Below, piece by piece: positions 1 to 64,000 of a stretch of DNA of 64,000 nucleotides. Source of the DNA: Onthophagus taurus (taxonomy: Eukaryota; Arthropoda; Insecta; Coleoptera; Scarabaeidae). Made by a program: the position numbers and the translations under genes. The stretch's first letter is position 1; each line of letters begins with the position of its first letter. The DNA lies in assembly GCF_036711975.1 (NCBI RefSeq), contig NC_091976.1:10664001-10728000 (forward strand), given 5' to 3'. Under the pieces are notes generated by a model. That model was not told the DNA's origin. It was given only the letters and a program-made list of their open reading frames with translations, and searched no databases.

Positions 1-272
1 TATTGAGTTCTATAAAAGCTTCCGGTGTACAGTTCAACCCGCAAGGTAATCTCAAAAACTTATAGTACCCAAATCGTGAGCTAAATGGACAAAGATTTCT
101 GGACTCGATGCCAAAAGCCTTTTTTAATGTTCAATACACTAGAGAATTTTTTATTATAAAGCTTTGTATAAATGTCGTCAAATGTAGGGATTAATTAATA
201 TTCTCTCTGGATAACTTTATTGAGTTCATGAGGATCTAAACATAACCTCAGTTTATCACCGTGATTAAGTTT
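1..272 (-). pseudogene. Ty3/gypsy reverse transcriptase remnant
   Basis: The minus strand reads a decayed gypsy-type RT palm: LRLCLDPHELNK, then a stop after QREY, then FDDIY and IKKGFW, all in the expected order for the RICLDP.DLN...DAKKGFW core. Stop codons and lost residues make it non-functional. The upstream part of the gene would continue beyond 272, where a P-like element has inserted. The left side runs off the window. Confidence 0.6.
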
Positions 273-279
273 ATAATAG

Positions 280-3258
280 CACAGATCATACAGATGCGGC
301 ACTCCGAGCGGCACCTTTCATGTTTCAGGAGTGGGGCGGTTGACCTTCATTCTCAGAGCCCTTTAAATAGGTTTATAGAAAAGGCGCCAAATTCAAACAT
401 AAAAATATTTATGAAAGCTAAAATGTACTTAAGTATCTAATATATATTTAATTTATAATAAAATTATGATCAATTAAAATAAAATTATCTCAGAACACTC
501 AAAAACATAACAAATATTAGTGTTTACTATATCATGTTAAAAATAGATAAATAAGAAATAAAAAGCTTAAACTTTCAAAAATTTATTATAAATTCATAAA
601 AATGGTTAACTTCCTATCTTTTTTTGTTTGTGTTTTAAAATCTCTATTTGAGTATTTCATTACATAATAAATTCTTAACCTTATGTATAATTTGATTAAA
701 TAATCCAAAGGGAAATACGGACAGGTGTGAGTAAAATCCCTAATTCCTTTACACAACAAATACAGCGCTTGCCCTACACCTTGTTTAGTGATGTATTTGT
801 CTATGTAAGTAAAAAATATTTTTTCTAAACAATAAATATAATTATAAAAGGATTCATGGGGTATCTTTAACGCTCCAAAGGGATTATACTTGGTTTGATA
901 TGCTTTGTAATACAAAAAAACATTAGAGTCGTTTAAATTTGCATCGGCTACAGCAAAACTTTTGCACACATTACAAGTATGAACATTTAAACAATTGTTA
1001 ATTAAATATCCGACTACATACTTGAAGGTATTTTGCTCTGGTAACGTTTTTTGAGAATATGTTGTGTGATTAATCTGAAAACATTTAACAGGTTTATCAG
1101 TATCAGTAATCGGTGGATAATCTTCGGGTTTATATTGGGCTAAATGTATTAATAGTTTATTGAAGTCTTTGGTGCAGTTCATGTGTTCCGAGTGAAAAAA
1201 AGATAGTAGGAATAATTTTCTGAAGGCTCTTCGAAATTGTATTGGTGTTGGATTTATTGCATTGCCACACTGTTGTCTGATACTACCAAAAAAGTTTTCA
1301 AGGCAATCCTGATTTAAATTTCTAGTATAAATACATTTAGCATTGTACTTATGTTTTAGATGTTTCCATAATTTTAGTAAAGCGTTAATTGTCTAAATGT
1401 TGCTTCGTTAATTTAGGTGCTAAGCGATTTTGTAGTTTACTATCGCTGTTGTAAAAATCCACAATATATTTCCATGATGTTTGATAACCATCCCAGCAAA
1501 ATCTGTTTTTAAGCATCATATTTCTGATAGCTTTAATCATATGTGGGGGATCAAAGTAATAAAATATTTCTTGACCATGAAGTGTTGTTTTAGGATTATC
1601 TGGCGTAACGTTTAATAAAGATGATAATTCCATTAAGTTTGTTCCCATATCTGATATAAGGACTTCAACTTTTAAGCCAATTTTTGTTAATAGGGTTACA
1701 TATTGTGCTAATACAGCTTTAAGATGTTGTGCATCCATGCTTGTATGAATAAATTCATACTCTAAAGGTTGTTTCCATTGACTTAGTACACCTCAAGCCA
1801 TTATAGTAGTGACACAATGGGCCGGCTTGTTGATTCTAATTTTTCCATCAGATTCTAAACCCACAACTTCATCATTACCAAAGTTATAAAATAAATTAAA
1901 TTTTAAGTTCATTTCATCAACACACAGAGCACAGATTTTGTCATTTTCACTCATAGTATTCACTTTAATTTTTAAAATTTCAAACGAAATTGGGTTTACA
2001 CCCTCAACAAGTCTAACTTTGGCCGCATATCTTTCGAGGACTCTCTTGGAAGGTAAAACAAAACTTCTTCTTAGGTATCTGTAACATTTATGTCCCAAAA
2101 AATATAAAGATAGCGCAAATTTCTTGAATTCGTTGGAGTACCGGTGACCGTGACTGTTTTTTGTTGACTGCTCTCCTTGTATTTTGATAAATTTTGACAT
2201 TTCCGGCGTTAAAAATTTGTCACACATATTCTTCCATAAATTAATATCTAGTGGTGGTTTTATAGTATTTTCTTCCAACTCCTGAATTCGTTTTTTTAGA
2301 AAAATGTTTTCTTCTTGAAGATCTTTTATCACTAGTGATAGTTTTCGTTTTCGGGGCGTATCTGTATACAATTTTTTTGATGTTTGTGTCCCCATGGGAG
2401 ACATTGATGGAGACGTATCCGTGGACAGTCCTTTTATTGTTTGTGTCCTCAGAGGAGACATCGGTGAGGACTCAAACGATTCTAATGTTGGGTCTGTGAC
2501 TGGAATTGATACATGAATATTTTGTAAAATTTTTATTTTTTGTGGTGGTTCTAACGCAGGTGTTGATGACGTCGAGCGATCAAGTAATGGTTGAATATAT
2601 ACAGACGGTACAGCTTGAGATAACAGTCGTGTTTTGTCAGGGCCCAAATACATATCGTTACCAAAATGAAGACTACATATGCGATAGGATTTATAAAGTT
2701 TACATGTATCAAATTTCATTAAATCTTGTCGACCACTATTTTTTAGCCATAAATTACATATTTTGTTATCTTTTGGAAATCGAAAAAATTTTATATTCTC
2801 GCTTTTCTTTTTCGCCCTATAAAATGTAGATTTACACCCTATAACTGCAAATTACCCCGTCATTTAATGAATGTATAGATTTCTCTGTGTTGGTTTTTCC
2901 TTCGTCTATTGGTTCCATTAAAACAATGTTTAAATAATAATTACTCAATTAGCTTGTAATGTAAGTAAAACAACACTAAATAAAAACACTGTGAAATAAA
3001 AACGTAATAACGGTCAGAAAGGCAAGGAATTACAAACATGGGATTATTCATCAATTTGAAGTAAACAAAATTACTTGCATGCACACATTTTGAAATCATA
3101 AGTTGTTATTGATCTAGAGATATTGTGGGTCGACCTAATTGTCGGAAGTAGCTGAATATTCATTCGATTGTTTTCGTTGGACCTTTAAATTGGTTTCGTA
3201 CCTGTCTCTGTCTTGAAATGACCCTCTCTTTCTGAGTGCCGCATCTGTATGATCTGTG
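280..3258 (-). mobile_element. P-element-like (THAP) DNA transposon
   Basis: A perfect 25 bp terminal inverted repeat lies at 280-304 (starts CACAGATCATACAG) and 3234-3258. The ends are flanked by the same 7 bp, ATAATAG, at 273-279 and 3259-3265, read as the target-site duplication (P elements usually give 8 bp). The element holds one minus-strand transposase pseudogene. It sits in a gypsy RT remnant. Clean ends with a dead transposase suggest a moderately old insertion that could still be mobilised in trans. Confidence 0.85.
586..2855 (-). pseudogene. THAP-domain P-element-like transposase, broken
   Basis: The N-terminal THAP zinc-finger region reads through FFRFPKD, LWLKNSG and YRICSLHF, probably entering at a splice acceptor near 2855. 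A Ser/Pro/Thr-rich linker and a short coiled coil follow (about 2220-2340). The core contains SDMGTNL and FYYFDPPHMIKAIRN, typical of P/THAP9 transposases. The C-terminal part has YVVGYLIN followed by CNVC. Breaks: an in-frame TGA at about 1790, a stop at 1385 and a frame change before the C-terminal block (586-1182). It would be a DNA-binding transposase if intact. It is not functional as it stands. Confidence 0.8.
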
Positions 3259-3265
3259 ATAATAG

Positions 3266-4022
3266 TGTATAGTAAAATGGTACTTCAACTATATTTTTCA
3301 CATATAGTTGAAGTTTTTAAATTTATACGAGCAAAATCTTGCGGAAATGACAACTAATGTTACCTAATGAGGGTCATAAATAGATTAAATAAATTTAATT
3401 AATTTACAAATAATGGGGTTTTAATACAAAAATTTTTAAAACCAACTAAATTATGTGTAACAAAAAAATTTATATTTTTTTAATTACTGTATATCCATTT
3501 CAAAAAATTATTCTGTTTTCAATGTTAACATGTATCAAATCAAATTATCACTAGCCCTTCACACTAAGTCCTCTTTCGTAAAATCGCGCGAATGGATCAC
3601 ATATGTTGACAACATTTTAAACTAATTTAATATGGGTATATACATACCTAGTCTTTCTTTATTTACGAACTTTTTGCAAACAGCTTGTTTCCACTTGTTT
3701 GAAACAAGAAGAAACAGCCGTATGCGCAAGTCAAAGCAGATACGAGAATAGATGAACACCAACCGACACTCGACGAACGAAGTTTCGGTTTTTACCGAAC
3801 ATTTGGTCGATTTTTGGCCGAAAATCGTATTTTGGCCGAAACTGGCTGAAACCAAAACCGAATCTTCGGTCGGACACTATTACTTACATGTTTTTCTTTT
3901 TGTTTCAGCTTGTGTGCGAACCACATGGATTTATGATGGTCAATCATTGTGCAACTAAAGTGGGGCCATTACGTTGATAGTAAATATTTTGTTTGATATT
4001 CAATGAAACTTCCTTCAGCATC
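3266..4022. other. No gene seen; CCGAA-rich patch
   Basis: No supportable coding region. About 3775-3875 is a degenerate run of CCGAA/TTCGG words that can fold on itself, and this produces spurious short open frames on both strands. The rest is AT-rich unique-looking sequence. Confidence 0.5.
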
Positions 4023-4427
4023 AATTTCGAAAAATGAAAATTGTAGCTGAACGTGACTTTTCCACTGTCACATATGGGTTTTTATCAGACCAACATGCAA
4101 TAATATACACATTTATATTATTTCCACAATATGCTGCTGACATGTCTCAATGATTTCATGTTTGTGAAATATAGTTGGGAACCGGTCTTTTATGGCTGTG
4201 CTATGGATCGATACACAAGTGTTCTGCCAAGAATGATTTCCAGAGAACTTGAATAATTCTTTGTGGAATGCATGTGTATGTGCAACCTGTACATTTTGGG
4301 ATCTGCTTTTTTGGTAATTTGTTTTATTAAAGTTCCCAAAATGTAACTCCTAATACTGAATGTTATGTCCTTATAAGTCTGCTTATTTTTCTGTGTACTG
4401 GATATTATGTAACTGTTCACATAATTC
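4023..4427. repeat. Direct repeat, copy 1
   Basis: This segment and 5206-5557 are diverged direct copies (shared words include AATTTCGAAAAATGAAAA, ATTATTTCCACAATATGCTG and GGAATGCATGTGTATGTGC). Copy 1 carries ~40 extra bases near its right end. No coding potential is convincing. The family is not recognised. Confidence 0.75.
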
Positions 4428-4609
4428 ATCATGTATCATTTTTAAAATTATAACCCAGAACCCAAATATTAATAATAAAAGTTGCACTCAATGTTTTGAA
4501 TGTTAAGAACATCATGTTGCCATCATAGTTGAGTGATGATGCTCAATGTCCATAATGATTGTTCGAAAAGGATTTGTCTTGGCTAAACAGGTTCAGATGA
4601 GATCTTTTC

Positions 4610-4648
4610 GAGATATATTTCAGAATATTAAATTCTGAAATATATCTC
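4610..4648. repeat. Perfect 17 bp-arm hairpin
   Basis: GAGATATATTTCAGAAT is followed by a 5-base loop and its exact reverse complement. It stands alone between the two direct repeats and is not part of a recognised gene. Confidence 0.8.
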
Positions 4649-4759
4649 TATTTATATTCGTGTTCTTGCTTTTTACTTTTTTCTGTAGAGAATCTTGGAT
4701 TACAGCCTGGCACTAGTGGTCTCAGTGGATGCTCAGTATTGGTGTTTTCTTCTCCGACT

Positions 4760-5176
4760 CTATGGATGAGCAATTACTCTCTGAAGAACGTTCTGATACT
4801 TCATACTCACTACTTTCTTCCGTATTTTTGGAATTTTTCGCAAATTAAATTTTGTTATTCCAGTTCTTGTGATTGTGTACAAATCTTGATTATGATCACC
4901 GTGATTATTAACTCCTGACGAAGTATTTGGCAGCGAATTACTAGGCAGTTTAGGTGGATTACGATTATTACTGTCAGTTGTCACCTCGTTACCAACAATA
5001 GAAGCACTTGACCGCTTTTTAGATCCATTATGAGCATTATTAGTACGATCATTTTTATTAATCTGAATCTCAACCGCAGAGGTGCTTGACTGCAAATCAT
5101 TCGGATTCAATTTTGTTTCATTATGATCATTATCAGTTATCATCTTAATGGAAACAGACGAAGTACTTTGCATCAC
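4760..5176 (-). CDS. Hypothetical low-complexity ORF (138 aa)
   Basis: An open frame rich in Asn, Ser, Thr and Asp with a basic C-terminal stretch (KIPKIRKKVV). No domain is recognised. It lies between the two direct-repeat copies. It could be a transposon-derived exon or a chance frame in low-complexity DNA. I favour chance. Confidence 0.2.
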   Translation of the reverse strand: MMQSTSSVSIKMITDNDHNETKLNPNDLQSSTSAVEIQINKNDRTNNAHNGSKKRSSASIVGNEVTTDSNNRNPPKLPSNSLPNTSSGVNNHGDHNQDLYTITRTGITKFNLRKIPKIRKKVVSMKYQNVLQRVIAHP

Positions 5177-5205
5177 TCCAGGCTGCTCAGTAGGTCTATC
5201 AAGTT

Positions 5206-5557
5206 AATTTCGAAAAATGAAAATGATGCTGGACGTAACTTTCCACTGCCATATGAGATTTCTTATCAGACCAACATAAACTTGTATATTATTTCCACAA
5301 TATGCTGCTGACATGTCTCAATGACTTCATATTTGTGAAATATAATTGGGAACCAGTCTTTTATGGCTGTGCTATGGATAGGTACGCAAGTGTTCTACTA
5401 AGAATGATTTCCAGAGAATTTGAATAATTCTTTGTGGAATGCATGTGTATGTGCAACCTGTACATTTTTGGGATCTACTTTTTTTGCTAATTTGTTTTAT
5501 TAAAGTTCCCAAAATGTAACTCCTAATACTGAATGTTATGTAACTGTTCACATAATT
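5206..5557. repeat. Direct repeat, copy 2
   Basis: Second copy of the segment at 4023-4427, same orientation, about 1.2 kb away. Substitutions and small indels separate the copies, so the duplication is not recent. Confidence 0.75.
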
Positions 5558-5613
5558 ACTTTGAATCATTCAAATTAATTCCAGCACAGGTATAACTTAC
5601 ATGTGTGTGATAC

Positions 5614-6078
5614 CGCTCACAGATCCCCGTCGTCACTCCCAAGGTTTATATATTAAAGGTTGTCTAAGTTCATATACTGCAATACTTTTAGTTTAGTTTG
5701 TGGCTGAGGGGCAAGAGCTGGAGTGTTTCGTGTCGTAAGTGACGACGTATTGCGCGCGTAACCTCAGGTTCATGTTTACTGAGAGTTGAAGTGTCTTCTC
5801 TAGTATAACATAAATTAATTACTACTTTACTTTCCCTCAATTATTTTATGATAAGTGAATTTATATCAAAAATTAAGTTGAATTATTTTCCATTTTACTA
5901 CCGCAGTTAATTATATACCACACTCAATACATTAAAATAATTCAATTACATTATTTTAAAAATTGAATTGCTTCGCGGTATTATTTTCTGCCTATGGCGT
6001 AATGCGCAGTATGGTTGCGTACGAACCTAGACAACCTCTTATATATAAACTTTGCGTCACTCCATCTGTAAGGAGCGG
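5614..6078. mobile_element. Foldback element (MITE-like), ~465 bp
   Basis: The ends are imperfect inverted repeats: the left end begins CGCTCACAGAT and contains GTTTATATATTAAAGGTTG, and the right end is the diverged reverse complement ending AGGAGCGG. The interior is non-coding. No target duplication was clear. The superfamily is unknown. Confidence 0.6.
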
Positions 6079-6727
6079 CTCTTACTTTGTTGTGTGGGCG
6101 TGCTAAAGGCGTATGCGACAAGCAGAACCTTGTCACGCCGGCTTGGATTTAGGGAGCAAAGCTAAATGAAATTAAGAAAAATAATAGAAATCAAGTTAAA
6201 TTTAAATACTAAATTTAATGAGTTGAAATCAAACAAAAACAATAGCAAAAGAAATAAAATACAATCTAAAATTAATAAACAGAATTAAAATTGAAATAAA
6301 TTGGATCAAACAAAGTTTAGCTACAAAAATAACTCGAAAACTTTATATTGATTAACAACAAAAGAAATTTTAATCTAGTAATTTTCCTGACTTTACTTGA
6401 AAATCTGTATAAGCAAATTTAATTAAAAACATTAAAAAAAAATCTAAGTTCAACAATTATAAAATGATCAGTTTAATAAAAAGAATAATTCAAAAAGAAT
6501 ATCAAATATTACGTACGTTCATACCAAATCAGAAAAAGTCAAAGCAATTAAAATAAAACATTAACGACTTACCAAGGGTCAAAGCGATCATATTGAGAGG
6601 AGTAACTCGTTAAAAAGTGTAACACTTTAATTTTAATCCGATCGAATAAAAGTGAATTAATAATTATTAATTAAATAACTTACATCAAACTTAAGAATTA
6701 CCGGAGTCTTACTCGGACTTTTCACTA
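6079..6727. other. A-rich stretch without genes
   Basis: Very AT-rich sequence, mostly A-rich runs with short AAATTTAA words. No open frame or structured repeat is supportable. Confidence 0.5.
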
Positions 6728-9066
6728 ACAAGGGAAGTATCAGAACTGTCCCTTACCGATTTTGTTGAAATTTGGTACAGCGATAGTATGGCCAAAAATA
6801 AAGTTTACGTATTTTTTTATACGTGCTAATAAAGCCCCTGGGGCGAGGCTGAAAACGAAAATAGCTATCGAAATGTGGTAAATATAAACTGATATTCATT
6901 TTCAAAGAGCTTTCCATTGATGTATCACACATATATCTGAGGGCTTCAGGAGGTAAACTACCCCTAGTTTTTTGGAATATTTTAAAAACTACCCTGTCGA
7001 TTTTGGCGATATTATGTGTCCTTATAGTACGTTTAAAAATATTAATGACGTGTTTTTTCTTATTTGCCTCTGACCATCCCCTGCAAAGTTAAGGGGTATG
7101 ATAGATAACCCCTTTCCTTAAGAATAATGTGATAAACTGTTACACTGTTGAACAATATTTTGAAGAAAACCATTAATTAGATGTAAATTAAGATTTACGC
7201 AGTAAAATAAACCCTATACGACATTAAGGGGTGGCGGGGGTTAACTACCCTAACCACCCCAAATACATTTTTTTTGCGAAAATTGTTTGTCGATTTTGGA
7301 GCAATTTACCACGCTGATTTTTTTATACGTTAGTACTATTGTAAGAACAAGGGTTAGAAGTTTGGGGTAGAAAATATATTTTCGCTAATAATTTTCATAC
7401 TCCTACAGAAAAAGCTTTTTTATCCTTATTCTATTTAAATAACACAAAAGCTAGGATAATTATATAAATATTTATTAATAATGAGTTAAAAAGCAACTGA
7501 AAAAAATGGTTAAATATCACAAATTGTATTCTACATTGTTAGAATCCTCTGGTACGTTTGGACCGAGGGTAATAAATACAATGTTCAAAGCAGATAACAT
7601 ATTCGTTTTGGCATCAAAGTCTGGTAAACTGACTTCTGCTCATATGAAAAATTGGCTACAAAATGTCTATTTCCCAAACACCGGACCCAAATTATTACTA
7701 TTACTGGATTCTTGGAGTGGCCACTGCCCTGAAATTATTAGTAAAGTAACTCTATCGGATGTTAAGTTTAAATATTTGTCTATACCTGCAGGAACAACAG
7801 GTCAAATTCAACCCTTGGATGTATTTGGTTTTAGAATATGGAATAATTTCATTAGAAGATTAATAATCTGATCAAATTATTCTCTACCAGTACGATGTCA
7901 ATTTGCATCAGCGAGATAATATTTTAAAATTGCAATCCCCAACGCATAACCTGTTGTCTTCCCCACGATTTATTAATGTTTTTAAATACGCGTGGCTTGC
8001 GTCTGGATATATAGAGGAGAGAACAGAACAGTTTGAAAATCTCGTGGAGGTTTGCTTTTCCAATGAAAAAACTACGTGCGATATCTGTGGAGAAATAGCT
8101 GTTATAACTTGTGCATGGTGAAAACAATCGTTGTATTTAAAACATTTTTTCCATGATTTTCATTATTGCCAATACATTAATAAAAAAAGTAAAAAGAAAG
8201 AAATTAAATTAATAATGTAGAATACAATTTGTAATAGTCAACCATTTCTTTGCCAGCTACTTTTTAACTCATTATTAATAAATATTTATATAACTACAAT
8301 AACTTTTGTGTTATTTAAATAAAGTAAATATAAAAAACGTTTTCTGTAGGATTATGAAAATTATTAGCGAAAATATATTTTCTACCCCAAACTTCTAACC
8401 CTTGTTCTTACAATAGTACTAACGTATAAAAAAATCATCGTCGTAAATTGCACCAAAATCGATTTTTTCGCAAAAAAATTTAATTTTTGGGGTGGTTAGG
8501 GTAGTTAACCCCAGCCACCCCTAAATGTCGTATAGGGTTTATTTTACTGCGTAAATCTTAATTTACATCTAATTTATGCTTTTCTTCAAAATATTGTTCA
8601 ACAGTGTAACAGTTTATCACATTATTCTTAAGGAAAGGGGTTATCTATCATACCCCGTAACTTTGCAGGGGATGGTCAGAGGCAAATAAGAAAAAACACG
8701 TCATTAATATTTTTAAACGTACTATAAGGACACATAATATCGCCAAAATCGACAGGGTAGTTTTTGAAATATTCCAAAAAACTAGGGGTAGTTTACCCCC
8801 TGAAGCCCTCAGATATATGTGTGATACATCAATGGAAAGCTCTTTGAAAATGAATATCAGTTTACATTTACCACATTTCGATAGCTAATTTCGTTTTCAG
8901 CCTATAAGCAAATATATATATTTCGCCCCGATTTCCAACCCTTATAACTCGCCCCAGGGGCTTTATTAGCACGTATAAAAAATACGTAAACCTTATTTTT
9001 GGCTATACTATCGCTGTACCAAATTTCAACAAAATCGGTGAGGGACAGTCCTGATACTTCCCTTGT
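6728..9066 (+). mobile_element. DDE transposon with ~0.8 kb terminal inverted repeats
   Basis: The left arm (about 6728-7513) and right arm (about 8236-9066) are near-identical inverted repeats starting ACAAGGGAAGTATCAG. Shared tracts cover the conserved CCCCTGGGGCGAG and TACCCTAACCACCCC blocks. The right arm has an extra ~50 bp piece near 8900-8950. The short interior holds a broken pogo-like transposase. No convincing target duplication was found at the outer ends. Very long inverted arms around a mini-gene are the unusual feature. Confidence 0.75.
7506..8121 (+). pseudogene. DDE_1 (pogo/Tigger-like) transposase C-terminal half
   Basis: The first part (7506-7871) contains LLLLDSWSGH and, 36 residues later, QPLDVFGF. 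These are two catalytic aspartates of the DDE_1 nuclease. After a stop and frame change, 7903-8121 continues with SSPRFINVFKYAW and a terminal CDIC. The N-terminal HTH region and the first catalytic Asp are missing, so the gene is truncated and frameshifted. Its start lies inside the left inverted arm, which suggests an internal deletion derivative. Confidence 0.65.
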
Positions 9067-9139
9067 AAGACTCTTAACCGAAACCGAATAGGGTGCTTCG
9101 CCGAAGAAATTAATTTAAATCCAAACCTGATCTGCACTG

Positions 9140-9415
9140 CCTCAAAAGGCGCTCCTCCTTAAAATTTAAACCTTTACCCCCTGGACTCTCTTTCCTCTAG
9201 GAAAGTCCTGATTGGCCAACACATGGCTCAACCAATTAGAAATTGCAACATCAGCAATTAAACAAAAGAGAGGGAAGGAAAACAAAAGGAAAACGTTTTT
9301 CCCCCTGAACGCTCTTAACTCTAAGAATAATCTTATTGGTCAACGCGTGGTTTAACCAATCAAACAATTACAACTATAACAATTAGACAAAAGAAAAGGA
9401 AGGGAAGGATGAGTC
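9140..9415. repeat. Two-copy imperfect tandem repeat (~120 bp)
   Basis: Two diverged copies of a unit containing CCCCCTG, a CTCTAGGAA/CTCTAAGAA block, ATTGGCCAAC/ATTGGTCAAC, AACCAATTAG/AACCAATCAA, then A/G-rich AAAAGAGAGGGAAGG. Non-coding. It could be LTR or leader material of the neighbouring glycoprotein-bearing remnant. Confidence 0.55.
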
Positions 9416-9863
9416 GAGCAGCGATCCCCCTCTATTTGAGAATGAATAGCAAATATCAATAATTAATTGACAAAATTTGAACAGGTCTGCGGATCTGCGG
9501 GTCTGCGAAAGAACGCTACTATAGTTGCGTTTCTTTTTCAATTCTTATCATGCAATCACCTATTCGTATATTTAGCAAAGGCAACATAGGTGGTTGCCTG
9601 ATCTTATCTGACAACAAAATTAATGGATACAATAATCAATTCTATATTTACTTATAGTCCTTAACTAGCATCACTAAAGGTGAATATTATCACTTCTGAA
9701 AATGACTATCGCGCACTCGAACACTTCGCGAGACTCATCACAACACTCTCCTTGTTTTGTAGATCAGCTGGGCTAGAACCCTCTACTCGGTAGATGTTGA
9801 TGGTCTCATCCATGTTGGTATTTCGGTTACAGACGGATAAAAGGTTTTCTTTGGAGCCATCGT
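9416..9863. other. No gene seen
   Basis: Unique-looking AT-rich sequence downstream (in transcriptional terms) of the minus-strand glycoprotein remnant. Possible 3' flank or LTR of that element, but no paired LTR could be identified. Confidence 0.4.
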
Positions 9864-10928
9864 TTATGGTTCGGACGAAGCATTCGGTATAGTGGGAATC
9901 GCGTCCTCAGGAATAGGTATTAAGGGTACTTCTGGATCAGGGTTGTTCGCCTGTGGTCTATGTTTGTTTAACAACCACATGGTTAAGTTATTCCAGAGAC
10001 TGGCCAGAATAATCAATCCACAACCCATTGTTCGATATAGAGCGTAACCATGTAGTATTACGCTAGCCAACCCTTTTAAGAAACGGAATAGAACTATAAT
10101 TCCAATGAAACCACTGATAGCCATACCCACTGCCGTAAACCAACCCCATAGGTCTGATAGGGTACTTTTCGCACATTTTCGTAACTCACTGGGGTTGAAT
10201 AGATTTACCACGTCTATATTACTCCCATGCGTATCTTTTCCTTGTAACCGTCTAATTAAAATGCTTTGAATCGCGTTTCGTTCGATTCCAAATCGGATTG
10301 CATCTTAGCAAGCGAAACTTCTTTTTTTAAAATGCTGAGAGCAGAAATACGATGTTCCACGCCCACATATTTATCGTTGGTATCTTTTATGGTCACCTGT
10401 GTCACAGGTCCAATCATCGTTAGTAAATTATTTAATATTCTCTCCAGAGGCATTATAAATCTTAAAAGCAATTTCCTCTTCATATTATTATTACTATCAT
10501 TATTATTACCATTATTGTCATTATTATTATTATTATCATCATTATTTTCATCATTATTATCATCATTATTTTAAAAACGCAATCGATTTTTCAAAAAGTC
10601 TTCTGGATAACCAAAATGACACCGCTTAATCGAAAAGAATTCTCTTTCAATCACATCAAACGTCGAAAAGAAAAAGTTATCGAACTCGACGTGACTATAA
10701 ACCAAAAATAAGCGATTGGATTTCAAAAACACCATGAATTAACTCAATCAATAGATTATGGTAATTTCCCAAAAGATGGTGTTGCCTATATTTAGAGACG
10801 GGAAAATTCATCAGATTTAAATGCCCTATAAGATTTAATCCTGGATGGATGGGGCCTCCCGGACCATTTAACGGCAAAGACACCTCAAGGACGGTGCTCA
10901 AGGGTGCTCCAAAACGGAATCGACACAT
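9864..10928 (-). pseudogene. Viral-type envelope glycoprotein remnant (chuvirus-like G suspected)
   Basis: The best-preserved part (9864-10211, 115 aa) has a hydrophobic membrane span (GMAISGFIGIIVLFRFL), then HGYALY, LWNNLTMWLL and a short Pro-rich tail. This resembles the membrane-proximal end of chuvirus-type G proteins captured by insect genomes. Upstream pieces 10256-10483 (HRISALSILKKE) and 10695-10928 (GPGGPIHPGLNLIGHLNL) join only through a frame change near 10268 and an Asn/Asp-coding microsatellite. It is an inactivated fragment. No polymerase or gag was seen nearby. An env from a BEL/Pao or gypsy element is the alternative. Confidence 0.4.
10486..10573. repeat. ATT/ATC trinucleotide microsatellite
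   Basis: About 90 bp of ATT, ATC and related triplets, inside the glycoprotein remnant. It creates Leu-rich frames on one strand and Asn/Asp-rich frames on the other. Confidence 0.9.
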
Positions 10929-12249
10929 CCGACAGTCAGAGTGCTGCCTTCTTTATCAAGTATACCATGAAAAACTAAGGGGACCTGTAATATTGGTCGT
11001 CGGAGCACTACAATCGTATGCTATATTTGCTGCAACCTCAGTTACCACCACCATGAAAACCATGATCCATTTTCCTGCACATATTTTGAATCACAATGAA
11101 CATTGTGATTCGACAATCTATTCTTCCAAACGTAACGACGTTATCTTATAAATAAAATTACTCTAAATGACATTAATATTGCAATTCATGAGACGAAACA
11201 AAACGGTTATACTGAATAATACAACTATTACGAACGTTACAAAACAATAAAGTAAGAAAGGAAAAGAAAGAAAAGTAGGAAAGGATTTCTCTTTTCCCAG
11301 ATTAGCGAAGGACTGAACATCTGTTCCTTCGCTAATCCTCCCACACTGGTTTAAACTGCACTGGTGTTAAACCACATAAAATACCAGCGGTGGCCCTAGC
11401 TCTACTCAAGAGTCGACAGCCTGACTAGAGCTGGTAGTACGGCATCACCCATAGGCCACAATACGTAAAAAAAAAATTTTACTACGGGGGATTATCAAAT
11501 AATTCCATCCCGCAGTTGAGTGATGCCTCGCGAGTGTCTGCAATGAAAAGAAATTTTTATGAACTACGCCCCAAGGGCACGGCCTCCTTTTCTTTATGTT
11601 GTAATTATGCATGTTGCAAGGTGTATATAAATAATGAAAAATCAACATTAACCTCTTACTTGTTTTTTATTATTTGCTTCGATACTAGTTTCGAGGTGTT
11701 ACCTCATCTTCAGTCGAAAACTACAAGAATTTTTATAATTAGGAAAAATTAATTATGTTAAAATAAAATAAAAAACTTACAGTCAAAAATGAAGTTCACA
11801 ATTGAGAAAAACATTACCAAAAATATTATCAAAAATTTTTAAACATGTTGAAACGGAGAAAATCTTAATGCGCAGCAAAAATATATTATGAAGGTCAAAA
11901 GGTAAAACGTGGTTGAAGACCAAAAAAATTATTTATAAGAGGTTAAATCTAAAATATAAAGCGGTTAACGATACGAACAATTTAAAAATATAAAAACATA
12001 CGAAAAGGCGAAAATGATAAATTTAGCATAGGCTGCGAGACTTTTAAGGTAAAAGGCCGAAAAACGTTAGAAACATTTAAAAATACGTTAGAAGTCTCGC
12101 AGCGATGCGTAGGAGGTACGAGAAGAGAAGAGACTAAAACCAGGGGTAGGCAACACAATGTATTAGAAATTAAACCGTATTAGCGCCATCTATGGACACT
12201 ATCTCCAACTAATTTGGTGCCATATAGTCTAGTTATTAATCTGAAATAA
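10929..12249. other. Non-coding stretch with hairpins and a retroelement-like tail motif
   Basis: No intact gene. Visible structure: a hairpin with 12 bp arms at about 11302-11336 (ATTAGCGAAGGA and complement); a minus-strand CTGAAGATGAGG...CGAAAC motif at 11679-11719, common at the ends of Penelope-type retroelements; inverted arms GCTGCGAGACTT near 12010 and 12100; and at about 12185-12225 a block like that at 19148-19195 (AGCGCCATCT...CTCCAACTAAT). Confidence 0.45.
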
Positions 12250-12412
12250 ATCCTATATTAACAAATTTCTTCTTGATTATTTCTGTTAATAAAATAATAT
12301 TATATTATTAAAAATTTATAAAAATAAAAGTTTATGATAATAATTTTTAATAACATAATATTATTTTATAAATAGAAATAATCAAGAAGAACAATTAATT
12401 TCTTAATAGGAT
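12250..12412. mobile_element. Short foldback (MITE-like) hairpin, ~163 bp
   Basis: Long inverted arms meet almost in the middle. Both arms contain TTCTTCTTGATTATTTCT and TATTAAAAATT, and the outer ends read ATCCTATTAA and a diverged complement. The interior is AT only. Non-coding. Confidence 0.65.
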
Positions 12413-12445
12413 AGGTGAAAGAATAAAAAACAATTTTGTTATAAA

Positions 12446-12876
12446 TTATTTATGTTTACTACTATAACTTATTGCCGATTTATAAATAGGATCGTTTCCT
12501 TTATATCTATTATCTTTTTTATTTAGTATTCTATTAATTCCCACGGCCCAATTATTAATACATAATAATGTGAACTGTTCTATAATTTTTTTTTCATTAT
12601 TTCTGAATGTTTACAATTAAATTTGAATCTAAATCGAATGATCTTACTCAATTCCTGTGTTAAGAACTCATAGGTAATTTTTTTCATTGCAAATTTAGGT
12701 AAATTTACCATTATAATTCTATATAATTGAAATAGACTGTTAATAAACTCTGGTGTGGCATATTTTAATCTATATGGTATATCTACATCACACTTGATCT
12801 CTTCCATAAATACTAACCAGTCCTCATTTCTATTAATACATACTAAATTATTTTTGCAGTGTTCACATTCGTACAT
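12446..12876 (-). pseudogene. P-like transposase, C-terminal fragment (element 2)
   Basis: The frame starts YECEHCKNN and continues with FINSLFQLYRIIMVNLPKF. It parallels the C-terminal block of the first P-like element (CNVCKSF...ESFYNYIYCLEKIFF). A frameshift in a run of A at about 12588 breaks the last 45 codons, which run on to a stop at 12446. The N-terminal part of the same gene is at 16020-18480. The two halves are separated by piggyBac and mariner DNA. Confidence 0.6.
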
Positions 12877-12913
12877 ACACCTAATTTTTTTACATAATAT
12901 GTATTTGCTTATA

Positions 12914-13960
12914 CAGGGTGCCCATTATGTATGAAATATTGTATATATCTTGGCAAGTATCAACTTTATAAAAAAACATTTTATACAAAAGTTGGTTAGT
13001 ATTTTATTTGCCATAATAAGACACCATTCAATTGTTTTTATTTCAGAAAACAAATGAGCAACGAATAACATTTAATTTTTTTTAAAGGGCAATGTACCCT
13101 TTTATTAGGCTTATTTGATAGAGATTTCTTTTCTCTTTATGATGACGTAAAATTTTCTGATGTAAGGGTACAACATCAGAAAATTTTTGCATAAAATGTA
13201 AAAATTGTTTATTAAGAAAATTTAACCAATAACATTAATCTAGATATCCGAGATCGTCAACTACCTCGAATTATTACCGTAAATTAAATCTACATACAAA
13301 ATAAAACAAATAAACTAAAAATTAGTGTAAATGAAAATTATTAAATTTTGAAGACAAAACGAAATTAGCACTAAAATGGTTTTCACGACAATAAATGTTC
13401 AAAATGTTCACCATTAACTGCAAGGCAGTGGCCCAATCTATCATAAAAGGCTTGAAAAGAATTTCTTAGCGATCTGGGAGAAATAGCTGCAGCTTCATCT
13501 TTTATTCGTTGCTCTAATTCTGTCAGATTTTGAGGTCGGTTTACATAAATTTTAGATTTTAAATATCCCCAGAAGAAGAAATCGCAAGGTGTAAGATCCG
13601 GAGATCGGGGTGGCCACTCTACAGACCCTCTTCTGCCTATCCAACGGGCCGGAAATACCGTATCTAAATATCGGCGTACATCTAAATGATAGTGGGGCGG
13701 TGCCCCATCTTGTTGAAACCAAAGATCATCAAGATTTTCTTGGCAAGCTGGGATAATTTCCTGTTGCAATAATTGTAAATAACGGTGACTAGTTAGAGTA
13801 CCTCGAATAAAGAAAGGTCCAATTATGTGATCTGCACAAATTCCCACCCATACGTTTAATTTCTGTGGTGTTTGAGTATGATTTTGAATCATCCAATGGG
13901 GATTTTTAGCGGCCCAATATCGAGAATTTTGCTTATTTGCATTACCATTTAAACAAAACA
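12914..13960 (-). mobile_element. rosa-type (DD41D) mariner, 5'-truncated
   Basis: The left end begins CAGGGTGCCC next to a TA dinucleotide (12912-12913). The right side stops inside the transposase gene where piggyBac sequence begins (about 13960). About 470 bp of 3' untranslated sequence separates the stop codon from the terminus. The other terminus is missing, so the junction with piggyBac was probably made by deletion after insertion. Confidence 0.65.
13383..13960 (-). pseudogene. DD41D (rosa-type) mariner transposase, N-terminus missing
   Basis: Readable from about NKQNSRYWAAKNPHW to FEHLLS. The catalytic triad region shows LNVWVGI, WFQQDGAPPHY and RSPDLTPCDFFFWG. By my count 41 residues separate the Asp of QQD from the Asp of PCD, the DD41D signature. 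The missing N-terminus is the paired HTH DNA-binding part. The remaining ~190 residues are open, so the loss is by truncation rather than by point decay. Confidence 0.75.
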
Positions 13961-15666
13961 TTACCACTTCCACGACATATGCGACAACGTCCTCTTTTAG
14001 TACCTTGACTAGGGGTATCATCCTTACAAGTTTTCCTTATTTTTCTTCCAGTACTTTCTATAGCTGTGGTCACCAAATTTGTAAAACCCCGACCATCTTC
14101 TTCAATTTTCTTTACTCTTCTTTCAATTTGTGTCCTAGCAAGTTCCATTCCCAAATCTTGAAGAAATATTTTTCTTCGATATGTTATGGATGAATCACTG
14201 TGCCACTCCGGATTTTTTATTGTCCCCAAAACAAACGCGTTATAACATGCTATGTCAATCAAATTGAGAAATAGTCTAAGTGGCCATCTTCTCGTATTTC
14301 TTTTGCATGAATACTCACGCACAAGTTTGTCCAAAACATCTACGCCACTTTTTGTTTTGTTATATGCCAGAATGATATCAGGTTTAAATTTTTCGTTTTC
14401 ATCAGCAATGTCATGTTCGTGATGGGTAGAGGAAAGTAAAATTACAAATTTTTTTGGTTTAGTAACATAGGACACTAATGTTAAGTCTCTAGTAAAGAGA
14501 AAATCATACGAATATACTGCACGTGATTTTATATCCAAAAGACTCTTTGGTAAGTCCTTTCTATTTTTGCGCATAGTTCCAATTAAAGTTAGTTTTTCTT
14601 TTAGAAGCTCTTCCGCAAGAGTTAAATCAGTAAAAAAATTATCTGTCGTTATATTGCGGCCACTTCCATACCAATGATTTGCTAAAGTCTTTACTACGCG
14701 AGGTCCTTGATTTTGTTCAGCTGATCCTCCCTTTTTACCTAAGTAAACTTCTAAATTACAGCAGTAAAATGTTGTCGCATCACATAATGTCCAAATTTTT
14801 ATCCCATATTTGCCGGGCTTGCTGGGTATATAAACCTTAAATGGACAACGGCCTCTATAACTTACCAGCTGCTCATCTATTGTTCCAAATGCTGATGGGC
14901 AATATGAATCTCTGCAGTTTTTTGTGAAATTATCAACAACATCGCGAATTGGAGCAAGTTTGTCTAGACTTTTTCTCTCTGTTCTTGTGGAAATGTCGTC
15001 AAAACGAAGGAAGCGTAAAATATCGCAATATCTACTTCGGCTCATACAAGCTTGATATATTGGTCTTGATAAAGATATATTTGTTGAAGTCCACAAATTA
15101 ACTGGGTTTTCTTTTGCTTCTCTAAATCTTCCTGATAAAATTAGTATTGCAAAGAAACCACGTATTTCCGTAACATCTACGTCTTGCCATGATTTGAATA
15201 AGTTGTCTTCATGAGTCTCATTATATTTACTTATAATTTCTTTTGCTCTTTGATTAGTAAATTTTACAATAATTTCAAAAATTTCGTCAGAAATAAATAA
15301 AAAGAAACAATCCAGAATCGATTCGATATCCTTGCTTTTCTCTGTCAAACCTTTTTCTTTGCGAATACAATCTGCTGCTCTTGTTTTCCTTTGTTTTTGA
15401 GCTATGTATTTCCATGTACGACCAGCAACTTCAATATTACGATCTAATTCTTCCTCAATTTCATCGCTAATATCGTTTTCCTCACTAGATAAAATATTGT
15501 CGTCATCATCATCAATATTTTCATTTTCTTCTATAACATCTTCTACTTCTTCAGAACTATCACTAAATACTTCCTCAATCATCAACTCCCTTTCATTTTC
15601 GTCTTCCGAATCATTGATAAGATTTTGAAAAAGTTCGTCGTCCGATAACGCCTTTTTATATGCCAT
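13942..15666 (-). CDS. piggyBac transposase, truncated in the C-terminal zinc region
   Basis: A 574-residue open frame. The N-terminus is acidic (poly Asp/Glu, about residues 15-75). The catalytic DDD residues are all present: FGTIDEQL, ITTDNFFT and SGVDVLDKL. PFKVYIPSKPGKYGIKIW and RNTRRWPLRLF are also typical. The C-terminal cysteine-rich domain stops after CRICRG, where the frame runs into mariner-derived sequence. Loss of the zinc domain should impair end binding. Otherwise it is intact, so this is a young casualty. Reaction: TTAA-specific cut-and-paste transposition. Confidence 0.85.
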   Translation of the reverse strand: MAYKKALSDDELFQNLINDSEDENERELMIEEVFSDSSEEVEDVIEENENIDDDDDNILSSEENDISDEIEEELDRNIEVAGRTWKYIAQKQRKTRAADCIRKEKGLTEKSKDIESILDCFFLFISDEIFEIIVKFTNQRAKEIISKYNETHEDNLFKSWQDVDVTEIRGFFAILILSGRFREAKENPVNLWTSTNISLSRPIYQACMSRSRYCDILRFLRFDDISTRTERKSLDKLAPIRDVVDNFTKNCRDSYCPSAFGTIDEQLVSYRGRCPFKVYIPSKPGKYGIKIWTLCDATTFYCCNLEVYLGKKGGSAEQNQGPRVVKTLANHWYGSGRNITTDNFFTDLTLAEELLKEKLTLIGTMRKNRKDLPKSLLDIKSRAVYSYDFLFTRDLTLVSYVTKPKKFVILLSSTHHEHDIADENEKFKPDIILAYNKTKSGVDVLDKLVREYSCKRNTRRWPLRLFLNLIDIACYNAFVLGTIKNPEWHSDSSITYRRKIFLQDLGMELARTQIERRVKKIEEDGRGFTNLVTTAIESTGRKIRKTCKDDTPSQGTKRGRCRICRGSGNVLFKW

Positions 15667-16019
15667 TGTACTATTTTGCTACGATGAACCACAAACACTA
15701 CATTACACTGGCACGTACGGAAGTAAACTGAATTGAAAAACAAGTCTTAACTTGCATGAAATAAGTTCGTTAGAATTAAGAAAAAATAAAACACAGTATA
15801 CCAAAACCGGGTCACAGCTGACCCATTGCAACAAAATGCAATTTATTCTTGAACTGCGTTAATTTTCGTTTTGGTTATTATTGCTTATGTTTCAATACGA
15901 TATTTTAGAAAAATTCAAAAAAGGAAAAAAACTAAAAAAAAATATTTAGCAAGTTACAAGGAAAAAAACTAAATTTCTTGAAACCGGGTCAACATTGACC
16001 CGGTTTCAGTCAAGCGAAG
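13960..16019 (-). mobile_element. piggyBac transposon, one end missing
   Basis: The right end abuts a TTAA (16020-16023) that interrupts the P-like gene, and reads inward CCTTCGCTTGACTG then the palindrome at 15981-16006 (AAACCGGGTCAA, 2 bases, complement). A related CCGGGTC...GACCC palindrome lies near 15807. The left end is replaced by the truncated mariner. The gene inside is nearly complete. Confidence 0.75.
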
Positions 16020-18480
16020 GTTAATGATGGTGGAATGCTCTCTTGTTGTCCTTTCTTAAACCACATATTTTTCAGCACAACCTTCGCATAATCAAAAAAT
16101 TGATGATGGGGTGAATTATGTGTCAATGCACACCGCAATTCTTTTTTTCTTGGAGGGTACACGGAGTTTCCATTGACACTGTCAAACAACTTATCAAAAA
16201 AGTTTAGAATTTGGGCTGTACCAGCCGCGGTTTCTACAAACAAAATATTAACATTTATGTTTATTATAAAATAACAAAATAAAACAGTATAATAAATTAC
16301 CTGATTTTATTAAAGCATTTATAGCACCCGCTACAGAATGGCTGAGAGTCTGTGTTGCGATACATACTTTCATTTTTTTAATTTTGTTCGGTACACAATG
16401 CTCCTCTGTTAGTTTTGTGAGAATGCTTAATTCCCCAGCGGCATTATCAAGCATATATACATTATATATGTCGTCCCATTTGGCAACATTAACAATATTT
16501 TTGTCCTTACACACTAAATCTTTTGTTAATAAATTGTTCCTCACGCCTTTGATTAGGTGTGGAGGATCAAATATATGATAAATGATGTCATTGTTTACTT
16601 TATAACATTTTCTGTTTCGATATTCTACTTCATTTAATGACTGTTACATTAAATAATTTATAGCTGCCATATTTGATGCCCCTTGGTCGCTAACGCTTGC
16701 AATAATTCGCAATCCAATATTCTCACATTGTTTGACAATTTCTTTGATTTTTCTTACTAAATCAATTGTTTTAATCGAACTCTGTGTAAACCCAAACGCA
16801 ATAGGTTGCTTCCAATCCCTGGTAACGCCTCTTAACATAAAAACGATCGCATGATTAGCAATTTTTGGTGACGAAACATCATCACCAAGATCTTCAAAAC
16901 CACAAAATTGTTTTGTTTTCATACAAAATGAAACATGCGATTATATCGCCATTTCGTCAAACAGAACACATATTTTTTCATCTGACGAAAAAGTTGTAAT
17001 AGTGTCCTTTAAGTTTTTTAAAACTTCTTTATTAATTCCTACATTTAAAGGAATGTTTTGTAAAATTGTTGTCATGGTTTTTCTCCCTGGCGCCGCGAAC
17101 AGTTTCGAAAACAATCTGTAGCCTTGAGGGCTTTGCTTATATAGTATAATTGCTAAAGATTTATCATTCAATGTATATCTTCTACCTTGTGGATGTTTCC
17201 CACTCAAGCGAATTTGGCTTTTTATAAATTCCGCGACATGTGGTTCCAAATCGTCTGTGACTCTTTTAATCATTTCTGTTCTTGTGAACGCATGCGTCCT
17301 TTCTTTTAATTGTAAATTAGATCGCTTTAATCTATAAATGCTCCTTTTTAGTTGCATATTTTTTTGGTAAAGTCTTCGTGCCTTAGGGGATAAATGTTTT
17401 TCTCTTCGTACACCAATCTCTTTTAATATGGAAATTATATCTAATAACAAAATATAACATCAATATATCAATCACTATAATTATTAATACAGCAAATGAG
17501 CTACCCATGCAAAAACAGAAGCAATGCATTAAAAAACAAGCAAAATACAAAATTAAGTTATGACAGCAAATAATAGTAACACATAACTTACGTTTTCTTG
17601 TTGAAGATACAAACTGTTGACTACTTGTCGAAGGTATATTATCTACAACAAAATAAAAAAATTAATTAGTTTTATAAAAAATTGTGGAAAAGAAAAGTAT
17701 TAATTTAGTTACCTTCTAGCAATGGGGTATCATCCAATTGTTTTGTATAACCATGTTCGATACATTGGTGCGACGTAGAAGCAGCTTCATTTACTACTGA
17801 AATGAATATATATTATAATACAATATATGTAATAATATCAGTAATTTTACAAATAATTTAAAATTAAAAAAATTCAAAATTATTATAAGGCGACTTGTGG
17901 TAAGTGCGATCATATGGTGGGGCAAGTGAGACTATAATTTTTTTGTTTTTTAATATGAATATAACGCCTTTTAAAAAAGTATTGACTTTCTTTATATCAC
18001 TTTATAAGATTCCTTATATATTACTTTATATTACTTTTTCAGTTAACTGAACAAGAACTTGGTCATGTGGTAGAGTTGGTATGTTCAAAGTAGGAACAAC
18101 ATTTTTCTTTAGAAGGTTATTAGAGCAGTCGCGCCGACTTTTTAATATTTAAGGGGGGGCAGAAGACAATTGTACACTTTTACAATTTTCCGGGGGGGCT
18201 AAAGCCTCGTGGCGCCGACTTCGGGGGGGCTCAAGACCCGCAGCCCCCCCGTAGTCGGCGCCACTGTATTAGAGTATATATCGTCGGAGGTGAAATGAGA
18301 GTTACAAACTCTCTCCTTGCGGTATAACTCCTTGGTATCCATTCCCATCAAATCATTATTTCCACATACTTTTACCCAAGCATCAAATGTCTCTGGAAAT
18401 TTCTCTGGGTTTGGAAATAAATGTCTAGAAGACACCTTATCTTCACAACCCTTAACAGCGCACGTGCGGTAGCGTACCAT
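16020..18480 (-). pseudogene. P-like transposase, N-terminal part with introns (element 2)
   Basis: Starts at 18480 with a THAP zinc finger: CAVKGC, HLFPNPEK, AWVKVC and CNSHF. A 141 bp MITE (18126-18266) splits the THAP exon. Small exons follow at about 17799-17711 and 17643-17591 between GT/AG sites. A larger exon (about 17443-16310) has the coiled coil, helix-turn-helix and the catalytic-region words VLFDEMAI, ASVSDQGASN and HIFDPPHLIKGVRN. An intron lies at about 16240-16305. Two in-frame stops (about 16939 and 16644) inactivate it. It ends at the piggyBac TTAA. The C-terminus is at 12446-12876. Confidence 0.7.
18126..18266. mobile_element. hAT-type MITE, 141 bp, with 8 bp target duplication
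   Basis: Inverted ends CAGTCGCGCCGACT and AGTCGGCGCCACTG bracket a G-run-rich interior. The 8 bp TATTAGAG is present on both sides (18118-18125 and 18267-18274). CAG ends plus an 8 bp duplication fit hAT. It interrupts a THAP exon whose frame can be read on both sides. Confidence 0.8.
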
Positions 18481-19147
18481 TGTTATGTGCTATATATTGA
18501 AACAAAATTTATTTAAGAATTTCTCTAAAAAGCTGTTAATAGTTATGAAAAGCCTAATATCATGTAACGAACATAATATTTGCCAAAACAATTGTATTGC
18601 ACTAGATTTCCAAATTATGTAAGTTAAACAAAGCTTTTGATAACATATTAGCAACAACGTTTTATCTAATCCCATTAAAAAAGCAATTTTTCTTCAAAAC
18701 TTGAATTATTATAATGGAGTTAAATAAATATTTTTTACATATCAATTATACTTACGATATTATAAACAGCTGGTAAACATCTCACTCAAGAACCATTATG
18801 TTTACTTACTTAAATATATTTCCGCATTCTTTTTCCAATTTTTACTCTTCCTTCAAAATTTTAAGAATGATAGTAAAGAATAAATTTTGCTGGCATTTCG
18901 ACCCCAAGCATTTATCACCAACGAATGTGAAATTATAAGTGAATTAATGTAACCATAATATATAATTTTTAATTTGTACTTTAAATAAACGCAAATATTC
19001 AATTACATGTAATAATTTAAAGTAATTTTTATAGTTATACACATTGATACAATACAAGGTTAGTTGAGGTTAGTGTATCAAATGTCAAATTTTTCATGTT
19101 TACCACATGTTTACAAATATTCGATAATGAAGTTTACTACCTTAACT
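18481..19147. other. No gene seen
   Basis: Upstream flank of P-like element 2 and downstream flank of the Penelope-like element. AT-rich. No frame with recognisable coding character. Confidence 0.45.
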
Positions 19148-21000
19148 ACTTTGAGATGTAAGCGCCATCTCTGGGGACTGTCTCCAGCTAATAGCACAGT
19201 TTTTAATCAGGTTCTCGACACTCACTAAAGTGAACACCCCATGACTAAAACGACTAACGGAAAAAGAACCGCAGGTCGGGAAACGTGTTCGCGAGGGAAA
19301 GGGGAAATCAGCATTTAAGTTTAAAATCTTTTAAATATGTAAATATGGGTTTCTGTGTTAATTGAAGTTGATCATTTAAGAGTACAAATTCTTCATTGTT
19401 TTTATGTTTAACGATTTCAAGAATTTCAAGAAAATCAAGTTTATGACTTTTGTTACATTTATGTAATAGTTTAATATCTTTGTAATTAATAATATGACCT
19501 GTTTCAATGTGGTGTTTGTAGATGTTAGAGTTAGCTTTACTTTTATGCTCGCGAACACGTGTCCCAAGCGCACGTCCCGTTTGACCAACGTATATGGCAT
19601 CGCAGTTAGAGCATCCAATCGAATATACTCCACTTTCTTTTAAAACATCAGAATTTTTAGGGTTGTAGTTAGAAAGAAGTTTCATGATAGAATTATTATT
19701 AGAGTATGCAAGGGAAATATTATATTTTGAAAAGATATGTTGGGCACGGGAAGTGACGTGGTTGTAGACTATGGGTTTATAAATTTTATTAATTTTATTA
19801 TTAGTATGAAGGGTGTCTCTCTACTGTTGAATTCTGTAAAAGAGTTTATCAATAATATGTTTAGGGAAGTTATTATTATATGCCGAAGTGTATATGTAGT
19901 TATTTTCGTTAATTTTATTAATTTGAGAAAAGGGATAACTAAGTGCTCTATTAAAGAGAAAACGAAAATTAGCGAGTTTGTGGTTTAAAGGGTGTTCAGA
20001 ATCAAAAGGTATAGTAGTAGGTATGGCTGAAGGCTTTCTATAAACATTAAAATCAATAAGGTTGTTGTTTTTCCTATTTAGATTTAAATCTAAAAACTTT
20101 AGCTGTTTATCTTTCTCTATTTCAAGGGTAAAATTCAAGTTTTTGTGCAAATTATTGAGATATTCGTGAAAACATACCAATTCTTCATTACTCCCCGTCC
20201 ACAAACAAAAAATATCGTCAACATAACGTAGCCATTTGGTAACTCTCCCAAAATAAGGGTTAACACTGTTTAAAATGAAATTATTTTCAATGTGGTTCAG
20301 AAAAATGTCAGCCAAAAGTCACCATAATGGCATTCCCATAGGAAGCCCATCGGCAACAAAAAAGAAATCGTCATTAAAAGAACAATAATTTTGTGTAACT
20401 ATATGCCTTAGAATTATGTTAAGATGTTCGATGGTAGTATTTTTATTTTTGAAAAAGGATTTAAAAAGATTAGAAGTTATATCTAAAGTGAAATCAATAG
20501 GGACATTAGAATAAAGCTTAGTCACATCAAAGGATATCGTGATACCATCTTGTATTTTAACATCTTTGATAGAATCAATAAATTGAATGGAGTTACGTAC
20601 AGTAAAATTAGGAATGAAATTAATATTTTGAAAAATTTTTAACATGAAATTAGCGAGTTTCCGAGTGGGGGAGTTACCAAAAGCAGTTATAGGCCTGATG
20701 GGCTTGTCAGTTTTATGCAATTTAGGGAGTGAATAAAGTTTAGGAATATTAGAATTCATGTGTAAAAACAATGAGGTGGAAAAATACTTATTTTTAGAAT
20801 TATTAAGGTGTGGAGTATATTCGATTAGAGTATCTTTACAGTGGTTGATTACTTCTTTACTTTTTCTAATTATTTTATCTAAAGGATTGGTTTTCAATTT
20901 GCTATAATTATTGTTATTTAAAAATTCATAGGTTTTTTGAATATAAACATCTCTGTCAAGGATCACAACCTTTTTTTTAGCCTCCCGATACCCTAGGAGG
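19148..21000 (-). mobile_element. Penelope-like retroelement (RT + GIY-YIG)
   Basis: The minus-strand coding region (19308-about 21000) is followed by a ~160 bp 3' region ending in the AGCGCCATCT block at 19148, which also occurs near 12185. The 5' side stops inside a gypsy integrase frame at about 21000, so the element is probably 5'-truncated. Domain order RT then GIY-YIG is diagnostic for Penelope-type elements. Confidence 0.8.
19308..21000 (-). pseudogene. Penelope-type reverse transcriptase / GIY-YIG endonuclease, two nonsense codons
   Basis: One frame runs the whole length. The RT part has PKLHKTDKPIRPI, SFDVTKLYSNVP, ADGLPMGMP and the catalytic LRYVDDIF. The endonuclease part has GVYSIGC and YVGQTGRALGTR, then HKSKAN and the expected Glu region. 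Two in-frame stops interrupt it: TGA at about 20319 and TAG at about 19821. No frameshift was seen. Target-primed reverse transcription would be its role. The few lesions suggest recent death. Confidence 0.8.
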
Positions 21001-21875
21001 GAAGTGTAATTCAAGGATCGACGCCATAAGTTAGTTTTTCCGGAGGTTTGATCTCTACGACCCCTTCGCAAAGCTAACGGTAAACTAGTATCATTATCAA
21101 TCGGAACATTGCTATCAGATTCTGTATCGGCCATCAGCTCATTGCTCTCGGTCGTTTCAATGTTATTTTCGTTATTTAGATCTTCTTCTAGTGCTTCGGC
21201 AAACTCTGGAGATTTAAACAATCTCGTTGGAACGACCTTCACGTTTCGAGTAGGAGTTAAGGATGGTCTGTTTTCTTGTACTCTTGGAGATCTCATTTTC
21301 CATGGCCCAGGAATTGTTCTAAAGATTGGCATCGGCAGGGTCATAGGCTTATATATTGGATCAGGTTCCTTAATTGGCGAAATTTCGTTATTACCTTTCT
21401 TCACATCATTTTTCCGTAGATAATCCGAGTAGTTATGATTTGAAGGAGTTTTATTCCAATTGGTTTTGAACGGTTTTAATCGATTTACGTGAATAACAGT
21501 TGTTTGCGACCCGTTTTGAACTTTAATTTTGTAATTTACTTCATTTAGTATTTCTACTATTCGATACGGTCCTGTCCATGTTCTAGATAATTTTCGTGAC
21601 AATCCAGGCTTGACACTAACATCCTTAAGAAGTACTAAATCTCCTAATTCAAATAATCTTTTCTTACTCTTACGATTAAAATAACTCGCCTGTTTATCAG
21701 ATACCGTTTTTAATCTTTCTCTGACTTCGTTGAACACGTTGTGCATTCTCGCTATATAGTCGCTCTCATAGTCGTATTTTATCGGTATTGGTTTTATGAA
21801 TTCATCAATTGGCAATTCGATATCACGTCCGTACAACAGAAAATAAGGGGTGTATCCAGTACTACTATGATACGA
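21000..21875 (-). pseudogene. Ty3/gypsy integrase C-terminal fragment
   Basis: Reads HSSTGYTPYFLLYGRDIELP (end of the integrase core), then the DNA-binding tail with DLVLLKD, TWTGPYRIVEIL and INRLKPF-like VIHVNRLKPF. A Pro/Thr-rich C-terminal extension follows, ending LPLALRRGRR. The same open frame then continues into Penelope RT without a stop, giving a chance chimeric frame (20319-21836). Upstream pol sequence is absent past 21875. Confidence 0.75.
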
Positions 21876-22828
21876 TGACTATTTATTTATACGATATGAC
21901 TATTTTAACAGAATAGGATTAATTAATTATTGCAATGAAATAAACAATGTACCGGCGGCAAACTGAATCTAATTATTAAAAGCAATAAATTGCTAAGATC
22001 CATAATAGTGTTTTATGAAAACGGCTGAACCGATTTTAATGTAATGTAAAACATTTTTTCATTAATTATATTTTGATATATTTCTGTAAATTCGATAGAA
22101 AATACTTTTGAATAATATTTTGATGTCAAAACTCCGCGATTTTAATTATTTATTACTTTGATGCACGTTACGAGTATGCAAAGACACGTACAATTTATGA
22201 AAATATATTTAATTATTAGTGAACCACCAGACAGTCGGGTAATAAAAAAATTATTAATAAAGTAGGGACAAAAAGTTCAACCTTTCTCGGCTTTCTGTTC
22301 TTCTGTGGAAGTATCTAATAATGGCTCTGTTCAGTATTTAATTTTTAATACGTACCTACTACACTCAAACATTACAAATATACTTATTACAACTTAAATA
22401 TATCTCCTATCGCAGGTGGGTTGGAAGAGATTTCCTTTACGAATAAGCCTCACCTTTTGTACTTACGTATTGTTTTGTAATTTATCCATTTTTTGTGTAC
22501 TTACGCGTACAATAAATTGTAAAATAAATAATAAAATAAAAGTATGTATAACAAATAGGCAGGTAAGTACTTATTTTTTCCGACACTGGCAAACACTAAC
22601 ATCTATTCACTTTACATTACTTTTCGAAATTTCGGAAACAAATGAGTAGCGTTTCTCCTTGGCATTCGTATTCATGCAAGATTGTAAGCACACACACCAC
22701 AAGTCGTATTTCGTCCCTTTGCACGTCTGAACAAGCGTTGCGGGCAGCGGCGGTTTACAAGGCTCGACACGTTGTACTGAATATGGAGTATGCTAATTTT
22801 TACAAGTAACAGTCGCTGAGCTTCTTAA
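21876..22828. other. No gene seen
   Basis: AT-rich DNA between a gypsy fragment and piggyBac element 2. The phrase CGGCTGAACCGATTTTAATG near 22021 is of a kind often met in decayed retroelement ends, but nothing firmer can be said. Confidence 0.4.
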
Positions 22829-25179
22829 CCCTAGGTTACTCACGTGAATGACGATAACGTACAAAGTCACGCGGGGGACAGGTGTCACCCATTTTTCACT
22901 AGCTATAATTTTAATTGTTATATTGTGTTTAATGCATTTTTGCATGGTTATATCATAGGACAATGTATTTGATAAAACAAAATAAGAAAAATAATCAAAA
23001 TAAACTTCATTCTTAATAAATAACTTAATAAACACTAATTTGTATTGCAGTTAATGCATATCTCTTTCAGGTGCTCACCACATACCCATTTTCCACATTT
23101 TTCGTAAAATTTTCTAGATGTTTTATCACGAACTCTTCCACATACGTAACACCTCCCACGAGAGCCTGTTCTATCTTCACGTAGTGGTACAGGTTCTTCA
23201 ATCTCAAGAAGCAACCTTGCGCGTCGTCGTAGTTCTACTGGAAGGTTTGTAATTTGGGATCTCCGTTCTATTTGTGGCTTTATCAAATTTCAGCTGAGAT
23301 TTTGCAAAAACGTAGCTCGTGACATTTTTTCGTTTATGTGATGGTGCTTATAAACACATAAGGCATTTATTCCTGTTATATTTACGAGATTATAAAAAAG
23401 AACCATAGGCCTACGCCGAGTATTGCGTGCAACGTTATTGTGTTGACAAAGTTGGTCAACGAGGTCAACACCTACTTTAGTCATATTATAAAACGTTATA
23501 GCCTCTGGTTTATTTTTATGACCAGTAAACTCGTCTATGGCATCCGTATAATGCATCGTTGATAAAAGTAGCACTGCTTTGTTTTTTTAGGACAGTAAGA
23601 TACTAAAGAGCAGTCTGGTCTTCATGAAATCCAAACACTGAAGAATTTTCTGTTCTATTTTTGTTCGGTAAAAATTGTTTTGGTATCTCGCGTTTATTTT
23701 TTCGTATGGTCCCTACATATGTTAGCTTCTTTTCCGTCCGAAGCTTTTTCGACAGTATTACACTAGTGAACTAGTTATCGCCAGTAATATTTCTGTTGGA
23801 TTCTGAAATTGGTGCAACCAAACGCAAAACAATGTCTTCCGCTGAGTTGCTTACTTGGTATGGTCCCTCAGGCTATTTACCCACGTATACCTCTAAATTA
23901 GAAGTGTGGGAAGCAGTTTTACTGTCGACTAGCGCCAATACCTTCAGACCGTATTTAGCAGGCTTGCTTGGGCTACAAGTTGCTCGTCTACTGTCAGGTA
24001 TTCACTTGGCGAAAAGTATTTTTGAAAATTATTTACTAGTAGCTCTGATACCTCCCTGATTGGCGCTAATTTGTCAATTGCCCTTCGAGCGGGTCTATCC
24101 AGAATACTGTCAAATCGAAAACATCTGATCAAAAATCGAAATCTGACTTCGCTCATTGTAAGGTAACAAGATTCAAGGCCGTTGCCTCTTGAATTATCCC
24201 AGAGTAAATGTAAGTTTTTGCGAGACGATCTCAAAGATCCAATCATGTATAATAAACCTATAAAAGCTCGTACTTCAATAGCATCTGTATGTCTAGCATC
24301 TTGAGAACGTTGAAAATTATCCTGAATGCTGTCTATGCGTCTATACGAGTTCGTACATTTCTAGAACATATTGAAGTCCATTTTGTTCCGTCTTTACCTA
24401 TGTAGTCGTTTATTGATTTGCTTGTAATTGCAACACTTTCATCAACATCTTCTTCAATTTCATTGATATCCTGATTCATTTCTTGTTCTGTATCGGTATC
24501 ATGCTCACTTTCTGACACATGATCTTCCTCTCCTGGTTCACTTTCATCTTCGTTAGTAGGTCTTCTGTCATCATCAGCTCATAGTTCCTCATACCATTTC
24601 ATCCAAATATCTGGATCCTTACTGTATTCAATCTTGCGTCTTTTTGAATTGTCCATTTCAGTCTAAAAGATCTAATTGACAAAATTTAGATTCAAATGTC
24701 TGTTCGTAAATGGTTTATGAAAAAAATCGCTTGCATTTCTGACCAATTTTTATATTATTTTTGAAAAGTAGATTTCAAATTTTATTTTTCTTACTAAATA
24801 ATTTACTAAAAATATATTATGTTTACTGATAAACTATAATCTTTACTTAGATTTCAATTTTTAGTTACATTACATACAATTATTTCTACGGTGCAGATAA
24901 ATTGATCACAAAAAACTTACCTTTACAATGACACACGACAAATGACAAATGACGTTATTACTCACGCGGGGTAATAACGTCATTTGTCAACCAATGAAAT
25001 TTGATGCGAATATAGAAGAGAATCAAAACACCTTATCTTACGGAAACTATTGCCAATTGTTTATGGTACATTACTGGTAAGGTATTGAATTCGACAGCAT
25101 GGTATACCCCGTCTGTTTGAAGTTGCGTACATAAACAGACCAGTGGGTGACGTACGTCACCCATGTGACTAACGTAGGG
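22829..25179 (-). mobile_element. piggyBac-family transposon with intact TTAA duplication
   Basis: The ends are CCCTAGGTTACTCACGTG (from 22829) and the related CCCTACGTTAGTCACATG read inward from 25179. TTAA flanks both (22825-22828, 25180-25183). The interior has one minus-strand transposase pseudogene. A short inverted ATAACGTCATTTGTC pair lies at about 24950-24990. Confidence 0.85.
23035..24656 (-). pseudogene. piggyBac-family transposase, multiply broken
   Basis: The start ATG at 24656 reads MDNSKRRKIEYSKD but meets a TGA after about 25 codons. Later pieces: KWTSICS (24333-24518), FDSILDRPARRAIDKLAPI...LTVDEQLVAQ (23944-24246), FYNMTKVGVDLVDQL...RNTRRRPMVLFYNL (23290-23574) and the C-terminal zinc region CYVCG, KCGKWVCGEHL, CINC (23035-23286). 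The second catalytic Asp block is damaged. Several frame changes make it non-functional. Confidence 0.8.
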
Positions 25180-25413
25180 TTAAAATATTAATAGGTGAAG
25201 TGAAGCCAACATTTTAGTTCTTCACTATCGAAACCAGATAAATTTTCGAGGACCCTCGCTTACGAATTGTGAACCCCCATTTTTTTGTCACGCCAACGTA
25301 GACCCCCGTCGAATCTAACATGGACCCCTGGGGATCCACCTGGACCACTTTAGGAATCAATGAATTAGTGCCTCTGCCGAAACTGTGCATGTAGTTTGCT
25401 ACCTCCATTTTTT

Positions 25414-25641
25414 CTATAAAGCACATGACAGTTCCAAATAGTTTGATATAATATATGATGAATGTATGATCTTTCTTGAAATTGGGTAATCTGTGAGGTG
25501 TTGATCAGCGCGATCAACACCTCGCATTGTATGATTATAGTCTAAGTTGGCCTTAGGTTTTTCTAGGTTTTTTTGTCTTTCCATTTGAATGTACACACCT
25601 TTCCTCGTTAGTAGTTAATAATGCCTTCTTTGGCTGATTTA
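25414..25641 (-). pseudogene. PGBD4-like piggyBac fragment, downstream part
   Basis: Contains YNHTMRGVDRADQHLTDYPI, the third catalytic Asp region of PGBD4-type piggyBac proteins. It is cut on its upstream side by the LTR element at 25646. The upstream part of the same gene resumes at 29636, beyond the LTR element. Confidence 0.7.
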
Positions 25642-25645
25642 GTTG

Positions 25646-26122
25646 TGTCGTGACACCAGCCAGTTTTTTTTACGTGTTTGGCAACACGAAGATTTTGTCA
25701 GGATGTAGATAGTAAAACAACAATCGGTAAAGGTTAATTCATACTTTATTGTCTTCTTACACTTTGGTAACTTGATAATTGAAGAACGAATTCAGGAGAT
25801 GTGTGACGAGTAGAAGACAGTTGTTAACTACTTTCAAGTCTGCAGTAAACCTTTGTGCTCCGCAAATATGGATTTATCTTCACGCGTTCAGATTATAGAG
25901 GGTGTGCTCATGAATTATTTCCAACATTGTATATGACCTTATCGCATTTTCGGTGGTCAACCCGTGTGAATTAACAAGGGGCAAAAATAATATAGTCGCA
26001 CACACATCCTGTTGTTCGCTCTCCAGTTCTTATCGTATTTTCGTGGTTGAAAACACTTCGTTAGGGTAATGAGGGTTAGAATTGATTAGGAATAAAGCTT
26101 CCTGTTACATTGGTATTTAACA
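25646..26122 (-). repeat. LTR (3' in transcriptional sense)
   Basis: About 477 bp. Near-identical to 28933-29631 apart from the MITE in the latter. It is bounded internally by a polypurine tract. Confidence 0.85.
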
Positions 26123-26133
26123 CCTCCCCCTTT
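26123..26133 (-). promoter_or_regulatory. Polypurine tract
   Basis: Minus strand AAAGGGGGAGG, directly next to the LTR end, the usual primer for plus-strand DNA. Confidence 0.75.
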
Positions 26134-26310
26134 AAAAATGTTAATGATCTTATTATTATTTTTTTTTCATCAAATTTAGGTCACTTAATCTAACAAAAAA
26201 ACTTATTGGCTTATAATAAAATAATTTCACATGAGATAAGAATAATTCAAATAAGATGAGACAATAGGAGTAAAATTGAAAATAATCAGTTTAAAGTTTA
26301 TTAAGGTTAT

Positions 26311-26688
26311 TTAAATTTTAAATCGACCTACCAATGATCTCCTAGGGCGGATCATGGGTGAAGATGCATTGGGGTGTAATCGTGGAACTTCTACTCTTGC
26401 TCGACGAAGGTTTTCGTCGTCTTCTTCTTCTAGATGTCTGAGTCTTAAAGAGTTAAATGCTGCAAGTTGACGATCGGTTAATTCAAAACGTTCGTTGTGT
26501 TTAGTGATGCGCACGTTCGGCAGTCCACAGTATTGGGGATGTTTAGGAAAGAAACGTCCTATTATGGGTAACCACGAGCACTTGCAACAGCAACACATTA
26601 GGATTATTGCACAAATTATTAATAACACTCGTCTGGTTGAAATAAGAACTTTCAAGAAGAACTGATCTCTTCTTGATCTTTTGGGCAA
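26311..26688 (-). CDS. Short membrane protein, env-like tail (125 aa)
   Basis: A basic N-terminus, one hydrophobic span with a Cys cluster (LIICAIILMCCCCKC), then a hydrophilic tail with acidic EEEDDE and basic segments. It occupies the position where gypsy errantiviruses carry env, just before the polypurine tract. This reads as the transmembrane/cytoplasmic end of an env joined to the protease region by the deletion that removed RT and integrase. Function unproven. Confidence 0.4.
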   Translation of the reverse strand: MPKRSRRDQFFLKVLISTRRVLLIICAIILMCCCCKCSWLPIIGRFFPKHPQYCGLPNVRITKHNERFELTDRQLAAFNSLRLRHLEEEDDENLRRARVEVPRLHPNASSPMIRPRRSLVGRFKI

Positions 26689-26743
26689 ATTTTTGGTTTG
26701 TTAACAAGAATTACTTGTATCTTTTTAAATATGGATCAATTCA

Positions 26744-27194
26744 TTAAATATTTCCTGTTTTAAATGATGACATCGTTTCTGAAGGGTTGTGTTTAGATTT
26801 AGTTTGTTTTAATTTATCTAGTTTTATCAAGGAGACGCTGGCTCCAGTGTCTATTAAAAACATGAATTCGATATTTTGGTAAATCGTTTTTATATAAACC
26901 ATGCCTTTATTGGCGATGAATGTGTCAATAGCTTTGGAAACATTAGAAGGATTTTGATTAATTTGTTGGCATTTGGAGGTAGAAATGGTGTTTGGATTTG
27001 ATATAGGAAAAGGTGTAGAGTTCGTTTCGAAGCAATTATTAGAATTCGATTTAGGATTTTTAAGATTTGATTCGAATGAAGGATTAGATTTAGAATTAAG
27101 TTTCAATTTGAATGACGAATTAGATTTAGAATTTTTAAGATTTGATTTTAACGACGGATTAGATTTAAAATTTGATTTAAATTTCGATGAAAAG
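26744..27194 (-). pseudogene. gag tail and retroviral-type aspartic protease
   Basis: The upstream portion is a Ser/Asn/Lys-rich repeat (SNLKNPKSNS and variants). The protease active site is MFLIDTGASVSLI near the end. The frame stops at 26744, just past KTGNI, where RT should begin. The link to gag is cut by a MITE at 27198-27669. Confidence 0.65.
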
Positions 27195-27197
27195 TTA

Positions 27198-27669
27198 AGC
27201 CGGATTTATACAGACGATTTAGCTGTAAACTTAAATTTAAAAATTTAGCTGTAAGAGCTAAATGTAAACATAAACTTGGTCAACTTTTATAAATTTACAG
27301 CGTCACACATGCGCAAGACGACCTCAATCAGTATCCAATGTATCCAATGATCGGTCGGTGTAAATAGCGCGCTAACCTCAACTGTTGTTTATTTCTGTGC
27401 CAACAAAAGGAGTGAATTAGATGGAAAATTAATTAAAATTATTGAGAACTACCGATATACATATTTACGACAAAAAATGTTCTGAACATAAAGATAAGAT
27501 ATTGGTAGAAAATGACAACACAAAAACCAGTAATATTTTGTTTCTTGAGGTTTCGATTCTGTAAATCTTAAATTCTGTATAAATTAATTTTTTTGTTGAA
27601 GCTAAATAAAATCCTTAAATTTAAATCTTTAAATTTAAATTTACAGCTAAATTCTGTATAAACCTGGCA
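27198..27669. mobile_element. PIF/Harbinger-like MITE, ~472 bp
   Basis: Inverted ends contain TTTATACAG and ATTTAGCTGTAAA followed by AAATTTAAA words. TTA flanks both sides (27195-27197 and 27670-27672). It lies between the gag and protease coding parts of the LTR element. Confidence 0.6.
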
Positions 27670-27703
27670 TTAGAATTTGATTTTATGTTGGAATTCGAAT
27701 TAG

Positions 27704-28590
27704 CTACACCATTTGAATATCTTGTTCCACAAGTGAGGCGTTCACGTGGGATGGATTGGAGTTTAAATGAACTTGTGCGGAATTATTATGATTAGAATTA
27801 TTATTTTGCTGTTTTCGTTTGTTATTATATTCGCGTTTGCGACACTCGCTTATTGTATGTCCATTCTTTTTACAATAGTTACAAAATTTGGCGTTTGGAT
27901 TAGGGTTTGCATTTGTTTTATTTAACTTTTGATTTGAATTATAATTAGAATTAGAGAAGTTAGATGAATTTGAATTAGAAGGATTAGATGAATTGAAGTT
28001 AATTGGTTGGTTTAGGGATTTAGGTTTTCTAAAACAAGCTTTTGTGTTATGATTATTCTTTTTACAGAAGCTGCAATATTTATTACTGGATTTTGGTCGA
28101 AATTCACTGTGGGAAATATTGATTGCTCTTTCTTCTTCAAGTGCTCTTAGCAAAGCTTCGGAGATGTCATCTAAATTTTGTCCTCTAAGGAATCGGGAAA
28201 TGTCGGGTTTTGAATGATGGATAAATCTATTCATAGCCAATTCTTTAATAGTTTCAAATTTACCGATTTGTTCCTTAAGATTTTTATAAGAAACTGAACC
28301 AAGGAGTCTTGAAGTTAACTTATCTATTCGTTCGTGGAATGAGGCAACAGATTCGGAATTTCGTTGTTTCAAGGTGTTTAATTCTTCAATGAGTTGAATA
28401 TAATGTTTTTTATCTTGGTGAACAGTACAGAGGATTTCTTTTAAGTCATCCCAATCATCGTAACATTTACCTTGTAATTGAGATCTAACTCTACCGGTCA
28501 ATTTTGAAATAATGTACACTAAGAGGGGCCTTTTTTGAAATTCTGCTCTTTTGCCATCAAAAGATCTGGGAATGAGTGAACACAGAAACG
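27704..28590 (-). pseudogene. gag polyprotein of the LTR element
   Basis: The frame is open upstream of the first ATG (FDGKRAEF, PLLVYIISKLTG), so the real start is near or above 28590. The capsid-like part runs to about 28100. Two CCHC zinc knuckles follow (CSFCKKNNHNTKAC and CNYCKKNGHTISEC) with Asn/Ser-rich linkers. A stop at 27704 precedes the MITE. It binds and packages RNA in related elements. It could still act in trans if translated. Confidence 0.7.
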
Positions 28591-28907
28591 TTAATTGGAA
28601 CTCTGGTTGATGGTTTGTTGTGCAAATTAGTGGGAATGTTGTCGTTCGTCTTTTTAATAGTGGGAATGTTGTCGTTCGTCATTTTAATATGCTTTTAAGG
28701 TTTTGATATAGAAGAAGTGTTTGAATTAGGAATGGTGATTTTGTACCAAAAGAAATGCAAAAAGGTGAAAGAAAAGAAATATCGCTTACCTTGCTCAATT
28801 ACGCTCGAACAGTTGTGCTTCGGGTGATGGGCTCTCGCTCAAAAGATTGAAATCCACTAACTGGAAGGAACCTTGGAAGGTGTTGTCCTCGCTGTTGTAG
28901 TCGAAGT

Positions 28908-28922
28908 ATCCCACTTCTGACA
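28908..28922 (-). promoter_or_regulatory. Primer binding site, tRNA-Leu type
   Basis: Minus strand TGTCAGAAGTGGGAT, ten bases inside the 5' LTR, matches the 3' end complement of insect tRNA-Leu as I recall it. The position fits a minus-strand primer site. Confidence 0.6.
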
Positions 28923-28932
28923 TCAAATTTTA

Positions 28933-29631
28933 TGTCGTGACACCAGCCAGTTTTTTCTACGTGTTTGGCAACACGAACTTTTTGTTAGGATGTAGATAGT
29001 AAAACACAACAATCGGTAAAGCTTAATTCTTTCTTTATTGTCTTCTTACACTTCGGTAACTTGATGATTGAAGAACGAATTCAGGAGATGTGTGACGAGT
29101 AGAAGACAGTTGTTAACTGTGTTGAAGTCGAAGAAAATAAGAGAATAAGAGAGGGAGCTTTTGGAATCCAGGGTTTATACAGGGTGTAGCTTAAGTGATG
29201 ACTTTAATTTCAAGGGGTGATTCCTTGTTATATTTTAAGCACAAAAGTTCATACGAACATGCACAAATAAATGTTTTTTTGAAGGTTATATTATTATTTA
29301 TTTTCTCAACTTTGACACCCTATATCTTGGAAACGAAGCATTTGCGGACCCATGTTCATATGAACTTTTGTGCTTAAAATATAACAAGGAATCACCCATT
29401 GAAATTAAAGTCATCACTTAAGTAAGTTACACCCTGTATATACGACCTTATCGCATTTTCCGTGGTCAACCAGTGTGAATGAACTAGGGGCAAAAATAAT
29501 CTAGTCGCACACACATCCTGTTGTTCGCTCTCCAGTTCTTATCGTATTTTCGTGGTTGAAAATACTTCGTTAGGGTAATGAGGGTTAGAATTGATTAGGA
29601 ATAAAGCTTCCTGTTACATTGGTATCTAACA
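28933..29631 (-). repeat. LTR (5' in transcriptional sense)
   Basis: Same sequence as 25646-26122 with a ~257 bp MITE plus short flanking differences, which accounts for the greater length. A short direct duplication (GTGGGAATGTTGTCGTTCGT, twice) lies inside the element at about 28630-28680. Confidence 0.85.
29180..29436. mobile_element. Tc1/mariner-type foldback MITE, 257 bp
   Basis: Arms of roughly 95 bp start CAGGGTGTAGCTTAAGTGATG and end with the complement CACCCTG. TA lies on both sides. It interrupts the 5' LTR and is absent from the other LTR, so it came later. Confidence 0.8.
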
Positions 29632-29635
29632 GTTG

Positions 29636-29840
29636 ACTTCAAATTTGCAGGAACGTCCTTTCGTCTCAACCTCAATGTCCCGTATGTATCTGTTTTGTGT
29701 GTTATCAATAGATCTGCTAGTTGAGGAGACGTATAAAAATTATCAGTGGTATCAGTAGTTAGACAATGTACTTTTCTTAGCAGATCTTTGATAAGAGAGT
29801 AGTATAGTAATGCCGGTTCTGGAGCGGAAATGGCTCCCAC
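29636..29840 (-). pseudogene. PGBD4-like piggyBac fragment, upstream part
   Basis: Reads CLTTDTTDNFYTSPQLADLL, the second catalytic Asp region, then YGTLRLRRKDVPANL, and continues across the LTR element to 25414-25641. It meets the CRE-rich repeat at about 29798-29840. Confidence 0.65.
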
Positions 29841-30055
29841 GTCACGTGTGACGTCAGAGATAAGTGTGTGACGTAATGTATGACGTCATGGAGTGCGCCA
29901 TCTGTTGGAGAGTGTCGGCGGTGTGGGTAATGTAGGTTTCTGTTGTGGTGGGGGTGAAGCCTATCTTTTGGAGAGTGTCGGCGGTGTGGGTAATGTAGGT
30001 TTCTGTTGTGGTTGGGTGAAGGACATCTGTTGGAGAGTGTCGGCGGTGTGAGTAA
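29798..30055. repeat. Interspersed repeat with CRE-like head and 63 bp minisatellite, copy 1
   Basis: The same sequence occurs in the same orientation at 48114-48400. The head has GCCGGTTCTGGAGCGGAAAT and several CRE/E-box words (TGACGTCA twice, CACGTG). The tail is a tandem array of a 63 bp unit (TTGGAGAGTGTCGGCGGTG core). This copy is cut on the right by a LINE. Because 63 is a multiple of 3, both strands show open frames that I do not treat as genes. Confidence 0.85.
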
Positions 30056-31047
30056 TGTAATAATAATAATAATAATAATCGCTTTATTGCCTCACAAAAA
30101 TAAATAAATACAAGAAGAAAAAGTACAAAAAATCGCAAATAAAGAAAAAAGATTATAATATAATAAATACAAAATTAACTTTTAGAGGCAATCTCATGGT
30201 GGAGTTCAATTACAGTGAATTGGTCTTCCACTACACCATGTATTACTGTGCAACTCTTTTATACAATTGGCGCATAATACTTAAACTAATACGTATTCTT
30301 GAAAGTTCAACATAGTTTAACACATAACCGACTCACCCCCGGCCGCACGGACCACGCACACGCTGCGCCGCCCACGCCCCACAAAATGATCATTGCTTAT
30401 TGAATAAGTAATCTTTATATTTGTTTTTAAAAAGTTTTAAGGATGTACTACAAAGATGTGCTGGCAAGTGATTAAAGAAATTTGCTATACGGTATGTAAA
30501 ACATGATTTATAAAATTCTGTCTTATGAGCAGGAGGTGTTAGCCTTCCCCTAAATCTAACATTGATGTTATGTACATCTGAACGGAATGTAAGCTTGCTG
30601 TAAAGATAAGGCGGTTTTTCCGTTGCAATAGTATTATAAAATAAGCATGCAGAGTGAGCGAGTCTCCGATTACACATATTTAGCCAGTCTGCTGTATGCA
30701 AGTATGGTGATACACTCTCCCATCGACGCAACCCAAACATAAAACGTATACACGAATTTTGAACCTTTTGAATTTTATATTTTAGTACCGAAGTTAAAAA
30801 GGGAGAGTAAAGAACATCTCCGTAATTAAAAGTTGACAATACCAAAGAATCGCAAAGCAACCTTTTTGTTTTTAAATTTAAAAAGGATCTTTGGGAGTAC
30901 AAACATTTTAACTTAGCATAAGCTTTTCGCAGACAGTTGTTAACATGGTTACTGAAAGTAAGTCGCTCATCAATAAGCACACCCAAGTTCCTCACCACCC
31001 CCTTCAATTCGAGCCTCTCTCCCCCAACACACACCCAGTAGATAATA
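30056..31047 (-). mobile_element. Jockey-like non-LTR retrotransposon, 5'-truncated
   Basis: The minus-strand 3' end has a GCAATAAAGCG polyadenylation-type signal followed by an ATT triplet tail at 30056-30079. The 5' side ends abruptly at about 31047 in RT sequence. It inserted into the CRE/minisatellite repeat. Confidence 0.75.
30390..31047 (-). pseudogene. Non-LTR reverse transcriptase C-terminal region
   Basis: The frame contains VVRNLGVLIDERLTFSNHV, QRSFLNLKTKRLLCDSLVLS and VQNSCIRFMFGLRR, the post-RT region of jockey/RTE-type elements, and ends FKNKYKDYLFNKQ. About 220 residues are open with no internal stop. The upstream RT and endonuclease are missing. Confidence 0.75.
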
Positions 31048-31097
31048 AATGAGAGTTCTGGACCGGAAATCAATCCCCCATCCCCCTAATCCCCCAT

Positions 31098-31180
31098 GAC
31101 GTCACTTCCGGTGTCATCCCACTTCCGGTGTCATCCCACTTCCGGTATCTTGTCACTTCCGGTATCTTGTCACTTCCGGT
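31098..31180. repeat. Short tandem repeat of CACTTCCGGT units
   Basis: Five copies of an ~17 bp unit CACTTCCGGTGTCATCC or CACTTCCGGTATCTTGT. Each carries an ETS-type ACTTCCGG word. Non-coding. Confidence 0.8.
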
Positions 31181-31189
31181 GTCATCTTC

Positions 31190-31560
31190 AACCCCATGTT
31201 AGTGCCCTTTTGGCCCTTCAACCCCCAACCCCCAACCCCCCTTCAACCCCATGTGAGTGCCCTATTGGCCCCTTCAACCCCATGTGAGTGCCCTAATGGG
31301 CCCTTCAACCCCCATCCCCCTTCAACCCCATGTTAGTGCCCTATTTGCCCCCTTCAACCCCCATCCCCCTTCAACCCCAATCCCCCTTCAACCCCATGTT
31401 AGTGCCCTATTGGCCCCCTTCAACCCCATGTTAGTGCCCTATTGGCCCTTCAACCCCATGTTAGTGCCCTATTGGTCCCCATCCCCCTTCAACCCCATGT
31501 TAGTGCCCTATTGGTCCCCTTCAACCCCATCACCCCCTTCAACCCCATGCTAGCGCCCTA
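31190..31560. repeat. C-rich minisatellite (CTTCAACCCCATGTTAGTGC)
   Basis: Irregular tandem copies of a ~30-36 bp unit with CTTCAACCCCATGTGAGTGC and CCCTATTGGCCCC variants. It produces Pro-rich frames on the plus strand that are repeat artefacts. Confidence 0.85.
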
Positions 31561-31574
31561 ACAGTCGGTTAAAA

Positions 31575-31661
31575 TTTTTTTTTTTTTTTTGCCAACGCTC
31601 AGGATCGAACCCGGGCTGTCTGGTTGAGAGTCGGGCGTCTTGCCCGCTAGGCTACCGAAGG
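31575..31661 (-). other. tRNA-like sequence with poly(A): retroposed tRNA or SINE head
   Basis: Minus strand has TAGCCTAGCGGGCAAGACG (A-box-like) and GGTTCGATCCTG (B-box). Immediately 3' is a 16-base A run (T run at 31575-31590). The acceptor and anticodon stems do not pair well, so a functional tRNA is unlikely. GTTAAA occurs on both sides (about 31569 and 31669), a possible target duplication. A tRNA-derived retroposon is the best reading. Confidence 0.4.
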
Positions 31662-31779
31662 AAATGAGTTAAAGGTGTTTAAATAACGTTCAAGTAGAGA
31701 TGACGATGACGGCGCTCATACGTTTATCAGCGCGGAGGCTAATCCCCCGCGGAGCGATGACGACGACGGCGATGACGTC

Positions 31780-31985
31780 GACGATCGTATGCTTATCAGC
31801 GGAAGCTAATCCCCCGCGGAGCGATGACTGAATTGAAATAATACTCACCTTAAAATAGGTTATTTATTATTATTATTATTATTGATTGAGGGTAGGAGGA
31901 AGAGAAAATCACAAAAAATTAAAGTTAATACATATATTAAAAATTTAAATTTAAATTAAACATGCCCAAAATGATAAACATATGC
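31780..31985. repeat. Left-arm direct repeat, copy 1
   Basis: Starts ACGATCGTATGCTTATCAGC, includes CCCCCGCGGAGCGATGACTG, a TTATTA microsatellite and AATCACAAAAAATTAAAG. It matches 32548-32745 in the same orientation. A third partial copy of the CCCCCGCGGAGCGATGA word lies at about 31745. Each full copy lies at the 3' side of a minus-strand small gene, so a gene-plus-flank unit was duplicated. Confidence 0.8.
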
Positions 31986-32082
31986 AGACAGCGCTTGTGA
32001 TAACATCGATCAAAGTGCAGAGAATTTCGGCGACAAAAGATAGTAAACTATTTAAACATTTACCCATTGTGTAGCACTTTAA

Positions 32083-32400
32083 TTACAAAACTTTAAATCT
32101 CAATCGTTCGGTAGCGGGTGTATATCCTTCATAGATTAATCCAAGCCTAATCGAATCGAGTCGCTCTTGTCCGTGGATGATATCTTTCCAAATGTTCTCA
32201 GCGTAAAGGGGCGGTATATATACCCTAACGTGCTCCAATTCTGCCAGAAGGTCTTGATACGATTCCGGATCTTGCGTGAAACGTATCACCCGATACACCC
32301 TATTCTTCTCTAACGACGAAATGGGAACTTTAGGTTTGTCCGCGTTTATACCTAAGGCATTTAAACCTTGTATCGCAAAAATCAAATCGCGTTGGGACAT
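32083..32400 (-). CDS. Small conserved Polinton left-arm protein (105 aa)
   Basis: A short protein with VYRVIRF, ELEHVRVYIPPLYAENI and LGLIYEGYTPATERLRFKV. This beta-strand pattern repeats that of the neighbour at 32755-33234 (VIVELEDGFAVYLPLRIAEAI...LVYLGK) and of 48934-49251 in element B. The family is common in insect Polinton-like loci. A nucleic-acid-binding or OB-like fold is my guess, not shown. A TATA-like ATATATTATATA lies ~30-50 bp upstream. Start at the first ATG. Confidence 0.6.
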   Translation of the reverse strand: MSQRDLIFAIQGLNALGINADKPKVPISSLEKNRVYRVIRFTQDPESYQDLLAELEHVRVYIPPLYAENIWKDIIHGQERLDSIRLGLIYEGYTPATERLRFKVL

Positions 32401-32547
32401 ATCGTAACGCTAAACGTCGACTGAAATTTAAAACGGTGGCGATATATAATATATATTTTGGAGGAGAGAAAAATTACATAAGCGCCATCTATACTACAAT
32501 AGGTCGCACATAAATTTCAGATAACGCTCAATGGGAGACGGCGTCAA

Positions 32548-32745
32548 CGATCGTATGCTTATCAGCGGAAGTTAATCCCCCGCGGAGCGATGACTGAATT
32601 GAAATAATACTCACCTTAAAATAGGTTATTTATTATTATTATTATTATTATTGATTGATTGAGGGTAGGAGGAGGAAGAGAAAATCACAAAAAATTAAAG
32701 TTAATAGATATATTAAAAATTTAAATTTCAATTAAACATAATTAA
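32548..32745. repeat. Left-arm direct repeat, copy 2
   Basis: Second copy of 31780-31985, with a slightly longer TTATTA run and a GATT duplication. It precedes the 3' end of the 159 aa gene. Confidence 0.8.
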
Positions 32746-32754
32746 CGAATAAGA

Positions 32755-33234
32755 TTAGTCAGTACCGTTCACGACATCGGTCGCTAAATTGTAATAGAAA
32801 CCGTCTTGGTTACGTTCGCGAAGAGGGACCCGTGCTGCCCCATGATATCGTCTGCTGACGGGTGTGGACACTTCCGGAACAGTATGGGCCACCACCAAAT
32901 TTTCAGCGACGTCCGCTACCGGAGAAGGAATCGTATAAATTTTCTGATCGAATCGGATTAAATTCGCAGGATTCTGTTTCCCAAAATCCCTCTTTCCGAG
33001 ATATACTAAAGACATCCTATCGAGGGACCGTAACTCTTCATCAGTTATAGCTTCGGCAATTCTCAACGGTAAATATACCGCAAAACCATCTTCCAACTCA
33101 ACAATAACGGAGGGCCATTTGTTCGATGCGATTCTTTTAGCTCTCACAATCGGGTAAGGATGATCGATTTGTAGCGAAGAAAGCGAACGTTTTAATGGGA
33201 AAACGTATGAACCCAAAAGATTTAGACGAGACAT
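32755..33234 (-). CDS. Small conserved Polinton left-arm protein (159 aa)
   Basis: Core (about residues 25-85): HPYPIVRAKRI, KWPSVIVELEDGFAVYLP, LRIAEAITDEEL, MSLVYLG. The element B homologue (48934-49251) shares KWPSVVLELEDGFSVFLPKR and the TDE(E/D) helix. The C-terminal ~60 residues are unique and basic. It is paralogous to the 105 aa gene beside it, with a duplicated flank. A ~400 bp intergenic region separates its start from the divergent two-exon gene at 33637. Function unknown. Confidence 0.65.
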   Translation of the reverse strand: MSRLNLLGSYVFPLKRSLSSLQIDHPYPIVRAKRIASNKWPSVIVELEDGFAVYLPLRIAEAITDEELRSLDRMSLVYLGKRDFGKQNPANLIRFDQKIYTIPSPVADVAENLVVAHTVPEVSTPVSRRYHGAARVPLRERNQDGFYYNLATDVVNGTD

Positions 33235-33636
33235 CTTATCAGTATGAGCGGCTACCTCGGACTACATTGAAATTACGGTAGGGATAGTAATTACCCTAAA
33301 CCAAAAAGATGCGCGCGCATCAGTGAATCCACCAATTAGAAAATATAAAAACCGCAAAATACCCTTGAACTAAGGGAGTAGCTCCCTCATTATTACATCA
33401 TCCCTATCGCTGTCGTAAATCAAATTAGATTGATGTAAATTAAAAAAAAAGATTTAATTTAAAATAAATAAAATAATTTAACGAAATTATCACCAGAATA
33501 AAAATCTCGCAACCGTTAAATGGGGTTAATGCGGTTAGATAATGATTACGAATTCTCGACTTTTCGCTTAAATACAATAATTTTAAATTAAGGAGTTTAG
33601 TATCATTTAACTTGTTTTACGTTAACATATACTACA

Positions 33637-34376
33637 ATGGCTTTGATCAACGCACCTTCGCTGAAAGATTTGGCTCAAGCGAAAATCAATGTAAACATAT
33701 CGAATCGTCTACATATACTATCACTCCAAGAATACTTGCCGTGGAAACTAGTGTTAGACTTATGGAACACGTGGTTCCAGGATAATTGGTTCGAGCTTGG
33801 AACGCATAAAAAATGTTCCGATGATGTGGACGTTAGGTGCATTACAATGGATGTGTTTAATTATAAACTGAATCATAAGTTACAATGCGCCATCTTTAGA
33901 AATGTTGAAATTTTCAGGTAAATTAGAAATTAAAATATAGTCTTTAAAGATAATAATTGAGATGTTAATAATAATAATACTTTAGTGATGAAATTTTCAA
34001 TCAAATAAATGGGGATGGAGTAGTATACAAGAGGGTATTTTTCTGTCAAACTAAACACGGACCTGTTTGCGCCCATTGTTGGGATATGTTCGAAATGGAG
34101 CTTAATTGGGGTTTACAATATAAAGAAGGATTTCAACCCAAACCACAAATCAGCAGAATTCGGAGGTATCGATTTGAAAATACAATTGATCCCATTATTC
34201 GGGGGCGTGAAATTATAAATAAGAGTGAATTCATTGAGCTAGTGGAAAGCGAGAAAATGTGGTGTGCTTTTTGTCTGGTACGTCCACATTTTAAAGTAAG
34301 TTTAAGAGTAACAGTTTCCGAAGTTTTATACCAATTTTTAATGGTAGAAGTAGCTCGTTATAAGCTTGTAAGTTAA
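33637..34376 (+). CDS. Two-exon zinc-ribbon-like accessory protein (223 aa)
   Basis: Exon 1 is 33637-33917 and exon 2 is 33986-34376, joined over a 68 bp GT-AG intron. The element B gene (50505-51173) has an intron in exactly the same place and phase. The N-terminus is SLKDLAQAKI...YLPWKLVLDLWNTW, a helix pattern reminiscent of SOCS/F-box adaptors (speculative). Two CxxC pairs follow, VCAHCWD and MWCAFCLVRP, likely one zinc site. Conservation of intron and cysteines in two diverged elements argues for a real, selected gene. Function unknown. Confidence 0.65.
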
Positions 34377-35282
34377 ATATAAAAGATAAGTTAGTTTATT
34401 ATAATTTACATATAAATAATGTAGGTATATTATTTTTTAAAATAAGCTTGTAAGTTAAATATAAAAGATAAGTTAGTTTATTATAATTTACGTATAATAT
34501 TTTTAAATAAATTTTTTTTTATAATTTAAGAAATTATTGTTTGATATTTTTAAATAATCCAAACGCATTGAGGAATTAATATTAAATAACTCTTTAAAGA
34601 TATATGTGCGGGGGATGGAAATTTGATAAAGAAAACAAATTAAATTCAGGTCGAGGCATTTTAATCTAAATAAATTAAAAAATAAAAGTTAATATAAATA
34701 TAATAACAATTTAAAATGAATAAACTCACTTTCTAGCCTATATAATATGGAGACATACGTCCCCATATCAGCAAAATATAAACCAGGCCCGAGGGGCGTG
34801 AAGCCCCTCGGACATTTATATCGAGGCACTTGCCTCGACAAGAAAATTGATTTCTGCACCCTCTAAATTTAAAGATATAAATTAAAATAATGAAATTAAA
34901 CCTCTGTATTGAGACTTACTTTTAAATGGGGGGGCAGGAGCCTCCCCGCCAGCTCCTCCACAATGAATTTAACTGAAAAAATTTGAATTTTAAACTCAAA
35001 ACTTAAATTTTAACAATTTAACAATTTAGAGCTCACCTCTTTGGTTATACATTATTAACCAAAATGCGGTAAAACGGTATTGCATAAGACTTTATACCCT
35101 TTACAGAGTATACCCTTATCAAGTGTGTGGTTTCCTAAGGAAACGACTTGGGCGCAACGTTCTTATGCTGCAAACCCTTATCAAATGTGGTTTCTTAAGG
35201 AAAAAAGAAACTCGAGTAAAATAGACGTTTAAAAAAGTAAATTTTATTTTAAAAAATAATTCACATCGATAGAAAAAAATTT
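34377..35282. other. Non-coding stretch with GC-rich hairpins and short direct repeats
   Basis: A ~50 bp direct duplication (AAGCTTGTAAGTTAAATATA) lies at about 34363 and 34444. At 34786-34960 three GC-rich inverted repeats stand out in AT-rich DNA: CCGAGGGGC/GCCCCTCGG, TCGAGGCA/TGCCTCGA and GGGGAGG-type arms. At 35111 and 35166 ACCCTTATCAA...GGTTTC(C/T)TAAGGAAA occurs twice. No coding region is supportable. Confidence 0.6.
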
Positions 35283-36221
35283 TTATGATATATCTTTATT
35301 TGATATCCAAGAATTATGGGATGAATCGAATCCTAACCATTTTACGTACAACTTATCCTTCTTCCTCTTCAACACCTTTTCAACGAGGTAAACGTTGGGT
35401 TGAGCGGTCCTTTGAAGTTCGAATTCGTAAAAAGCGCCTTTAATCGGCTGACCACGCACATCCTCCAATAAATACGAAATTGGATTTGTGATATTCACTT
35501 TAACGATTTTAAACAATTCGGCGGTCCAGTTGGGCAGATATCCTTTATCAAACACATGTTTATATTTACTGATACGAACAGCGTCTCCAACTCTAAACTT
35601 TCCTCTGCCGGCAATTTTAATATGATTGTACACTGTATCGAGAAGTTTATTCTCTACCGATTTCGAATTTATTTCAGACGGTTTCATTTTCGTAGTCGAA
35701 TGTTTCGTACTGTTATATCGAGATGTTATATCCACCAATAGGTGCGCCCATTTATGATTTCCATATAGACTGAAGAACTTGTAGATTCTTTGTTTAACGG
35801 TTCGAATTACACGTTCAGCCATCGACGCTTTCATAACGCTATACGATGAAAAATGATTAATTTTAAAATCCGACATCAACCGTTTAAATTGACTGTTGTA
35901 GAACTCTTTGCCCTGATCGGTTTGTAGATTTCGAGGCGCGCGACCGTCGTCTGTGAGAATTGAGCGTAGCGCTGCGGTGACGTCCGTAGAATTTTTACTT
36001 TTTAACGGACGCGTCCAAAGAAACTTGGAGAAACAGTTTATAACCACTAATATATATTTATATCCGGAATTCAATCTGGCAAACTCAATCATTTCAATTA
36101 GATCCGCCTGCCATAGATCATCGATCCCCTTCAGGATGGTTCTTCGTCTAGCGAAAATACGTCTAGCGGGGCGATGGAGCTCCTCCACAATGACACGTTT
36201 CGCATCTGACACCTTCTCCAT
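35283..36221 (-). CDS. Polinton retroviral-type integrase with chromodomain (312 aa)
   Basis: The rve core shows DLWQADLIEM (first Asp), LQTDQGKEFYN (second Asp) and SMAERVIRTVKQ (Glu about 34 residues later), a complete DDE triad. The C-terminal region has VGDAVRISKYKHVFDKGYLPNW (SH3-like tail) and then a chromodomain (VEKVLKRKKDKLYVKWLGF...SWIS). It catalyses insertion of linear element DNA. It is the last gene of the leftward block, starting 9 bp from the stop of the coiled-coil gene. 73-80% of residues match the element B integrase by eye. No N-terminal HHCC zinc finger is encoded in this frame. Confidence 0.9.
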   Translation of the reverse strand: MEKVSDAKRVIVEELHRPARRIFARRRTILKGIDDLWQADLIEMIEFARLNSGYKYILVVINCFSKFLWTRPLKSKNSTDVTAALRSILTDDGRAPRNLQTDQGKEFYNSQFKRLMSDFKINHFSSYSVMKASMAERVIRTVKQRIYKFFSLYGNHKWAHLLVDITSRYNSTKHSTTKMKPSEINSKSVENKLLDTVYNHIKIAGRGKFRVGDAVRISKYKHVFDKGYLPNWTAELFKIVKVNITNPISYLLEDVRGQPIKGAFYEFELQRTAQPNVYLVEKVLKRKKDKLYVKWLGFDSSHNSWISNKDIS

Positions 36222-36602
36222 TGTGACAATTAAGGTTTGAGACCAACCTTTTTCTCTAATATATCAAGTCGGGAAAATATAGCGGAATCCATGAGGTCAA
36301 CTCGCGACTTTTGCGCACCGATCGACTGTCGTATATTCGATATGAGCGTATCAATCACCGATAGACGATTTCTAATGCGATTTAGATTCAAAGGTATATC
36401 GGTGTTTACCGTTTTAATTAGCGATGCGATCTGTCCGGTCTTAAGGTGGAATTTCGTTGCGACGTCCAGCGTTCGCGGCCCGCCGCGACGTCCAGCAGTA
36501 ACCGCCAGCCGTTACGTTCGCGTGAATTTCGTTGGAACGTCTGAGTCTGTGCTTCGGCAGCATTTATGTTCATGCTTCTGTAGTGAAAGGTGCTTTTTAA
36601 AA

Positions 36603-38845
36603 ATGGATAGGAAGACGTTAGCGGCATTGATTTTGCTAGAAGAAGAAGAAGATGATGATATTAGGCTTTTGCTATCCATTCGTGAGGACACTAGCGAGTT
36701 ATATAAATCTCGAAACCAAGAAGGGTATTTTGAAATACTTATAAGAAATCATCTCAATGCCGATGATGAAAAGTTTCGCAGTTTCTTCAGGCTAAATAAA
36801 GAGCAATTTAATTTTGTGTTGAATCTCGTTCATGCAGATTTGAAGAAACAATCCACAAATTGTGTGAAAAACCCAATTTCTCCTGAGGAAAAGTTAGCGT
36901 TGACCTTAAGGTAAGGATGTTTTCTTTGTAAAAAAATACAGATGTTTAAAAAAAAACCAACAATTTTATCAAAAATGCACGTTTAATTAACAAAAGCAAT
37001 ATATAAGTTTATTTCATGTTGTAATAGTCGTTTGAATAGGGTGTCATAAACGTAGTGGGCGTATGATCGTCAGGTGTACTTGTATTATGGGAAGTATTGA
37101 GGGAAAATGTTGGAGTTGGTGCCTGTGGTTGGTGGGGTTGTGTCTGTGTATGTGGAATATTTATTATTGGGGAAGATGCTTGTAAATTAGTCACTAGTGT
37201 TAGGATTTGTAACTTTGCTTGCGATATTAAATTGGGAGGTAGCTTTTTTACCATTAGAGCGATGCTTCTCATGAATAAATCCACTTCATCTTCTTCCTTT
37301 TGGTGCGTTAATTGTGATAGAACGTGAAGACGATGTTTAGACCGTTCTTCCAATTCGTGTAATAATTTCGCTTTTGCGTTGCTAGGTGTTGAACTGCTGC
37401 AAGTTGGCGTGTTTGAACGGCTTCTATCGTCCATGTTTGTTCTTTTTAGTATTTTCGGATTTGGCTGATTTAAATGTATGGAATCTGGTGATCCTACGTC
37501 GTCTTCAATTATTCTTGATTGCGATTCCGAATCAGTTTGAACATCTTCATCGCCGCTATCCTGAGTATTCTGAGATGATTCGGTGTTTTGCTGTACATTA
37601 CAATTTTGAATGCGGCTACAATAATAAATAAATAAGAAAACTTAAAAAAACATAACTCAAAAGAGATAGTATACCTTCGTTCAGATTTGAGAAGTTCCAA
37701 AAATGTTAGCTGTTCGTATAAATGCCATTTTGATGGTCTTGTTGATGCTGCCGAACCAGTTCCTTGCTTTTGTTTTCTTTTTTGTTTTAAGTAGTTATCG
37801 CGAATATTTTTCCATCGCAATTTACAATCCTCGGCTGGAAAAATAAAATAAGAATAGGTACATAATATAAAAACATGAAATTGTATCGTATCGTATCGAA
37901 TGATGTTTTGATGTTCTTTTTTTTAGGTTTTTAGCTACAGGTGAAACATTTAAATCCCTTTCATTTGCCTTTCGTATCTCATCCAGCTACATTTCAATTG
38001 TTGTCCGAGAAACATTAGAAGTGCTATGTCTGCGTTTAGTTCCTATATTTCTACCACCACAAAATGAAATAGATATGAAGGAAAAAGCACAGGAATTTTG
38101 GAATAAGTGGAATTTTCCTAACTGCGTCGCAGGAGTTGATGGCAAACATATTCGAGTTTTTTGTCCCAGAAAAAGCGGATCGCTATTCTTCAATTACAAG
38201 GATTATTTCTCAATAGTATTGCTTGCTATGGTAGATGCAAATTGCAAATTTTTATTTGTGGATGTTGGTGCCTATGGAAAAGAAGGAGATAGTACCATTT
38301 TTTCAACTTCTGAAATGGGCAAACAAGTGTACTCTGGAAAATTATTTCCAAAAGACGAAATGCTTCCCAATTCGAACAAAAAGTTGCCGTATGTTGTAGT
38401 TGGCGATGAAGCGTTTAGATTACACAGACATTTAATGAAACCATACAGCAAATTATCTGCTAAATCGGATAGGAGGAAAACTATTTACAACTATCGATTA
38501 TGCAGAGCTCGACGAGTCACTGAAAACGCATTTGGTCTTTTAAGCCAAATTTTTCGCATTTACTACACACCAATAGCTATAAATCCAGAATCGTGTGATA
38601 AGTTGATCATGGTAACTTGTTGTTTGCACAATCTGTTAAGAGATGCATTTTTGGAGAAAGGCAATCGACCCTTTTACGAATATGATCCAAATGTACAGAT
38701 CCCGAACAATGTGACTCCATTAGCAGGAGCAGGTGGCTTTGCAAGTGCAAATGGTTTGGAAGTAAGGGAAATGTTCACCCAGTTTTTTAATGAGGATGGG
38801 GCACTCCATTGGCAGAATGATCGTGTTTTTAGAGTGTCCAGTTAA
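36603..38845 (+). CDS. Harbinger (HARBI1-like) transposase, two exons, 408 aa
   Basis: Exon 1 is 36603-36910 and exon 2 is 37927-38845. The AG|GTAAGG donor and TTTTAG acceptor join ALTLR to FLATGETFKSLSFAFRIS, a typical HARBI1 sequence. The nuclease region has CVAGVDGKHI (Asp), a GDST block, and RARRVTENAFG (Glu), then MVTCCLHNLLRD. Full length for the family, with no internal stop. The ~1 kb intron contains part of the opposite-strand MADF gene. It needs the MADF partner for DNA binding and nuclear import in characterised relatives. Confidence 0.85.
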
Positions 38846-39223
38846 TTTCTGTATGCTATTATACAGTGAGCGCAAAACTATTGGAATAAATTCACTTAAA
38901 ATTCTTTTGTTTTTGAAAACATATTCGGACCCGCTAATTTTTATTTTTAGTTGCGCATTTTCTAAACTAATTTTTATTTATACAGGGTGCCCCAGAAATA
39001 TAAATAGTTTAATATAAATAATTTAATATAATGTACTTAGCTAGCACAAATATATACATGCATACTTACATTTCTTCAATAACACTACACCAATCTTATT
39101 CCACGCATTTTCCCGAATCTGGTGATCCTTAAAGTCCTTATTTGCATGGTCGTAAATGCAAGGATATTCACGTACTTGTTCAATTAATAATTCGTCATCA
39201 TCATGAGAAAATTTTTGCGACAT
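37009..39223 (-). CDS. Harbinger MADF/Myb-like accessory protein, three exons, 306 aa
   Basis: Exons at 39223-39070, 37834-37675 and 37615-37009. Phases match at both junctions. The MADF domain reads DELLIEQVREYPCIYDHANKDFKD, AWNKIG, then LRWKNIRDNYLKQK and HLYEQLTFL (about residues 8-105). The rest is acidic then Ser/Thr/Gln-rich. A hydrophobic BESS-like segment (FMRSIALMVKKLPPNLISQAKLQIL-type) lies near residue 220, which I infer mediates protein contacts. It is convergent with the transposase gene and nested in its intron region. Confidence 0.8.
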
Positions 39224-40398
39224 TTTTAATCTAAATACGAACTCTGCATGCAAATATAACCTCTCAAATATAAAGTCACGGTTGGCGTTCGCGTCTCGAC
39301 ATGTTTTTGAGCAGTCGGGACGCAGCCGTCGACGGCTGGCCGCTGAGCCGTCGGGACGCGCCGCGTCAACGAAATCAATTCCATTGTATGCATTGTATTA
39401 GTGCTTGACTGCCGGACGTCGCGGCGGGCCGCGAACGCTGGACGTCGCAACGAAATTCCACCTTTAGATGGGTCTAATAAATTCGATACATCTTCGATAT
39501 TCGATTTGTTAAGCTTTACTTGATTTAATAAATTAGTGAATTCCGTTTTAATTGCGTCCCCCAACTTTGTTAAACGATCGGAAAGTTGAGTTAAATCACC
39601 AGAGACGTCCGAGTAATTTCGATTAATAACATCTGTGAACTTTGCCGCCGTATCAGTTAATTCGTTGGATATTTCGGTAATTTTTACATCGCCAACATCA
39701 ATTTTAGCATGCAGATTTTTAATATCGGATACCCAGTGCGATTTTAAATTTAAAATCTGATCCTCGATCGCTTCGATTAAAGGTTTTAAATTTCCGGAAA
39801 CTTGCAGATCGATATATTTCTTGCTGGCATCGAATTCATCACGTAGGGTTTGAATCTCCGGCGTAACTTGTTCGGATTTAATTCGCAAATTTTCAACACC
39901 CGATTTTAAATTTAAAATCTGATCCTCGATCGCTTCGATTGAAGGCCTTAAATTTCCGGAAACTTGAAGATCAATATATTTCTTGCTAGCATCAATTTCA
40001 TCACGTAGGGTTTCAATCACCGACGTACCTTTTCTGGATTTATCTCGCAAATCATCAACCTCCGATTTTAAAGAATAATGAAGATTCCTATTAGCTCGCA
40101 TTGTCCTACTTATTGAATCGAGCATACGTTTATACTCCGTATCGTTTGTCTTAAACATCTCATCTACATATGCTTTTATAACGCAATCGTTTTCTAACGA
40201 TGGGCTTTGTACATTACTAAGTTTACGTCCCTGCATATCATAATCCCCAGATGAGGTTAACGGTAATCCAACCGCCCGCTGAGACGTTCCGGCTTCATCA
40301 ATTATTCTACCCCATGAAGATGCGTGCAACGTACGTCCGAATTTATCGATACTGATAATACCACCAACACCACCTCCAAACATGTCTAGCGTAGTTAT

Positions 40399-41385
40399 TT
40401 ATTTGATAACGTTGATTTCTTTAAGCTCCTCCACAATATACGCAATCTCGTTTCTATGCGAATTGTTTCCGGCCGCATACGATGCGTGCAACAATCGCAA
40501 TCGATCTACCAATTCGTTAACATCATCCCAGTATTTATACTGAATCCGATTGGAATTAACCTCTAGACCCGATCCTGCAGCTGTTTCACCCGCGCTGCTA
40601 AATAGCGGTTTAATTATTTTAATATATTTTTCAGAACGATTACTCGCTATGGGACCGGTATAGTTCTGTTTATGAGCTCCCGTATACGTTAGAATCTCTT
40701 TATACTTGCGAAGATCCTCTTCCGTAAAATTTTTAGGTGCTTTCAATTGTATGAGCTCGTATAAACCCGAGCTGGTTGGAATATTTAATTTACCACCGTC
40801 TAGTGATATGTGAGCGTCGGTAAATTCAACAGGTTTTGAACCAATCTTCCATCCATCTGTTTTAGAATCGTACCTTATACCCATTCTGAGATCAATTGAA
40901 TCCCGTTTGCCGTACATATAATATAAATTTCTAATTCCGACGGGTAGCCTTCCAATAGGTATACGCTCTAATTTTGCATCGGGTTTCGTCAACGTTGACG
41001 TTGAAGGGGATTTTGATACATCAGCTCCCAAATTTTCAATCATTTGCGAACCCTTGGGAATTACGGACGGACTTTTAACCTCAAACTTATCAACATCTTC
41101 ATCACTAAACTTTATCTCTTTAATTTCCCCCTTAACTGTTTTCTGTTGAGTCTTTCGATGCAATTTTATCGGTACCTTTACGTCATCCAATTTTTTCGAT
41201 ATATCCTTCAAAGTATCGCTTAACGGTCGGTGGAGTTTAGCTATAAGCGCGTCATCGCGTTCCTGGCCTAGTCTAATCGCCAGGCGTTTACGCTTTATCG
41301 CATTCGTGATGTTTACTATAGCTCTATCACGTTCGACGTTTGACCGCTTGCCTACTTTATTTTGTTTACTACTATAATTGGCCAT
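40399..41385 (-). CDS. DUF8207-like Polinton protein (328 aa)
   Basis: The start is the ATG at 41385 (MANYSSK). The frame is open upstream only through a GTG. The N-terminus is basic and helical (RDRAIVNITNAIKRKRLAIRLGQERDDALIAKLHRPL). The conserved C-terminal half has GWKIGSKPVEF, SGLYELIQLKAPKNFTEEDL, YKEILTYTGAH and YKYWDDVNELVDRLRLLHAS. Always next to the packaging ATPase in such elements. I recall this as the DUF8207 family. Its role is unknown, possibly virion assembly. Second gene of the leftward block. Confidence 0.75.
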   Translation of the reverse strand: MANYSSKQNKVGKRSNVERDRAIVNITNAIKRKRLAIRLGQERDDALIAKLHRPLSDTLKDISKKLDDVKVPIKLHRKTQQKTVKGEIKEIKFSDEDVDKFEVKSPSVIPKGSQMIENLGADVSKSPSTSTLTKPDAKLERIPIGRLPVGIRNLYYMYGKRDSIDLRMGIRYDSKTDGWKIGSKPVEFTDAHISLDGGKLNIPTSSGLYELIQLKAPKNFTEEDLRKYKEILTYTGAHKQNYTGPIASNRSEKYIKIIKPLFSSAGETAAGSGLEVNSNRIQYKYWDDVNELVDRLRLLHASYAAGNNSHRNEIAYIVEELKEINVIK

Positions 41386-41443
41386 CGATGATAATGGTGA
41401 TGATGACCTCACACAAACGCATGTAAAATAGCAATGCGTCTTT

Positions 41444-42142
41444 TCAATCTGGGTAGATGTATTTATCCATGCCTATACGATATCTACCATCCTTAACTTC
41501 AAAGTCTTTCATTATAATTAATGGGTTATATTTACCGTCGTTCCAACAGCGTCTACACATCTCTTTAAATTCTTCAAACCTCATATCGGTATTTACATGT
41601 TCGTCGTATACATGTTTCAAGTTCACCTCATCCTGCTTGAAAAGCACTAACACGTTAGCGTTATCCCGAATTAGATGTTTAGGTATACGCGTATAGGTCT
41701 GTGTAAGGTAGAAAGAGTCTACGTTTCTATGTCTACCCATAGAAAAATACGCTCGAATTTTATCCTGCTTATCGCACGCCACATCATCGAATATAAAAAT
41801 TGAATTCTCCTTAGCTTCATTCGGATCCACTACGGCGTCATTATCGCTGAATCGATAGAATCCAATTTCCGGAAGTCGATTCAAAACTAAACTTAAAAGT
41901 TCATATTTCGGTTGCCCCAGTGACTTTGAGTAAATGTAGATATTTTCGAATGTCAGACCATTTTCATCAAATATTAGATTCAAAATTAAATTTGTCTTCC
42001 CACAGCCAGAAGGTCCGCAGACAATTGCGCGTAAACTGTTGGGTATTAAATCGCTATGTCTACGCTTCGTCTCCGTTGCTGATACCAGCCGATCGAGATC
42101 AGTCAATGGCATAGTTAGAGAAGGGTGTTTCACTACACGCAT
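41444..42142 (-). CDS. Genome-packaging ATPase (FtsK/HerA type, 232 aa)
   Basis: Walker A is GPSGCGKTNLILNL at about residues 42-55. Walker B is NSIFIFDDVACDKQ at about 112-125. Later motifs are YLTQTYTRIPKHLIRDNANVLVLFKQDE. Length is normal for Polinton/adintovirus ATPases. It powers DNA entry into the capsid. First gene of the leftward block, 87 bp from the divergent PLA2 start. Element B has a close homologue (55395-56105). Confidence 0.9.
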   Translation of the reverse strand: MRVVKHPSLTMPLTDLDRLVSATETKRRHSDLIPNSLRAIVCGPSGCGKTNLILNLIFDENGLTFENIYIYSKSLGQPKYELLSLVLNRLPEIGFYRFSDNDAVVDPNEAKENSIFIFDDVACDKQDKIRAYFSMGRHRNVDSFYLTQTYTRIPKHLIRDNANVLVLFKQDEVNLKHVYDEHVNTDMRFEEFKEMCRRCWNDGKYNPLIIMKDFEVKDGRYRIGMDKYIYPD

Positions 42143-42229
42143 GTTGTCAAAAATTGACTGAGACTCTAACGTACCTGCACGTATATATAAAGGCCCCGGT
42201 TATGTTTGAAATCGCATCACTTGAGAGTA
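42143..42229. promoter_or_regulatory. Short divergent promoter, element A
   Basis: 87 bp between the ATPase and PLA2 starts. On the plus strand TATATATAA (42182-42190) lies 48 bp before the ATG, with an ATCACTT initiator-like word ~30 bp downstream of it. Element B keeps the same layout (TATATATTT, 43 bp before the ATG). The leftward side shows no clear TATA box. Confidence 0.6.
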
Positions 42230-43120
42230 ATGCTCGCTCAAGGTAACACATCAACAGTAGCTTCAATTCGAGGTGGAGGAATTTTAAATTCAATTATCAA
42301 CAAACTCCCCGTAGAGTTACACATTCCCGGATATCAATTTTGCGGGCCCGGAACAAAGTTGGATAAACGCTTGGCACGAGGTGAAAAAGGCATAAATCCG
42401 TTAGATCGCGCCTGTAGAGAACACGATATAGCCTATAGGGATAATAAAACATTAGATCAACGTCACGAGGCCGATAGGCGTTTAGAGGATACCGCTTGGG
42501 AAAGGGTGAAGGCGAAAGACTCATCACTTGGTGAAAAGGCTTCGGCGTGGTTAGTCACAAACGCTATGAAAGCGAAACGTAAATTAGGCATGGGGCATAA
42601 GCGTAAAGGTGTTGGTGGTAAAAGCCGGCGAAAACGTCGAGGTGGATCATTGAAGTCGAAAAGTGGTGGTGGTGGTGGTAAACAGGTGACCTTTCAAAAG
42701 GGGATAGTTAAGCGTATAGCAAATGATTTACCAAAAAACACCGATAGTTTACGAGAAGCGGCGCGATTGGCGTTGAAAGGTGCTCGCATAGCTGTAAAGT
42801 CTGTAGGCGGAAAGCGAAAAGTTAAAATTCCACGAACAATCCCAATTCCAGTTAAACGAGGAGGAATATTACCACTTTTACCTGCGATATTCGCCGGACT
42901 GTCAGCTCTCAGCGCACTATCCGGAGGCGCGGCCGGAGTCTATAGAGCAGTAAAGAAAACTCAAGAGGCGAAGGATAAAATGAAAGAAGCTGAGCGGCAC
43001 AATAAAGCAATGGAGGACATTGCGATCGGAAAGACGGGGAGTGGTATTTACATTAAAAGGTATAAAAAGGGATTGGGTATATATTTAACGAAGAAGAAGA
43101 AGACTCAAAAAAACTTTTAA
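42230..43120 (+). CDS. PLA2-domain membrane-active virion protein (296 aa)
   Basis: The start is the ATG at 42230. The parvovirus-type PLA2 domain (about residues 30-75) shows the calcium loop YQFCGPGTKL and the catalytic CREHDIAY. A long Lys/Arg-rich middle is followed by a Gly/Ala hydrophobic segment (GILPLLPAIFAGLSALSALSG, about 211-231) like the lytic segments of adenoviral minor proteins. In parvoviruses this PLA2 breaches endosomes, and a like role in entry is inferred. The last codons are CAA AAA AAC TTT TAA, holding a slippery heptamer that may add the protease. Confidence 0.85.
   Translation: MLAQGNTSTVASIRGGGILNSIINKLPVELHIPGYQFCGPGTKLDKRLARGEKGINPLDRACREHDIAYRDNKTLDQRHEADRRLEDTAWERVKAKDSSLGEKASAWLVTNAMKAKRKLGMGHKRKGVGGKSRRKRRGGSLKSKSGGGGGKQVTFQKGIVKRIANDLPKNTDSLREAARLALKGARIAVKSVGGKRKVKIPRTIPIPVKRGGILPLLPAIFAGLSALSALSGGAAGVYRAVKKTQEAKDKMKEAERHNKAMEDIAIGKTGSGIYIKRYKKGLGIYLTKKKKTQKNF
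43108..43114 (+). promoter_or_regulatory. Predicted -1 ribosomal frameshift site A_AAA_AAC (element A)
   Basis: The heptamer is in the correct zero-frame phase (CAA AAA AAC), with the stop codon TAA one codon later. Sliding by -1 enters the protease frame, which has no upstream ATG but conserved residues right after the slip. Element B has the identical heptamer and phase at 57131-57137. I could not verify a downstream pseudoknot. The following GGCTGCTACCCAAGAGACCT is similar in B. Confidence 0.7.
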
Positions 43121-43497
43121 GGCTGCTACCCAAGAGACCTCTAACCAACTTTGATATACTACGTTACGCTAAATCTCTAAATATCCCAAAATTCCGCGGC
43201 GTCTATATGCGAAACGCATTACCAAAAGGGGGCCCTAAAACGGATGAAGCGGCGGTGGTGAATTTAGATGTACAAAGCGGAGATGGAACGCATTGGGTAG
43301 CCTATAGAAAATCCGGTAATAGAGTGTTCTATTTTGATAGTTATGGGGATCTCAAACCCCCCAAAGAACTTTTAAAGTACTTTAAAGACACTCAAATTAT
43401 ATACAACCACGATAATTATCAAAAGGACAATCAGTACAATTGCGGGCATTTATGTATAAAATTCCTACTTCAAACGGGAAACGGGTCATATGTATAA
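43114..43497 (+). CDS. Adenain-type cysteine protease, expressed by -1 frameshift (127 aa portion)
   Basis: Conserved reading begins right after the slippery site (RPLTNFDILRYAKSLNIPKF, RGVYMR). The first ATG in this frame is only at 43207, after the helix needed by adenovirus-type proteases. The catalytic triad is GTHWVAY (His), YFDSYGD (Asp) and YNCGHLC (Cys). The same 127-codon length is found in element B. It cleaves virion precursors in relatives. Fusion to the PLA2 protein would deliver it into particles. An internal start at 43207 remains possible but would give a 96 aa protein lacking the first helix. Confidence 0.75.
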   Translation, partial: LLRLLPKRPLTNFDILRYAKSLNIPKFRGVYMRNALPKGGPKTDEAAVVNLDVQSGDGTHWVAYRKSGNRVFYFDSYGDLKPPKELLKYFKDTQIIYNHDNYQKDNQYNCGHLCIKFLLQTGNGSYV

Positions 43498-43499
43498 CG

Positions 43500-44285
43500 A
43501 TGTCGCAGACGTTCACACTGGTTGGTACGAAGAGCGAAATTTCTGAGGAATACTTTCCACCTATACAATTGGATCCCAACTTTAACTATTCATTGGGATT
43601 GATTGGTCTGTACACATATAACAGCATACCCAACATTGAAGAGGGAGTTAACGATAAATTCCACTTTACAATAGTAAATCCCATCAATAAACAGCAGCAG
43701 CAACAGCAGCAGCAGGGGCCTAAGAATACTTCAAAAGAGGTAATCGGAATTCCTACGGGCGTATACGAAATTTCAGATATTGAAAAATATTTGCAAAAGG
43801 AGATTCTACGGTTGGTCGGATTGGATAAGATAGATAGACCTGAGACCCTATTGTCCCTCAAGGCTAATAACAATACGTTACAGTGCGAGATTAGCAGCGA
43901 CTACTTGGAGATTGATTTCACAGAATCCGATTCGATTGCTTCGATTTTAGGATTCTCCCAACGTACACTGAAACCCGAACAATTACACAGATCCGATCTC
44001 CCTGTAAATATAATACGCGTGACGTCCGTTCGCGTGGAGTGTAATATAATTTCCGGATCATATTACAACAATAAGCAGTCACATACGCTATTCGAATTCG
44101 CACCGGCGGTAGATCCTGGCTTCAGTATAAATATAGAGCCTAGGAACCCAATATATTTCGCAGTCGACACCGATCGACCGATAACGAACATTACCCTTAG
44201 ACTCCTGGATCAGCGCGGTAGATTGGTAAACTTTCGAGGAGAGGAAATCGTACTTAGGTTAGAGCTGAAACGTGTTGCATTATAA
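43500..44285 (+). CDS. Penton-like minor capsid protein (261 aa)
   Basis: The start ATG at 43500 follows the protease stop by 2 bases. Family words: TFTLVGTKSEISEEYFPPI, GLYTYNSIPNIEEGV, GIPTGVYEISDIEKYL, NNNTLQCEI, RVECNIISGSYYNN and LVNFRGEEI. Size and all-beta character fit the single-jelly-roll penton of Polintons. It forms vertex capsomers in that model. A Gln-coding CAG run (about residues 64-71) is absent from B. Its stop overlaps the next start as TAATG. Confidence 0.7.
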   Translation: MSQTFTLVGTKSEISEEYFPPIQLDPNFNYSLGLIGLYTYNSIPNIEEGVNDKFHFTIVNPINKQQQQQQQQGPKNTSKEVIGIPTGVYEISDIEKYLQKEILRLVGLDKIDRPETLLSLKANNNTLQCEISSDYLEIDFTESDSIASILGFSQRTLKPEQLHRSDLPVNIIRVTSVRVECNIISGSYYNNKQSHTLFEFAPAVDPGFSINIEPRNPIYFAVDTDRPITNITLRLLDQRGRLVNFRGEEIVLRLELKRVAL

Positions 44286-44506
44286 TGGGATTTATGTTTG
44301 AAACGCCTGGTGGTGGTGGTGGTGGTGGTGGAACCTATCGCCCACCACCACCATCACAACCTACCTTGAAAAAGGGTAAAGGGTATAAATGTAAACGTAA
44401 GAGAACGTCTAGATCAGTCTGCAGAAAGACTTCGTTGCGACCTGACAACGTTCGTTTCCTTCAAGATTTGGGGTACCATGTCAACAAAAAAATTAAACAT
44501 TTATAG
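44285..44506 (+). CDS. Small basic capsid-locus protein (73 aa)
   Basis: Gly-run N-terminus, Pro-rich PPPPSQP, then Lys/Arg-rich KCKRKRTSRSVCRK and the conserved C-terminus TSLRPDNVRFLQDLGYHVNKKIK. The same C-terminus occurs in element B. It overlaps the penton stop by one base and the hexon start by 29 bases. It may be a core or cement peptide, a role inferred from charge and position only. Confidence 0.65.
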   Translation: MGFMFETPGGGGGGGGTYRPPPPSQPTLKKGKGYKCKRKRTSRSVCRKTSLRPDNVRFLQDLGYHVNKKIKHL

Positions 44507-45716
44507 AGATCCTATCGTGGATAATTCCATCGCTAGGGAAGAGGTGCACAGTTACCATCCTTCAACAAATTCGTTTCAAAACAACGATGTGTTCACCATT
44601 GAACTGAACCAAGAAGATGTTTTATTTTCCTTTTTCGAGAGTTATATACGAATTGAGGGTAACTATGTTAAAAAATTGACGGATCCTGCAGATAGCGTAA
44701 GTTTAACGCACAATTTGCCGGCATTTCTATTTGAGTACATCGCATTCGAACATAATGGCGTTGAAATAGAACGTGTTCGTGAACCAGGGCTCACATCGCT
44801 AATTAGAACCCTTCTACACCATAACGATGTGGAATGTAAATCATTGGAAATTGCCGGGTTAAAATGGCCTCCTGAAGGAGCCTTACCCACGGTGGACAGC
44901 GCAAACGATAACTTTGTATTTCAAATCCCACTTGTGCACATTTTTGGATTATTTAGAGACTACAATCAGGTTATGAGAGGTCGTTTCAAGTTTAGGTTTG
45001 TCAGAAGCCGCACAGATTCAAACTGTTTTAAATCTATATCGACTAAAGCCGACCCCAGCACTGCAGAGTTTACCATAAAGACAGTGTCATTACTGGCGAA
45101 GCATGTTTATCCCAGTCCATCGATAAAGATTAAACTTTTGGATGGGCTAAATAAAAATTCGAATATAGCCGTACCTTTTCGTAAATGGACGTTTTATGAA
45201 TTGCCATCTATGAGACGGGGGAATAAAGAGATTTGGCCTGTTACATCAACTACTAACAGGGGTAGACCGCAATATGTTATAGTGGCATTCCAAACCAATC
45301 GAAAGGATCAGCCGAAATCTGATTGTACGCTGTTTGACCACTTGAACATTATAGATCTTAAAGTCTATTTAAATTCATATTCCTACCCATTCGAGTCTAT
45401 GAATTTGGATTTTACGAAGGAAAACTACGTTGAACTATATAAAATGTATACGGAATTTCAATCATACATTTGGGAATCTAACCGAAAACAACCGATAATG
45501 GATTTCAACAGTTTCAAGAAAAGACCTCTATTCGTAATTGATACCACAAAGAATAATGATGAGGAGGCAGCGCCATCTGCATCATGTGAAGTGCGGCTTG
45601 AAATTCAGAGTGATAAAGATTTTCCCGCCAACACGAAGGCATACTGTATCCTAATACAGGAATCTATGTATACCTATAAGCCGCTGAGTGGGGAGGTCTC
45701 AATCGTTATTAATTGA
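44478..45716 (+). CDS. Hexon-like major capsid protein (412 aa)
   Basis: Starts STKKLNIYRDPIVDNSIAR. Conserved parts: YHPSTNSFQNNDVFTIEL, FLFEYIAFEHNGVEIERVRE, RGRFKFRFVRSRTDSNC and YPFESMNLDF. It resembles the F54H12.2-like family seen in Polinton-type loci, taken as double-jelly-roll capsid protein. 412 residues is enough for that fold though shorter than many Polinton hexons. It is the most conserved protein between A and B. It is assigned as major capsid by size, position after penton, and family resemblance. Confidence 0.7.
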   Translation: MSTKKLNIYRDPIVDNSIAREEVHSYHPSTNSFQNNDVFTIELNQEDVLFSFFESYIRIEGNYVKKLTDPADSVSLTHNLPAFLFEYIAFEHNGVEIERVREPGLTSLIRTLLHHNDVECKSLEIAGLKWPPEGALPTVDSANDNFVFQIPLVHIFGLFRDYNQVMRGRFKFRFVRSRTDSNCFKSISTKADPSTAEFTIKTVSLLAKHVYPSPSIKIKLLDGLNKNSNIAVPFRKWTFYELPSMRRGNKEIWPVTSTTNRGRPQYVIVAFQTNRKDQPKSDCTLFDHLNIIDLKVYLNSYSYPFESMNLDFTKENYVELYKMYTEFQSYIWESNRKQPIMDFNSFKKRPLFVIDTTKNNDEEAAPSASCEVRLEIQSDKDFPANTKAYCILIQESMYTYKPLSGEVSIVIN

Positions 45717-45748
45717 GTCAATTTCGATTGCGCATCATAGTCAGAGTT

Positions 45749-46273
45749 ATGGAGTTGCGTAGAGCGGTAGTTGATATTCAGGGGTTCTATATAGACTCTG
45801 AATTCATAGTTAAAGAATTCACACTTCTGGACCTTATCACCGACTATGCCGTACATCTCCACTTCAAGGCTGACAGACCCTTTCGATGCTTATCGGTTCA
45901 AGATCAACGATCCGCCAAGTATTTAGAGCGAAATCACCATAAACTATCGTATATTGGAGGATGGATGGATCTGTCGATGGGGTTAAATTTACTGGATGAT
46001 ATACTGTCGTTCTATGATGAGGTGTATGTGAAGGGTAGCCAGAAGAGGGAGTTTTTGGAAAGCAGACCCTATTATCGGTTCCGATGTCATCGGAATTTGA
46101 CGGTCAGGGATATTGCCTCGGAGTTTTCTGAGAAGGCGGTTGAAGAAGATACTAAATTGACGGCGACTTCCAATCCATGCTGGTTCCACAACGATGCTCC
46201 CGCAGTTTGCTCGCAAAATAACGCCATAATTTTAAAGAATTTTTTATGTAATTTGCATAGACGTGTTATATAA
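45749..46273 (+). CDS. Conserved Polinton protein, DxQGF family (174 aa)
   Basis: The start is the ATG at 45749 (MELRRAVVDIQGFYIDSEF). Conserved: IVKEFTLLDL, LSVQDQRSAKYLERNHHKLSY, EVYVKGSQKREFL and a C-terminal PCWFHND...VCSQNN Cys/His cluster. This family often lies in insect Polinton-like loci. The D-x-Q plus KEF opening recalls RNase H-fold nucleases, but I cannot show activity. It sits between capsid and metalloproteinase genes in both elements. Confidence 0.6.
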   Translation: MELRRAVVDIQGFYIDSEFIVKEFTLLDLITDYAVHLHFKADRPFRCLSVQDQRSAKYLERNHHKLSYIGGWMDLSMGLNLLDDILSFYDEVYVKGSQKREFLESRPYYRFRCHRNLTVRDIASEFSEKAVEEDTKLTATSNPCWFHNDAPAVCSQNNAIILKNFLCNLHRRVI

Positions 46274-46341
46274 GAAGTTGTTAAATTTTTTTTTAATACA
46301 TATATTAACTTTTATTTATTGTATTTATTTTTGAATCCTTC

Positions 46342-48012
46342 ATGCATTCAGTGTCTGACCTCCATCACGCAAACATGTACATTGCGAGAGTTATTTTAGT
46401 ATATACGCTCTGGGCGCTTCCAATACGAATTTTAATGGGAGATTTGATGTACGATAGGGATATGGAAATCTATAAATATCTCAAAGCATTTGGATATTTA
46501 AATGGGAATGTGAGCGGTTTACATCATCATCGTCATCAGATGGAATATACAACAACAACAACAACAACAACAATGACGGAAGGGTTACGTAAATTGCAGG
46601 AATATTTTCACCTGCCAGTATCGGGTGAAGTTGATTTTAAAACTTTGGATTTGATTGGTAAACCAAGATGTGGGAATAAAGACTTGGAAGACATATCAGT
46701 AGACGCTAAACGTACGATACATCGAAAGTGGGGGATCCCAATAGTTAAATGGGCCATCTATAATAAATATCCAGATGGCTTTCCCAATATCGTTGAAAGG
46801 GCATTTGCGGTTTGGGCTAAGCATATAGATTTAAAGTTTCAGAGCTCGTTTACCGACGTCAACATTCTAATCGGGTTTAAAGGTTACAACCATACGTGCA
46901 TAAGGAACGTTGGATCAATGTGTGGTAGTACATTCAAAAATGGGATTTTAGCTCACGCATACTATCCTTATATTAATGGGCGTAATGTTGAAATCCATAT
47001 AAATTCAGATTTAGAGTTTGATTTATCCAACTCTACAGTAGATGGGAAATATAACCTATTTTTGGTAATGGTGCATGAAATTGGACATTCCTTAGGTTTA
47101 ATGCATCGAGTTGAACTCGATTCCATCATGCATCCCAACTATGGTAACATGAGAATTGAGGATTTCAAGTTGAATAGCAGAGATATTGTGGCAATTCAAG
47201 CTATATATGGTAGACCCAAATTGTATACATCATCGACTGTTTCAAGTCACGTTACATCATCATATAGGACCACGACGAGTCGGTCTACGACAAATCCTGC
47301 CGTTCAACCCTCACCCTTTAGAGACGTTTGCGATGTGGATTCAAAGTTTTCCGGTTTTTTGATTCACTATCAAACCATGTACGTGTTTTACAAACAATGG
47401 GTTTGGTTAATAGATTTAAAGTCTAAACGACCTAAACAACCCAATCCTATAGACATAAATGATTGGCTGCCGACTTTGAGGAATGTTTTTCGTACTGTAG
47501 ACTATAGTTATAAAGTGTCTATCTCGCCTATAGGTGACCTTATACTTATAATGGAAAATGCAATATACAGAATTGATTTTAAGAGTATGAATGTGCGGTC
47601 TGTGTGGCCGTTCACTTCCACCGAGTTAGGGTTTAATAATTTTACTCGAGTTAACGGGATAGTTACAAGCAATTACGGTTTACCTTACATATTTTTCGAT
47701 GATATGTACGCAATTCAAGTGGATTTTAATTACTTTAGAAAGGAGAGAGTTATAGTTTCGATTGGTGAACTTTTTCCGGGAATCCCAACTTCTTTCAATG
47801 GGATTTACAAAGGTTCCGACGGCATATTTAATTTCTTTGTTGGCGATCGAATCCTCCAATACGATGAATATTTAAAGGAGGTTGTAGGCACCTCTGACAA
47901 GAGTCTATCGATATTAGGGATAACTTGCCCCTATATATCAATTTTAGATCAATTGAAATCTCTCCTCTCAACAATCATTTCAACCAATCTCTCAATTCCC
48001 ATAAATTATTGA
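46342..48012 (+). CDS. Secreted matrix metalloproteinase (matrixin) with prodomain and hemopexin-like tail
   Basis: The second Met (46375, MYIARVILVYTLW) gives a better signal peptide than the first. A peptidoglycan-binding-like prodomain (EGLRKLQEYFHLPVSGEVD) leads to the cysteine switch KPRCGNKD (about residue 108), then the zinc site HEIGHSLGLMH (about 245) with Met-turn SIMHP. A Ser/Thr-rich linker and hemopexin-like repeats follow (VCDVDSKFSGF, YKQWVWLID). It would degrade extracellular matrix. In baculoviruses a viral MMP aids spread, and a similar role here is inference. Last gene of element A. Confidence 0.85.
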   Translation: MHSVSDLHHANMYIARVILVYTLWALPIRILMGDLMYDRDMEIYKYLKAFGYLNGNVSGLHHHRHQMEYTTTTTTTTMTEGLRKLQEYFHLPVSGEVDFKTLDLIGKPRCGNKDLEDISVDAKRTIHRKWGIPIVKWAIYNKYPDGFPNIVERAFAVWAKHIDLKFQSSFTDVNILIGFKGYNHTCIRNVGSMCGSTFKNGILAHAYYPYINGRNVEIHINSDLEFDLSNSTVDGKYNLFLVMVHEIGHSLGLMHRVELDSIMHPNYGNMRIEDFKLNSRDIVAIQAIYGRPKLYTSSTVSSHVTSSYRTTTSRSTTNPAVQPSPFRDVCDVDSKFSGFLIHYQTMYVFYKQWVWLIDLKSKRPKQPNPIDINDWLPTLRNVFRTVDYSYKVSISPIGDLILIMENAIYRIDFKSMNVRSVWPFTSTELGFNNFTRVNGIVTSNYGLPYIFFDDMYAIQVDFNYFRKERVIVSIGELFPGIPTSFNGIYKGSDGIFNFFVGDRILQYDEYLKEVVGTSDKSLSILGITCPYISILDQLKSLLSTIISTNLSIPINY

Positions 48013-48113
48013 GATGATGGGGGGAGGGAGGGGGTAATTAATTATATTCACCCGTTGCGTGCATTTAAATTCAGTTCTCCATTGGAAATGGATATCGAGG
48101 GAGGAGTGAGCGA

Positions 48114-48400
48114 CAGTAGTATAGTAATGCCGGTTCTGGAGCGGAAATGGCTCCCACGTCACGTGTGACGTCAGAGATAAGTGTGTGACGTAATGTATGA
48201 CGTCATGGAGTGCGCCATCTGTTGGAGAGTGTCGGCGGTGTGGGTAATGTAGGTTTCTGTTGTGGTGGGGGTGAAGCCTATCTTTTGGAGAGTGTCGGCG
48301 GTGTGGGTAATGTAGGTTTCTGTTGTGGTGGGGGTGAAGGCCATCTGTTGGAGAGTGTCGGCGGTGTGAGTAATGTAGGTTTCTGTTGTGGTGGGGGTGA
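48114..48400. repeat. Interspersed repeat with CRE-like head and 63 bp minisatellite, copy 2
   Basis: Near-identical to 29798-30055, same orientation, with three to four 63 bp units. It begins about 100 bp after the last gene of element A, where the polymerase arm should be. TGACGTCA (twice), GTGACGTAA and CACGTG lie in 48154-48207. Confidence 0.85.
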
Positions 48401-48498
48401 AGCACCTTCCGGCCCGCGAGTGCATGCAGGCACCTAGCGGTGGGGTGGTGTTGATGGGTTAAATTAAAACGAATTAAGCGAACAGCAAGTGAGCAGAC

Positions 48499-48791
48499 AT
48501 GTCACACATAGCTTACGGAACAGAAAGTCAAAATATCGTATGCTCGCATTGTGGGCAAGAAGGTAAAACTAGGATTAAATCTAAAATAACAACAAGAACT
48601 CACACATTCAGTTTAATATTATGTTTGTTTGGGTAAATAAATTATAGTATAAAGAGATTTTTAAATTTAATAAATATTTAAATTATAGATGCTGGCCTTG
48701 TATTTGGATACCATACTTAATGGACACGTGTATGAACATTGATCATTATTGTGTTAATTGTGAAACATATCTAGGAACATATCAGAATTGA
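48499..48791 (+). CDS. LITAF-like zinc membrane protein, two exons, 78 aa
   Basis: Exon 1 is 48499-48632 and exon 2 is 48689-48791, with a 56 bp GT-AG intron. Exon 1 gives IVCSHCGQEGKTR (first CxxC). Exon 2 gives a Trp/Cys/Ile-rich hydrophobic stretch (CWPCIWIPYLMDTCM) and NIDHYCVNCETYLGTY (second CxxC). That is the LITAF-domain order: half zinc site, membrane-dipping helix, half zinc site. LITAF proteins sit on late endosomal membranes. It could be an accessory gene of element B or a captured host gene. Too short for a standard ORF search. Confidence 0.7.
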
Positions 48792-48933
48792 GGATGGTGT
48801 AGTAGAGCAACATAGTATGAGATTATAGGATTGAAATAAAAATAATGTAAATTTAATATGTTTGAAATAAAAAGAATATTAACGTATAAATGTAATTTTA
48901 TTGCTAAAAAAATAGTATATACATTATGTTAAC

Positions 48934-49251
48934 TTAATTTGGTTGGGGAGATTTTTCACAAAACGATATAAGGTGCGCATTGTTGACTTGCCCAACTTCT
49001 TTCTCCCCTTCATAGATGATGCACATTGAACTTAGCGACTGGATGTCTTCATCAGTCATCTCCTCAGCCATCCGTTTCGGCAAAAACACCGAAAAACCAT
49101 CCTCTAATTCGAGAACAACTGATGGCCATTTCAACGTTGTCACACGTTTTGCTTGTTTTATAGGATGAGGAATTTTCAAGCCCAAATCAACCAATTTCTT
49201 CTTCTGTGGGAATTCACAGAGCCCCAACTTATTTAAATGCGATAGTGACAT
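48934..49251 (-). CDS. Small conserved Polinton left-arm protein (105 aa)
   Basis: The start chosen is the ATG at 49251 (MSLSHLNKLGLCEF), which aligns with the start of the element A homologue at 33234. The frame is open further upstream from a GTG. Shared core: TLKWPSVVLELEDGFSVFLPKRMAEEMTDEDI and CIIYEGEKEVG. Unlike in element A, no tandem paralogue is present. Function unknown. Confidence 0.65.
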   Translation of the reverse strand: MSLSHLNKLGLCEFPQKKKLVDLGLKIPHPIKQAKRVTTLKWPSVVLELEDGFSVFLPKRMAEEMTDEDIQSLSSMCIIYEGEKEVGQVNNAHLISFCEKSPQPN

Positions 49252-49396
49252 ACTTGGTATAGCAGTTTTGACTTTAACTAGAATACTCATAATTAAAAGC
49301 CGTCTTATATACCTAAATTTCACGTCATTTCGAATTATCTAGAAATAAAAAACAGGATGTTTACAGAACTTTCATTGGTTGAGAAGAAAAAATAGG

Positions 49397-49850
49397 GGGG
49401 ATTTCCGGGAAGTTGTGGTAGACCATAAAGATAACTATCTCTTTTATGAACAACAGGATGTTGACGCATCAGAAGAAATAGGGTGGGTTTCCGGGAAGTT
49501 GCGGTAGACCATAAAGATAATTATGTCTGTTATGAAAAACAGGATGTTTACATGAGAGAAGAAATAGGGGGGGATTTCCGGGAAGTTGCGGTAGACCATG
49601 AAGATAATTATGTCTTTTATGAAAAACAGGATGTTTGCATGAAAGAAGAAATAGGGGGGGATTTCCGGGAAGTTGTGGTAGACCATAAAGATGACTATCT
49701 CTTTTATGAACAACAGGATGTTGACACGAAAGAAGAAATAGAGGGGGTTTCCGGGAAGTTGCGGTGGACCATAAAGATAATTATATCTTTTATGAAAAAC
49801 AGGATGGTTACATGAAAGAAGAAATAGGGGGGATTTCCGGGAAGTCATGG
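49397..49850. repeat. 86-87 bp tandem array, about five to six copies
   Basis: TTTCCGGGAAGT recurs at 49403, 49489, 49576, 49663, 49749 and 49835. The unit also has TAGACCATAAAGAT, TTTTATGAA and AACAGGATG. It creates periodic frames on both strands (29-codon period), but the phase slips where units are 86 bp, so I do not call a protein. Confidence 0.9.
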
Positions 49851-49918
49851 TCACAAAAACAGGATGTATGCGAAATCAAAAATGGGAAATTTAAATATAA
49901 CATGTATAATAAATCTAT

Positions 49919-50353
49919 TTAATATCTTATAAATACAGCAAAAATCACATTATTTTTATGATATAAACTCCAAACAGCATAATCAAAGTAGCAAAATTCC
50001 ACATGTTCGATATTATTATTGAAAGATAAAGCATTATCCATAATGATTAATTTAGCGTTTTCATTTTCAATAAAGTGTCCTTTTTCTTTTAAAAAACTTT
50101 TAAATTTATTATGAAATTCAAATACATCACTATTTCCAGCATAGAACGTATTTCCATTCCGATAGATTTTCCAGTTTATCGATAAATAATCACAATACAT
50201 AATGAACTCAACATTTTCAAATAATTCAGTGTCCAGGTCTTCTAAATTTAATAGTTTCAACTCGATTTCAGAGTTTTCAGCATGTAGAATAATATCGTTT
50301 AAAAACACCTTCAATGCGCATCTAAATTCTTCCTGAGACATCATTTTATACAT
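49919..50353 (-). CDS. Orphan left-arm protein (144 aa)
   Basis: MYKMMSQEEFRCALKVFLND at the start, then an acidic helical region, WKIYRNGNTFYAG, and a C-terminal IEHVEFCYFDYAVWSLYHKNN. No family recognised and no homologue in element A's visible left arm. It lies divergent to the two-exon gene at 50505 with 151 bp between starts. A compact soluble alpha/beta protein is plausible. Coding status is moderately supported by length in AT-rich DNA. Confidence 0.45.
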   Translation of the reverse strand: MYKMMSQEEFRCALKVFLNDIILHAENSEIELKLLNLEDLDTELFENVEFIMYCDYLSINWKIYRNGNTFYAGNSDVFEFHNKFKSFLKEKGHFIENENAKLIIMDNALSFNNNIEHVEFCYFDYAVWSLYHKNNVIFAVFIRY

Positions 50354-50504
50354 GTTTTCTTTTAGAAGTTAAATATGTAACTGATTAATTAATTTCAGAA
50401 TTTTATGTATTTAAACATTTCATTTGCAAGGGATAACGGATGTGGTGTGGGACGGACATATATAAGTAAGGATGTATGATAGTAATTTTTTAATATTAGT
50501 AAAA
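50354..50504. promoter_or_regulatory. Divergent intergenic region with TATA-like box
   Basis: 151 bp between two divergent starts. CATATATAAGTAAGG at about 50456-50470 lies 35-50 bp before the plus-strand ATG at 50505. Confidence 0.45.
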
Positions 50505-51173
50505 ATGAGTTCATATAAATTCCAACCAGTGTCTTTACGCGACATAGCATTAAAACGTATAAATTTAAGTGTAAATAACAGAGTGGGAATTTTAAGACTA
50601 CATTTGTATTTACCCTGGGGGTTAGTATTAGCGCTATGGAACACCTGGGTTGAAGATAATTGGGATGAGATGGTGGGTGCATATGATCACAATATAAATT
50701 ATGAAATGCTATGTATCGAACGGGAAACGTTTAATTATGAAATGAATCATCGGTGTATAAAAGCGCTATCATTCCATTTCAGTAGTTATAGGTAGGTAGG
50801 AGCAAATTAATGAATAAACAACGGATGCTAATTTTTATAAAAATTTCAAAGTGATGCAATCTTTGAAGATAATCAGCAGATATGTATGTGGTGGTGCTAT
50901 TATAAAACAACGCATGGTGGGGTGTGTCATGATTGTATAAGGCGCTATAACATATATGTTAGAGGTTTCAAAGATTTTTTTGCGGAACGGCTGTTCGTAG
51001 TAGCATATGAAGAATGTAAAATCGATCATGAAATAGTTTCAACAGAAGAGTGTGGTGATACTATTCTAGAGTTTGGAAATTGGTGTAACTTTTGTTTAAG
51101 ACGCCCCAACTTCAGGTTGCTATTAAAAACGGAATGCTCATCACATGTACATAGGATATTCAATGAAATGTAA
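50505..51173 (+). CDS. Two-exon zinc-ribbon-like accessory protein (202 aa)
   Basis: Exon 1 is 50505-50791 and exon 2 is 50852-51173, with a 60 bp intron at the same phase as the element A gene. N-terminal SLRDIALKRINLSVNNR and YLPWGLVLALWNTWVEDNW match A closely. CxxC pairs are VCHDCIRRY and WCNFCLRRPNF. The middle is much less conserved. Start at 50505 fits the element A start. Function unknown; a zinc-stabilised adaptor is possible. Confidence 0.65.
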
Positions 51174-51269
51174 ATAAAACATGTTAAATAAAATAAGTTA
51201 AATAAAATATATTAATTAATTTCTTATATATATTCATTTAATTTTATACAATACAATACTGTAATCAAA

Positions 51270-51660
51270 CATAACAAATTAAAGATTTTATAAAATACTA
51301 AATGTGATGCGCTCATGGAGTCAGCGATAACGATCACATGGTCATCATTACCAACACCAGTGGCGATACCATAACTCCACCTGTAAAAAATATAAAATTA
51401 ATTAAAAAGTAAAAAACCAACTACATCATCATTGCCTTCAACAGATAATGGTGGGGATAAAATGTGATTTCGGACCCCCAATGTTAAATCTTATGGGATT
51501 TTGGTCCAGAACGCCCATAGCTATACTGCACCGCAGAATTAACAGCGTTTGATTACTTCCTCTATAAAAAAATAAAATTAATTAAAAAGTAAAAAACTAA
51601 GTCATCATCACCTTTAGTGGTTACGTCAACCATATCTAATGGGATAAGCGGCAGCAAAAA
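51270..51660. repeat. Decayed tandem copies of exon/intron units
   Basis: The intron word TTTTTTACTTTTTAATTAAT recurs on the minus strand at about 51405, 51575 and 51855, each followed by an acceptor and a GAGG/GTGG-starting exon remnant. ATAAGCGG...ATTAGATATGG exon words occur at about 51640 and 51925. These are extra degenerate copies of exons 3 and 4 of the adjacent gene. Confidence 0.65.
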
Positions 51661-52296
51661 TTACTCTTCCGGCTATAAATAAAATGAAATAAAAGTATAA
51701 AAGCCAACTGAATATAAAATAAAAATATATCAATTACCGCTGAATCGTTATCTGTGGTAATGTCTATTTCTATTACCACAGAATTAACAGCGCCTACACC
51801 ACCACCGGCACCCGTCGTTAGATCGATCAATTCCTCTGTAAAAATAAAATTAATTAAAAAGTAAAAAACCAACTAAGTCATCATTACCTTCACCGGTTAA
51901 ATCGACCATATCTAATGGGATAAGCGGTGGCGGTGGTAAAATTACTCCTCCGACTATAAATAAAAGTATAAAAAATTAATACAAAATTAAAGTAAAAAGA
52001 AAAAATACTTACAGAGTATAAAAAAATGAGATGGCACGACCTCGCTCTCAGAAATTATTAAAAAATCTGTGGGGGTCACATAGCTATAAACTATGCGCCC
52101 CCCCTGCACGAGCGAGTCCTCCAAACCGCCATTAGTTGTTACAATCATAATGGGCTAAAAAATTAATATTACATATTGAAAAATTAATTCTAGTATAGGT
52201 ATAACTTACATTTGGATGATGTAATTCACAAATCCCCCGGATTAGATCCCAGGGGATTGCCGCATATTCATTTGCGTTGTTATTGTTATTGTTCAT
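51661..52296 (-). CDS. Five-exon accessory protein with SUMO-interaction-like motifs (134 aa)
   Basis: Exons 52296-52210, 52154-52013, 51953-51888, 51835-51738 and 51672-51661 join at GT-AG sites with consistent phase to one 134-codon frame. Exon 1 is Asn-rich then AIPWDLIRGICELHHPN. Exon 2 has VTTNGGLEDSLVQGG and VTPTDFLIISESE. Exons 3 and 4 carry PLDMVDLTGE and ELIDLTTGAGG, each matching the hydrophobic-D-L-T SUMO-interaction core next to acids. Introns are only 52-65 bp. No homologue seen in element A. The gene model is inferred from sequence only. Confidence 0.55.
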
Positions 52297-52527
52297 ATTG
52301 CACTAAAAACCTTCTTTAAACTAACTGTAAAAACATAAGACACGCTATTTATACCGAGAGATGATATCTAAAAAAATTAACGAAAACAGGAAGATTTGGT
52401 TTGAATATGAATCATTTTAATTATCTCCGGAAAACTCGGTTTCTATGGTTGTTAATATCAATTTGTTTATAAAATAAAATTGTCCTTGTAGATTTTTTAA
52501 AAAATTATAATTTATAAAACTTAAAAA

Positions 52528-53469
52528 TTAAACAATATTATCTTTAGATATCCAACTATTATGTGTTGAATCAAAACCTAGCCATTTTACATATAGCATA
52601 TTCTTTTTACGTTTTAACACTTTCTCAACAAGATATGCATCCGATTGTCTAGATTTTTGAAGTTCAAATTCATAAAACGCGCCTTTAATCGGCTGCCCGT
52701 TGATATCTTCCAATATATAGGTTACAGGATTTGTAATTTGCACTATAACAATTTTAAATAATTCAGTAGTCCAGTTGGGTAAGTAGCCTTTATCGAAAAC
52801 ATGTTTATATTTACTAATTCGAACGACGTCGCCAATTTTAAATTTTCCTTTACCGGCAATCTTAATGTGGTTGTACACCGTTTTAAGTAGTTCGTTTTCA
52901 ACGGATTTCGAATTAATTTGAGCTGGTGCTAACCTTGTGGTACTATGTTTTGTGTTGTTGTATTTTAATGTTACATCTTTTAAAGTTTGCAGCCATATAT
53001 GATTTCCGTAAAGACTAAACAATTTATACAATTTTTGTTTTATAGTTCTAATAACACGTTCAGCCATCGAAGCTTTCATAACGCTGAACGTAGAATAATG
53101 GTTAATGTTAAATTCTTCCATCAATTTTTTAAATTGATTATTGTAGAATTCTTTACCGTTGTCCGTTTGTAGGTTGCGAGGCGTGCGATGTCCGTTTTCA
53201 GATAAGATTGTGCGTAACGCGTGAGTAACATCCGTGGCTGATTTGGTTTTTAGCGGTCGAGTCCATAGGTATTTTGAAAAACAATCGATAACAACTAGAA
53301 TGTATTTATTTCCGGAATTAACTTTAGCGAACTCAATCATTTCAATAAGATCAGCTTGCCATAGATCATCGATCCCCTTTAGTATAGTTCTTCGTCGAGG
53401 AAATATACGTCTAGTCGGACGATGTAGTTCTTCAACTATGGTCTCCTTTGCTTTGGATACTTTAGCCAT
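52528..53469 (-). CDS. Polinton retroviral-type integrase with chromodomain (313 aa)
   Basis: DLWQADLIEM, LQTDNGKEFYNN and SMAERVIRTIKQ give the full DDE set. The SH3-like tail (IGDVVRISKYKHVFDKGYLPNW) and C-terminal chromodomain (VEKVLKRKKNMLYVKWLGF) match element A. It integrates element DNA. Last gene of the leftward block, 23 bp after the coiled-coil gene stop. Confidence 0.9.
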   Translation of the reverse strand: MAKVSKAKETIVEELHRPTRRIFPRRRTILKGIDDLWQADLIEMIEFAKVNSGNKYILVVIDCFSKYLWTRPLKTKSATDVTHALRTILSENGHRTPRNLQTDNGKEFYNNQFKKLMEEFNINHYSTFSVMKASMAERVIRTIKQKLYKLFSLYGNHIWLQTLKDVTLKYNNTKHSTTRLAPAQINSKSVENELLKTVYNHIKIAGKGKFKIGDVVRISKYKHVFDKGYLPNWTTELFKIVIVQITNPVTYILEDINGQPIKGAFYEFELQKSRQSDAYLVEKVLKRKKNMLYVKWLGFDSTHNSWISKDNIV

Positions 53470-53492
53470 TGATGGTATTATTCTTCTTCAAT

Positions 53493-54416
53493 TCAAGGGA
53501 TTCTACTATCCAGTTTATCAATACGTGATTTTAGATCCGCATCTAGGGAATCAATTCGCTTCTGAACATCCGTAATGCTATTTCGAATATTCTCGTTGGA
53601 TGTTTTAACTGAGTTTACAATATCAAACAAAGTACCGTTGAAATATATGAATTCCTTATCTACCTCCACCTTATTTTCATCAATTTTAGTTTTAAGGTTT
53701 GGAATTTCAGCGCTAAGATTGTTTATCGTCGCAGATGACTTATCAATGTATGTTTTATGATCAGTAATTTGCTTTTTAATGTTTATGATTTCGTTTGCAC
53801 AGTTATTTATAGAGGTTTCGGTGAGATTTTTCAAATTAACGAAGTTTGAGCGATGATCTAAAGTAATTTCCGCTTTAGCTTTATCAATTTCCTTCAAGAT
53901 TTCATCCTTATATTTCATATAAGTTTCATCTACATATTGTTTAAGTTTCTTATTAGTATCAATTATTTTATCAGCAACTTCCTTTAAGATTTTATTCTTA
54001 CAAGTTTCATCCGCATATTGTTTAAGTTTCCTATTAGTATAGTCTATTTTATGCTCTGTTTTATTCTCTATATCCGTTATTTGTTTTCTAACATACATTA
54101 TGAGATTATCTTCTAAATCTTTACAGTGTTTAGTAAATTCATTTTTAGTATCAATAAATAATTTTGTTGTTTCTAAAAACTTAACACCCCATTCTTTATC
54201 CATTTCATCCACGTTTTGTTTTATAGCACAATCATCAGCGGCTTCAGGTCGCTTAACGTTTGATAATTTTCGACCCTGAACATCATAATCACCATCGGCG
54301 GTCAAAGAGAATCCGATGTTTCGTTGAAATGCAAATCTACCACCTTCATCGCCACCATCTGATTTACTCCATGAAGTGCGACCAAATTTATCAATACTAA
54401 CAACGGCTGAGTGCAT
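53493..54416 (-). CDS. Coiled-coil structural protein (307 aa)
   Basis: Head: VVSIDKFGRTSWSKS and GDYDVQGRKLSNVKRPEAADDC, shared with element A. Residues ~90-300 are heptad-rich coiled coil with an internal repeat (TNRKLKQYADETCKNKILKE / TNKKLKQYVDETYMKYKDEI). The start codon overlaps the stop of the upstream gene as TAATG. A fibre or tail-like virion part is inferred from the shape. The element A homologue is broken by a transposon. Confidence 0.7.
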   Translation of the reverse strand: MHSAVVSIDKFGRTSWSKSDGGDEGGRFAFQRNIGFSLTADGDYDVQGRKLSNVKRPEAADDCAIKQNVDEMDKEWGVKFLETTKLFIDTKNEFTKHCKDLEDNLIMYVRKQITDIENKTEHKIDYTNRKLKQYADETCKNKILKEVADKIIDTNKKLKQYVDETYMKYKDEILKEIDKAKAEITLDHRSNFVNLKNLTETSINNCANEIINIKKQITDHKTYIDKSSATINNLSAEIPNLKTKIDENKVEVDKEFIYFNGTLFDIVNSVKTSNENIRNSITDVQKRIDSLDADLKSRIDKLDSRIP

Positions 54417-55357
54417 TAGGAAATAATGTTGCTTTCTTTCAATTCCTCTATAATTGAAGTAATTTCATTGATATGTGAATTATTACCAGCCACTTGTGAT
54501 GCATGCAACAATCTCAAACGATCTACCAATTCATTAACATCATCCCAGTATTTATACTGAATGGATTTACTGTTAACTTCTAGAAATTTATCCGAAATTC
54601 CTCGCCCCTCTCCATCCCCCACGTTATATAGGGGTTTAATTATTTTAACATACTTGGATGATCTATTTCCCGTAATATAACCATCATACTCATAATTATG
54701 TCTATGCGCGCTGGTATATTGTAAAATCGCTTTATATTGTTTTAAATCATCATCTGTGTAGTGTTTAGGTTCCTTTAATTGTATGAGCTCATATAGACCG
54801 GGGGTAGCTTGAAATTGTTTTTCACCACCTATGATAATATGGGATGGCTTAAATTGAACTGCCTTCGATCCAATCTTCCATCCGTTATCGCCAGAGGAGC
54901 GCCGTATACCCATCCTATCATCAATAATCCCCCTTTTAAGATAATATTGCTGAATTTGGAGCGGTAAATTTTCAATTGAGGTCTCATCAGACTTTACTTT
55001 CGATTCAGGTGTTAGTAGTAATTTCCTTTTTTTCACACTAACTCCGGACAAGGTGGGGGTTTTAAATTCTTCGATTCCCTCATCATCAGGTTTTAACCCT
55101 ACCGGTGGTGGTGGTGGGTAGTGGTGATGGAAATGTGTAGCTTTATTTCCATCGTTTAATTTATTAGTGATGTCCTTCAGCGGTTCAAGCAACGGTTGAT
55201 GAAGTTTAGCGATGAGTTTATCATCTCTATCACGACCGAGTTTAAGAGCCAGATACTTTTTCTTAATATTATTCGTTATACTAATTATAGCTTTATCTCT
55301 TTCACGCATTGATTTCATAACATCCTTATTATTAGATCGATTATGTGATGGTGGCAT
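54416..55357 (-). CDS. DUF8207-like Polinton protein (313 aa)
   Basis: N-terminal RERDKAIISITNNIKKKYLALKLGRDRDDKLIAKLHQPL. A low-complexity His/Pro stretch (THFHHHYPPPPPVG) is special to this copy. Conserved C-terminal GWKIGSKAVQF, PGLYELIQLKEPKHYTDDDL, YTSAHRHNY and YKYWDDVNELVDRLRLLHAS. Second gene of the leftward block. Role unknown. Confidence 0.75.
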   Translation of the reverse strand: MPPSHNRSNNKDVMKSMRERDKAIISITNNIKKKYLALKLGRDRDDKLIAKLHQPLLEPLKDITNKLNDGNKATHFHHHYPPPPPVGLKPDDEGIEEFKTPTLSGVSVKKRKLLLTPESKVKSDETSIENLPLQIQQYYLKRGIIDDRMGIRRSSGDNGWKIGSKAVQFKPSHIIIGGEKQFQATPGLYELIQLKEPKHYTDDDLKQYKAILQYTSAHRHNYEYDGYITGNRSSKYVKIIKPLYNVGDGEGRGISDKFLEVNSKSIQYKYWDDVNELVDRLRLLHASQVAGNNSHINEITSIIEELKESNIIS

Positions 55358-55394
55358 GTTTACATTGTGAAAACCTATGTATGAATAATTAAAT

Positions 55395-56105
55395 TTAGTC
55401 TAGGTGGAGAAATTTATCCATTCCCATACGGTATCTACCATTTTTAATTTCAAAATCCTTCATAATAATCATCGGTGTGTACGGCCCACCATCATTCCAA
55501 CACCGAATGCAAACCTCTTTGAAAACATCAAATTTCATATCGGTGTTAACGTGTTCATCATATACATGTTTCAAATTAAGCTCATCCTGTTTGAATAACA
55601 TTAAAACATTAGCGTTATCCCTAATTAAATGTTTAGGTATTCTCGTATAAGTTTGTGTAAGATAAAATGAATCAATGTTTTTATGTCCACCCATACAAAA
55701 AAACGCTCGAATCCTGTCTTGTTTATCACACGCTACGTCATCAAATATAAAGATTGAGTTCTCTTTAGCTTCAGCTGGATCGACAACTGATTCATTATCT
55801 GCAAAGCGATAAAGCCCCACATCTGGTAGCCGTTTTAAAACCTTTTCTAACAATTCATATTTCGGTTGATGTAGTGATTTAGAATAGATGTAAATGTTTT
55901 CAAATTTTAAACCATTTATATCGAAAATAAGATTTAGCATTAAATTTGTTTTCCCACATCCGCTTGGACCGCATACTATCGCCCGCAAACTATTCGGCAT
56001 GAGCTCACCATGACGTTGACGTCGATCGGATGTAGATTGAGTCATCACCAGCCGATCTAGATCGATGGATGACATAGACAGCGATGGATGCTTTACAATG
56101 CGCAT
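55395..56105 (-). CDS. Genome-packaging ATPase (FtsK/HerA type, 236 aa)
   Basis: The start at 56105 (MRIVKHPSLSMSS) matches element A; the open frame extends eight codons further upstream. Walker A GPSGCGKTNLMLNL and Walker B NSIFIFDDVACDKQ are intact, with LTQTYTRIPKHLIRDNAN downstream. Full length for the family. Confidence 0.9.
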   Translation of the reverse strand: MRIVKHPSLSMSSIDLDRLVMTQSTSDRRQRHGELMPNSLRAIVCGPSGCGKTNLMLNLIFDINGLKFENIYIYSKSLHQPKYELLEKVLKRLPDVGLYRFADNESVVDPAEAKENSIFIFDDVACDKQDRIRAFFCMGGHKNIDSFYLTQTYTRIPKHLIRDNANVLMLFKQDELNLKHVYDEHVNTDMKFDVFKEVCIRCWNDGGPYTPMIIMKDFEIKNGRYRMGMDKFLHLD

Positions 56106-56183
56106 TATGCTACTAAATATGAAACACACCCCACATCAACTATATATTTGTTGGAAACTTTAAAATACCACCATTTCAATGTG
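56106..56183. promoter_or_regulatory. Short divergent promoter, element B
   Basis: 78 bp between ATPase and PLA2 starts with TATATATTT at 56141-56149, 43 bp before the rightward ATG. Same layout as in element A. Confidence 0.6.
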
Positions 56184-57143
56184 ATGTTCATACGTGATAA
56201 CAGCATCATATCATCACCTACAACGTTAGGAGGAGGAGGTGGTTTTAATACGCTTATCAACAAACTACCAATCGAGTTACACGTTCCAGGCTATCAATTT
56301 TGTGGACCGGGCACAAAATTAAAGAAGCGTCTAGCACGTGGGGATACTGGTATTAACCCGCTAGATCGTGCTTGTAGAGAACACGATATAGCGTATTCTA
56401 ATAGTAATACTTTAGATCGACGTCACGAAGCCGATAAGCGTTTGGAGGAAAACGCTTGGGAAAGAGTTAAGGCTAAAGACTCAACGTTTGGTGAAAAGGC
56501 ATCAGCTTGGATGGTTACAAACGTTATGAAAGCAAAACGAAAATTAGGCCTCGGCCATAAAAGGCGGAGTCGTCGTCAAACTAAACCAAAACCGCCGTCA
56601 ACGGGCGTCTTAAAAAGAAAAATTTCGAAGAAAAAAAAACGATGTGAAAAAGAAAATATAATTCGAGGAGTAGAAAAAGGAGGAGCTTTAAAATATAAAT
56701 CTAATAAACCGCTAGCATTTAAACGCACGCTTGTAAACCGCATAGTTAAAGATCTACCAAAATCTACTGATAATTTACGGGAAGCAGCTCAATTAGCGCT
56801 AAAGAGCGCTCGTATAGCCGTGAAAACTGTTGGTGGTAGGAAAAAAATAAAAATCCCTCGAGCAATACCGTTACCGATTAAAAGGGGAGGTATTCTTCCA
56901 ATTTTACCTGCCATATTTGCTGGGCTTTCAGCCCTCGGAGCATTATCCGGTGGTACGGCAGGAGTGTATCGGGCTATAAAGAGTGGGCAGGAGGCTAAAG
57001 AGAAATTAGAAGAGGCTGAACGGCATAATAAACAGATGGAAGCTATCGCAATAGGTAAATCGGGTAATGGTCTCTACATCAAGAAATATAAAAAAGGATT
57101 GGGTTTATATTTAAGTAAAAAAAAGAAACAAAAAAACTTGTAG
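56184..57143 (+). CDS. PLA2-domain membrane-active virion protein (319 aa)
   Basis: The start is the ATG at 56184 (MFIRDNSIIS); the frame is open upstream but overlaps the ATPase start. The PLA2 domain has YQFCGPGTKLKKRLARGDTG and CREHDIAYSN. The basic middle is longer than in A (KRKISKKKKRCEKEN). The hydrophobic segment is GGILPILPAIFAGLSALGAL. It ends CAA AAA AAC TTG TAG with the same slippery heptamer as A. Entry-related membrane lysis is inferred from the parvoviral and adenoviral parallels. Confidence 0.85.
   Translation: MFIRDNSIISSPTTLGGGGGFNTLINKLPIELHVPGYQFCGPGTKLKKRLARGDTGINPLDRACREHDIAYSNSNTLDRRHEADKRLEENAWERVKAKDSTFGEKASAWMVTNVMKAKRKLGLGHKRRSRRQTKPKPPSTGVLKRKISKKKKRCEKENIIRGVEKGGALKYKSNKPLAFKRTLVNRIVKDLPKSTDNLREAAQLALKSARIAVKTVGGRKKIKIPRAIPLPIKRGGILPILPAIFAGLSALGALSGGTAGVYRAIKSGQEAKEKLEEAERHNKQMEAIAIGKSGNGLYIKKYKKGLGLYLSKKKKQKNL
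57131..57137 (+). promoter_or_regulatory. Predicted -1 ribosomal frameshift site A_AAA_AAC (element B)
   Basis: Identical heptamer, phase and distance to the stop codon (one codon between) as at 43108-43114, although neighbouring codons differ. This conservation is the main support. Confidence 0.7.
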
Positions 57144-57520
57144 ATAGGCTACCCAACAGACCTCTAACAAATCTTGATATAATTCAATTCGTTAAAGCTC
57201 TAAAAATTTCAAATTTTCGCGGTGTATTTATGCGGAATGAATTACCTAAGAGCGGTCCTAAATATAAGGAATCAGCAGTTATAAATTTAGATGATCGAAA
57301 CGGTCGCGGAACCCATTGGGTAGCCTATAAAAAGAATGGTAATCAAGCGTTGTACTTCGACAGCTATGGCGATCTTAAACCTCCCTTTGAACTACTGAAT
57401 TATTTGAAAAATTGTCGAATTGTGTACAATCATGAAAATTTTCAAAAAGAGAACCCCTTTAACTGTGGACATTTATGTATAAATTTCCTGTTAAACACCG
57501 AAAACTCATCATTTGATTAA
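57137..57520 (+). CDS. Adenain-type cysteine protease, expressed by -1 frameshift (127 aa portion)
   Basis: After the slip the frame reads RPLTNLDIIQFVKALKISNF then RGVFMRNELPK. No ATG precedes 57230. Triad: GTHWVAY (His), YFDSYGD (Asp), FNCGHLC (Cys). Same length as in A. The penton start follows two bases after its stop. It would mature virion proteins. Confidence 0.75.
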   Translation, partial: LVDRLPNRPLTNLDIIQFVKALKISNFRGVFMRNELPKSGPKYKESAVINLDDRNGRGTHWVAYKKNGNQALYFDSYGDLKPPFELLNYLKNCRIVYNHENFQKENPFNCGHLCINFLLNTENSSFD

Positions 57521-57522
57521 AA

Positions 57523-58302
57523 ATGTCTCAAACGTTCACACTGGTTGGTAGAAAAAGCGAAATTTCTGAAGATTATTATCCACTAATAGATTTGAATCCT
57601 AAATTAAACTACTCTTTGGGGCTTATTGGATTCCACACCTACAATAGTATACCTAATATTGAAGAAGGAGTTAACAATATATTTTATTTTACTGAAGAAA
57701 ACGCGATAAATTCCGCTCGACAAGCGATTATAGACGTGGGACCAGCAATAAATGTTATCACAATTCCTACAGGTTCTTACGAAATTACTGATATCGAGAA
57801 ATATTTACAAAAAGAGATTCTACGAATTGTTGGTTTAGATGATACCGTTGACGATCCTAATAAGTATTTCACCCTCAAAGCTAATAATAATACCTTAAAG
57901 TGCGAATTAAAGAGCGATTATTTTGGGGTTGATTTTTCTAAGCCTAATACGTTAGCTTCGGTATTGGGGTTTTCCGAGGGTAGAACTCTACCTGCAGGTA
58001 TAAAACACTACTCCGATCTCCCAGTCAACATAATTCGCGTAACAACCATTAGAGTGGAGTGTAATATAATTTCTGGGTCATACTACAACAGCAAGCTATC
58101 ACATACTTTATACGAATTTGCTCCAACGGTGGATCCTGGTTTCAGTATAAATATTGAACCTAGGAACCCCATCTATTTACCAATCAATTCAGACAACGCG
58201 ATATCGAACATCACAATTAGATTGCTCGATCAGCGTGGTAATTTGGTTAATTTTCGAGGCGAAGAAATAGTTGTTAGGTTAGAATTGAAACGTACAATAT
58301 AA
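57523..58302 (+). CDS. Penton-like minor capsid protein (259 aa)
   Basis: Same family as 43500-44285: TFTLVGRKSEISEDYYPLI, GFHTYNSIPNIEEGV, IPTGSYEITDIEKYL, RVECNIISGSYYNS and LVNFRGEEI. The TAATG overlap with the next gene is kept. Single-jelly-roll penton by size and position. Confidence 0.7.
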   Translation: MSQTFTLVGRKSEISEDYYPLIDLNPKLNYSLGLIGFHTYNSIPNIEEGVNNIFYFTEENAINSARQAIIDVGPAINVITIPTGSYEITDIEKYLQKEILRIVGLDDTVDDPNKYFTLKANNNTLKCELKSDYFGVDFSKPNTLASVLGFSEGRTLPAGIKHYSDLPVNIIRVTTIRVECNIISGSYYNSKLSHTLYEFAPTVDPGFSINIEPRNPIYLPINSDNAISNITIRLLDQRGNLVNFRGEEIVVRLELKRTI

Positions 58303-58520
58303 TGGGATTAATATTTTTGACGGAAGGCAGCAGCAGCGATCCTCAACGACATCAACATCCTTCGACTACAAAAAAACGTTATAACTCGATTGGAAAGAAG
58401 GGTTCTAGAGCAGTATACAAAAAGACATCATTGCGAGCGGACAACCGACGTTTCCTCGAGAAACTGGGTTATCATGTCAACAAAAAAATTAAATATATAC
58501 CGCGAACCTATCACGGATAA
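58302..58520 (+). CDS. Small basic capsid-locus protein (72 aa)
   Basis: The variable Ser/Gln/His-rich N-terminus differs from A. The C-terminal YKKTSLRADNRRFLEKLGYHVNKKIK is conserved. It overlaps the hexon start by 47 bases. The constraint is partly imposed by the overlapping hexon frame, so its conservation must be read with care. Confidence 0.6.
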   Translation: MGLIFLTEGSSSDPQRHQHPSTTKKRYNSIGKKGSRAVYKKTSLRADNRRFLEKLGYHVNKKIKYIPRTYHG

Positions 58521-59715
58521 TTCCATAGCTAGAGAGGAAGTGCATAGCTATCATCCATCTACAAATTCTTTTGAAAACAATGATGTATTTATCATCGAGT
58601 TGAACCAAGAAGACGTCCTATTTTCATTTTTTGAAAGCTATCTACGCATCGAAGGTAATTTTACAAAAACTTTAGGTGATCCTGCTAATGATGTTATTCA
58701 ATTAACACATAACCTACCAACTTTTCTATTTGAATACATCGCATTTGAGCATAATGGAACGGAAATTGAGCGGGTTCGAGAGCCAGGTTTAACATCACTC
58801 ATTCGAACTCTACTCCAATTAAACGATGTGGAGTGTAAAACTTTAGAAATCGCTGGTTTAAAATGGCCGCCTGAAGGAGATCTACCAACGGTGGATGCAA
58901 ACAACAATTTCATGTTTCAAATACCACTTAGTCATATATTCGGTCTATTCCGAGATTATAATCACATTATGCGAGGACGTTTTAAATTCAGATTTGTTAG
59001 AAGTCGGACGGACTCTAATTGCTACAAAGCCACATCAAACGTCAAAGCAAAACCTAGTAGTGCAAAGTTTGCTATAAAAACGGTTACATTGTTAGCAAAA
59101 CATGTCTATCCTAGCCCAACGATAAAAATGAAGCTTTTAGATGGTTTAAATAAAAATTCAAATATTCTAGTACCATTTCGTAAATGGTCCTTTTACGAGC
59201 TACCATCAATGCGAAAAGGTAATAAGGAGATATGGTCGGTCACATCAACGTCCAACAGGGGTCGACCTCAATACGTTATAGTTGGGTTTCAAACTAAGAG
59301 AAAAGATCACGTCGCTTCCGACTGCACTTTCTTCGATCACTTAAACATCGTTGATCTTAAAGTATATCTTAACTCATACTGTTATCCGTTCGAATCTATG
59401 AATTTAAACTTCGCAAAGGAAAATTATGTGGAATTATATAAAATGTACACCGAGTTTCAACCCTACATTTGGGAATCTTCGCGAAAACAGCCGCTTATGG
59501 ATTTCAAAAGCTTTAAAGAGAGATCGTTGTTTGTTGTTGATACTACAAAAAATAATGATGAAGAAGCAGCGCCATCTACTTCATGTGAAGTACGTATTGA
59601 AATTCAAAGCGATATGGATTTTCCGCCTGATACGAAGGCTTACTGTCTCTTGATACAAGAATCCATGTATGCATATAAACCTTTAAGTGGGGAGGTATCT
59701 ATCATTATAAATTAA
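58474..59715 (+). CDS. Hexon-like major capsid protein (413 aa)
   Basis: The start at 58474 (MSTKKLNIYREPITDNSIAR) matches element A; the open frame extends upstream into the small gene. Conserved YHPSTNSFENNDVFIIEL, EYIAFEHNGTEIERVRE, RGRFKFRFVRSRTDSNCYK and YPFESMNLNF. Roughly four fifths of residues match A by eye. Confidence 0.7.
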   Translation: MSTKKLNIYREPITDNSIAREEVHSYHPSTNSFENNDVFIIELNQEDVLFSFFESYLRIEGNFTKTLGDPANDVIQLTHNLPTFLFEYIAFEHNGTEIERVREPGLTSLIRTLLQLNDVECKTLEIAGLKWPPEGDLPTVDANNNFMFQIPLSHIFGLFRDYNHIMRGRFKFRFVRSRTDSNCYKATSNVKAKPSSAKFAIKTVTLLAKHVYPSPTIKMKLLDGLNKNSNILVPFRKWSFYELPSMRKGNKEIWSVTSTSNRGRPQYVIVGFQTKRKDHVASDCTFFDHLNIVDLKVYLNSYCYPFESMNLNFAKENYVELYKMYTEFQPYIWESSRKQPLMDFKSFKERSLFVVDTTKNNDEEAAPSTSCEVRIEIQSDMDFPPDTKAYCLLIQESMYAYKPLSGEVSIIIN

Positions 59716-59751
59716 AGTGCGCTTACTTACCGCATGCTAGTTTACATCAAG

Positions 59752-60249
59752 ATGTTCAAAAGAGCGATCGCAGACCTTCAAGGTTTTCATATTAATTCAG
59801 ACTTTATGGTAAAAGAGTTTACACTTCTTGATCTCACTAGTGATTATGTGGTGCATCTAAACTTGAAGTCTGACATACCATACCAGAGGTTATCTACACA
59901 AGATCAGCGATCGGTGAGATATTTAGAGCGTAATCACCATAAATTATCGTACAACGATGGATGGATGGAACAATCAGATGGTTTAAATATAATTGATGAT
60001 TTATTATCCAATTATAATCAAATTTACGTTAAGGGTAATCAAAAAGCCCATTTTTTGGAAGCGCGCGCTGGTAGATGTATTATAACCGATATTGGAGTCG
60101 AATTTGATGAAGACAGTACCAATAAATTAAATTTAACCATCACTCCGTGCTGGTTCCACATTAGTGCCCCAGCAATCTGTTCTCAAAACAATGTGTTTAT
60201 TTTAAAAAAATTTTTGTGTAGTACCCGCTCTAGAGATGTATGCTGTTAA
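59752..60249 (+). CDS. Conserved Polinton protein, DxQGF family (165 aa)
   Basis: The start chosen is 59752 (MFKRAIADLQGFHINSDF); an ATG six codons earlier is possible. Conserved MVKEFTLLDL, STQDQRSVRYLERNHHKLSY, IYVKGNQKAHFLEA and the C-terminal PCWFHISAPAICSQNN. The 3' end and stop are followed by a partial tandem duplication. Confidence 0.6.
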   Translation: MFKRAIADLQGFHINSDFMVKEFTLLDLTSDYVVHLNLKSDIPYQRLSTQDQRSVRYLERNHHKLSYNDGWMEQSDGLNIIDDLLSNYNQIYVKGNQKAHFLEARAGRCIITDIGVEFDEDSTNKLNLTITPCWFHISAPAICSQNNVFILKKFLCSTRSRDVCC

Positions 60250-60503
60250 TCGTTCGCTCTAGATATTGTGTTAATTTTAAAAAATGTTTGTGTAGTACCC
60301 GCTCTAGAGATGTATTCTGTTAATCGTTCGTTCTAAAGATGTATATATTGGTAAATTCTATGTAAATAAATAAATATTACTTTTTTATTGGAAACTATTT
60401 TTTTATTTTATCCATAATAATTATATAAATCGATAACCTCTTGATATTTAATCATTTACTCACTAACTCTCACACAGTGTAGACGTGGAAAAAAATTTTA
60501 AAT
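60250..60503. repeat. Partial duplication of the upstream gene's 3' end, then intergenic
   Basis: About 60198-60260 is repeated at about 60270-60335 (TTTGTGTAGTACCCGCTCTAGAGATGTAT...GTTAATCGTTCG). The duplicate lies after the stop, so it does not change the protein. The rest holds AATAAA-type signals and the metalloproteinase leader. Confidence 0.7.
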
Positions 60504-62132
60504 ATGAAGGTATTATTGTTGATTCTTTGGATGTATATGTTAAGACATATCACGGGGTTGCTAACCGAGCATGAAGTGGAAATTTATAATATTCTAGATA
60601 AGTATGGTTATATCAGACAAGATGCTAATGCTGGTACTGGTAAAATAAGCGTGCATAAAACTGAGAATGAAATGTTGAGGGATGGTATAAATAATTTCCA
60701 AAAATATTTTAATCTCCCAATCACAGGACAAGCAAATTTTGACACCTTGGAGTTACTTTGGACGCCTAGATGTGGTAATGTGGATTTATTCGAAAATTTA
60801 AGTTCCAAACCAATCACGACTCGAAGATGGAATCTATCAACACTTAGATGGAATGTATACACATCTTCATATCCCGGTTTTACAACCGTGGTGGAAAGAG
60901 CCTTTAACGTTTGGTCTAAATACATTAACGTAAAGTTTGAAAGGACGTTTGCGGGCGCTAATATTTTAATAGGTTTCCTATCGAAAAATCATACGTGTAT
61001 ACGAAATTCAACGATATATTGTCGGAGTTCTTTAGATGGTAAAGGGCGCGTGTTAGCTCACGCATACTATCCACATATTAAAAAATCCAAAGTTGAAATT
61101 CATGTAGATTTAGATGAAGATTGGGATATAACCAATACCACAATAGAAGGTAAACATAACCTATTTCTAGTTATGGTGCATGAAATAGGGCACGCCTTAG
61201 GATTACATCATAATGTACGACTCAACTCGGTGATGCATCCGATTTATGGTAGCATAAATATTGAAAATTTCACGTTAAGTCGTGAAGATATTTATAATAT
61301 ACAACAATTATATGGAAATTCAACAGAAAGTGTAACCACCACTGTTAATCCAACACCTACGTTAAATACAACACCCCCCGCCTATATTACACATTCCCTA
61401 ACATCTACATCTTCAACACCAACATTGTCGAATCTAGCACACGCGGAGGTATGTGATGTGGACAATAAGTTTTCAGGATTTTTAATTTACAATAAACAAA
61501 TTTATGTATTCTATAAACAATGGGTTTGGTTAATCGATCTAAAAACAAAAAAACCAATTTGGTCTAAACCTGTAAACATTGTGGATTGGATACGTCCTTT
61601 AAGAGGGGTTTTAAAAGAGGATGATGATTATGTAGTTTCGATAGGTCCTAACGGTCAATTTATATTTATCATACGTGATACAATCTATATAATTGAAATT
61701 GCTAGTATAACCATACGCTATAAATGGAAATTTTCAGAAACTGATTTAGGTTTAAATGATCAATCTAAGGTTAGAGGTGTTGTAACGAGTAATTATGGAT
61801 TAACATATATATTTTTTGATGATATTTATGCGATTGGGGTGGATGAGTCATTTTACAATAGAAACAAAATTATTACATCAGTTGTCGATCTATTTCCTGG
61901 GATGCCAACGAAATTTAATGGAGTATACAAAACACCTGATGGTTTATTGAATTTCATCGTTGGAGATAAAATTATTCGTTATGATGAATATTTAAAGGAA
62001 GTTACAGATAGTTTAGATAAAAGTTTATTTATTTTAGGTATATCTTGCCCCTATAAATCTCTATTAGATCAACTTAAATATGTATTATCTGCGATCATTT
62101 CATACAAACTACCAATTCCCGCTGAATATTAA
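60504..62132 (+). CDS. Secreted matrix metalloproteinase (matrixin) with prodomain and hemopexin-like tail (542 aa)
   Basis: Signal peptide MKVLLLILWMYMLRHITGLL. The prodomain (INNFQKYFNLPITGQANFD) leads to the cysteine switch TPRCGNVD, then zinc site HEIGHALGLHH with Met-turn SVMHP. A Thr/Pro linker and hemopexin-like repeats follow (VCDVDNKFSGF, YKQWVWLID, GLTYIFFDDIYAIGV). Full MMP layout, without a furin site that I can see. It should be made as a zymogen in the secretory route. Matched in position by element A, so it is standing cargo, not a chance capture. Confidence 0.85.
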   Translation: MKVLLLILWMYMLRHITGLLTEHEVEIYNILDKYGYIRQDANAGTGKISVHKTENEMLRDGINNFQKYFNLPITGQANFDTLELLWTPRCGNVDLFENLSSKPITTRRWNLSTLRWNVYTSSYPGFTTVVERAFNVWSKYINVKFERTFAGANILIGFLSKNHTCIRNSTIYCRSSLDGKGRVLAHAYYPHIKKSKVEIHVDLDEDWDITNTTIEGKHNLFLVMVHEIGHALGLHHNVRLNSVMHPIYGSINIENFTLSREDIYNIQQLYGNSTESVTTTVNPTPTLNTTPPAYITHSLTSTSSTPTLSNLAHAEVCDVDNKFSGFLIYNKQIYVFYKQWVWLIDLKTKKPIWSKPVNIVDWIRPLRGVLKEDDDYVVSIGPNGQFIFIIRDTIYIIEIASITIRYKWKFSETDLGLNDQSKVRGVVTSNYGLTYIFFDDIYAIGVDESFYNRNKIITSVVDLFPGMPTKFNGVYKTPDGLLNFIVGDKIIRYDEYLKEVTDSLDKSLFILGISCPYKSLLDQLKYVLSAIISYKLPIPAEY

Positions 62133-62206
62133 AAAATGTTTGACATGAAATATAAAGGAGTCAACATCGATCAATCGATTTAGTTTACATTCAATCTCTT
62201 TGCGAA

Positions 62207-62935
62207 ATGGATGCTACCAGCATTTGTAAAATTTCTGATGAAATCTCTTACTGGACCTCACTGAATAAACAGTGGAAACAGTCTCAGGCTGCTATAGAGA
62301 AAGAAAATAAATTTATTGGTGAGACGGACTTTTCCACTGAAAATTTTTGTATTAAAGTTGGAATTAGTGCTGCGAGAGGTTTTATAACCTGTGTAAAATT
62401 AACCTCAAAATTAATTGAATCCCAAAATCATTTAATCACATTGCTGAGGGATGATTGGATGATATTAATAAATACGCTTAAGCTCATCCACTTCAATTTA
62501 AACTTTTCATATGAAACAATCCCATTAGCTGAAGGAATTCTTAGAGTTGCTGCTAACGATGGTGTAGATGGTGATAATTATATTCACATAACATATGAAC
62601 ATGAAGATGGTGATGATGTTGATGATGTGGGATCTAAAAATAGATATTTTATACCAATAATGCTAACCTTGGAAGATGTGCGTGAAATTTTATCCAAGAC
62701 GGTTTTAATTTCATACAAATTGAATATATTGGATAATTTAAATCTTAAAAATTATATACATTTTATAATGACCTCATCTTCCTCATCATCTAAGTTTTCA
62801 AAGGATAAGTTGGATTTAGTTAGACGATTTTGTTCGGAAAACATATGTGAGATTAACTTTTATGTGATGCAATATTTGGAAATGTCGTGCAAACCACATG
62901 ATGACAATAACACCTCCCCCCACACACACACATAA
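62207..62935 (+). CDS. Orphan right-arm protein (242 aa)
   Basis: Starts MDATSICKISDEISYW. Features: SAARGFITCVKLTSKLIE, LRDDWMILINTLKLIHFNL, an acidic patch EHEDGDDVDDV, MLTLEDVREILSK and a Ser run (TSSSSSSKF). No family recognised. It lies between the metalloproteinase and polymerase genes, a region lost from element A. A His/Thr tail (SPHTHT) reflects a CACACA repeat. The long open frame with ATG supports coding. Confidence 0.6.
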   Translation: MDATSICKISDEISYWTSLNKQWKQSQAAIEKENKFIGETDFSTENFCIKVGISAARGFITCVKLTSKLIESQNHLITLLRDDWMILINTLKLIHFNLNFSYETIPLAEGILRVAANDGVDGDNYIHITYEHEDGDDVDDVGSKNRYFIPIMLTLEDVREILSKTVLISYKLNILDNLNLKNYIHFIMTSSSSSSKFSKDKLDLVRRFCSENICEINFYVMQYLEMSCKPHDDNNTSPHTHT

Positions 62936-62998
62936 AAGCCGGCTTATGCGACCTAATGCGTCACTTTAATACTAGTTCCTACAATAACAAAGTGTACA

Positions 62999-64000
62999 AT
63001 GTTTTCATGCGAATTCTGTAATCAAGTATTCACTTTAAAGAAAAATCTTTTACGCCATTTGCAAAATGTAAATCATGGTTTGATGGATGTGGGACCTACA
63101 CCTTCAACATCCGCTGTGGATGTTCCTGGACCTATACCTTCAACATCCGCTGCCGATGTCGTTGATGTTGCGGCTACAACCTCTTCAAGCTCTAAGTTTA
63201 AGGAATGTGGAATCTGCGCTAAAATGTTCCCATCAATTTCAACACTTCGAGCGCATCTTTGCGCTGAACATGTATCTCCGGTTGATGGTGAAAACGATGT
63301 GGAAATGATAGCTACATGTTTTAAAAACCGCATCGCCGTTTATAGAGTGAAAGGTGCAACGCGCGATGATGACATACCATCATACTTAAAGAAATGTGGT
63401 AATGTTGTATTTAGATTAATTATGGATAGTATAGGTAAATTTAATTCTATTAAAGTTCAAATTGAACTATTAGCATTTTTCATTAAATCCGATCCAGATG
63501 AAAACGGTGATGATAACTTAGAGGGTGTGCTTGTTTCGGAAAAAAATTTTAATTCAAAATTTAAAGTTATTACACCTACTACGGAGTTGGATGCGGTGTA
63601 CAATGACATGACTCGTGATATTTTAAATCAGAGTGAGGAGTTTCAGGAGCGTGGATCTGGTTGGGCTTTCTTAGCTATATCCAACCTTCTGCTTAATATC
63701 AATAAATATGAGCCGCTGTCTGGGTCATCATACATCCGACTTCCAGAGCAAATCGCTAAAAAACATGCATGTATCAATATTAAAAACTATGATGATGATG
63801 CATGTTTAGCGTGGTGTTTGACAGCGGCCCTCTATCCCACCGATTTTACTCAGGATCGGATTTCTAGCTATCCACATTATAGCACAGTACTTAATTTAAA
63901 TGGTATAATGTTCCCAGTTCATTTAAAGGACTTAGTTAAAATAGAATTAATGAATAATTTAAGTATTAATGTTTATGAATTAGTTGTAGATAATTATGGT
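62999..64000 (+). CDS. Probable Polinton DNA polymerase B, N-terminal part, cut by window end
   Basis: Open for 334 codons from the ATG at 62999 to the last base. Two C2H2 zinc fingers: CEFCNQVF...LRHLQNVNH (residues 4-26) and CGICAKMF...LRAHLCAEH (about 73-94), with a Pro/Ser/Thr spacer. Further on, ACINIKNYDDDACLAWCLTA and GIMFPVHLKDLVKIELMNNLSINVYEL match the N-terminal region that precedes exonuclease and polymerase domains in arthropod Polinton PolB. The catalytic motifs would lie outside the window, so the identity is by N-terminal resemblance and genome position. Confidence 0.7.
   Translation, partial: MFSCEFCNQVFTLKKNLLRHLQNVNHGLMDVGPTPSTSAVDVPGPIPSTSAADVVDVAATTSSSSKFKECGICAKMFPSISTLRAHLCAEHVSPVDGENDVEMIATCFKNRIAVYRVKGATRDDDIPSYLKKCGNVVFRLIMDSIGKFNSIKVQIELLAFFIKSDPDENGDDNLEGVLVSEKNFNSKFKVITPTTELDAVYNDMTRDILNQSEEFQERGSGWAFLAISNLLLNINKYEPLSGSSYIRLPEQIAKKHACINIKNYDDDACLAWCLTAALYPTDFTQDRISSYPHYSTVLNLNGIMFPVHLKDLVKIELMNNLSINVYELVVDNYG

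What the first reader, a model, noticed from the sequence alone, without database searches (positions are those of the whole stretch)
43100..43210. Conserved A_AAA_AAC slippery site joins the PLA2 gene to the protease by predicted -1 frameshifting
In both Polintons the PLA2 frame ends CAA AAA AAC (TTT or TTG) stop. The heptamer is in the exact phase for -1 slippage. The -1 frame is the protease frame, which lacks an ATG for ~30 codons but keeps family residues (RPLTN.DI, K.L.I..F, RGV.MR) from just after the slip. Both protease portions are 127 codons. This would be a Gag-Pro-like strategy in a DNA virus-like element, tethering the maturation protease to a virion protein. I do not know of a description of this for Polintons.
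Basis: partly seen in the sequence, partly recalled or inferred. Interest (0 to 1): 0.87.

Follow-up and report, generated by a model that had tools for sequence, protein, structure and literature searches.

The report
Frameshift-linked protease in beetle Polintons
In virus-like DNA elements of a dung beetle, a short 'slippery' sequence probably makes some ribosomes slip back one base, so that a virus-maturation protease is made as a tail on another presumed virion protein, a trick best known from retroviruses; no experiment has tested it yet.

The parts
42230..43120 (+). Polinton copy 1: PLA2-domain protein, zero frame, from its first ATG to TAA
   Evidence: Pfam PF08398 47.7 bits against cut-off 23.9; a database protein of 296 aa named Onthophagus taurus matches from this Met at 99%
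43108..43114 (+). Slippery heptamer A_AAA_AAC, copy 1
   Evidence: Sequence and phase; conservation
43118..43120 (+). PLA2 stop TAA, one codon after the heptamer
43114..43497 (+). Adenain-like protease read in the -1 frame after the slip (127 codons plus stop); first Met only at 43207
43066..43120 (+). Overlap of the PLA2 frame and the open -1 frame, copy 1
56184..57143 (+). Polinton copy 2: PLA2-domain protein, zero frame, from the Met judged the likely start (the open frame has an ATG further up at 56088)
   Evidence: Pfam PF08398 44.7 bits
57131..57137 (+). Slippery heptamer A_AAA_AAC, copy 2
57141..57143 (+). PLA2 stop TAG, copy 2
57137..57520 (+). Adenain-like protease in the -1 frame, copy 2 (127 codons plus stop); first Met at 57230
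57119..57143 (+). Overlap of the PLA2 frame and the open -1 frame, copy 2

Best explanation
Ribosomes translate the PLA2/core-like protein. At A_AAA_AAC (or T_TTT_TTA in one family), with the zero-frame stop often 0-2 codons ahead, a minority slip back one base and go on into the protease frame. This gives two products from one mRNA: much PLA2 protein with a basic tail, and a little of the same protein carrying an adenain-type cysteine protease at its C-terminus. The tether would deliver the protease into the assembling capsid at a fixed low ratio, as Gag-Pro does in retroviruses. Shown here: heptamer, phase, conservation, lack of start codon, purifying selection on the Met-less stretch, adenain fold. 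Inferred: that slippage occurs, its rate, incorporation into virions and later release of the protease.
For: In-phase heptamer in both window copies. 91 distinct loci: 57 with A_AAA_AAC and 16 with T_TTT_TTA, all in -1 relation; of 76 loci in -1 relation 73 carry one. 11 of 12 protease clusters carry one; background 4 in 2560 codons. The amino acid before Lys-Asn varies (Q, R, S, T) but its codon ends in A, Lys is AAA and Asn AAC in 8 of 8 lineages tested; product of codon-usage probabilities 10^-7.15; of 11 other Lys-Asn pairs in the same frames only 1 is a heptamer. 223 of 238 PLA2 homologues fetched end in KN plus 0-2 residues, and 0 of 223 have a residue without an NNA codon before KN (background 23% and 26%). 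Post-slip 31 codons without Met: pN below pS in the protease frame in 10 of 10 pairs among 5 sequences; in the other two frames pN exceeds pS in 7 and 9 of 10 pairs. Residue 1 of adenovirus proteinase aligns 7-8 residues after the slip, so the slip product holds the whole domain, while the first in-frame Met would drop the first helix and most of the first strand. No ATG in any frame between slip and helix in the 11 heptamer representatives; the cluster without a heptamer has an ATG there in both copies.
Against: No downstream structure in the window's copies and none conserved: W1 z +1.7, +0.8, +1.35 and W2 z -0.6, +0.4, -1.0; strong only in L038 (z -5.0) and over 90 nt in L051 (z -4.0); an H-type pseudoknot candidate in 1 of 11 (L031). 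No expression data. DNA of other species could not be reached, so outside this genome the heptamer is inferred from protein tails; the preceding S/Q/P/T preference could be a protein-level one. 61 of 120 predicted proteases begin with M within 9 residues before the [PA]L motif (loose pattern). Two heptamer loci (L048, L052) also have an ATG in the protease frame between slip and helix. 15 of 238 homologues lack terminal KN.
Confidence: 0.75

Rival explanations
1. The protease is made as a free protein by termination-reinitiation or by its own (AUG or near-cognate) start just after the PLA2 stop; the run of A is incidental or helps reinitiation.
For: L040 and L093 have ATG overlapping the PLA2 stop (CAATGA) and no heptamer. 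L052 has an ATG 6 nt after the PLA2 stop. 61 of 120 predicted proteases elsewhere begin with M near that spot; the database does not show whether the codon is ATG, GTG or TTG.
Against: No ATG in any frame between slip and helix in 11 of 11 heptamer representatives. Reinitiation needs no seven-base word in fixed phase, and does not explain the swap to T_TTT_TTA with the stop 13-16 codons away. Six other L051-cluster loci have no Met there.
Confidence: 0.14
2. RNA polymerase slippage on the A or T run makes a mixed mRNA pool, giving the same fusion without ribosomal slippage.
For: Homopolymer runs in both versions; L050 has a much longer A run with the frames in another relation.
Against: The runs are only 6-7 bases in the other lineages; polymerase slippage would not require the codon phase, yet the phase is the same in 11 of 11 heptamer clusters.
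Confidence: 0.05
3. An intron or separate 5' exon gives the protease its start.
For: AG dinucleotides lie between slip and helix in 10 of 11 representatives.
Against: L051 has no AG there; a splice junction explains neither heptamer nor phase. Polinton genes are usually described as intronless (PMC8097293, passage, for intact vertebrate elements).
Confidence: 0.04
4. The protease frame is dead and the heptamer a relic of shared ancestry.
For: Several copies are decayed (L015, L033, L034, L078, L079, L080, L086).
Against: Open frames and pN below pS in 10 of 10 pairs; heptamer kept among clusters 31-80% identical.
Confidence: 0.02

Closest known systems
Predicted hexon-adenain ('Hexain') fusions of adintoviruses, PMC11071296
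   Same: Same virus kind and same enzyme; the sentence likens a predicted -1 slippery arrangement in adintovirus penton to potential hexon-adenain fusions (section 16 read in full)
   Different: Partner there is the major capsid protein; no site, conservation or selection test is given in that section; here the partner is the PLA2/core-like protein and the heptamer is shown across families
Retroviral Gag-Pro frameshifting (recalled)
   Same: A_AAA_AAC and U_UUU_UUA are classic sites (U_UUU_UUA of HIV-1: PMC4373837, abstract start in the listing); maturation protease joined to a structural protein
   Different: Cysteine protease of adenovirus type, DNA element, not a retroelement Gag; no conserved stimulator found
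Adenovirus proteinase (adenain) with its cofactor peptide
   Different: In adenovirus protease and cofactor come from separate genes (recalled); here the protease is a C-terminal extension of another presumed virion protein
Insect Maverick CAP (PLA2) and PRO genes, PMC5803895
   Same: PLA2-domain CAP and adenain-like PRO listed as Spodoptera Maverick genes (passages)
   Different: The passages seen treat CAP and PRO as separate ORFs and mention no frameshift between them

Membership tests
-1 programmed ribosomal frameshift site | X_XXY_YYZ heptamer in zero-frame phase inside the overlap of two frames in -1 relation | tested here: met
   Both window copies; 73 of 91 loci
-1 programmed ribosomal frameshift site | Conservation of the heptamer at nucleotide level beyond the protein | tested here: met
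   Codons NNA AAA AAC in 8 of 8 lineages with four different preceding residues
-1 programmed ribosomal frameshift site | Downstream stimulatory structure (usual, not always required; recalled) | tested here: inconclusive
   None in W1/W2; hairpin in L038, long stem in L051, pseudoknot candidate in L031; long-range structures not tested
-1 programmed ribosomal frameshift site | Measured frameshifting | not testable with these tools
   Needs a reporter or peptides
Adenain / peptidase C5 | Adenovirus proteinase fold | tested here: met
Adenain / peptidase C5 | Catalytic His, acid, Gln, Cys in that order (roles recalled) | tested here: met
   H60, Q103, C110 invariant and D75 at least 90% in 48 sequences
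Adenain / peptidase C5 | Pfam PF00770 cut-off | tested here: not met
   13.3 and 15.4 bits against 21.3; so relative of adenain by fold, not a member by Pfam's threshold
Viral PLA2 (PF08398) | Pfam cut-off | tested here: met
   47.7 and 44.7 bits against 23.9; not found in L044 or L071
Adenovirus protein X (PF05829) | Pfam cut-off for the C-terminal module | tested here: not met
   10 of 20 members match, best E 0.046; L057 13.5 bits against 25: resemblance only
Retroviral Gag-Pro | Retroelement Gag and aspartic protease | tested here: not met
   PLA2 protein and cysteine protease instead; it works like, but is not, Gag-Pro

The most novel reading that the evidence does not exclude
Insect Polintons in general package their maturation protease by -1 frameshifting onto a core/membrane protein, with interchangeable slippery heptamers and independently of the PLA2 domain. 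The adenovirus scheme, where a core-protein peptide activates a separate proteinase, would then be a split version of an ancestral tethered enzyme.
Probability: 0.3. Interest if true: 0.86.

Novelty: new variant of a known kind. Interest (0 to 1): 0.74.

Why it matters
Polintons are thought to be viruses although, for vertebrate elements at least, particles have not been observed (PMC8097293, abstract start in the listing). A fixed structural-protein-to-protease ratio set by frameshifting is what a virion-forming element would need, and it gives a short junction that a reporter assay can test. It would extend Gag-Pro-like protease delivery to animal double-stranded DNA elements. It also explains why automatic annotation gives insect Polinton proteases with missing N-termini.

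Tried and rejected
Searched without result: protease and PLA2 queries in IMG/VR (no locus; one locus, L091, a phage-like contig with a short PLA2-like stretch, set aside); GTDB contigs; plasmids and phages. Thus no DNA from other insects. PHROGs gave no protease match; PDB by sequence gave only weak matches. Downstream stem and pseudoknot as a common stimulator: not supported. The upstream codon-position count (15/19, 15/19, 18/20 variable) was uninformative because the stack was ungapped. The AlphaFold2 model of the PLA2 protein is poor (pLDDT 63.9, pTM 0.37) and was not used.

Rows dropped or set apart: W1 equals L004 and was counted once; L091-L097 are not in the 91 (L092 is L040's place; L093-L097 came later). 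L067 and L085 were fetched without upstream sequence, so their 'no PLA2 tail' says nothing. L014, L042 and L063 carry indels that put PLA2 tail and protease in one frame. L077 keeps T_TTT_TTA in phase but has a stop in the -1 frame. L086 is decayed. L050 and L065 have other frame relations and were not in the 12 clusters. L035 and L041 are damaged or partial relatives of the L016 and W1 clusters, so 12 clusters are about 10 lineages. The loci were chosen to span families out of lists of 150 scored places each, not at random.

Full report
What is there. Two Polinton-type elements lie about 14 kb apart in the window. In each, a PLA2-domain gene (PF08398 above cut-off) is followed by an adenain-like protease, a minor-capsid-like gene and a double-jelly-roll capsid gene (DJR domain for 44478-45716, E 1.6e-62), with a packaging-ATPase-like gene on the other strand (Pox_A32) and an integrase (rve plus chromodomain). 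The PLA2 frame ends CAA AAA AAC TTT TAA (43106-43120) and CAA AAA AAC TTG TAG (57129-57143). A_AAA_AAC sits in -1 frameshift phase and the protease is in the -1 frame. The post-slip part is 127 codons in both; the first Met is its codon 32.

Source. A database protein named for Onthophagus taurus matches the copy 1 PLA2 at 99% on a contig of 34988216 bases, the length of contig C11 on which the window lies.

Relatives in the same genome. Three protease searches each gave 150 scored places and one PLA2 search 159 matches. I examined 91 distinct loci chosen to span families (W1 is L004). 57 have an in-phase A_AAA_AAC and 16 an in-phase T_TTT_TTA, all with the protease in -1 relation; 3 are in -1 relation without either in the stretch examined (L040, L077, L086); 6 have another relation; 9 had no PLA2-tail frame beside the protease, two of them because I fetched no upstream sequence. 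Clustering at 85% protease identity gives 12 clusters, 31-80% identical to each other, 11 with a heptamer; two of the 12 are partial relatives of others. In the L038 cluster A_AAA_AAC lies five codons before the stop, in others 0 or 1. In the L044 cluster the site is GTT TTT TTA, the stop 13-16 codons on, and the upstream protein (147-152 aa open frame) has no detectable PLA2 domain, only the C-terminal module. In the L040 cluster the heptamer is absent and ATG overlaps the PLA2 stop, in both copies.

Is the word itself conserved? In eight A_AAA_AAC lineages the preceding residue is Q, R, S or T but the codon ends in A, and Lys-Asn is AAA AAC, in 8 of 8. From the codon use of the same frames this has a product probability of 10^-7.15; related lineages make that figure optimistic. 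Of 11 other Lys-Asn pairs in the same frames 1 is a heptamer. In-phase A_AAA_AAC or T_TTT_TTA elsewhere: 4 in 2560 codons.

Other species, at protein level only. For the 119 best other homologues of copy 1 PLA2 (of 2286) 115 end in KN plus 0-2 residues; for the 119 best of the L057 PLA2 (of 607), 108 do. At least three (P0003, P0242, P0248) are O. taurus itself. None of the 223 has before KN a residue that lacks an NNA codon (background 23% and 26% in the 19 residues upstream). The 15 exceptions include a fused Tribolium model and tails such as PKKYR or PSKRYR. Among the 120 best protease homologues (of 382), 24 were parsed as starting six or more residues upstream of the LP motif (one mis-parsed, P0222), and 16 of these read KKL there, as A_AAA_AAC T does in the -1 frame.

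Evidence that cuts the other way. By a loose pattern 61 of those 120 predicted proteases begin with M within nine residues before the [PA]L motif. The database does not show the codon, so an own start or reinitiation is possible in those lineages. L048 and L052 have both heptamer and ATG. No common downstream structure exists: W1 and W2 are unremarkable; L038 (z -5.0) and L051 (z -4.0 over 90 nt) have strong folds, L031 a pseudoknot candidate matched by 1 of 100 shuffles.

Is the stretch before the first Met translated? Among five sequences (W1, W2, L016, L021, L031) the 31 codons show pN below pS in the protease frame in 10 of 10 pairs; in the two other frames pN exceeds pS in 7 and 9 of 10. 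In the stack downstream of the slip, protease-frame positions 1, 2, 3 vary at 14, 8 and 25 of 38 sites. There is no ATG in any frame between slip and helix in 11 of 11 heptamer representatives, and no AG in L051.

Mechanism and prior work. The simplest account is -1 programmed frameshifting making a minor fusion. Whether it happens is untested. Literature: searches, 84 of the open library found no description of a PLA2-protease frameshift in Polintons. PMC11071296 (section 16 read in full) has one sentence on potential hexon-adenain fusions in the same paragraph as predicted -1 slippery sites of adintovirus penton. Passages only were seen of PMC8363768, PMC10120064, PMC8097293, PMC5803895, PMC4061559 and PMC12567637. 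The founding adintovirus paper (PMC8502044) is not held, so it may contain something relevant.

Verdict. Observation confirmed, interpretation supported with the qualifications above; a new variant of a known kind.

Noticed in passing
46342-48012 and 60504-62132, + strand: Each Polinton carries a matrixin-type metalloprotease (Peptidase_M10, E 2.8e-28 and 1.3e-34) with a peptidoglycan-binding-like domain, beside the capsid genes.
   Followed up: partly
L044, L071 and relatives: A family with about 150-aa upstream proteins that keep only the C-terminal module and lack a detectable PLA2 domain; it is the family with T_TTT_TTA.
   Followed up: partly
PLA2 protein C-terminal module: Weak, below-threshold resemblance to adenovirus protein X (PF05829) in 10 of 20 homologues, best E 0.046.
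   Followed up: partly
L014, L042, L063: Three copies in which an indel puts PLA2 tail and protease in one open frame, a natural in-frame fusion, perhaps only decay.
   Followed up: partly
L050: A divergent lineage with a very long A run at the junction and the protease in a different frame relation.
   Followed up: no
window 1-64000: No open frame above 574 aa was listed, so no intact long DNA polymerase B frame was seen in the window; copy 2 may run past the window's end.
   Followed up: no
39739-40062: A 162-nt tandem duplication (87% identical) inside the 39226-40383 minus-strand coiled-coil-like gene of copy 1.
   Followed up: no
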